From positions 1-34,048 of the forward strand of contig JAIXZD010000114.1 in NCBI GenBank assembly GCA_027489895.1: DNA of 34,048 nt, in the 5' to 3' direction. The position numbers were made by a program, and so were the translations under genes. The stretch's first letter is position 1. Every line of letters starts with the position of its first letter. Of the stretch, positions 1 through 34,048 are shown one piece after another. This stretch comes from Planctomycetaceae bacterium. Its GTDB lineage: Bacteria; Planctomycetota; Planctomycetia; Planctomycetales; Planctomycetaceae. The notes beneath the pieces are model-generated. The model was not told where the DNA came from and made no database searches. It saw only the letters and a list, made by a program, of their open reading frames with translations.

Positions 1-3000
1 GCCAACCTCGTGGTTGACCAGCCGCCGCTGTCCGGTGAGCACGTTGTACACGTACAGATCGGGACCGAGCGAGTTGTCCGTGGCCCCGGGAATCACGTCG
101 TCCGCGTCGTTGAACGTGGTGAACGCGATCGACAGACCGTCGCCGCTGATGGCATCCACGCGAGAGCCGAAGGGAAGGGTCGTCGTCGTCGATCCAATCG
201 CGTGGCTCACCAACCGGATCGAGTCGCTCAACCGGTCGTACACAAACACATCGGCATCGCCGTTCGAGTCAGTTTGGCCATCGACGAGGTTGTTCCCGCC
301 GTCCTCAAACGCGATGAATCGACCGTCATCGCTGATGAACAGAGCCCCCGTGCCGGCGGCCGGGATAAAGCGTGTTGCCGGCGTATTAGGCGAACCAAAA
401 ACACGCGAAATCAACGTGTTCTCGCCCGTGTTGCGATCCCACAAGTACAGGTTCGCGTAGGACCCGCCGCTGGGAATCCCCTGATGCAACTGGCCGCGGC
501 TCGTGTAGGCGACGAATCGCCCGTCCGCCGACATCGCGAGTTGTTCGCCGGCAAAGCCCCCAGCATGCAGCATCCCCGCGGCCGTATGGCTGACGAGCGT
601 CGTCTTGTCCAACAACCGGTCGTACTGGAACAGATTGCTTTCGATGGTCGGCTGTTCGAGCGTCATCCCCGCGACAACGTTCCGGCCCTCGCTCGTAAAC
701 AGCACATACCGACCGTCGCTGCTGATCGTCCGCCCGCCCCGTCCATCGGCCACTCCGCTCGACCGGTTGGCCGAGTTGGACGTGCTCTCCACCGTCCCGC
801 CGACCCCCGTGACGAGCGACACCCCCGGCTCGACCGTGTCCTGCACCCGCAGCGTGAACGCCTTCTCGAAGAACGCGCCGCTATTGTCCTCGACTCGCAG
901 TCGAATGGAGTAGCTCGGCTGGAGCTCGTAGTTCACATCGCCGCTGAACGACAGCCGGTCGCCAACGACATTGAACAGGAAGTTGTCCGTATCCCCCGCG
1001 CCAAAGACCAGCGAGAACGTGAGCGTGTCGGACACGTTGGGGTCGGCGGCGGCAATGGTGCGAATATCGGTACCGACGAACGACAACCCGTCGACGAGGT
1101 CGAATCCCAACCCGCCGGTCAACGTGATGTCGGTCGGCGGATCGTTGGCGTCGTCGACGTTGATTTCGAAGATTTTGTTGAAGGTGAGGCCGTTCGAGTC
1201 GGTGGCCCGGATGATCACGTTGAACACGCCGACCATTTCGGCGTCGAGCGGCTGCCGCGTGACCAGTTGATTCCCGACGACCTCCACCAGAATGGTTCGC
1301 GGGCTGACCTCCAGCACCTGGAACGTATGCGTGTCGCCGAAGTTGGGATCGATGGCGGAAAGAGTGCCGATGACCGTGCCGGCCGGGAGATTTTCCGTGA
1401 CGGAGGTGTTGGAGAGGAGAATATCGGTGGGGGCCAGGGGGAACGGTTGCAGTTGCAGAACGTACACCGCCCCGCGATCCGTTCCCCCCGTATCGTCCTG
1501 ATTCGCCCCGACGGCCAGATCGAGCACGCCATCGCCGTCAATGTCGCCGAGGGCTGTGATCGAACGACCGAACAGCGTTTGACCGGTCATCGTCGGCCCG
1601 CCGCCGAAGCCTTCCGAAATCCTGCTCACGCTCACGGCCATACCGGCCGTATCCAGCGACAGGACGCGCACCGTGCCAGCGAGGTTTTGACTCACGTCTC
1701 GCGATCCGACGGCCAGTTCGACGGAACCGTCCCCGTTCAGGTCCCCTAGCGCGGCCAGCGAAACCCCGAACCCATCGTTGTCGTCGAGCGTGGGGCCGCC
1801 ATTCAGGCCGTCCGTGATCTTTGTGATCGCTCCCGCGGTGCCGGCTCGATTCATCAGCAGCACGTACACCGCGCCACGTTGGCTGCCCGCGGACGAATCG
1901 TATCGGGCACCCACCGCCAGATCGGCGATTCCGTCCCCATCGAGATCGCCGAGATTGGCGATCGACCATCCGAACATGTCGTAGGAGCCAAGGGACGGCC
2001 CGCCTCCAATGCCGCTGGCAATCTTCTCGCTCGTGCGGACGCTTCCATCGCTGTTCAAAAACAGCACATAAACAGCCCCGGAAGTGAAGGTCGAGGCCCC
2101 ATCGCCATTTGCACCAACCGCGATGTCAGTGATTCCGTCCCCATCCAGGTCACCCAGGCTCGCCACCGCGTTCCCGAAGTTATCCTCGTCGGCCAGAGTC
2201 GGCCCCCCATTCACACCATCTGCAATCTCTGTCGAGGATTTGACGGTTCCGTCATTGTTCATCCTTAGCAGGTAGGCCGATCCTCGCCCGGTCCCTCCCG
2301 TGCTGCTGTTCGTTGCCCCCACGATCAGGTCGACAATTCCGTCTCCGTCGACATCACCGAGGCTCGCCACCGAGAACCCGAATCGGGCCGAGGTGGTCAG
2401 CGTCGGTCCACCGTTCACACCGCTGGCGATTCGCGTATTCGATTTGACGGTCCCGTCGGTGTTGAGGAGCTGAACGTAGATCGCTCCGTTACCGTCGAAT
2501 GGCGCTCCGACAACCAGATCCTCCACGCCGTCGCCATCAAGATCGCCGATCCCCGCAACGCCCGTCCCGAACCGTTGGTTATCTGCCAGCGTCGGCCCAC
2601 CGCCGGTGCTATCGGCAATCTTGGTGATGCCACCGGTTTTGACAACGGCCTGACCGGGCGACGTGATCGTGACGCGGTAATCCTCGACTTCCCCGTCAAA
2701 CGAAGGTCCCGTCGGCCCCAACCCGAACTCCGTCCCGAACCGGAACCGAGCGTACGTCGTCCCCACGAACCCTGCCGGGACGGCGGGGAACGTCAACGTC
2801 GCTTGACCACTCGTGCCGCCGAGCGTGAACGCCGATTCCGCCTTTTCGGCGGGTTCGAACGCCCCATCATTGTCGTAGTCGATCCACCCCTTGAGGTAGT
2901 GCGTCGGACCGGCGGAACCATTCACTTGGAACGTGATATTCGGCTGCGCCCCAATCGTCAGCACCAGGTCCGACAGCGGGTTGAGAATGCCGTCTTCGTC

Positions 3001-3342
3001 GTCAGGGGAGCCGTTGACATCGTCTGCATTCGCCTCAACGGACGGTTGCCCATCGGCTTCTGCGTCGACAGTCGCTCCCAGAAAGATTCCCGCCGTGATG
3101 ACGTGGCTCGGCCCGCCATCCACATCCGACGTCTGGTAATTCGTCAGTCCCGTCCCCGCACCGGTGTCGGGGGCATCCCCCCAGTCCGCGCTGAGATACA
3201 CGCGCGGCTCCAGCCGCTCGGTTGCCGCCGCCGAGTAGCGCTCTCTCCGCCGACCGCGCCGCGACCGCACCGCACTCACGCGGCTAGTCCACTGCGCAGT
3301 CCAGCGATCTTTGATCAACCCCAACCAGTGCGTCAGCAGCAT
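1..3342 (-). CDS. Secreted LEPR-motif protein with GEVED, FG-GAP, cadherin-like and TolB-like repeats (3' end outside window)
   Basis: This is one open minus-strand frame of 1114 codons that runs off the left edge. The start is ATG 3342, the first start after an in-frame TGA at 3349-3351; no clear Shine-Dalgarno is seen. An Arg-rich N-terminus leads to LEPRVYLSA at residues 44-52, the planctomycete LEPR-XLL signature of large exported proteins. A GEVEDY motif lies at 217-222. Six FG-GAP repeats (about 240-634) follow, each with a calcium-binding-like DxDGDG core (e.g. GDLDGDGVEDLVVGAP) and a G-GGPTL linker; they suggest an integrin-alpha-like propeller. Two cadherin-like segments (each with a PTDI start, about 635-835) come next. 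From about 840 there are TolB/PD40-like blades (SSDGRYVLFTS, SADGRFVAYTS, SDDGRFIAFED). The role is probably extracellular binding or adhesion; the ligand is unknown. The function is inferred from domains only. Confidence 0.9.
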   Translation of the reverse strand, partial: MLLTHWLGLIKDRWTAQWTSRVSAVRSRRGRRRERYSAAATERLEPRVYLSADWGDAPDTGAGTGLTNYQTSDVDGGPSHVITAGIFLGATVDAEADGQPSVEANADDVNGSPDDEDGILNPLSDLVLTIGAQPNITFQVNGSAGPTHYLKGWIDYDNDGAFEPAEKAESAFTLGGTSGQATLTFPAVPAGFVGTTYARFRFGTEFGLGPTGPSFDGEVEDYRVTITSPGQAVVKTGGITKIADSTGGGPTLADNQRFGTGVAGIGDLDGDGVEDLVVGAPFDGNGAIYVQLLNTDGTVKSNTRIASGVNGGPTLTTSARFGFSVASLGDVDGDGIVDLIVGATNSSTGGTGRGSAYLLRMNNDGTVKSSTEIADGVNGGPTLADEDNFGNAVASLGDLDGDGITDIAVGANGDGASTFTSGAVYVLFLNSDGSVRTSEKIASGIGGGPSLGSYDMFGWSIANLGDLDGDGIADLAVGARYDSSAGSQRGAVYVLLMNRAGTAGAITKITDGLNGGPTLDDNDGFGVSLAALGDLNGDGSVELAVGSRDVSQNLAGTVRVLSLDTAGMAVSVSRISEGFGGGPTMTGQTLFGRSITALGDIDGDGVLDLAVGANQDDTGGTDRGAVYVLQLQPFPLAPTDILLSNTSVTENLPAGTVIGTLSAIDPNFGDTHTFQVLEVSPRTILVEVVGNQLVTRQPLDAEMVGVFNVIIRATDSNGLTFNKIFEINVDDANDPPTDITLTGGLGFDLVDGLSFVGTDIRTIAAADPNVSDTLTFSLVFGAGDTDNFLFNVVGDRLSFSGDVNYELQPSYSIRLRVEDNSGAFFEKAFTLRVQDTVEPGVSLVTGVGGTVESTSNSANRSSGVADGRGGRTISSDGRYVLFTSEGRNVVAGMTLEQPTIESNLFQYDRLLDKTTLVSHTAAGMLHAGGFAGEQLAMSADGRFVAYTSRGQLHQGIPSGGSYANLYLWDRNTGENTLISRVFGSPNTPATRFIPAAGTGALFISDDGRFIAFEDGGNNLVDGQTDSNGDADVFVYDRLSDSIRLVSHAIGSTTTTLPFGSRVDAISGDGLSIAFTTFNDADDVIPGATDNSLGPDLYVYNVLTGQRRLVNHEVG

Positions 3343-3864
3343 GGTCTGTCACCAGCAGAGACTGTGTTCCGAGCCATGGCGAAGCCCACGTGCGCAACAA
3401 AAGCGCAACCATAAATCGAACGGTCAAAACTTCGAAACACCCTCCGCTCGGCGCGCACGATTACCGCAAGCTCCGATCCGGACGACTGTTCCATCGACCG
3501 TCCTACTTCGCCAGAGTACCCCATCTTTCGGAACCGTCAGGTCCCGCACAAACCGCATCCCTCGCAAGGCTTCGATAACCCGTCGCGGCGCTATCCGGCA
3601 CTGGCCCCTGTGCCTTTAGACAATGCTCACCAACGGCAGACGGTCGCCCTCAATGTCACCCCGCCCGTATCAACCACCCCACGGTCCCCTCATCCGTTAA
3701 CCCCGTCATTCCCCTGGGATCTGGACTCGGAGAACCGATTTTAACGCCCTGATGGTACGCCCCCCGGCCGACCGCGAACAATGTCGCATTGCCTCCAGAC
3801 AGACAATTACGAAAACGACAGGAAGCTGACCTTCAGTTCGCCCCATCCGCAGGATCGAGCCGCA
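3343..3864. other. Intergenic gap, no gene recognised
   Basis: This 522-nt stretch lies between the LEPR-protein start and the kinase stop. The short open frames in it have no recognisable domain and no ribosome-binding site. On the minus strand a TTGACC near 3425 could be a -35 box for the LEPR gene, but no convincing -10 follows. I see no strong terminator behind the kinase. Confidence 0.5.
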
Positions 3865-6800
3865 TCACGGCCCCGCCAGAGTTTTCAAAAACTCCACAAA
3901 CTCCGGCCGCTCCCGCACGGGGTCGAACGATTCGTCCGCGTCCAGGGCCCGCAGCAGCGTCTCGCCCCCCTTCGCCCCGAGCAGTTCGCGGGCCAGCCCC
4001 AGCCACTCAATCGCCCGCCGAGTCAAAGCCGCCTGCCGTTCCGTCCTGGCCTCTGCTTCTAACTTCCCGTCGTTCTCCACCACTCCCACCGCCTGCGCCA
4101 GAATCGCCGCCGCGTTGAAGTACATCTCGAATGCTTTGGGGCCCCGCCGGACCGCCTCCTCCGCATCCGCCACCGCCGGTTCCACCTGACCCAGCAGCAC
4201 CCGCGCAAACCCGCGCCCGTTGTAACTGTCGCCGTTCTCAGGGTTGAGCCGAATCGCCTCGTCAAAGTCCGCCAGCGCCAAGCTCTTCGCCTGCAACAGA
4301 TACGCCCAGCCACGCCGGGTCAGAATGTTGGGTGACGACTCGAGCTCCAGCGACCGCGTGTAGTCGTTCATCGCGTCCCGATATCGCCCCTGAGATGCTC
4401 GCGTCAGACCCCGTGCCCGATACAGATCGCCCACAGGCTCCGACAGTTCGACCGCCTTGCTGAACGCGGCGTCTGCTTCCCCCGGCTGCTTGTTCGCCAA
4501 CAGCGCCTCGCCCAGCAACCGGTGCGTCATCCCCTTTGAATCATCGAGCAAGATCGCCTCGCGATAGGCCCGGATCGCCTCCGTCAGCGTCCCCGCCCGC
4601 TGATACAGCTTCCCGATCTCGGTGAGCGCCGCCGCCTGACCGCGCGGCGCCTGTTCCAGCCCCAGCCACTTGCGATAGTCCCGCTCCGCCGCTCCGTCAT
4701 CGCCCAACCGTTGCTGGACATCCCCCCGCAGCCGGAACGCCTGCGCATTCCGCGTGTCCAGCGCCAGCGCCTTGGTGAGCAGCACCAGCGCCTCGTCATC
4801 CGCCTCTCGTGCCCGGGCCACCAGCGACAGATTGATCAGCGGTTCGGGCTGATCCGGCCGGACCGCCGCTGCGCGGGTGAAGTCCGCCAGCGCCTCGTCA
4901 TACCGCTGCTGTTTGAGTCGTACCGCACCGCGATTCATCGCCAGCCCATAGGCATAGAGCGACCCCGGCAGCACCCCATCCCCATGTTCCACCGACCGCG
5001 ACACCAGCGCGAAATCGGCGTCCGCCTGGCCGTCTTCGCCCAGGCTCGCCTGTGCCACCGCCCGCAGCAGCAGCGGCCACGCAAAGTCCGGCCGTTCCGC
5101 CAGACACGCCGTGAACGCGGTAACGCTCGCCGTCAGATATCCCCGCACATCCGCCTCGCGCCCGCCTCCTTCGGGAACATCCAGTTGCTGGACATGCAAC
5201 AGGTTCGCCACCCCCGTGAAGTACAGCGCCAGCGAATACTTCGGGTCCTTCTCCAGGGCCTGCTGGTAATAAGTCAGCGCCGACAGCGGGTCGCCCGCCG
5301 TCTTCCGCTGCAGCTCGCCCAGCGACACAAATTCCCATGCCGTCTGCGGTGCCAGATCCTGCGCAGCCGTTCGCGCCGCATCCGCCGCCGCGGCATCCCC
5401 CTGCAACCTCAACACCTCGGCCCGCAGTTCGTACAGCACCCGCGACCGCAATCCCCCCAACTCCGTCTTCGAGAGCCACTCCAGCGCCCGGGTGCGCTGC
5501 GCGGCCCGTTCTTCTTCCGGACCCAACTCGGCCAGTTGCGCTTCCGATTCCGCCAGAATCAGCCCCAACTCGTACAGCCCCGCCTGCAGGTGGACCTGCT
5601 GCCCCTCTCCCAACCCACGCACCACTTCGGGAATCGCCTTCAGCTCAACCGGCCCCTTGTCCGTCAACTGATACTCGCCCAGGGCCGCCAGTGCCGCCTC
5701 CTTCGCCTGCTTCGCATTCGTCAGCGGCTTTTCACCAGTGAACTGGCTGCCGTAGAACCGCGCCCGGTCCAGCAGCCGATCGAACCGCGCCAGCCGCTCA
5801 CTCGCCTGCTGCAGGTCTCGCTGACGGGCCACCTCGGTCGACGCCCTGCCCAACAGTTCTCGAACCCGCCCGAGCAGATCCTCCAGTCCCGCTTCGTCCC
5901 GCAGAATCGTTTCCGTTTTCGACAGCATCGCCTGGGCCGACGCCGCGTCGCCATGCCGGGTCAACGTCGTCTCCGCCATCTCCAATTGCGCGGCAACATC
6001 CTCCCGGAGTTCGTTTTTCCGGGCCTGATCCGACCTCGCGGCCTGCGCCTCAATCGACGTCCGCTTGTCCTCGACCGCCGCCACCAGTGCCGGAAGCGAC
6101 GTCTCTCCGCGAATCTCCCCCTGGGCCTGCGCCAGTGTCTGACGAGCCCTCACAAAATCCTCCGCCACCAGATCCCGGTCGACCTGCACCAGTGCCGTCT
6201 GCACACGATCAGAGATTGCCCGAATCCGGTTCGTCTCCGCCATCCGCCAGACAAAACTCGACAGGCTCGCCGCGATCACCACGCCCGAGGCCGTCGTCAC
6301 CGTCAGCCGATGCCGCTTCATCCACCGCCGCGCCCGCAGCGTCCACGGTTCCGCCCACACCGAGACCGGCTCTTCCGCCAGAAACCGTTCCACATCCCGC
6401 GCCAGCTCCAGCGCCGTGGAGTACCGGTCCTCCCGCTGAAGGGACATCGCCTTCAGCACGATCGCTTCCAGGGGCCTGGGAACCGACGGCAACACCTTCC
6501 TCGGCGGCGGAAAGTTCCCCGTCGTCACCCGCTTCAATACCTCGACCACTTTCCCCCGTGCAATCGCCTGCTGGCCCGTCACCACCTGATAGAGAATCGC
6601 GCCCAGCGAATAGATGTCCGCCCGCGGGTCCAGCGCATCGTTCTGGCCGCGCGCCTGTTCCGGAGACATATACCCAGGCGTCCCCATGATCGATCCCATG
6701 ATCGTCTGGCTCGCCTGACTTCTCACATTCGTCACCACGCTCCGCCGGAGCGACCCCGCTCCCGCGTTCGGAAACGTCACGCTGCCCTGTGACCCATCCC

Positions 6801-7947
6801 CGGTTCCCGCCGACTCTTCGATTGGCTTCTCGACACTCCCCGTGATCTTCGCCAGCCCCCAGTCCAACACCAGAGTTTCCCCGAACGCCCCCAGCATGAT
6901 GTTGTGTGGCTTCAAGTCGCGATGCAGTACCCCCCGGTCATGCGCGAACGCGATCGCATTGCAGACATCGACAAACTGCTTCAGCAGCCGATTAAACGCC
7001 AGATGCCGCTCCGGAGTTTCCCCCTTCAACTCGTGGTAGTTCTGAATCGCCTTCAGGTAGTTGTGCCCCCGCACCAGCTTCATCGAGTAGTACGGCGTCC
7101 CGTTCGCCTGCCATCCCAGGTCGTAAATCGGCACGATCCCCGGATGCTCCAACTGCCCGGTAATCTGCGCCTCTTCCAAAAACCGCTCGAAGTACGCCGG
7201 GCTTTTGAGTGCGGCGGGCAGCAGCTCCTTGAACGCCACTTCCCGCTGCAACCGCTCGTCTTTCGCCCGCCAGATACTCCCCAACCCCCCCCGCGCAAAG
7301 TTGTCGACCAGCTCATACCGCGCTGCATCGACCTTGTCCGTCACCGGCCCCAGTTCCACCGGCGGACGAGGCGGTAGACTGGGAATGCTCTTCTCCACGG
7401 ACGTCGCATCGCGGGAAGCATCCGACCGGCTCACCTGCGTCGCATCGGGCGAGGCATCCGTCACCGAGACCAGCGTCCCATCAGGGTCGAACGCGGCGTG
7501 CGAGACGATCGTCCCTTCGGGGTCTGGCTCAATGCCACTCGCCAGCGTCGCCGCGTCGTCCTCGGTGAATCCGTCGACAGACGCCCCTGGCACAAGCGTG
7601 GGCTGCGTCGCATCCTGATCGGCGGCCGATGGCGATTCGAGCGCAGCCGAGCCCCCCATCGAAACAATCGTGGCCAGATCGGTTCCCGTATTCTCTCCCG
7701 CCTCGACCTGATCCTCTCCGATTGCTTCCCGACGCTCCGTTCGAAAGACCGTCACCGCCTCGCCAGCCGCGTCGAGTCCACTCGTTCCGCCATCGACCTC
7801 AATCGTGATGTGCGACTCCCCCCGCGAGCCGTTCCCCTGGCGCGACACCGCACCGTTCAGGTCGACGGACGACTCCGCCCCTCCGCTGGAATCCGCGGTC
7901 GATCGGGATGTCGGTGGCATCGTCGCATCGGGATCGGTCGAGTCCAT
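3865..7947 (-). CDS. Membrane-anchored Ser/Thr protein kinase with C-terminal TPR repeats
   Basis: The start chosen is ATG 7947, preceded by GGAGA at 9-nt spacing; a GTG at 7989 would add 14 residues without a better site. The product is 1360 aa. Residues 1-205 are low-complexity and acidic, with repeated (A/G)TxV(S/E) motifs at about 90-185. The kinase domain (about 211-520) has a glycine loop (FARGGLGSIW), Lys240 in VAFKEL, HRDLKPHN at 342-349 with catalytic Asp344, and DWG (362-364) in place of DFG. One transmembrane helix follows at about 547-569. A charged, coiled-coil-like region (about 570-700) and a TPR array (about 890-1290) come after it. Topology is therefore a cytoplasmic kinase with TPRs outside the inner membrane. 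All catalytic residues are present, so activity is likely. The substrate is unknown; the TPRs probably sense or scaffold proteins. Confidence 0.93.
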   Translation of the reverse strand: MDSTDPDATMPPTSRSTADSSGGAESSVDLNGAVSRQGNGSRGESHITIEVDGGTSGLDAAGEAVTVFRTERREAIGEDQVEAGENTGTDLATIVSMGGSAALESPSAADQDATQPTLVPGASVDGFTEDDAATLASGIEPDPEGTIVSHAAFDPDGTLVSVTDASPDATQVSRSDASRDATSVEKSIPSLPPRPPVELGPVTDKVDAARYELVDNFARGGLGSIWRAKDERLQREVAFKELLPAALKSPAYFERFLEEAQITGQLEHPGIVPIYDLGWQANGTPYYSMKLVRGHNYLKAIQNYHELKGETPERHLAFNRLLKQFVDVCNAIAFAHDRGVLHRDLKPHNIMLGAFGETLVLDWGLAKITGSVEKPIEESAGTGDGSQGSVTFPNAGAGSLRRSVVTNVRSQASQTIMGSIMGTPGYMSPEQARGQNDALDPRADIYSLGAILYQVVTGQQAIARGKVVEVLKRVTTGNFPPPRKVLPSVPRPLEAIVLKAMSLQREDRYSTALELARDVERFLAEEPVSVWAEPWTLRARRWMKRHRLTVTTASGVVIAASLSSFVWRMAETNRIRAISDRVQTALVQVDRDLVAEDFVRARQTLAQAQGEIRGETSLPALVAAVEDKRTSIEAQAARSDQARKNELREDVAAQLEMAETTLTRHGDAASAQAMLSKTETILRDEAGLEDLLGRVRELLGRASTEVARQRDLQQASERLARFDRLLDRARFYGSQFTGEKPLTNAKQAKEAALAALGEYQLTDKGPVELKAIPEVVRGLGEGQQVHLQAGLYELGLILAESEAQLAELGPEEERAAQRTRALEWLSKTELGGLRSRVLYELRAEVLRLQGDAAAADAARTAAQDLAPQTAWEFVSLGELQRKTAGDPLSALTYYQQALEKDPKYSLALYFTGVANLLHVQQLDVPEGGGREADVRGYLTASVTAFTACLAERPDFAWPLLLRAVAQASLGEDGQADADFALVSRSVEHGDGVLPGSLYAYGLAMNRGAVRLKQQRYDEALADFTRAAAVRPDQPEPLINLSLVARAREADDEALVLLTKALALDTRNAQAFRLRGDVQQRLGDDGAAERDYRKWLGLEQAPRGQAAALTEIGKLYQRAGTLTEAIRAYREAILLDDSKGMTHRLLGEALLANKQPGEADAAFSKAVELSEPVGDLYRARGLTRASQGRYRDAMNDYTRSLELESSPNILTRRGWAYLLQAKSLALADFDEAIRLNPENGDSYNGRGFARVLLGQVEPAVADAEEAVRRGPKAFEMYFNAAAILAQAVGVVENDGKLEAEARTERQAALTRRAIEWLGLARELLGAKGGETLLRALDADESFDPVRERPEFVEFLKTLAGP

Positions 7948-8023
7948 CGGCTCACATCTCCACACCGGGAATTCTTCTGGACAGAGCACCAGACTCTGCT
8001 TCTCTTCAAACCAGCTCTAGAAA

Positions 8024-11000
8024 CTACTGACTCGCCTCCATCTCCCGACCACGGATCTCGCGGAACGGGCGGCTCTGAACAATGAACTCAATCGCCGTCT
8101 GAATCTTGTCACCCTTCGCCGCCAACTGTCGGTTCAGGTCATCCAACAGCGGCTCATCCGAGAGCCGCACCTCCCGGCCCAGTGCATACCCCATTAGCTT
8201 CCGCGTCACCTGCCGCACGATCTCCCGGCCTCGCTCACGCACCAGATAGTCGCGCAGCCCCGCCAACCCTTCGACCTTGCGCCCATCCGCCAGCGTCGCC
8301 GTCGTCTCCACGGGTTGCGCCCTCTTCCGTCCAATCGGATCGAACTGCTCCAGCGTGAACCCGAACGGATCAATCCGGACATGGCACCGCGCACACGCCT
8401 TCACCGAGCTATGCATCTCGATCATCCGCCGCTCCGTCAGCCCCTCCGGCACCGCCTCCGGAAGCTGCGGCACTCCCGCCGGTGGCTTGGGCAGACGCTC
8501 GCCCAGAAGCGTCTCATAGACCCAGTTGCCCCGCAGAATCGGGCTTGTCCGCGACGCCCCGGATTGACTCGCCAGCACCGTCGCCATCCCCAGCACCCCA
8601 CCGCGCCCGCTCGCCTGCATCCCGCTCACACGCTGCCAGCCAGGCGGTGCAACCTCAATCGAACCTGTTGGCGCGAGTGATGCATTCGCCGGTGGCCAGG
8701 CCATTCCATAGTGCCGAGCCAGTGTCTCATTCACGAACGTATGGTCCGCTGACACGAGGTCGAGTATCGAGCCATTGTTCCGCAGCAGATCATCGCAAAA
8801 CAGTAGCGTCTCGCGGTTCATCTCCGCCTTGAGACCCGCAAACTCCGGAAACAGCGTCTCGCTTTTGTCGTTGCTCTGATCGAAGTCCCGCACATGCAGC
8901 CATTGGCAGAGAAAGTGATTCGCCAGCCGCCGCGCTTTGGGATCCGCCAGCATCCGCCGCGTCTGCTTCAGCAGTTCCTCCCGCTCCAGCAACCGGCCCG
9001 ATTCCCCCGCCGCCCGCAACTCCTCATCCGGCAGCGACGACCACAGGAAGAACGACAGCCGCGACGCCAGTTCGCTCCCGGAAACCGCCACCGACTCAGC
9101 CCCAGGCCCAGGCTGCTCCAGTTTGTACAGAAACTCCGGTGCCGTCAGGATCCGAGCCACAACCAACCGCAGCGCCTCGTCATGGGCGATCTCGGCCCCC
9201 CGCAGCCGCGCATACAGCCCCCGCAGCGACTCCACTTCGGCCTCCGTCGTCGGCCGCCGCCACGCCTGTGGGGCCAGCTTCAGCACCGACTCCAACTGCG
9301 CCGGTTCAACCTCCTTCAAGCGCCGTCGAAACTCCTCCGCCCGCGCCGCAACCGGACCCTTCATCTTCTCGAACGGACCCACGAGGTCCTGCCGGTCCTG
9401 CGTCGCAAACTGGATCAACTGCTCCAGCGACACCACCAGCTCCAATGGCTCTTGGGACACAAACAGCAGCTCATCCCACAGCCGATCCAGCGTCGCGGTC
9501 TCCTCCCGACTGAGCAACAGCCGCCGCAACTGGTCGTCCTCTCGGAAGTACAACGTCAGCGTCACCACTTCATCAACGGGAACAATCCGCGAATAGCAGA
9601 CCGCCGGTGGAAACAGGTCGCCCAGCGTGCGCAGTGCCGTCACCCAGCGAGCCTGCGCCGCGCTCTCCGCACGAACCACGATCGGCTCACCCGGCACCAG
9701 CACACGCAGCGCCTCACGCGACGCCGCCACCTGCGCCTGCAGACTCGTCTCCCCGCTCGCACTCGCCGCAGGCGACAGCTCGAACACCAGCTCGCCTCCC
9801 CGCGCCAAACTCGCCGGTAAACGCAGATCGAGCTGCACCGGCGCGACCAGTTCCACATCCCCCGCCGGCAGCGTCTCCCCAGCTAAGCCCTTCCCAAACC
9901 GGCTCTCCTCCCAACCCGGCAATCGTTCCGCCGGAACCGGAGACACACCCGCCTCGACCGCGCCAACGGGAAGCGACCGGGCGATCTCGACCCAACCCAA
10001 AGGTCCATTCCAATCCAGCAGCAGCCGTCGGAACTCGCGATCCGGCTCGCTCAGCGCCGACTCATCCGTCGTGGTGACCACCGTCTCGACCCGGCCAGCC
10101 AGCGACTTCCGCTCTTCAGCAGAACCTCCGCCCACCACCGCCGATTTCCAAGCCGCAAGCGCGGTCCCCGGCGGCACCAAGTTCTCCGTCGCGTTAGACG
10201 CCGCCGCGCCGCAGATATGCCAGACGTCCGGGTTGCCGCGTAAATCCGCCAGGGGATTCCCCTCGGTCACCCGATCGACCAGTTCTTCGGAGACCACCCA
10301 GTTCCGCGACTCGCCTCCCACCTCGCTCAGCGTCAGGTCCACCGTCGTTGAGTCGCAGACATGGTCGCCCCCCCCGGCCGACACCACGAACGCCACGAGA
10401 TCGCCCACCTGCACCGGCACCTCCGCCTCCGGAGCAAACCGCGCTGTCGCACCATTCGCCAACGTCCCTCCGGCCAGCGCCGCCGTCCCCCGCAGCCCCC
10501 GCTGCTCGACGCGCCAGACCGTCCCATTCCCGCAGTTTGGGTCGGCATCCGCGATCAATCCCGACACGCGAATCCGGCCGGCCAAAGGGCTTTTCCAGAC
10601 AATCACCGCATCGTGTGTTGGGGACGGATGGACCGACACCGAACGCGCCGGCAGCGTCAGCGTCGTGATCTTCGCCGGTTCGTTCGCGGCGTTGGTGGTC
10701 AGACTGAGCGCGTTCTCCCCGCTCCAGCCTTGCACCTGCGCATGCCCCCCGATGCGAGTCGCCTTGTTCGTCAGCAGGCCCCGGATCGTCCGTCCTTCCG
10801 AGCCAAACCCCGTCCACCGCGCCCACCGTTCCAACAACGCCGCATCGAGATTCAACTCCTGCGCAACCGCGCCCACTCCATCGGTCCGCTGACGAAAGGC
10901 ATCGACCGCCGTTAGATACGTCGCCGTCCGTGCCAACTCCCGTGTCTGCAGCCCAGACACAGCACTCGCCACGCGCCGCACGTCCCGCAGCGGAAGCGCC

Positions 11001-12289
11001 GGATGAGCAGGCGGCTTCCCCGCAACCGGATACTCAATCCGCAACCCCGCCAACCGCGCCCCATCACCAGCCGACTTGTCCGCCTCCAAAACATCACCCA
11101 GGTCGCTCACCGCAACCACCACGTGCACATCACCGTCCGGACCAGGCGCTGGTAGCGGGAATCGAATCGTTCGCGACGCCACCACCGGCGTGACAGGCGT
11201 CATCCACTTCGAAACCCCGCCTTCGCGCCCCGCCTGCCCCACCGGATTGAACTTCCAAAGTGCCGCCTGCCATGCCGTGATCTCACTCACCAGACCCGGC
11301 AAATCCTCCGCGCTCGCCTTCCGCACGCGAGCACGCCACAAGTCCAGCGGCGACCACACGGTCTCTGGCAGCGGCGACTCAATCACCTCCCACAGCGTGT
11401 TGAGATACCGCCCGCTCAACCCGCTGCGCCGCGCCACCCCTTCCCGCGCTGTGACGCCCTCCTTAAGAACGTCTCGTTCCCTGACGAGAACCGCAAGATA
11501 TCGCTCCAGCGGAAGCGCCCCGCCTTCCTGGTTCTCCGCCCGAACCTCTTGCAACTGCAGCACGCCCGCCCGTCCCGCCGCCGTGTACCGCGCATAGAAG
11601 TCGCGAATCCGCGCCAGCATCTCGTCCGTCTGATCGCGTCGCGTCTCCGCCCCAGAGAACCGCACCCCGTCTGGCAACAGCACGAGGTGACGCGCCACCG
11701 ACTTCCCCGCATCGAGATACTTTTGCACCAGTGCGGGCGACATCCCTTGCCCGCTCCCGACGTTCGTAAACCCCTCGCCCGCCGCCCCATCCACCGGGAA
11801 CTCGCGGGCCGGGTCGAGCGAATCGACACCCGTCAGATCGCGCACCGCATACGTGTATTCCGAGTTATCAAGTCGGCGCAGCGCGACCGGACCAGGATCG
11901 CCCGCATACGCCTTCGCTTCCTCGGCGAAAAACTCGGATAGCCACTGCTTTAGCCGACCGCGTTCGGCATCACTCGGCTGCATGCCCTCCGGCGGGGGCA
12001 TGTCCCCCGTATCGAGCACCTCCCGAATCCGCAGCCAGACCTGCTGCTTGCCGCGGACCTGAGCCAGCGTGGGGAACTCCCCAAAATCGAGCTCTCCCTC
12101 GGCGAGCTCCTTCCCATGACAGGCCTGGCAATACCGCTCCAACAGCGGCTTCGCCACCTCGTCATACTCGCGTGCCAGCCGGGCCACCACGACATCCTCG
12201 GCCTGCGCCGGCGCTGACAACAGGGTCGACAACAGTGCCGCCCTCAGCATCAGCCCAACCACCAGTCCGATTGGCGAAACCCGTTTCAT
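8024..12289 (-). CDS. Planctomycete cytochrome c-type protein, PSCyt1-DUF1587-DUF1595-DUF1592-DUF1588-DUF1585
   Basis: The product is 1421 aa from ATG 12289, which has GGAGG 8 nt upstream and begins a good signal peptide (MKRVSPIGLVVGLMLRAA, cleavage near AQA-ED). The open frame extends further upstream, but that part only translates intergenic hairpins. CQACH (54-58) is the PSCyt1 haem-binding motif. DNSEYTYAVRDLTG marks DUF1587 (PSD3). LSFFLWSSLPDEELR marks DUF1592 (PSD4). RTSPILRGNWV and a second haem motif, CARCH (1299-1303), lie in DUF1588 (PSCyt3). The end (KLMGYALGREV) matches DUF1585 (PSD2). A long middle section (about 330-960) has no domain I recognise. This is an exported, likely c-type cytochrome. 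The family is abundant in planctomycetes, often beside DUF1501/DUF1552 genes; its biochemical role is unproven. Here the neighbours are a kinase and a WD40 protein. Confidence 0.93.
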   Translation of the reverse strand: MKRVSPIGLVVGLMLRAALLSTLLSAPAQAEDVVVARLAREYDEVAKPLLERYCQACHGKELAEGELDFGEFPTLAQVRGKQQVWLRIREVLDTGDMPPPEGMQPSDAERGRLKQWLSEFFAEEAKAYAGDPGPVALRRLDNSEYTYAVRDLTGVDSLDPAREFPVDGAAGEGFTNVGSGQGMSPALVQKYLDAGKSVARHLVLLPDGVRFSGAETRRDQTDEMLARIRDFYARYTAAGRAGVLQLQEVRAENQEGGALPLERYLAVLVRERDVLKEGVTAREGVARRSGLSGRYLNTLWEVIESPLPETVWSPLDLWRARVRKASAEDLPGLVSEITAWQAALWKFNPVGQAGREGGVSKWMTPVTPVVASRTIRFPLPAPGPDGDVHVVVAVSDLGDVLEADKSAGDGARLAGLRIEYPVAGKPPAHPALPLRDVRRVASAVSGLQTRELARTATYLTAVDAFRQRTDGVGAVAQELNLDAALLERWARWTGFGSEGRTIRGLLTNKATRIGGHAQVQGWSGENALSLTTNAANEPAKITTLTLPARSVSVHPSPTHDAVIVWKSPLAGRIRVSGLIADADPNCGNGTVWRVEQRGLRGTAALAGGTLANGATARFAPEAEVPVQVGDLVAFVVSAGGGDHVCDSTTVDLTLSEVGGESRNWVVSEELVDRVTEGNPLADLRGNPDVWHICGAAASNATENLVPPGTALAAWKSAVVGGGSAEERKSLAGRVETVVTTTDESALSEPDREFRRLLLDWNGPLGWVEIARSLPVGAVEAGVSPVPAERLPGWEESRFGKGLAGETLPAGDVELVAPVQLDLRLPASLARGGELVFELSPAASASGETSLQAQVAASREALRVLVPGEPIVVRAESAAQARWVTALRTLGDLFPPAVCYSRIVPVDEVVTLTLYFREDDQLRRLLLSREETATLDRLWDELLFVSQEPLELVVSLEQLIQFATQDRQDLVGPFEKMKGPVAARAEEFRRRLKEVEPAQLESVLKLAPQAWRRPTTEAEVESLRGLYARLRGAEIAHDEALRLVVARILTAPEFLYKLEQPGPGAESVAVSGSELASRLSFFLWSSLPDEELRAAGESGRLLEREELLKQTRRMLADPKARRLANHFLCQWLHVRDFDQSNDKSETLFPEFAGLKAEMNRETLLFCDDLLRNNGSILDLVSADHTFVNETLARHYGMAWPPANASLAPTGSIEVAPPGWQRVSGMQASGRGGVLGMATVLASQSGASRTSPILRGNWVYETLLGERLPKPPAGVPQLPEAVPEGLTERRMIEMHSSVKACARCHVRIDPFGFTLEQFDPIGRKRAQPVETTATLADGRKVEGLAGLRDYLVRERGREIVRQVTRKLMGYALGREVRLSDEPLLDDLNRQLAAKGDKIQTAIEFIVQSRPFREIRGREMEASQ

Positions 12290-12435
12290 CGCGGAGGCCT
12301 CCAGGAGCGCACAGGCAAACATGAGGCCCAAGTCTAACAGCCCCGCCCACCGCTTGGGCAGCGTCTCCTCCCCCAGCGTCTGGGTCTTCGCTCCGTTCAA
12401 CGGAGCACCCGCCGCCATGGGCTCAAAGGCCGTGC

Positions 12436-12464
12436 CATGCTTGCACCGCTTCGGGGCAAGCATG
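12436..12464. repeat. Perfect 9-bp hairpin CATGCTTGC/GCAAGCATG
   Basis: The arms at 12436-12444 and 12456-12464 are perfectly complementary, with an 11-nt loop. The minus strand contains GCTTGCCCCG, which recurs in the second hairpin 85 nt away. This is probably a dispersed palindromic element; no T-tract follows, so it is not a classical terminator. Confidence 0.6.
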
Positions 12465-12548
12465 CCGACCATGAGACAACGCAGCCCTCCCCAAAAACCG
12501 CGCACTCCCCGGAATCAAGCCGCGAAAAGAGTCGAAAGCCGTTCGCAT

Positions 12549-12574
12549 GCTCGCCCCGCAAAGCCGGGGCAAGC
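12549..12574 (-). repeat. Second GCTTGCCCCG hairpin, possible terminator of the WD40 gene
   Basis: The arms at 12549-12558 and 12565-12574 give nine Watson-Crick pairs plus one position that is G-U in minus-strand RNA; the loop is 6 nt. It lies 25 nt past the stop of the WD40 gene. It shares the minus-strand core GCTTGCCCCG with the hairpin at 12436-12464. No U-run follows. Confidence 0.55.
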
Positions 12575-12598
12575 AGGACACACCGCATCCCGCACCAC

Positions 12599-13678
12599 CT
12601 ACCGCGACGCATCCCCCAGCGCTCGCACGTCGACAAACCGCCCCGCGCCACCCGTCACCAGCAGCGTCTCATCCGCGCTTACCGCCAGCGCCTGCACCGC
12701 ATACCCACACGCCACGCGCCGCTCGACCTCGCCCGAAGGCACTTTCCACACCACCACGTCGCCCGACCAACTCCCGGCGAACAGCCGTGTCTCGGTGGCG
12801 ACCAGTCGCGAGACCGGGGAATTCGCTCCTTCCAAGCGGCGCTCCACCGTCCAGTTCGCGGGGTTCCAGAGCAGCACCGAGCCATTCCAGTCCGCCGTCG
12901 CGACAGTCTTACCAGAGGCCGATTGTGCGAGGCTCGAAATCTGCGAAGTGTGCTCGCGGCGATTCACCGCCTCCCGCTGCGGATCCGCCCAGGTGACACG
13001 CAATTCTCCCGTCGCATCCGTCGACGCCAGCCACGCCCCCCGCGGACCAAACTGCAGCCCCGTCACCGCGCCGCCATGTCCCCGCTCTTCGACCCGCGAC
13101 GCACCCGTCGCCACATCCAGCCGCCACAGCCCGCCGGTCGCCAGCCCCACGACAATCTCCGAGGTCTCCGGATGCGTCGCCAGCGCCGTGGGCGGGGCCG
13201 GTAGCCCTGGCATCACCCGGCTGCCCAACTCCTTCCAATCCCATAACAGCAGCCGTTCACCCAGCGTCGACGCCAGCAGATGGCCATCACGCGTCGCCAC
13301 CATCGCCGTCAGCGGTTGCGTGGTGATCGCCGATTCCCCGCGCGTCGACCAGTCCTCGCGTGTCAGAAACAGCACCGAACCACTCGCCGTCCCCGCCGCG
13401 AGCGTCGTCCCGGCATTCGAAAACACCAACTCCGTGACCGAGCCCGCGGGCAGCGCGACCCGCCGCGTCACATCGCCAGGCGGCCGTCCCTGCCACCAAG
13501 TCCAACCCCACCACCCGCCCCCCGCACTCACCGCCAACAAAACCAGCGCCACCCCGCTCCGAATCAGGACCCCACGCCCCACCCGATACCACGGCACGAC
13601 CACCTCATCCGACGAGTCCTCCTCCTCGTAGTCCTCATCGTCCTCTTGGTCTTCATCAGGTTCGGTCGCGCGATCCAT
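12599..13678 (-). CDS. Membrane-anchored WD40-like seven-bladed beta-propeller protein
   Basis: The product is 359 aa from ATG 13678, preceded by a purine-rich GGGGTGGGGT. A longer frame exists, but it reads through the palindromic repeats at 13695-13750, so I reject it. Residues 7-25 are strongly acidic (DEDQEDDEDYEEED). A single hydrophobic segment (about 37-61, WWGWTWW end) should anchor the protein, with the propeller outside the cytoplasm. Seven WD40-like blades follow, including STLGERLLLWDWK, ATADWNGSVLLWNP and AGSWSGDVVVWKVP; the count matches one closed propeller. It presumably acts as a protein-binding scaffold. It is co-directional with the cytochrome gene downstream and may work with it, but the gap with two palindromes argues for partly separate expression. 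The partner is unknown. Confidence 0.87.
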   Translation of the reverse strand: MDRATEPDEDQEDDEDYEEEDSSDEVVVPWYRVGRGVLIRSGVALVLLAVSAGGGWWGWTWWQGRPPGDVTRRVALPAGSVTELVFSNAGTTLAAGTASGSVLFLTREDWSTRGESAITTQPLTAMVATRDGHLLASTLGERLLLWDWKELGSRVMPGLPAPPTALATHPETSEIVVGLATGGLWRLDVATGASRVEERGHGGAVTGLQFGPRGAWLASTDATGELRVTWADPQREAVNRREHTSQISSLAQSASGKTVATADWNGSVLLWNPANWTVERRLEGANSPVSRLVATETRLFAGSWSGDVVVWKVPSGEVERRVACGYAVQALAVSADETLLVTGGAGRFVDVRALGDASR

Positions 13679-13694
13679 ACCCCACCCCAGTCTT

Positions 13695-13719
13695 GTAGCG
13701 GAAGCGATGACGCTTCCCC
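13695..13719. repeat. GTAGCGGAA hairpin repeat, copy 1
   Basis: GTAGC is followed by the arms GGAAGCG (13700-13706) and CGCTTCC (13711-13717), loop ATGA, then CC. It is one of five copies in the window, all intergenic. Confidence 0.75.
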
Positions 13720-13724
13720 ATCCC

Positions 13725-13750
13725 ATAGCGGAAGCCGTGAGGCTTCCCCC
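13725..13750. repeat. GTAGCGGAA hairpin repeat, copy 2 (inner stem GCC/GGC)
   Basis: The arms GGAAGCC (13730-13736) and GGCTTCC (13741-13747) flank loop GTGA. Relative to copy 1 the inner stem changed on both sides (GCG/CGC to GCC/GGC), which keeps pairing intact. It lies 6 nt from copy 1, upstream of the WD40 start. Confidence 0.75.
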
Positions 13751-13821
13751 GCGTGGCCAACCAACCATCACACCCAGCCACTACGGGGGCCCCATCACCT
13801 CACACCCCTCACCGCCGCCCC

Positions 13822-15153
13822 TTACGCCTCCGTCTGGAACGGCGACCGCTGCGGGCGCGACAGATGCGTGTTCGCCTCATCATCCCCAACGAACCGTTCC
13901 GCAACCGGGTCCCACGTCAGCTTCCGCTGCAGACGGATCGACGCATTCCCGATATGGCAAATGCTCACCGTCCGATGCTGCGTCTCCGCATCCGAAATCG
14001 GTGCCTTGCGATCTTCCACCGCCCGGAAGAAGTCCTCCATATGACTCACCGGCTTCCGGTCCTTCCCATAAATCTCCTGGACCAACGCCATCGTCTTGTC
14101 CTTCAGCCCCTGATCCTTGTCCTGCTCTTCGATCGGCTTCCCGGTAATCCGGCCCCGATTCACGAACATCCGCCCCTCGCTGCCTTCAAACAGCAGCCCT
14201 TCGTTCCCCGTCGTCACCTCGACTTCAATGTCGCCCGGGTACGTGAGGAACAGCGACGGATGCTTCGGCGTGTTGTATCCGTTCTCGATCCCCGGCAGCT
14301 TCGTCTTCGAGCCATCCACCGTCAGCGGCCCCGACCGTTCCTGACCCAGCGCCCACTGACAGATATCGATATGGTGTGCCCCCCAGTCGGTCAGAATCCC
14401 GCCGGAGTATTCGTACCACCAGCGGAAGCTGAAGTGACATCGTTCCGGGCAATAGTCCACTTCCGGAGCCTGGCCCAGCCAACTGTTCCAGTCGAGGTTT
14501 TCAGGCACCGGCTTGCCTGCGAACGGTCCGCCCTCGGCCGTTGATTGCGGCAACTGGACCGTCACCTTCTTGATCTTCCCCAACTGCCCCGACCGCACCG
14601 TCGCCACCGCCCGGATGAAAAGCCCCAGGTCACTCCGCTGCTGCGTCCCCACCTGCAGCACCTTGCCGGTCTCTTTCATCACCTTGAGGATCTGCTGACC
14701 TTCTGCCACCGTCAGCGTCAGCGGCTTCTCGCAGTAGACATCCTTCCCGGCCTTCATCGAGTCGATCACCATCTTCGTGTGCCAGTGGTCCGGCGCACCG
14801 ATCGTCACGCACGAAATGTCCTGACGCTCGAGCAGCTTCCGATAGTCGCCCAGAAGCTCGACATCAATTTCCTTCTGGCGCGTGGCAAGCTGATCCTTGG
14901 CGCGATTCAGATGGTTCTTGTCGACATCCGCGACCGCGACCACATCTCCGTACTGGGCGGCCGTCATCATCACGTACGTGCCCTGACCACCAACGCCGAT
15001 CGCGCCCAGCTTCCTCCGGGCACTCGACGCGGGCTTCTCCTCGCCGTACGTCAGGTCCGCCATCCAGGCGGGAACCAGTCCGGCACTAGTCGCGACCAGA
15101 CCGGCCGCCTTCAGAAAGTCGCGTCGAGACGCGGTGAGACGAGAACGCTGCAT
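13822..15153 (-). CDS. Tat-exported Gfo/Idh/MocA-family oxidoreductase
   Basis: The product is 443 aa from ATG 15153, which follows GGTGGTGA; an in-frame ATG at 15165 would add four residues. The Tat signal is TASRRDFLKAAG (twin Arg at 10-11) with a hydrophobic stretch to about residue 30. The Rossmann nucleotide-binding start is LGAIGVGGQGTYV, followed by AVADVD. The family signature CEKPLTLTVAEG marks the active-site lysine region. HFSFRWWYEYSGGILTDWGAHHID is typical of planctomycete exported members with the bacterial-type C-terminal domain. The family oxidises or reduces sugars and cyclitols with NAD(P), which usually travels with the folded protein through Tat. The substrate cannot be read from sequence. 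The gene is probably monocistronic. Confidence 0.93.
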   Translation of the reverse strand: MQRSRLTASRRDFLKAAGLVATSAGLVPAWMADLTYGEEKPASSARRKLGAIGVGGQGTYVMMTAAQYGDVVAVADVDKNHLNRAKDQLATRQKEIDVELLGDYRKLLERQDISCVTIGAPDHWHTKMVIDSMKAGKDVYCEKPLTLTVAEGQQILKVMKETGKVLQVGTQQRSDLGLFIRAVATVRSGQLGKIKKVTVQLPQSTAEGGPFAGKPVPENLDWNSWLGQAPEVDYCPERCHFSFRWWYEYSGGILTDWGAHHIDICQWALGQERSGPLTVDGSKTKLPGIENGYNTPKHPSLFLTYPGDIEVEVTTGNEGLLFEGSEGRMFVNRGRITGKPIEEQDKDQGLKDKTMALVQEIYGKDRKPVSHMEDFFRAVEDRKAPISDAETQHRTVSICHIGNASIRLQRKLTWDPVAERFVGDDEANTHLSRPQRSPFQTEA

Positions 15154-15245
15154 GTCACCACCCATAAGCTGAGTTTTCTTAAGACCGGGGAACCAACATC
15201 CACTTCGTGACGATATCAGGATCGCCGTGCGCCCACAAAGAATGC

Positions 15246-15275
15246 AGAAACGCGCGGCCCAAAGGGGACCGCGCG
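15246..15275 (-). terminator. Stem-loop terminator after pilin-like paralogue A
   Basis: The arms CGCGCGG (15251-15257) and CCGCGCG (15269-15275) extend inward by CCC/GGG. On the minus strand TTTCT follows. It sits about 80 nt past the stop of paralogue A. The U-tract is short, so termination may be partial. Confidence 0.55.
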
Positions 15276-15354
15276 CTCTCGGTAATCGCACCGTCAGGTT
15301 TTACGCCCGAACGTCTGGGGAGTTCGCAGCGACAACCGTAACTTCAATTCGGCA

Positions 15355-15684
15355 TTACGACCCCGAACCTTCCTTGATCGAGGGATTCGTGCAGTACAGC
15401 GAGAAGCAGTCGTTGCAGTCACAGCAGCTCACGTCCGACAGGTCGCCGTAGGCGCTGCCCGCGGTCGTGATGTTGTGCACACCCTTCGTCGTCACCGTCC
15501 CCGCGTAGCTGTACGACTGGTTCAGCGAGCCAATCGCGTCACCCAGATCGTCCAGTTCGTGCAGGATCGACGCCTGCAGTTCCACCAGGCCCACAATCAG
15601 GCCGATCACCAGAATCGTCGACACAAGAATCAACTCGGCCGAAACAATGAAACCCGACTCATCCCGAACAAATGCCTGCATCAT
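15355..15684 (-). CDS. Pilin-like cysteine-rich small membrane protein, paralogue A
   Basis: The product is 109 aa from ATG 15684; a second ATG follows directly, and GGGGACC lies upstream. The N-terminus RDESGFIVSAEL resembles a class III prepilin signal, with a short charged leader, Gly11, a hydrophobic helix (about 18-38) and a Glu. The Glu is at +6 after Gly rather than the usual +5. An acidic segment (HELDDLGDAIGSLNQSYSY) and a tail with C87, C88, C90 and C98 follow; this copy has an extra C93. It differs from paralogue B at about a dozen positions, six of them in the first ten residues. I recognise it as a conserved planctomycete small-protein type without assigned function. It lies near the Tad locus and has its own terminator. 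It could be an alternative pilin, a pseudopilin or a surface anchor; none is shown. Confidence 0.8.
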   Translation of the reverse strand: MMQAFVRDESGFIVSAELILVSTILVIGLIVGLVELQASILHELDDLGDAIGSLNQSYSYAGTVTTKGVHNITTAGSAYGDLSDVSCCDCNDCFSLYCTNPSIKEGSGS

Positions 15685-15789
15685 GTGTTGGTCCCCAGAA
15701 CCAGAACAAAAAAACGTCACACCACATCCACGCGTCAAATCGTTCCCTCGCCGTGCGCGGCCATTTCCGTAAACACGGCACTCACTCAA

Positions 15790-15829
15790 CAAAAACAGCC
15801 CCGGAAAGATCGAAATCTCTCCGAGGCTG
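15790..15829 (-). terminator. Rho-independent terminator after pilin-like paralogue B
   Basis: The arms run from CAGCC (15796-15800) to GGCTG (15825-15829). In minus-strand RNA the stem continues through CGGA/UCCG and AGAU/AUCU with two G-U pairs and a UUCG tetraloop. The run TTTTTGTT follows directly. This is a strong canonical terminator 70 nt past the stop. Confidence 0.85.
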
Positions 15830-15898
15830 CCGAACTCCAAAGCCGGTCCCAGTCGTATCGTCGTGCCGAATTGCGAACGGGCCAGGCGACTTGGTGAG

Positions 15899-16228
15899 TT
15901 ACGAACCCGAACCTTCCTTGATCGACGGGTTCGTGCAGTACAGCGAAGCACCGTCGTTGCAGTCACAGCAGTTCACGTCCGACAGATCTTGGTACGCGCT
16001 GCCGGCGGTCGTGATGTTGTGCACACCCTTCGTCGTCACCGTCCCGGCGTAGCTGTACGACTGGTTCAGCGAGCCAATCGCTTCGCCCAGGTCGTTCAGT
16101 TCGTGCAGGATCGACGCCTGCAGTTCAACCAGACCAACGATCAGGCCGATCACGAGGATCGTCGAGACGAGGATCAGTTCAGCCGAAACGATGAACCCGG
16201 CTTCGTCATTCAGGAAATTCTTGACCAT
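15899..16228 (-). CDS. Pilin-like cysteine-rich small membrane protein, paralogue B
   Basis: The product is 109 aa from ATG 16228 with AAAGGA about 9 nt upstream. The order is NDEAGFIVSAEL, hydrophobic helix (about 18-38), conserved GLVELQASILHELNDLGEAI, a Thr/Gly-rich middle, then CCDC (87-90) and C98 before PSIKEGSGS. It is nearly identical to paralogue A from residue 11 onward and close to paralogue C. The spacing of the four cysteines is invariant in all three copies, which suggests disulphides or metal binding outside the membrane. Its own terminator (15790-15829) separates it from paralogue A, so the copies are probably independent transcripts. The function is unknown. Confidence 0.85.
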   Translation of the reverse strand: MVKNFLNDEAGFIVSAELILVSTILVIGLIVGLVELQASILHELNDLGEAIGSLNQSYSYAGTVTTKGVHNITTAGSAYQDLSDVNCCDCNDGASLYCTNPSIKEGSGS

Positions 16229-16433
16229 GCTTGAGAGTCCTTTTGTCGAGAGACACACGAGAGAGAGAGAGTCGTCCTTCCGATCCGGGTGGGTGGCCCG
16301 ACCCATTCCGGAGTTCGCAAACGGCCCGGCCAGGCCATCCGCGATTCCCAAACGGCCAGATCGATTCGCCCGATCAGACTGTCTGGATTGCGACTACACG
16401 GTGAGTGCAGTCGCCGCTTGCAAGCAGGGATAT

Positions 16434-16461
16434 TGACAGGCCTGCCGAACGGCAGGCCTAC
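16434..16461. repeat. Dispersed TAGGC...GCCTGTCA hairpin, long form
   Basis: The arms AGGCCTGCCG (16438-16447) and CGGCAGGCCT (16450-16459) are perfectly complementary around AA. On the minus strand the element begins GTAGGC and ends GCCTGTCA, the same ends as the shorter element at 27454-27472 on the plus strand. It is probably a member of a dispersed repeat family. Confidence 0.55.
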
Positions 16462-16638
16462 AACGCAACGGCACAGCGGCCCGCCCCTCGGCCTCACGTG
16501 CCATCCACGACACGTACCAGGGGGAAAACCACCACATCCGACACGATCACTCTCAGGCAGTTGGTGTGCCGAATCCCAAGGCAACTCAAACGAGCGCGAG
16601 CAATGGGGACAGACTCTTGCACGAAAGTCGATGATTTC

Positions 16639-16680
16639 TGGCGGAAAACGGCCTATCGCGGCCATGTTCACTTTCCGCCA
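16639..16680. repeat. Compound hairpin (9-bp outer, 4-bp inner stem)
   Basis: The outer arms TGGCGGAAA (16639-16647) and TTTCCGCCA (16672-16680) are perfect. An inner GGCC (16650-16653)/GGCC (16660-16663) stem encloses TATCGC. The sequence just before it (16603-16621) reads GGGGACAGACTCTTGCACG. It could be a REP-like element or a small structured RNA; I cannot tell which. Confidence 0.45.
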
Positions 16681-16910
16681 CAGCGCCCGAAACACCGGAC
16701 GACCGCTTCCCCAGCGCGTTAAACCAGCCTGTCACGCGAAGCGCTCACAGCGCTCAACGCATGAATCAGTACACAGGGCATCCCTGTGATCGCGAATCCC
16801 ATCACGGGACTCCAGCGTCACTTCCCCTTCCAATTCAATTCGTCGCTCCACTTCACTTCTTCACTGTTGTTTCATTTCCTGAATACCGTTCGTCCACTCC
16901 CAGCTCGCAG

Positions 16911-16941
16911 AAAACCGGGAGCCCGCACGCGAGCCCCCGGT
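16911..16941 (-). terminator. Rho-independent terminator after pilin-like paralogue C
   Basis: The arms ACCGGG (16914-16919) and CCCGGT (16936-16941) are perfect. In minus-strand RNA the stem continues for seven more pairs, two of them G-U. TTTTCT follows on the minus strand. It lies 60 nt past the stop. Confidence 0.75.
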
Positions 16942-17000
16942 CTCCCTGTTCCCAAATCCAGGTCGCCAGCCAACCGGCCGGATCTCTGGAAGAATCATCT

Positions 17001-17336
17001 TCAGCTACCACCAGCGACTGGCTCCTTGACCGTCGGGTTCGTGCAGTACAGCGACGCCCCTTCGTTGCAGTCACAGCACGCCACATCCGATGTGTCGATG
17101 TATGCGCTGCCAGCGGTCGTAATCAGGTGAGTCCCCTTCGTCGTCACCGTCCCGGCGAAACTGTACGACTGGTTCAACGAACCGATCGCTTCGCCCAGAT
17201 CGTTCAGTTCGTGAATGATCGCTGCCTGCAGTTCGACCAGGCCCACGATCAGGCCGATCACCAGGATCGTCGCCACCAGGACCAGTTCCGCCGAGATGAT
17301 GAATCCCGCTTCGTCATTCCAGAAGTTGTTCAGCAT
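17001..17336 (-). CDS. Pilin-like cysteine-rich small membrane protein, paralogue C
   Basis: The product is 111 aa from ATG 17336 with GAAGGA about 8 nt upstream. The N-terminus is NDEAGFIISAEL, followed by a hydrophobic helix (LVLVATILVIGLIVGL), an acidic amphipathic stretch and a tail with C87, C88, C90 and C98. It is the most diverged copy: Ile or Val replace several core residues, and the end is TVKEPVAGGS instead of SIKEGSGS. It is nearest to cpaE but separated from it by 711 nt that include palindromic repeats. The short segment before its start shares ATCGGAAGG with the same region of paralogue B. The function is unknown; a pilin-like or anchor role is inferred from the N-terminus and location. 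Confidence 0.85.
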   Translation of the reverse strand: MLNNFWNDEAGFIISAELVLVATILVIGLIVGLVELQAAIIHELNDLGEAIGSLNQSYSFAGTVTTKGTHLITTAGSAYIDTSDVACCDCNEGASLYCTNPTVKEPVAGGS

Positions 17337-17872
17337 GAGAGAGTTCCTTCAACCTTCCGATTCGTTGGTGAGAGAGTTTGGTCACATCGTCACGCAAGGT
17401 CTTGGCCCAGACCTCGCTTCCGCGCGCTGCCGCATCCAGCCGCAACACCCGGCCTGAAGCCGGCCCCCAGGTCCGCCAGGCCGCCTGAGAGTGGCGACCG
17501 ACCCAAGTCCCGCTTCGGCGATCTCTCCGCCCGACCAGACCGCACAGGGGGCGAATCCCGTGCGACCGGCCAGGACGGCACAACCGCGTTCAAGCATGAA
17601 ACCGGTCGTCTCGTGTCGACCGGCCTGACCATCACAGACCGCACAACACATGCCAGCGACACAGCCGCGCTCTTGCGCTTTGCTGGTTCAATCCCGACAA
17701 CCAGCTCAACCCTCGGCCCGACAGTGGGTTACGCCATCAAACCCGGTCGCAACGATTCTTCCGAATCGCCCAATCGCAGCGCCAACTCCCAATGCAACGT
17801 CTCACCCGCTTAGCGCGATTGCGCCAATTCAGTCCCCCCCTTGAACAGTTGCCAATCCTCCCCGCCACCTCC

Positions 17873-17897
17873 GTAGCGGAAGCGATGACGCTTCCCC
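17873..17897. repeat. GTAGCGGAA hairpin repeat, copy 3
   Basis: The arms GGAAGCG (17878-17884) and CGCTTCC (17889-17895) flank loop ATGA; the 25-nt element has the same sequence as copy 1. It lies 150 nt past the cpaE stop, at the end of the Tad gene cluster. Confidence 0.75.
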
Positions 17898-17947
17898 TCC
17901 GCGCAGCGGCCCCCACCAAACGACCCGGCACATCCGCGCAGCGGCCC
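17898..17947. repeat. Two direct repeats of TCCGCGCAGCGGCCC
   Basis: The 15-nt sequence occurs at 17898-17912 and 17933-17947, immediately beside hairpin copy 3. The two units start 35 nt apart. Function is unknown; they may be part of a larger composite repeat. Confidence 0.55.
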
Positions 17948-18047
17948 GCCACCCCAAAACCCCACCCCAAAGAACGACCCAGGCCTCTCGCAAGGTCACC
18001 CCCACGAAAGGCCCAGAACCCTTCCTCCCCATCAACCCTCTACCCGA

Positions 18048-19262
18048 CTACTTCTTCCCCGCCCCCAGGAACGAGAACAGCCCCTTGCGGCCCTTCTTCT
18101 CTTCGCTTTCAGGCTTCGACGTCAGGATCGAGCCATCGATCGTTCCCGCCAGACCTTCCAGAGACTTCGTGATCTTCGCCCGCGGCGCTTGCGTCACCAG
18201 CGGCACGCCGTTGTTCCGCGCCTCGACCATCGTCGCGTAGTCGTTCGGCACCTGCCACGCCACCTCCCGACCGATCGTCTCCAGCGCCTTCGTCAGACTG
18301 ATCTGCGAATCCTCCAGCCCCATCCGGTTCACCACGACCTTCGTCTTCTTCGACAACCCCTCATGCGTGTCGAAGTACTGCAGCATCCGCACCACATTCC
18401 GCAGACACGGCAGGTCGAGCTGCGTCGTCAAGAGGATCGTGTCCGACACCTCCATGATCGTCATGTCCAGCGGACCGTAGCTCTTGCTCACGTCGACCAC
18501 CAGATGCGTGAATGTCGCCTTGAGGAGCGCCACCACCCGCCGCAGGTTGTCCGGCGAGATTTTGAACTTGTCATCCAGATGGATCGGCCGCGGCAACAGA
18601 AACGCCCCGCACGGATGCTTCGTGAGTGACCGCTTCAAGAGCGCGTAGTCCAGCCGCGTGATGTTTTCCGCCACGTCCTGAATCGTGTACTCGGGGATCA
18701 TGTCCAGCCAGACGTCCGCATCCCCCAGCGCAAAATCGAGGTCGATGATCGCCACGCTGTTTTGAGGATGCTGTGCCAGAATGCACGCCAGGTTGATCGC
18801 CAGCGACGTGCACCCCACGCCCCCGCTCACCCCGCACACCGTGATGATCTGGCTCGAGCGCACCTGCCCATCGTCCCGGCCGCTCCGGTTCGTCTGCGAG
18901 ATCCGATCGAGGGCCGACAGGAAGTCTTCGATCCGTAGCGGCAGTCCCAGGAATTCCTTCGCCCCGTTCCGCATCGCCTGCAGAATCAGGCTTCCCTCGG
19001 TGGACGAGCTGATCACCAGCACCGCACACGTGGGCACATCCTGAGACACCCGCGTGATCAGAGCCAGGGCACGGGCCGGGTCCGAGTCGAGCGAGATCAG
19101 CGCGATATCGGGCTGCGTCTGCATCACGACATCGCTGAAGAACTCGTACTTCGAGCACTCCGCCTCGAGCCAGACCGACTCAATCCCCACCAGCAGGTTC
19201 TTGAGTGCGTTCCGCGTGTTCTCATGCGGATCAACCAGCGCCAGTCGCACCACAGTCTTCAT
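18048..19262 (-). CDS. cpaE: Tad pilus assembly ATPase CpaE/TadZ
   Basis: The product is 404 aa from ATG 19262 with GAGGA 7 nt upstream. Residues 1-120 form a receiver-like fold (LALVDPHENTRNAL, ALISLDS, GAKEFLGLPL). Residues about 137-370 are a MinD/ParA-like ATPase domain: ITVCGVSGGVGCTSLAINLA (Walker A), AIIDLDFALGDADVWLD and HLVVDVSKSYG. The Walker A is GVSGGVGCT, so both the signature lysine and the P-loop lysine are replaced (by Ser and Cys). Atypical Walker A motifs are known in the CpaE/TadZ group, which localises the Tad machine at the cell pole or envelope. A Lys-rich tail ends the protein. It is the last gene of the Tad cluster here; tadA, tadB and tadC do not follow. Confidence 0.92.
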   Translation of the reverse strand: MKTVVRLALVDPHENTRNALKNLLVGIESVWLEAECSKYEFFSDVVMQTQPDIALISLDSDPARALALITRVSQDVPTCAVLVISSSTEGSLILQAMRNGAKEFLGLPLRIEDFLSALDRISQTNRSGRDDGQVRSSQIITVCGVSGGVGCTSLAINLACILAQHPQNSVAIIDLDFALGDADVWLDMIPEYTIQDVAENITRLDYALLKRSLTKHPCGAFLLPRPIHLDDKFKISPDNLRRVVALLKATFTHLVVDVSKSYGPLDMTIMEVSDTILLTTQLDLPCLRNVVRMLQYFDTHEGLSKKTKVVVNRMGLEDSQISLTKALETIGREVAWQVPNDYATMVEARNNGVPLVTQAPRAKITKSLEGLAGTIDGSILTSKPESEEKKGRKGLFSFLGAGKK

Positions 19263-19357
19263 AGCTCATCCTCGGTCCAGCCCGGGCTTCGTCAAATTCG
19301 GGTGACATCGCCCCCGCACAACCTGTTGCTCAAACACTCCGTCCCCATCTCGCCGTC

Positions 19358-19382
19358 GTAGCGGAAGCGGTGACGCTTCCCC
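19358..19382. repeat. GTAGCGGAA hairpin repeat, copy 4
   Basis: The arms GGAAGCG (19363-19369) and CGCTTCC (19374-19380) flank loop GTGA. It lies in the gap between cpaC and cpaE. Confidence 0.75.
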
Positions 19383-19400
19383 CGCACCCAACCCCACCCT

Positions 19401-19425
19401 GTAGCGGAACTCGTAAGAGCTCCCC
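19401..19425. repeat. GTAGCGGAA hairpin repeat, copy 5 (inner stem CTC/GAG)
   Basis: The arms GGAACTC (19406-19412) and GAGCTCC (19417-19423) flank loop GTAA, with one A-C mismatch. The inner triplet pair CTC/GAG replaces GCG/CGC of copies 1, 3 and 4, again keeping complementarity. Confidence 0.65.
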
Positions 19426-19442
19426 TCCCTTCGCCCCCTTCC

Positions 19443-21308
19443 TCACGGACTAATCAAACCCGGCCGGCTCGACGACAGCCGATCCCGGCTCGCCGTCGAG
19501 CCACTCTTCGAGGAAGCCGCCTTGGTCCCCGCCGCAGGCGTCGCGCCCTGCTTCGGAATCGACCGGGTTGCTCCCGCCGGCTGCACGCCTCGGTCTCGCG
19601 TGCCAACCCCAGACGTTCCTCGCGGACTCGTCGGGATCCGCCGGGCGGTGCTCGGTGGCGGCACAATCTCACCGGCTGGCTCTGCCGCAGGCGTCGGCGA
19701 CAATCCGCCAGGTCCCGTCGCCGGGGCCGCATCAGGCGTGGCCGGCACTACTGGAGATGTCGGAACAGCTTCCAGCGGCACTCCTTCGACCGCGGCTCCC
19801 TGCGGTGCGGCCGGTGCCAGCGGTACTCCGCCAGACGTTCCTTCCGCCCCAACATCCCGCGGCATCAAACCCGTCGGAGCCATCTCGTAGTCCACGTCCC
19901 CATCCGGTCCATACCGCGGCACTTCCATGTAGCCGCTGCCATACAGCTCGCGATCAGTCGGCGACACCGTCTGCTGGCCCGGCAGTAACTCCGGAATTTG
20001 ATCAGGCGACAGCGGTTCGGCCAGTTCCGGCGTCACCAGAATCAGCAGTTCCGTTTCCGATTCATCATGCGACACCCGGCGGAACGCGGCCCCCACCCAC
20101 GGCAGTTCGCCAAGGAACGGAATCTTCTGCGTTCGCGACTGCACGCGATTGTTGATCAGTCCCGCAATCACCAGCGTCTCGCCGAAGTTCATCTCGACTT
20201 GCGCATTTGCCCGCCGAGTCGTCAGCCCAGGCACCACCGTCGTGCCCACGGTCACCTGGTTCGTGAAGTCCTTCTCGCTCACTTCCGGAGCCACTTCCAG
20301 CCGCACCCGGCCATTTCCCAGCACGATCGGAACGAATTCCAGGCGCACACCAAACGGCTTGAACTGCACCGTCACGGTGCCCAGCCCCCCCGGAACCAGA
20401 ATCGGGAACTCACCCCCCGACAGGAAATTCGCGGGGCGGCCGTTCACCGTCATCAGCGTTGGCTCCGCCAGCACCTTCAGCAGCGATTCCTGCTTCAATG
20501 CTTCGAGGAACCCCGCGAAGATGTTGTCGTTGCTCACCAGCCCGAATGACGCCGTCGAATTCCCCATGCCCGCGGCCGGGAATCCCACGGGGCCACCAAA
20601 CGGCATCGACGCCGATCCAATCGTCCCAATGTTCCCCGGGGTACTGCTGACGTAGCTTCCGTCCCGGACGTTCAGGAAGTTGAACCCCAGCGTGCGGATC
20701 TTCCCCCGCTGCACTTCCATGATCTTCACCCGCAGCATCACCTGCTGGATCCCACTCACGCGCAGGTAGTTGAGCACCTTCGGATGGAACTGTTCCGCAA
20801 TCTCCACGATCGGCGTCAACTGGTCCGGCTGATTCACCCAGCCCAGAAGCAGCACGCTGTCCTTCACCTTGATCGCATGGACCGAGGCATCCGGAAACGC
20901 TCGCTTGATGATCGCTTCGAGTTGTTTCGTATCGCCGCTCACCAGAATCTCGACCGAGAACAGTTCGTTGTTCTCGTCGACCACAGCCAGTGTCGTCACG
21001 CCCGCCGCCACCGCCTGAATGCGGATCTTGCGCGGGTCGTTCGACTCCGGTCGTTCCGGATCGGAGATCGTCGTCACCTTGAGAACCGCCGGGTCGAACC
21101 CATCAACCGTCTTGATCCGGTTGGTGAACGACAGAATCCGGCTCGATTTCTCGATGAGCGTCAGATTGCTCTGCTTGGTGGCGACGGACACCACCAGGGT
21201 GTTCCGGCCGTCATCTTGTGCCGTGGCCGGTGCCAGCCAGCCTGTCATGACGACAAGCGGCGCGAGCAGTAAGGCCAGACGTGTCCAGGTTAGGCCGGTT
21301 TGACGCAT
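19443..21308 (-). CDS. cpaC: Tad pilus secretin CpaC/RcpA
   Basis: The product is 621 aa from ATG 21308. The signal peptide is residues 1-30 (LALLLAPLVVMTGWLAPATA, cleavage before QDD). The N-terminal pilus-formation domain (about 35-115) includes RILSFTNRIKTVDGFDPAVLKV. A BON-like segment (about 120-170) is followed by the secretin core (about 180-435), with VLAEPTLMTVNGRPANFLSG and VEMNFGETLVIAGLI, and a conserved LVTPELAEPL end. Residues about 440-621 are a Pro/Ala/Gly/Ser-rich tail unlike standard secretins, which usually end soon after the core. It forms the outer-membrane channel for the Flp pilus, with CpaB as partner. The 180-nt gap to cpaE contains two palindromic repeats. Confidence 0.95.
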   Translation of the reverse strand: MRQTGLTWTRLALLLAPLVVMTGWLAPATAQDDGRNTLVVSVATKQSNLTLIEKSSRILSFTNRIKTVDGFDPAVLKVTTISDPERPESNDPRKIRIQAVAAGVTTLAVVDENNELFSVEILVSGDTKQLEAIIKRAFPDASVHAIKVKDSVLLLGWVNQPDQLTPIVEIAEQFHPKVLNYLRVSGIQQVMLRVKIMEVQRGKIRTLGFNFLNVRDGSYVSSTPGNIGTIGSASMPFGGPVGFPAAGMGNSTASFGLVSNDNIFAGFLEALKQESLLKVLAEPTLMTVNGRPANFLSGGEFPILVPGGLGTVTVQFKPFGVRLEFVPIVLGNGRVRLEVAPEVSEKDFTNQVTVGTTVVPGLTTRRANAQVEMNFGETLVIAGLINNRVQSRTQKIPFLGELPWVGAAFRRVSHDESETELLILVTPELAEPLSPDQIPELLPGQQTVSPTDRELYGSGYMEVPRYGPDGDVDYEMAPTGLMPRDVGAEGTSGGVPLAPAAPQGAAVEGVPLEAVPTSPVVPATPDAAPATGPGGLSPTPAAEPAGEIVPPPSTARRIPTSPRGTSGVGTRDRGVQPAGATRSIPKQGATPAAGTKAASSKSGSTASRDRLSSSRPGLISP

Positions 21309-21648
21309 CCATGCACCTGTGGGTCGAGTCGTCCATGAGAGCCCCGCCCGGAACGAACAGTCTCGTTCTCAGGCTGACGTCGCGGGTGACGCAGGCCTCC
21401 TGTCACTGGTTCTTCTCGTCTCGTCCTTCCCGTCGCGTTCGTGCGCGTCTGGTCCTGTTCGACCGTTCCCCCACTCGGCCCAGCCCCATCTCTGAGAACC
21501 GTAAGCCAAACGGGAGCGGGGCAGGCGTTTCCAACACCCACCCCAGACACCACTCACGCGGTCACCGAAGCGGAAACGCCTCAGTGACCTGTTCCTTCGA
21601 TTCAGTTCCTTCCTCATCCCACGTCAGAACGCGGGTGAGAAGGGTGCT
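21309..21648. other. Intergenic gap between cpaB and cpaC
   Basis: These 340 nt contain the hairpin at 21560-21589 and no credible gene. No clear promoter for cpaC is seen. Confidence 0.5.
21560..21589. other. Hairpin between cpaB and cpaC
   Basis: The arms GGTCAC (21560-21565) and GTGACC (21584-21589) are perfect. Inside, GA/TC and GCG/CGC pairs separated by single mismatches lead to a GAAA loop (TTTC on the minus strand). It lies 60 nt past the cpaB stop. No T-run follows, so it may slow or stabilise rather than terminate the transcript. Confidence 0.45.
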
Positions 21649-22809
21649 TTAGCCCGCATTCGATTGGTTCGTCGCGTCCATCTTCCGGGCCGCCGGCTGA
21701 TTCGACTTCGATTGATCAGCCTTCGTGCGCGGTTCCGAAATCAACTGCCGCAGCCAACTGCCCACGTCCGCTCCACCCTTCTTCTCCGGTGTCGCAGCCG
21801 ATGCCGTCGGCTCACCAGCCGCTGGGTTCTCTTGGAACTCTTCTTTCTCGGGAACGATTTCGAGCGTTTCCACTCGCTTCTCTTCGCCATCGTAAATCGT
21901 GATCGACCAGGTGTTCTTCGGCGCGATCGCAGGCACTTCCAACTCAGGTTGCGGAGTCTCCGCCGAGGGCGACGGAACGTTCGGGTTCAGGAACGACTTC
22001 AACCGGTCCTGCTCCGTCCCGCTCATCTGGGTATTGCTGACTTTGGTCGGAGCAGGCTCCGCCGGATCTTCTTCCGACAGTTTGACGCCTTCGTCGGTAT
22101 CGATCCCTTCAAACGCTTCGTCGTCAATCTCCGTCGTCTCCACCGCCACATCGTCCGTCGTGCTTCGCAGCGTCAACTGCAACTGCCCGTTCTGCGTCGC
22201 ATACGACAGCGTCTGGGCCTGTTGCGGCGTCACCAGCAGCGACACGTTCTCCGGCTTCGCACTCGCCTTTGAGGCATCCGCCGAATCCTGGTGCCGAACT
22301 TTATCCACCGAGAAAATCTCGATGTTGGTCAGAATCGTTTTGGTCTTCTTGAACTGGACTCCGTTCTTCTGCCGGGCATACGTCAACACGATGTCGACCT
22401 TGTTCCCTGCCGTCACCATCCCCGAAATCGACGACGTCGCGTTGACTGGCACCGCAACCACGCGCATCCCCTTCGGGATCTGGGCCGCCACCCCAATCAC
22501 GCCTGGCTCGCCCATCTTCGCCTGGAGAATCAACTCCCCAGGAAACAGCCGCACGGTGGTCGCCCGCCGCTTGTACTGCTCAGGATCCGTCACGGCCCCC
22601 TGCGGGATCGTCTGAACTTCGCGCTCTTCAAACGCGACGTTCTCCTCCTTCAGCTCCGCGCCGGCATCAATTTCCATGCGGGCGACGAGCACCGAGACCT
22701 TGTTCCCGCCGCTCGACTTCCGCTCCGCCAGCACCTGCTGGACACCCACCATCGCCACCAGACCGCAGCCCAGCGCCATGGCCAACAGCACCATCGTTTT
22801 CAGTTTCAT
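21649..22809 (-). CDS. cpaB: Flp pilus assembly protein CpaB/RcpC
   Basis: The product is 386 aa from ATG 22809. It has an N-terminal membrane anchor or signal (MKLKTMVLLAMALGCGLVAM, residues 1-28) and a SAF-like domain at about 38-100 (VLVARMEIDAGAELKEENV, FPGELILQAKM). The RcpC/CpaB domain follows at about 105-215 (GMRVVAVPVNATSSISGMVTAG, NKVDIVLTY). The C-terminal 170 residues are acidic, Pro/Glu-rich and low-complexity, longer than in typical CpaB. The protein stabilises the CpaC secretin in the periplasm. It lies between cpaA and cpaC in the expected Tad order. A 514-nt gap with a stem-loop and an ACCTAGGT palindrome separates it from cpaA, so it may have its own promoter. Confidence 0.92.
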   Translation of the reverse strand: MKLKTMVLLAMALGCGLVAMVGVQQVLAERKSSGGNKVSVLVARMEIDAGAELKEENVAFEEREVQTIPQGAVTDPEQYKRRATTVRLFPGELILQAKMGEPGVIGVAAQIPKGMRVVAVPVNATSSISGMVTAGNKVDIVLTYARQKNGVQFKKTKTILTNIEIFSVDKVRHQDSADASKASAKPENVSLLVTPQQAQTLSYATQNGQLQLTLRSTTDDVAVETTEIDDEAFEGIDTDEGVKLSEEDPAEPAPTKVSNTQMSGTEQDRLKSFLNPNVPSPSAETPQPELEVPAIAPKNTWSITIYDGEEKRVETLEIVPEKEEFQENPAAGEPTASAATPEKKGGADVGSWLRQLISEPRTKADQSKSNQPAARKMDATNQSNAG

Positions 22810-22957
22810 CGGAACACCTTGGCGAACGTGACTGCGAACAGATGCATTCCTGCTCGGTCAGCCCCGCATTTGGGACATCCCTCGCAACGCAGACATCCTG
22901 TCCCGAACGTTCGCCTCCCTGCTCCGCGCAGAGCCTTCCTCCGCACGTCCACTGAGA

Positions 22958-22965
22958 ACCTAGGT
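22958..22965. promoter_or_regulatory. ACCTAGGT palindrome upstream of cpaB
   Basis: This perfect 8-bp palindrome sits in the 10-nt minus-strand match GACCTAGGTT, also found upstream of flp (25008-25017). No good -35 box is visible at 16-18 nt spacing here, so a shared regulator site is as likely as a shared -10. Confidence 0.35.
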
Positions 22966-23229
22966 CGCAAAATCCTCTCGCGCCGTCAGATTCCTCTGGA
23001 TTTTCTCCAGTCGCTGGAATCCATTCCGCCGCTTGAGGTTCCGCTCTTTCGTTTCGGCACCGGCCAATCCTCACATCCCGCCTCGTTCCACACCGGACCT
23101 GTACGTCTGTGCGGACATCTGGCGCGATTGTGACGATCGGCGCGGTCAACCATCTGTATCATCGGCAGGGCGCTTCCCGACTCTTCACTCTGTGCCGGAT
23201 TCTCCCTCTGTTCCGGAAACGCACGAAAT

Positions 23230-23267
23230 GCCACAAGCGGCGGAGGCTGACCCCCGCCGCTTGTGGC
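23230..23267 (-). terminator. 14-bp stem-loop after cpaA
   Basis: The arms at 23230-23243 (GCCACAAGCGGCGG) and 23254-23267 are perfectly complementary around a 10-nt loop. On the minus strand ATTTCG follows. It lies 57 nt past the cpaA stop. The stem is very strong but the U-tract is poor, so it may attenuate rather than fully stop transcription. Confidence 0.6.
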
Positions 23268-23323
23268 GATTTCAGGTTTCCAGTGATCGACAACCCGGTC
23301 GACCAGGACAGTCTCGCTGCGAT

Positions 23324-23875
23324 TTACACCAGGCCTGCGTAGATGAAGTACGCGATCGAGCCGATGCAGATCGGAATCCCGTACGGCAGAAGGTGCATCC
23401 GCGGCTTCCGCTCGGCAGCGATCTCCGCCAGCTTCCGCGGATTCTTGATCGTCGTCCATTCGCCCAGAATCATCAGGGCGTTGCCGTAGTGGTGCTGGAA
23501 CTTGCCCGACTTCCACACCATCACCAGTGCCATCACCGCACCCACAACCACCGAGACGCAGAACGCATCCCACGTCACCTGCGGGCCCAGCCAGGCACCC
23601 ATTCCGGCCATCAGCTTCACGTCGCCGGCGCCCATCCCGCCCACCGCATACAGCGGCAACAGAGTCAGCAGCCCGACAACCATTCCGTATCCGCCAAATT
23701 GCAGACCGTCCCAGCCGTTGGCGATCCCGTTGTAGACCAGGCCCGACAGGACCATCGGGAACGTCAACCAGTTCGGAACTCGCAACTGCTTGCCGTCGAT
23801 CCACGCTGCCCAGATCAGCAGCAGGCAGACGACCTTCGTCGGCCAGTGTTCGATGAGAAGTGTGTGCCAATCCAT
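23324..23875 (-). CDS. cpaA: A24-family prepilin peptidase CpaA/TadV
   Basis: The product is 183 aa from ATG 23875; an upstream in-frame GTG (23932) gives a non-hydrophobic extension that I reject. The two catalytic aspartates of the A24 family are visible, in AAWIDGKQLRVPNW and in the GxGD motif of GGMGAGDVKLMAGMG. Several hydrophobic segments fit a polytopic inner-membrane protein. The family cleaves class III signals after Gly in Flp prepilins (the G-PTAVEY site in the two flp genes here) and in pseudopilins. It may also process the three small pilin-like proteins nearby, but their Glu position is shifted by one. It lies between the flp genes and cpaB, as in other Tad loci. Confidence 0.93.
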   Translation of the reverse strand: MDWHTLLIEHWPTKVVCLLLIWAAWIDGKQLRVPNWLTFPMVLSGLVYNGIANGWDGLQFGGYGMVVGLLTLLPLYAVGGMGAGDVKLMAGMGAWLGPQVTWDAFCVSVVVGAVMALVMVWKSGKFQHHYGNALMILGEWTTIKNPRKLAEIAAERKPRMHLLPYGIPICIGSIAYFIYAGLV

Positions 23876-24034
23876 TTTTCGGCCAAAACCTTTCTGAGGG
23901 GGGAGACTACCTGCCTTGTTCGCACGGCCCACTGCCGCACCGGTTGTTCATCGCGCAAGCTCCGCCACACGATCTTCAGTTCTGCAACATCCTGTCATGC
24001 TTCAGCCAACCCTGGCCGCATCACCGGGAACGCC

Positions 24035-24055
24035 CACTCGTGCAAAACACGAGTG
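24035..24055. repeat. Perfect 8-bp hairpin CACTCGTG/CACGAGTG
   Basis: The arms at 24035-24042 and 24048-24055 flank the loop CAAAA. It lies between the small ORF and cpaA. The repeated CCCAC flanks suggest a dispersed palindromic element. Confidence 0.5.
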
Positions 24056-24082
24056 CCCACTCCCAGAGCCGCGGCCCCTGCC

Positions 24083-24187
24083 TTATCGCCGCGCCAGAAA
24101 CAACTGCGTGAACACCACCACCCCGCCACCCATGGCCATCACCATCTGCGGCAGAGTCAGTTCGATTTCCAACCAGAACGGAAACAT
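24083..24187 (-). CDS. Small hydrophobic ORF (34 aa) in the Tad cluster
   Basis: A frame of 34 codons starts at ATG 24187, preceded by AGGTG five nt upstream, and ends at TAA 24083-24085. It translates to MFPFWLEIEL, TLPQMVMAMG, GGVVVFTQLF, LARR. It would be a very short membrane peptide with one hydrophobic helix and a C-terminal Arg pair. It is co-directional with flp1 upstream and cpaA downstream, with a good ribosome-binding site. I do not recognise the family. Its reality rests on the RBS, position and composition; a chance ORF remains possible. Confidence 0.45.
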   Translation of the reverse strand: MFPFWLEIELTLPQMVMAMGGGVVVFTQLFLARR

Positions 24188-24227
24188 GATTCACCTGCTC
24201 TTCAATTCGGTGTCGTAAAGTCTTCCA

Positions 24228-24259
24228 ACCCGGAACCCCGCTCATGCTGGTATCCGGGT
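24228..24259. other. Hairpin between flp1 and the small ORF
   Basis: The arms ACCCGGA (24228-24234) and TCCGGGT (24253-24259) are perfect; ACC/GGT extends the stem after a one-base bulge. It lies 23 nt past the flp1 stop. No T-run follows. Confidence 0.45.
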
Positions 24260-24281
24260 CGACACATCCAACCACTTCAAC

Positions 24282-24467
24282 TCACGAACTCGTGCCACCC
24301 AGCTTGCCCGAGACCGTCGTGAACGTCGTATTCGCTCGCGTGCCGATCGTGCTGATCGACGTGAGGCAGACCACCACAATCAGGGCCAGCATCACCGCAT
24401 ACTCAACAGCCGTCGGGCCGTCTTCCGAAACCAGGAACTGCTTGACATCGTTGACCAACTGACGCAT
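24282..24467 (-). CDS. flp: Flp-family type IVc pilin (distal copy)
   Basis: The product is 61 aa from ATG 24467 with GGAG 9 nt upstream. The 17-residue leader ends in SEDG, followed by PTAVEYAVMLALIVVVCLT: Glu at +5 and Tyr at +6 after the predicted CpaA cleavage site, as in Flp pilins. The tail is short and Thr/Ser-rich (IGTRANTTFTTVSGKLGGTSS). It is nearly identical to the proximal flp in the core helix, with differences in the leader and tail. It should be the major or minor subunit of the Tad pilus. Confidence 0.93.
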   Translation of the reverse strand: MRQLVNDVKQFLVSEDGPTAVEYAVMLALIVVVCLTSISTIGTRANTTFTTVSGKLGGTSS

Positions 24468-24540
24468 CTGTCTGACTCCGCTGCGTTTGTGGTGATGAAT
24501 GGGGGGGGAGCAAACTGGCACCAATCACTCCGAGACCCCA

Positions 24541-24575
24541 CACCCGGCCGAGGCGGTGCAAGCCTCGGCCGGGTG
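24541..24575. other. 14-bp stem-loop between the two flp genes
   Basis: The arms CACCCGGCCGAGGC (24541-24554) and 24562-24575 are perfectly complementary, with a 7-nt loop. On the minus strand no T-run follows. It may protect the 3' end of the proximal flp mRNA or reduce downstream expression, so that this pilin is made in excess. Confidence 0.6.
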
Positions 24576-24608
24576 CGTTTTCGGGTCTCAAATCAGGCGG
24601 GTGTCGAA

Positions 24609-24794
24609 TTACGACGAGGTGCCGCCGAGCTTCGTGGCGACGCTGTTGAACGTCGTGTTGGCGTTCGTCCCGATCGAGCTGATCGCCGTCAAGCAGACCA
24701 CAACGATCAGGGCCAGCATCACGGCGTATTCAACAGCCGTCGGACCATCTTCCGAAACCAGGAACTTCTGGACGCTCAGAGCAAAAGCCTTCAT
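24609..24794 (-). CDS. flp: Flp-family type IVc pilin (proximal copy)
   Basis: The product is 61 aa from ATG 24794 with AAAGG about 10 nt upstream; longer frames are rejected because they lack the pilin leader. The leader is MKAFALSVQKFLVSEDG, and the mature start is PTAVEYAVMLALI, with Glu at +5 and Tyr at +6. The tail is IGTNANTTFNSVATKLGGTSS. It is the first gene of the Tad cluster and closest to the promoter at 25008-25035. With the distal copy it forms a tandem pair, as is common in Tad loci. It is probably the major pilin, judging by position. Confidence 0.94.
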   Translation of the reverse strand: MKAFALSVQKFLVSEDGPTAVEYAVMLALIVVVCLTAISSIGTNANTTFNSVATKLGGTSS

Positions 24795-25007
24795 GTGTCT
24801 AACCTTTCGCAATTCGCAGGTGGTGACCAAACCAACCCGCCTTGACCCGTGTGCCCGGCCCTCGCACCGCGATCGACCCCGTTGGTCGTCGCTTGCACCG
24901 AAACCAGACACACCACCCAAACGAAATCCTCTGAAACCCAGAGGCGTGACCCAATTCCTTGCGTCCCCGTCGCTGCCGCTCAGTCGCGTCCGTTGCGGGA
25001 ACACCAA

Positions 25008-25035
25008 AACCTAGGTCACCGTTCGAACGTGTCAA
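25008..25035 (-). promoter_or_regulatory. Candidate flp/Tad promoter with palindromes
   Basis: On the minus strand a consensus -35 TTGACA (25035-25030) follows a T-run. After 16 nt comes TAGGTT (25013-25008) as a weak -10. The spacer contains the perfect palindrome CGTTCGAACG (25020-25029), and the -10 overlaps ACCTAGGT (25009-25016). Both could bind a regulator. The leader to flp would be about 205 nt. Confidence 0.45.
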
Positions 25036-25090
25036 AAAATTCCGCGCCGGAAATTTGTAACGCCCTCTTCACCCCACTTATTGCGGGTGG

Positions 25091-25135
25091 CCCGACCACC
25101 TGGTGGTCGGGTCGCGCAGCGACAGGAAGCTGCGC
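25091..25135. repeat. Two adjacent hairpins
   Basis: Hairpin one has CCCGACCACC (25091-25100) and GGTGGTCGGG (25102-25111) as arms. Hairpin two has GCGCAGC (25114-25120) and GCTGCGC (25129-25135) with an 8-nt loop. GGGTGGCCCGACC at its left edge (25085-25097) also occurs at 16291-16303. It is probably a dispersed element. Confidence 0.5.
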
Positions 25136-25488
25136 CTTCTGCAACCAACCACCAAACACAGCCACTTTCTCAACGAAGTCGCTCCCGGCAACCGCTTTGC
25201 GAACACCCATCGGAAACGCCGCCGCGTTCCATCCGTTCCTCTCTTTTTCCAAATCCCCCCGCCTTTCCCCACCCGCCCTGCCCATCCTTTCGTACTCTTC
25301 GGAAAGTCCGACACACCCCACAGCCGATTCAAGCCCGACACGAGCCCTTGATTTCCGCCCCGGACGACCGCCCCTTCAAACCAGGGGCGTTTCTTGCGCA
25401 GCGGGGCCACCGCGAACTCGCAACCTCCGCTCCCGCAAACAGTTCCGTCTTTTCCTTTCACTGCGCATCTGGCCCATCAGTCCCGCCC

Positions 25489-26391
25489 ATGACCTGGACC
25501 GCCCCCTTCCTCGATCACCTCGCCGAGCCCGCCGCCTGGGCCTACCGCTCGGGACAAGCGCCCGCGACCGAACCGGCCGCCCTCGCCGCACTCGCCCTCA
25601 TCGGCCATGCCCGTCCCGACGTCGCCCGCGCTCCCCTCGACTGGCTCGCCTCGCTTCAAGCGGGCGACGGCCGCATCGGGATCGATGCCCTCCAGAAAGA
25701 ACCGAACTGGCCCACCCTCTGGGCCATCCTCGCCTGGACCGCGCACGCGCATGCCTCGTCTGTGCCGCTCGCAAAGTCCGCCTACATCGATCAGATTGAA
25801 CTCGCCCTCCGCTGGATGCTCACGCAGAAGGGCCGACCCATCGAACGCAGCCGCGAACTCGGCCACGACTCCACGCTCGTAGGCTGGCCCTGGGTCGCCA
25901 GCACCCACTCCTGGCTCGAACCGACCTGCCTCGCGGTCCTCGCACTCCGTGCCACGGGCCGCCGCACCGATGCGCGCTGCGAAGAGGCGATTCGACTCTT
26001 GACCGACCGCCTGCTCCCCAAAGGCGGCGCGAACTACGGCAACACGCTCGTCCTCGGCCAGGAACTTCTCGCGCACTTTCAGCCCACAGGCCTCGTGCTC
26101 CTCGCGCTCGCCGGGCTCAAACTGCAGGACGAGCGACTGCCCAAAACCGTTGCCTGGCTCGAACAGAACATCACCGCCGATCTGCCCGGAGCCTCACTCG
26201 CTTACGCGCTGATGGGCCTCGCCACCGCCGACAAAACGCCCCCAGCCGCCGACGACTGGCTTCGCGATCGGGCCGAACAATCGGAACGCCCGAACCGGTT
26301 CCTGCCCGTTCGTTCCCTGGCCCTCCTCGCCGCCCTCGGGCCGCGCAACCCGCTCGTCACCCTGCCGCGTGCCCTGGAGTACGACGCATGA
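25489..26391 (+). CDS. Prenyltransferase/squalene-oxidase-repeat (alpha/alpha toroid) protein
   Basis: The product is 300 aa from ATG 25489; no clear Shine-Dalgarno. The frame is open further upstream, but that part is Pro/Arg-rich and lacks domains. QAGDGRIG (57-64) and the spaced aromatic PNWPTLW (72-78) match the QxxDGSWG type repeat of terpenoid-cyclase-like toroids. SWLEPTCLAVLALRATG and QPTGLVLLALAGLKLQDE are further helical repeats. At 300 residues it is much shorter than a squalene-hopene cyclase, and I see no DxDD catalytic motif, so it is unlikely to be a cyclase. No signal peptide is visible. Its stop overlaps the DUF362 start by 4 nt (ATGA), which points to coupled translation and a joint function. 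Confidence 0.75.
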   Translation: MTWTAPFLDHLAEPAAWAYRSGQAPATEPAALAALALIGHARPDVARAPLDWLASLQAGDGRIGIDALQKEPNWPTLWAILAWTAHAHASSVPLAKSAYIDQIELALRWMLTQKGRPIERSRELGHDSTLVGWPWVASTHSWLEPTCLAVLALRATGRRTDARCEEAIRLLTDRLLPKGGANYGNTLVLGQELLAHFQPTGLVLLALAGLKLQDERLPKTVAWLEQNITADLPGASLAYALMGLATADKTPPAADDWLRDRAEQSERPNRFLPVRSLALLAALGPRNPLVTLPRALEYDA

Positions 26392-27434
26392 CCTCGCACA
26401 ATCACTCCCCCGAATCCAACGCGACCCCGCCCACCCCACCCGTCAGCCGCCGTGGTCTGCTGATCGGGGCCGCCGTCGCCACCACCTTCGCCGTGGGCTA
26501 CCCCCTGGCCCGCCGCGCCTTGGCCTCGCGCGAGTCAGTCTTCATCGCCAGCGGCCAGAAATACGACGGCGACCTCGTCCGCACGATCCGTGATGGACTG
26601 ATCGCTAGCGGACTCGACGCGGCGTCTTTGCGTGGCAAAAAAGTGCTGCTCAAGCCGAACATGGTCGAACCAGCCCGCGACCGCCCGCAAATGACCACGC
26701 ACCCCGCGATGATCCGCGCCGCCAACGAAGTCTTCCGTTCCTGGGGCGCCACGGTCAAAGTCGGCGAAGCCCCCGGCCATATTCGCGACACCGAGTTCGC
26801 CCTCTGGGCCTCCCGCATCGGCGACGCGCTCGATGCCGATCAGATCCCCTTCGGCGACCTCAACTACGAAGAGGTCGGCTTCGTCGCCAATCGCGGCAAG
26901 GTCTCGAAGCTGCCCGGACTGTTCTTCCCCAAGTCGGTGCTCGAAGCCGACTATGTTGTCTCGATGCCCAAACTGAAGACCCATCACTGGGTCGGCATCA
27001 CCTGCGCGATGAAGAACCTCTACGGCACGCTCCCCGGCATCAAGTACGGCTGGCCCAAGAACGTGCTCCACCACGCGGGCATTCCCCAGACAGTGGTCGA
27101 CATCAACGCGTCCCTGCCGAAAACGCTCGCGATTGTCGACGGCATCACCTGCATGGAAGGCGATGGGCCGATCCTCGGCAGCCCCAAAGAGATGGGCCTC
27201 GTCGTCTGTGGGACCTGCCCCATCGCCGTCGATGCGACCTGCGCCCGGATCATGGGCCTCCTCCCGGAACTGGTCCCCTACCTCGCGGCCGGGCGGCGTC
27301 TGCTGGGCCCGCTGGAAGAGTGGCGAATCGAACAGCACGGTGACCGCTGGCAAACGCACCACAACCCGTTCCAGATCCTCGCCGAGCCGCACCTGCTCGA
27401 AATGCAGGCCCGCTCCGACATCCTCGCCACCTGA
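26388..27434 (+). CDS. Tat-exported DUF362 domain protein
   Basis: The product is 348 aa from ATG 26388, overlapping the previous stop. The Tat signal is PPVSRRGLLIGAAVATTFAVG, with twin Arg at 21-22. The DUF362 domain is indicated by VLLKPNMVEPARDRPQMTTHP, by GATVKVGEAPGH and by MPKLKTHHWVGITCAMKNLYG. No ferredoxin-type cysteine cluster is present, unlike the DUF362-ferredoxin fusions. The biochemical role of the family is not established. The exported, folded state implied by Tat suggests a bound cofactor. It is translationally coupled to the toroid protein. Confidence 0.9.
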   Translation: MTSHNHSPESNATPPTPPVSRRGLLIGAAVATTFAVGYPLARRALASRESVFIASGQKYDGDLVRTIRDGLIASGLDAASLRGKKVLLKPNMVEPARDRPQMTTHPAMIRAANEVFRSWGATVKVGEAPGHIRDTEFALWASRIGDALDADQIPFGDLNYEEVGFVANRGKVSKLPGLFFPKSVLEADYVVSMPKLKTHHWVGITCAMKNLYGTLPGIKYGWPKNVLHHAGIPQTVVDINASLPKTLAIVDGITCMEGDGPILGSPKEMGLVVCGTCPIAVDATCARIMGLLPELVPYLAAGRRLLGPLEEWRIEQHGDRWQTHHNPFQILAEPHLLEMQARSDILAT

Positions 27435-27450
27435 GACACTGCCAATCCGT

Positions 27451-27473
27451 GGGATAGGCTTCCAGCCTGTCAG
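27451..27473. repeat. Dispersed TAGGC...GCCTGTCA hairpin, short form
   Basis: AGGCT (27456-27460) pairs with AGCCT (27464-27468) around TCC, and GA/TC pairs lie outside. The ends match those of the element at 16434-16461 in inverted orientation. It lies 17 nt past the DUF362 stop and could protect or end that transcript. Confidence 0.45.
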
Positions 27474-27666
27474 TTCCTCTCGAGGGCGGTGATTCGTCAC
27501 TTCAGCCCGAAGCGTCAGCGAGGGGAAGTGCCTTCCGACGCAGAAAAGCACGAACCACGTCGAATGTTCTTCGTGAATCGATCGCTGGACCACACGCAGA
27601 CGTTTCGGTTCGCCGCTCAATGACACGTGTCTCCGCATGTCCGCGCGGACGACCACAAACGGCTCC

Positions 27667-27714
27667 CCAAAAAACAAAACCGGACCAGGAATCGCGTGCG
27701 ATCCCTGGTCCGGT
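27667..27714 (-). terminator. Rho-independent terminator of pnp
   Basis: The arms ACCGGACCAGG (27679-27689) and CCTGGTCCGGT (27704-27714) are perfect. In minus-strand RNA a G-U pair and ATCGC/GCGAT extend the stem. TTTTGTTTTTTGG follows. This is a textbook terminator 80 nt past the pnp stop. Confidence 0.9.
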
Positions 27715-27794
27715 CAAATCAGTCCGGTCATATCTTCAGTTCGATCCTCGCGGCGCCATCACCACGATGAGTGACAGCGTCCCAAGGTCAAAAA

Positions 27795-30017
27795 CTAGTC
27801 CCGACTATCGCTCCGCGGACGATCGCGGTCGCCACGATCCCGGCGGGGCTCACGCTCGCCGCGTGGCTCGCGTTCCGGACGCGGTTCCCGCGGCGGAGCA
27901 CCTTCCACCTGGTCCGTCTGCCCCTGCTCGGCCATCACGGCCTTACGCGACAGCTTGACCCGATTCTGGTCATCAACCGCGATCACCTTGACCTGCAGCT
28001 TGTCACCTTCACGCACGATATCGGTGACCGACTTCACGTAGCCGTCCGACAGTTCGCTGATGTGACAGAGCCCATCCTTGCCCGGAGCGATCTCGATAAA
28101 CGCACCGAAGTCCTTGATCGACGTCACCGTCCCGTTGTAGATCTTGCCGACCTTCACTTCTTCGGCCATCGCTTCCACACGGGCCAGGGCATCGTCGACG
28201 CCCTGCTTGTTCATCCCCGAGATCACCACGACGCCGTCGTCGGTGACATCGATCGTGACCTTGGTCTCTTCCTGGATCGCGCGGATCGTCTTGCCGCCCG
28301 GACCGATCAGCAGACCAATCTTGGCCGGATCGATCTTCGTGCGAACCAGCTTGGGAGCGTGGTCCGAAATATCCTTGCGCGGCCGACGGATCGCCGACAG
28401 CATCGTCTTCAGCAGATCGACGCGAGCCGTACGAGCCTGAACCAGCGTTTCGCGGATGATCTGCTCGTTGATCCCGTCGATCTTCAGATCGAGCTGAATC
28501 CCCGTCACACCCCGCTGCGTCCCGGCCACCTTGAAGTCCATGTCGCCGTAGTGGTCTTCGTCGCCGATGATGTCCGTCAGCAGCACGAACTTGTCGTCCG
28601 ACTCCTTGACGAGGCCAATCGAAATCCCCGCCACCGGCTGGGAAATCGGCACACCGGCGTCCATCAGACCCAGCGTTCCGCTGCACACGCTCGCCATCGA
28701 GCTCGAACCGTTCGACTCGGTGATGTCCGAGATGACGCGGATCGTGTAGGGGAACTTTTCGCTTTCAGGAATCACAGCGGCCAGCGATCGTTCCGCCAGC
28801 GCCCCGTGACCCTGCTCGCGACGACCCGGGCCACGAATCGGACGGCACTCACCCACCGAGTACGGCGGGAAGTTGTAGTCCAGCATGAACCGCTTCGAGA
28901 ACTCCGGGAAAATCCCGTCGACCTTCTGCTCGTCGCGAACCGTTCCCAGCACGACCGTGCAGAGCGACTGCGTTTCACCACGGGTGAACAGAGCCGAACC
29001 GTGAACCCGCGGCAGCATCTCGACCGCACAGCTCACCGGACGCAGATCCGTCAGACCGCGACCATCCAGCCGCGAACCCGCCAGCGTCAGCTCGCGAACC
29101 GCACGCCACACCAGCAGCGAGAACGCTTCCGAGAACTGGGCCGGAGTCAGGCCCTCAGCCGTCTTTTCCGCACCATTCGCGAAGTACTTGTCCTTCAGTT
29201 CGGCCTTCACCTTGCTGATGGCGTCGCCCCGCTCCTGCTTCATCTTGATCGACTTGGCAGCCACGATCGCGTCGTAGGCATCAGCCTTGATGATCTCCAC
29301 AAACGGATTGACCGGAGCTTCCGGAATCACCTTCGTCGGAACGCCGACCTTCTCGGCCAGTTCAGCCTGCAACTCGCACAGACCGACAATCGCGTTGTGG
29401 CCGAACATCAGTGCGTCCGCCATCGTCTCTTCCGGCAACTGGTCGGCGAAGCCTTCGATCATCAGGATCGACTTCTTCGTCCCGGCCACAACCAGGTCGA
29501 GCGGGCTGGCCGCAATCTGTTCCTGCGTCGGCATCAGAATGAAGTCATCGCCGACCATCGCCACTCGCACAGCGGCGAGCGGACCCTGGAACGGGATATC
29601 CTTGGCAATCGTCAGCGCGGCCGAAGCCCCGATGATCGACAGCACGTCGGGATCGTTCACGCCGTCGCACGCCATGACGTTCGCCATGACCTGCACTTCT
29701 TCCCGGTAATGCTCCGGGAACAACGGACGGATCGGACGGTCGGTCAACCGGCTGGTGAGCACCTCACGCAGCGTCGGACGGCCTTCCCGCTTGATGAATC
29801 CACCAGGAAACTTCCCGGCCGCCGCCGACCGTTCGCGATAATCGCAGGTCAGCGGGAAGAAATCGATCCCCGGACGTCCCGGGCCATTCTGGGCCGCAAC
29901 CAGGACGACCGTTTCACCGAATTGAACCAGGACCGCACCCGCCGCTTGCTTGGCGATCTCCCCGGTTGTCAGTGTTAGTTTTCTGCCCCCAACCTCACGC
30001 TCGACGGTTACTTTCAC
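27795..30017 (-). CDS. pnp: Polyribonucleotide nucleotidyltransferase (PNPase)
   Basis: The start chosen is GTG 30017 (740 aa), because AGGTGG lies 8 nt upstream; the in-frame GTG at 30029 overlaps that ribosome-binding site. The enzyme degrades RNA 3' to 5' by phosphorolysis and adds tails. Domains: RNase PH 1 (about 1-145, GRPTLREVLTSRLTDRPIRPLFP), an alpha-helical linker, RNase PH 2 (about 300-535, FTRGETQSLCTVVLG and GRREQGHGALAERSL), KH (GLLIGPGGKTIRAIQEET, about residue 572) and S1 (GTVTSIKDFGAFIEIAPGKDGLCHISEL, about 625-690). The last 40 residues are Arg/Glu/Asp-rich and disordered, which could bind RNA or partners. It follows rpsO by 43 nt, the conserved rpsO-pnp order, and has a strong terminator. 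Confidence 0.98.
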   Translation of the reverse strand: MKVTVEREVGGRKLTLTTGEIAKQAAGAVLVQFGETVVLVAAQNGPGRPGIDFFPLTCDYRERSAAAGKFPGGFIKREGRPTLREVLTSRLTDRPIRPLFPEHYREEVQVMANVMACDGVNDPDVLSIIGASAALTIAKDIPFQGPLAAVRVAMVGDDFILMPTQEQIAASPLDLVVAGTKKSILMIEGFADQLPEETMADALMFGHNAIVGLCELQAELAEKVGVPTKVIPEAPVNPFVEIIKADAYDAIVAAKSIKMKQERGDAISKVKAELKDKYFANGAEKTAEGLTPAQFSEAFSLLVWRAVRELTLAGSRLDGRGLTDLRPVSCAVEMLPRVHGSALFTRGETQSLCTVVLGTVRDEQKVDGIFPEFSKRFMLDYNFPPYSVGECRPIRGPGRREQGHGALAERSLAAVIPESEKFPYTIRVISDITESNGSSSMASVCSGTLGLMDAGVPISQPVAGISIGLVKESDDKFVLLTDIIGDEDHYGDMDFKVAGTQRGVTGIQLDLKIDGINEQIIRETLVQARTARVDLLKTMLSAIRRPRKDISDHAPKLVRTKIDPAKIGLLIGPGGKTIRAIQEETKVTIDVTDDGVVVISGMNKQGVDDALARVEAMAEEVKVGKIYNGTVTSIKDFGAFIEIAPGKDGLCHISELSDGYVKSVTDIVREGDKLQVKVIAVDDQNRVKLSRKAVMAEQGQTDQVEGAPPREPRPEREPRGEREPRRDRGDRDRPRSDSRD

Positions 30018-30060
30018 GTATCTATCCACCTCGTAAAGATTTGCGATCGCCTGCTGTCCG

Positions 30061-30330
30061 CTACTTGCGGATTTGCAGCCGTGCGATCAGATTCACGTAT
30101 CCCTGCGGATTGTGCCGTCGGAGATAGTCCAGCTGACGTCGTCGGCGGCTGACCAGCATCAACAGCCCACGCCGGCTGGCGTGGTCTTTCGGGTGCGTAC
30201 CCATGTGCCCGGTCAACTCATTGATCCGCGTCGTCAACATCGCGATCTGGACTTCCGGAGAGCCTGTATCGCTCTCATCCCGGCGGTAGTCCTTGATGAT
30301 CTCCGATTTGCGTTCAGTCGTCAGTGGCAT
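30061..30330 (-). CDS. rpsO: 30S ribosomal protein S15
   Basis: The product is 89 aa from ATG 30330, the usual S15 length; a longer upstream frame is rejected. [31 protein letters not shown] and the basic [22 protein letters not shown] are family signatures. It binds 16S rRNA in early 30S assembly. It is followed by pnp in a conserved operon. S15 represses its own mRNA in several bacteria; no such leader structure is evident by eye here. Confidence 0.98.
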
Positions 30331-30821
30331 GTCTAAGGTTCCCGATTCAAAAGAACTCGCGTGGGACCACCGGAAACCGCAGTCATCCACACAGGGCACG
30401 GGGCGAGCTGCCATTCGGCTCGCGCAGACCGTATCTCACTTCCCTCTCAACAGTTTTTCCAGATTTTCCGCAGAGCAGTACTGTAACACCCGCCACCAGC
30501 GTTGCAACGCCAAAGGGGGGCTTCCCCGACGCAATTCCCAGGCCGGTTCTCCGCGATCCCACCAACAATATCCCCCAGGTTCCCCGCAGTGCTCAGCGAG
30601 TCCTCAGCCCGCAAGTGTTGACTCTGCTTGAGAATCGGGAATGATAAGGATCAAGGTCAGCAGCCTTCCGACCAGATCAGCAACCTCTGGTCCAATCTGC
30701 CCCGCCCGGTTTCGCCCCGATCGTCCCTCCCGCAGCGCTTCGCGTCGTTTGCTTCCTGTCGACCTCTGCGTCGCGGGCTATCCACCGCATCCCCCGGTCC
30801 TTCCGCCAGCCGAGGTGTTCC
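30331..30821. other. Divergent intergenic region between rpsO and the cytochrome gene
   Basis: These 491 nt must hold the rpsO promoter (minus) and that of the plus-strand cytochrome gene. A plus-strand TTGACT (30618-30623) and TGATAA (30642-30647) with 18-nt spacing is a weak candidate. I found no convincing rpsO promoter and no gene. Confidence 0.5.
30618..30647 (+). promoter_or_regulatory. Weak promoter candidate for the PSCyt1-DUF1549-DUF1553 gene
   Basis: The -35-like TTGACT matches five of six bases. The -10-like TGATAA at 18-nt spacing is poor. It lies about 175 nt upstream of the TTG start. Confidence 0.25.
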
Positions 30822-33374
30822 TTGCGACCCTGCTTCTCTCGCTCGACCGTCCCGGCATTCGTCTTGCTGCTCGGATGGACCACGCTTCCATCGGTCGCCG
30901 TCGCCGATCCCATCAACTTCAATCGCGACATTCGCCCGATCCTTTCCGAAAACTGCTTCTACTGCCACGGGCAGGATGCCAATAAGCGGGCCGCCGACCT
31001 CCGGCTCGACCTCAAAGAGTCCGCCGTAGAACACGGTGCGATCGTCCCAGGCAATCTCGCCGAGAGTGAACTCGTCGCCCGCATCCGCACCGACGACCCC
31101 GCGACGCTGATGCCGCCCCCCAAATCGAACCGGCGCCTGACCGACCAGCAAAAAGCCCTGCTCGAACAGTGGATCCAGTCCGGGGCCAACTACGAGTCGC
31201 ACTGGGCCTTCGTCACCCCCCAGCGACCCCAGCCTCCGGAAGTCGCCCAGCGCGACTGGCCCCGCAACGACATCGACCGCTTCATCCTCGCCAAGCTCGA
31301 ACAGACAGGCATCAACCCCTCTCCCGAGGCGGACAAAGCCACACTCATCAAACGCCTCTACAGCGATCTGATCGGGCTGCCCCCCACACCCGCCGAGGTC
31401 GACGAGTTCGTCGCCAGCACCGATCCCCTCGCCTACGAAAAACTGGTCGACCGGCTCCTCGCCAACCCCCACTACGGCGAGCGGATGGCCCTCCCCTGGC
31501 TCGACTCGGCCCGCTACGCCGACAGCAACGGCTTCCAGCAGGATGGCGACACCTGGCAGTGGTACTGGCGTGACTGGGTCGTCCGCGCATTCAACAGCGA
31601 CCTCCCGTTCGACCAATTCACGATCTGGCAACTCGCCGGCGATCTTCTCCCCGATGCCACCACCGATCAGAAAATCGCCAGTGGCTTCAACCGCAATCAC
31701 CTCCTGAACGGCGAAGGCGGCGCCATTGCCGAGGAACAGCGGTTCGTCATCCTGTTCGACCGCATGGACACGACCGCCACCACCTGGCTCGGGCTGACCA
31801 TGGCCTGTGCCCAATGCCACGACCACAAATACGACCCCGTCACCCAGAAGGACTACTACAGCCTGATGGACGCCTTCAACCGCGTCCCCGAAAGCGGTGT
31901 CCCGTCGTTCTTCTCCTCCAAAGTGCGTGTCGCTCCGCCAATCATCGAACTCCCCACCGAAGAGAACCAGAAGCGCTTTGCAGAGTATGACGAGAAGATT
32001 AAAGCCGCCGATGCCGAAGCCAATCCGCTCCTGAATGCTGCCTTCGATGGCTGGCGGGCCGGAACCCTGACCGATCCCAAAACGATCGAAGCCGCCGCGC
32101 TCCCCGCCAACATCAAGGCGATTCTCGACAAACCAGAAGCTGAGCGGACCGCAGACGAGAAGGCCGCCGTCGAAGCCGGCCTCCGCAAACAGTTCGACGA
32201 GAAGATTCGCCCGAAAGTCAAAGACCGTCTTCCTGCCGTCGCGAAGGCCGATGCCCTCCGGGCCGAACTCAATGCCTATCGGGCCGACAATCTGCCCCGC
32301 ATCATGGTGATGAGCGACGCCCAGCCTCGCAAAACGAGCATTCTCGATCGTGGCGAGTATCTGCAGCCGCGCGATCCCGTCGAGTTCAATACGCCCGCGT
32401 TCCTGCCGCCCCTGCCCGCCGATGCCCCCAAAAACCGCCTCGGCCTCGCCCGCTGGCTGGTCTCACCCGAGCATCCGCTCACGGCCCGCGTTCAGGTCAA
32501 CCGGATGTGGCAGACCTTCTTCGGCGCGGGTCTCGTCAAAACCGTCGAAGACTTCGGCGTCCAGAGCGAGTACCCGCTCCATGGCCCGCTGCTCGACTGG
32601 CTCGCCGTCGAGTTCCGCGAAAAGGGCTGGAGCCTCAAGCAGATGCACCGCCTGATCGTGACCAGCGCCACCTATCGCCAGTCCAGCAAGGTGACGCCCG
32701 ATCACAAGGCCAAGGACCCCGAGAATCGGCTCTACGCCCGCGCCAGTCGCTTCCGCATGCCGTCGCTGATCCTCCGCGACTGGGCACTGGCCGCGTCGGG
32801 TCTGCTTGATCCCCGCCTCGGTGGAAAGCCGGTTTATCCCTACCAGCCCGACGGAGTCTGGGAGTCGCTCGCCATCACCAAGGAACGCGACTTCACCTAC
32901 CCCACCTCTACGGGTCCCGATCTCTACCGCCGCAGTCTCTACACCTTCTGGCGGCGGACGGTCGGCCCCTCGAATATGTTCGACACGTCGAATCGTCAGG
33001 CCTGCCGCGTCCGTGCCTCGCAAACCAGCACTCCCCTGCACGCCCTGACTACCCTCAACGATCCCACCTGGGTCGAAGCGGCCCGCGTCCTCGCCGAGAC
33101 CAGCACCAAGACCTCCGCCGATCCTGTGGAACGGTTGCGATTCGCCTTCCGCCAGGTACTCGGCCGCGCTCCCCGTGACAACGAACTGGCCGTGCTGAAT
33201 CGCGCCCTCCAGAAACAGACCGAGTTCCTCGCGAAGGACGCCGCCGCCGCGAAAACCCTGCTCACCACGGGTGCCGCCCCACGCGACGAATCGCTCGACC
33301 CGCTTCAGCAGGCGGCTCTCACCAGCGTCTGCCTCGCCATCATGAATCTCGATGAAGCCCTGACCCGCGAATAG
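30822..33374 (+). CDS. Planctomycete cytochrome c protein, PSCyt1-DUF1549-DUF1553
   Basis: The product is 850 aa. The start is TTG 30822, preceded by GAGGTG 5 nt upstream and opening a clear signal peptide (MRPCFSRSTVPAFVLLLGW, cleavage VAVA-DP). CFYCH (45-49) is the PSCyt1 haem motif. DUF1549 (PSD1-type) starts near IDRFILAKLEQTG and includes LIGLPPTPAEVDEFV; it carries a second haem motif, CAQCH (329-333), in CAQCHDHKYDPVTQKDYY. DUF1553 includes RWLVSPEHPLTARVQVNRMWQ and LHALTTLNDPTWVEAARVLAE. The protein is probably exported and haem-bearing. It is followed after 42 nt by a DUF1501 gene, the standard planctomycete pairing, which may process sulphated or complex substrates; that role is inferred from reports on the families and is not visible here. 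Confidence 0.96.
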   Translation: MRPCFSRSTVPAFVLLLGWTTLPSVAVADPINFNRDIRPILSENCFYCHGQDANKRAADLRLDLKESAVEHGAIVPGNLAESELVARIRTDDPATLMPPPKSNRRLTDQQKALLEQWIQSGANYESHWAFVTPQRPQPPEVAQRDWPRNDIDRFILAKLEQTGINPSPEADKATLIKRLYSDLIGLPPTPAEVDEFVASTDPLAYEKLVDRLLANPHYGERMALPWLDSARYADSNGFQQDGDTWQWYWRDWVVRAFNSDLPFDQFTIWQLAGDLLPDATTDQKIASGFNRNHLLNGEGGAIAEEQRFVILFDRMDTTATTWLGLTMACAQCHDHKYDPVTQKDYYSLMDAFNRVPESGVPSFFSSKVRVAPPIIELPTEENQKRFAEYDEKIKAADAEANPLLNAAFDGWRAGTLTDPKTIEAAALPANIKAILDKPEAERTADEKAAVEAGLRKQFDEKIRPKVKDRLPAVAKADALRAELNAYRADNLPRIMVMSDAQPRKTSILDRGEYLQPRDPVEFNTPAFLPPLPADAPKNRLGLARWLVSPEHPLTARVQVNRMWQTFFGAGLVKTVEDFGVQSEYPLHGPLLDWLAVEFREKGWSLKQMHRLIVTSATYRQSSKVTPDHKAKDPENRLYARASRFRMPSLILRDWALAASGLLDPRLGGKPVYPYQPDGVWESLAITKERDFTYPTSTGPDLYRRSLYTFWRRTVGPSNMFDTSNRQACRVRASQTSTPLHALTTLNDPTWVEAARVLAETSTKTSADPVERLRFAFRQVLGRAPRDNELAVLNRALQKQTEFLAKDAAAAKTLLTTGAAPRDESLDPLQQAALTSVCLAIMNLDEALTRE

Positions 33375-33416
33375 GCCGTCATCCGCTCGTCCTCAAAACA
33401 AAAAAGACGAAAAACC

Positions 33417-34048
33417 ATGAGCAACCCCTTTCTCGACAACATCGCTCGCGTCACCCGCCGCCAGATGTTCGGCTCGACCGCCACCGGCATCGGGGCGGCC
33501 GCCCTCGCGTCGATCCTCAATCAGCAGACGTCCCAGGCCGCGGCCATTCCCGGATTGCCCGGCCTGCCGCATTTCGCCCCCAAAGCCAAGCGGGTGGTGA
33601 TGCTCTGGCAGGGCGGCGGCCCGTCGCACGTCGACCTGTTCGACGAAAAGCCGCTCCTCGCCCAGATGAAAGGCCAGGACATCCCCGACACAATCCGCGG
33701 CACCACCCGCCTCTCCACCATGACGGGCAGCTACGGCAAATGGCCCTGCCAGCCCGCCATCAAGCCCTTCAAAAAGTACGGTGAAGCCGGCCTGTCGCTC
33801 TCCGAGATGCTGCCCAACGTCGGCTCGATCGCCGATGAACTCTGCGTCGTCCGCAGCATGCACACCGAGGCCGTGAACCACGCCCCCGGCGTCACCTTCT
33901 TCCTCACCGGAGCGCAAGTTCCCGGCCGACCCAGCCTCGGCGCCTGGCTCTCGTACGGACTCGGTTGCGAGACTGACAATCTCCCCACGTTTGTGGTGAT
34001 GACCTCCAGCGACAAAGGCAAGACCTGCGGCCAGCTGTTCTTCGACTA
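33417..34048 (+). CDS. DUF1501 domain protein (3' end outside window)
   Basis: ATG 33417 opens 210 codons to the right edge. A Tat-like signal is present: RVTRRQMFGSTATGIGAAAL, with twin Arg at 14-15. AKRVVMLWQGGGPSHVDLFDEKP is the conserved DUF1501 opening, and LCVVRSMHTEAVNHAPGVTFFLTG follows, with family histidines. DUF1501 proteins resemble the sulphatase/alkaline-phosphatase fold; their reaction is not settled. It lies 42 nt after the PSCyt1-DUF1549-DUF1553 gene, with which it forms the usual two-gene unit. Confidence 0.95.
   Translation, partial: MSNPFLDNIARVTRRQMFGSTATGIGAAALASILNQQTSQAAAIPGLPGLPHFAPKAKRVVMLWQGGGPSHVDLFDEKPLLAQMKGQDIPDTIRGTTRLSTMTGSYGKWPCQPAIKPFKKYGEAGLSLSEMLPNVGSIADELCVVRSMHTEAVNHAPGVTFFLTGAQVPGRPSLGAWLSYGLGCETDNLPTFVVMTSSDKGKTCGQLFFD

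Follow-up and report, generated by a model that had tools for sequence, protein, structure and literature searches.

Three small genes within a 34,048-nucleotide stretch of planctomycete DNA, called here the window in its whole length, very probably encode prepilins that belong to a divergent family of Tad (type IVc) pilins, special to one planctomycete class. Judged by its sequences, this family would work like the Tad pilin, yet it stands outside Flp_Fap by both its motif and its model. The reading is built on the observed positions of the genes, their observed conservation pattern, the co-occurrence of the family with two divergent types of Tad machine and the phylogeny of these machines. 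The novelty lies in the pilin family itself, in the two machines that go with it and in the extent of its dispersed repertoire. The machine serving the three proteins is most likely either an operon on contig C181 of the same genome, which has family pilins of its own, or the type 3 machine described below; the neighbouring flp-cpaABCE locus probably is not their machine.

The three genes and their products

The open reading frames of 109, 109 and 111 aa that had been predicted here are present, all on the minus strand (Table 1), and their products share 76-89% pairwise identity. Per pair of genes, 25-27 codon differences are synonymous and 12-28 non-synonymous, so that the three genes are under coding constraint. 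The motif DE(S/A)GFI(V/I)SAEL was recovered from all three translations, and the four cysteines at positions 87, 88, 90 and 98 occur in each of them, a fifth one (Cys 93, in the product of 15355-15684) having been missed earlier. The conserved four-cysteine tail holds for the window proteins, but not as a mark of the family, being a trait of a local subgroup. The simplest guess for the role of these cysteines would be disulfide bonds exposed on the filament. None of the Pfam and NCBIfam models matches the three proteins.

The separate hairpin proposed after each gene is real, none of 200 shuffles folding as well, and the one at 15794-15831 is alone in passing a simple terminator scan, in which a T run is required. 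Good ribosome-binding sites had been ascribed to two of the genes, and AAGGA-like sequences were indeed located at genes 15899 and 17001, that of gene 15355 being weaker. A sigma-70-like promoter was not detected for any of the three.

Table 1. Pilin-like genes, 3' hairpins and neighbouring Tad genes in the window
Feature	Position	Strand	Details
Pilin-like protein 1	15355..15684	-	109 aa; Cys 87, 88, 90, 93, 98; family profile E 6.5e-37
Pilin-like protein 2	15899..16228	-	109 aa; Cys 87, 88, 90, 98; family profile E 2.9e-38
Pilin-like protein 3	17001..17336	-	111 aa; Cys 87, 88, 90, 98; family profile E 2.9e-40
Hairpin 3' of protein 1 gene, probable terminator, weak T tract	15243..15280	-	-24.3 kcal/mol, z -3.9
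Intrinsic terminator 3' of protein 2 gene	15794..15831	-	-27.8 kcal/mol, z -6.2; terminator scan
Hairpin 3' of protein 3 gene, probable terminator	16908..16946	-	-29.8 kcal/mol, z -3.6
cpaE, ordinary Tad locus, neighbour, probably not the cognate machine	18048..19262	-	Pfam CbiA / AAA_31 / Response_reg
cpaC secretin, ordinary Tad locus, neighbour	19443..21308	-	Pfam Secretin 1.3e-41
cpaB/rcpC, ordinary Tad locus, neighbour	21649..22809	-	Pfam RcpC 1.9e-25
cpaA prepilin peptidase, neighbour	23324..23932	-	Pfam Peptidase_A24 2.8e-21
flp1, ordinary Tad pilin, GPTAVEY, Glu at +5	24282..24467	-	Pfam Flp_Fap 2.8e-9
flp2, ordinary Tad pilin	24609..24794	-	Pfam Flp_Fap 3.9e-10

A prepilin-like pattern with a displaced glutamate

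A class III signal consists of a hydrophilic leader to Gly/Ala and 20-25 hydrophobic helical residues, often with an early Glu (PMC10191384). These elements of a type 4 pilin signal are found in the family. Among 188 unique family sequences, the prepilin-like Gly of DEAG is kept in 180/182, a hydrophobic run is present, and AlphaFold, given protein 3 with a 41-member alignment, predicts one helix at residues 8-52 of the 110-aa chain (the start Met was omitted from the input), the tail being of low confidence. In the same set of sequences, Glu lies at +6 after Gly in 164/184, with no indel between the two residues, and thus the +6 spacing pointed out in the window proteins is correct there and extends to the whole family. 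The residue following Glu is Leu in 135 of 186 sequences and Tyr in 18, and the mean top-residue frequency is 0.62-0.68 over the first 58 positions and 0.46 in the tail. The core idea of the original prediction, a class III-like leader of alternative Tad pilins or pseudopilins, is strongly supported. A Foldseek search of the PDB with the single-helix model gave no match, which is unsurprising, because the model is a lone helix, and a sequence search of the PDB gave nothing useful.

The likeness to Flp/PilA (PF04964) lies in the slot before cpaA/cpaB, a short leader to Gly, a Glu in the hydrophobic start, one long helix and a very small size. The structure solved for the Caulobacter Tad pilin is one amphipathic helix, which is held through Glu19 and Tyr20, numbered Glu5 and Tyr6 in the mature form (PMC11067988). 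The family departs from this scheme, in that its Glu is at +6 and not at +5, and that Glu is mostly followed by Leu where Flp has Tyr, the family not conforming to the GXXXXEY motif (Glu at +5, then Tyr). Given the rule of Glu at +5, a change in either the cleavage site or the packing is therefore required, which counts against the pilin reading. So do the length of Flp, about half that of the three window proteins, and the low confidence of the predicted tail; members of the family mostly have 95-125 aa, the second part being conserved and the tail bearing Cys. A further difference is the copy number, which reaches 19 or more in a genome. Of 41 aligned family members none is matched by a Pfam pilin model, another point against a pilin; for Flp_Fap (PF04964) this holds at E 0.1, and the window's two flp products do match that model.

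When the family was aligned to Flp with hhalign, the match covered the full length and, one gap residue aside, brought the Gly and the Glu of both into line. It is a weak match (probability 7%), its score being 20.3 versus 12.7 +/- 2.8 in column shuffles, which preserve the hydrophobic part and of which 1/60 scored as high. For seven short members the score against Flp was 22.2 versus 10.1 +/- 2.0, with 0/60 shuffles as high, and these same seven match the family itself at E 1.5e-21. Short relatives of 56-95 aa, bearing GGVFVEY or GGLLSAEY, have a form intermediate between the family and Flp (L013:5774-6037, L016:5022-5270, L014:18829-19032, L022:10570-10854, L023:2939-3163 and L033:10782-11006).

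TadE/TadF pseudopilins (PF07811) are also small Tad-associated proteins, which are cut by TadV/CpaA. The family resembles them in size and association, but has no TadE match, and in the genome of the window TadE/TadG-like genes are separate from it. They were seen at L040 (G000:C507, 689-8130), where a CpaA-like gene is followed by TadE-like and TadG-like genes, a family gene lying about 1.2 kb past these on the opposite strand.

Spread and copy number of the family

The genome of the window contains 15 relatives (16 by profile search), spread over ten contigs. When 84,980 species genomes were scanned with a single protein, 34 loci emerged, planctomycetes where assignable, and a 28-row profile detected the family in 29/37 genomes of the window's class and in 0/255 genomes of the phylum's other classes. 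The supposed restriction to planctomycetes is thus upheld, and is narrower still in this survey, being confined to one class. In a larger sample of that class, 107/249 genomes bear the family. Loci L001 and L024 belong to a cultivated relative, Thalassoglobus neptunius KOR42. Many of its genes stand alone, with unrelated genes around them, and many are remote from Tad genes. Tandem arrays of 6-9 family genes were observed at L149, L150, L151 and L162, their products hardly differing over the first 60 residues but diverging in their tails, and other members have extended tails, their open frames spanning some 200 to 425 residues (L157:5854-6840, L164:6604-7878 and L035:6575-7198). The open-access literature yielded no description of the family or of planctomycete Tad pilins.

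Three arrangements of Tad genes

Homologues lying mostly in Tad-less genomes would have spoken against the original prediction, but this is not the case, CpaB (TIGR03177) being present in 37/37 class genomes of the first sample. The DNA around 68 CpaB matches, together with the loci of the window's own genome, was read for Tad genes and family genes, and shows three arrangements. Type 1 is Flp-CpaA-CpaB-CpaC-CpaE, with CpaF-TadB-TadC attached or elsewhere, and its flp slot is never occupied by a family gene. Type 2 begins with 1-5 family genes, at times followed by CpaA, and continues with CpaB-CpaF-TadB-TadC, with no gene that matches ordinary Flp. Seventeen type 2 operons were found in the first survey, one of which (L049, on contig C181) belongs to the window's own genome and encodes Pfam RcpC, T2SSE and two T2SSF proteins. 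A pilin gene linked to cpaF, tadB, tadC and cpaB is therefore observed for the family (L049 and 16 others), but not for the three window genes. Type 3 is CpaA-CpaB-CpaF-TadB-TadC and lacks a pilin gene of its own, none being found within 3.5 kb upstream of cpaA; the window's own genome has such a machine, with CpaF on C542 and CpaA-CpaB on C90. In G280, a family gene adjoins CpaA in divergent orientation. No secretin (CpaC) was found near most type 2/3 operons, such as L127 and L136, which counts against the proposal. Elsewhere, genomes with more than one Tad locus have been described, as have single orphan Flp genes (PMC10934763).

A CpaF tree groups the sequences by arrangement, into Flp-slot sequences, family-slot sequences (17/18 rows in one group) and no-pilin sequences (15 rows, with a support of 100), and 4 changes explain all labels versus 21 in shuffles, in a quick tree that gave long-branch warnings, is rooted for drawing only and has one unsure family-slot row (L103).

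In the 249 class genomes, types were called by thresholds set from the separation that the bit scores of two CpaF queries gave, clean for type 3 and narrow for type 2. On this basis, a type 2/3 CpaF occurs in 90/107 genomes with the family versus 1/142 without it (Fisher p 6e-49, relatedness uncorrected), the p-values being descriptive because related genomes are not independent. The family thus follows the divergent CpaF types. The sole family-negative genome with a type 2-like CpaF (578 bits) has it at G378:C283:5697-7007. All 50 type 3 genomes carry the family, in at least 5-19 copies (median 10), mostly scattered, and the 23 genomes with type 3 but without type 2 have at least 5-14 copies, the median in type 2-only genomes being at least 3. 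At the thresholds used, a type 2/3 CpaF was not seen in 17 family-bearing genomes, which counts against the association; several of these come from genome family f78, and in at least one case, that of G405, the score is marginally below the type 2 threshold. At L030-L032 (Gemmataceae or Planctomycetales), the family lies near CpaA or CpaE.

Loss of the glutamate in operon members

The Glu is missing in 20/82 unique operon members versus 0/99 others (p 3e-8). In multi-member operons it is absent from the gene adjoining CpaB in 24/36 loci and from the others in 7/68, some of the 36 loci being overlapping stretches of one genome. In type 4 filaments, the subunit that caps the tip complex lacks Glu5 (PMC10191384), and the operon gene next to cpaB is similar in this respect. 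The loss is limited to some operon members; the three window proteins retain their Glu and for this reason look like polymerising subunits.

Mechanism and alternative explanations

The original prediction had argued for a Tad role from proximity to flp, cpaA and cpaC, and these genes do lie nearby, in a locus made up of two flp genes, cpaA, cpaB, cpaC and cpaE. This locus lies at 18048-24794; its cpaF, tadB and tadC are absent from the window and were found on another contig (G000:C350:4919-8537, L044). Such a split from the ordinary Tad locus is seen in most genomes of the window's taxonomic family, the genes being together in other families. The argument itself fails, because about 35 other ordinary flp-cpaABCE loci were examined and none has family genes alongside, the window being the sole type 1 locus seen with family genes after it; nearness to this locus was accordingly dropped as the main evidence. 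This same count makes it unlikely that the three proteins are accessory or minor pilins of the adjoining Flp-Tad locus, processed by the CpaA encoded there and incorporated into the Flp pilus. The three genes are on the same strand, directly after cpaE, a Peptidase_A24 CpaA that could in principle process their products is encoded there, orphan Flp paralogues are known, and two Agrobacterium pilins are interchangeable, according to work cited in PMC10934763. However, the family tracks type 2/3 machines, genomes without it keep ordinary Tad loci, and each of the three genes has its own hairpin terminator.

It is very improbable that the proteins are type IV-like pseudopilins of a PilD-dependent type II secretion system or a type IVa pilus. 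A Phe after Gly, as in type IVa pilins, and the many other T2SSE ATPases of the genome would suit this origin, but there is no N_methyl match, and the operon link is to cpaB-cpaF-tadB-tadC and not to gsp/pil genes. Small single-helix membrane proteins that export a Cys-rich tail and never polymerise are just as improbable: although one transmembrane helix with a low-confidence Cys tail would suit them, and many of the genes lie far from Tad genes, an invariant Gly and Glu within the hydrophobic start, operons with the family in the flp slot and a loss of Glu confined to operons are hard to explain without pilin assembly.

For prepilins of a divergent Tad family, we infer a course of events in which a CpaA-type peptidase would remove the leader MLNNFWNDEAG by cutting behind the invariant Gly, leaving a mature protein that starts with Phe, carries the conserved Glu as its sixth residue and forms a single long helix. 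A CpaF-TadB-TadC motor would then drive this mature helix into a filament, whose core would be formed by the helices, the variable Cys-bearing tails being displayed on the surface. The scattered genes, those of the window included, most likely feed the type 3 machine, type 2 remaining a candidate. Thus, a machine with no pilin gene of its own would be supplied by dispersed and separately transcribed genes.

Tentatively, the family may represent a separate type 4 filament subclass confined to one planctomycete class, marked by Glu at +6 and by two Tad machines of its own, of which one has no pilin gene and would draw on up to about 20 dispersed pilins. If so, since the dispersed pilins have nearly identical helices and different tails, one motor would build filaments with exchangeable surfaces.

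Implications

The analysis offers a function for a large unannotated planctomycete family, with up to 19 or more genes per genome. Tad pilins are known as tiny Flp proteins, and a longer one with a displaced Glu would probe how strict the rule of Glu5 packing is, while a Tad machine apparently runs with no pilin gene in its operon. Planctomycetes are surface-dwelling bacteria in which fibres, matrix and attachment have been described, and these genes are named here as candidates for such structures.
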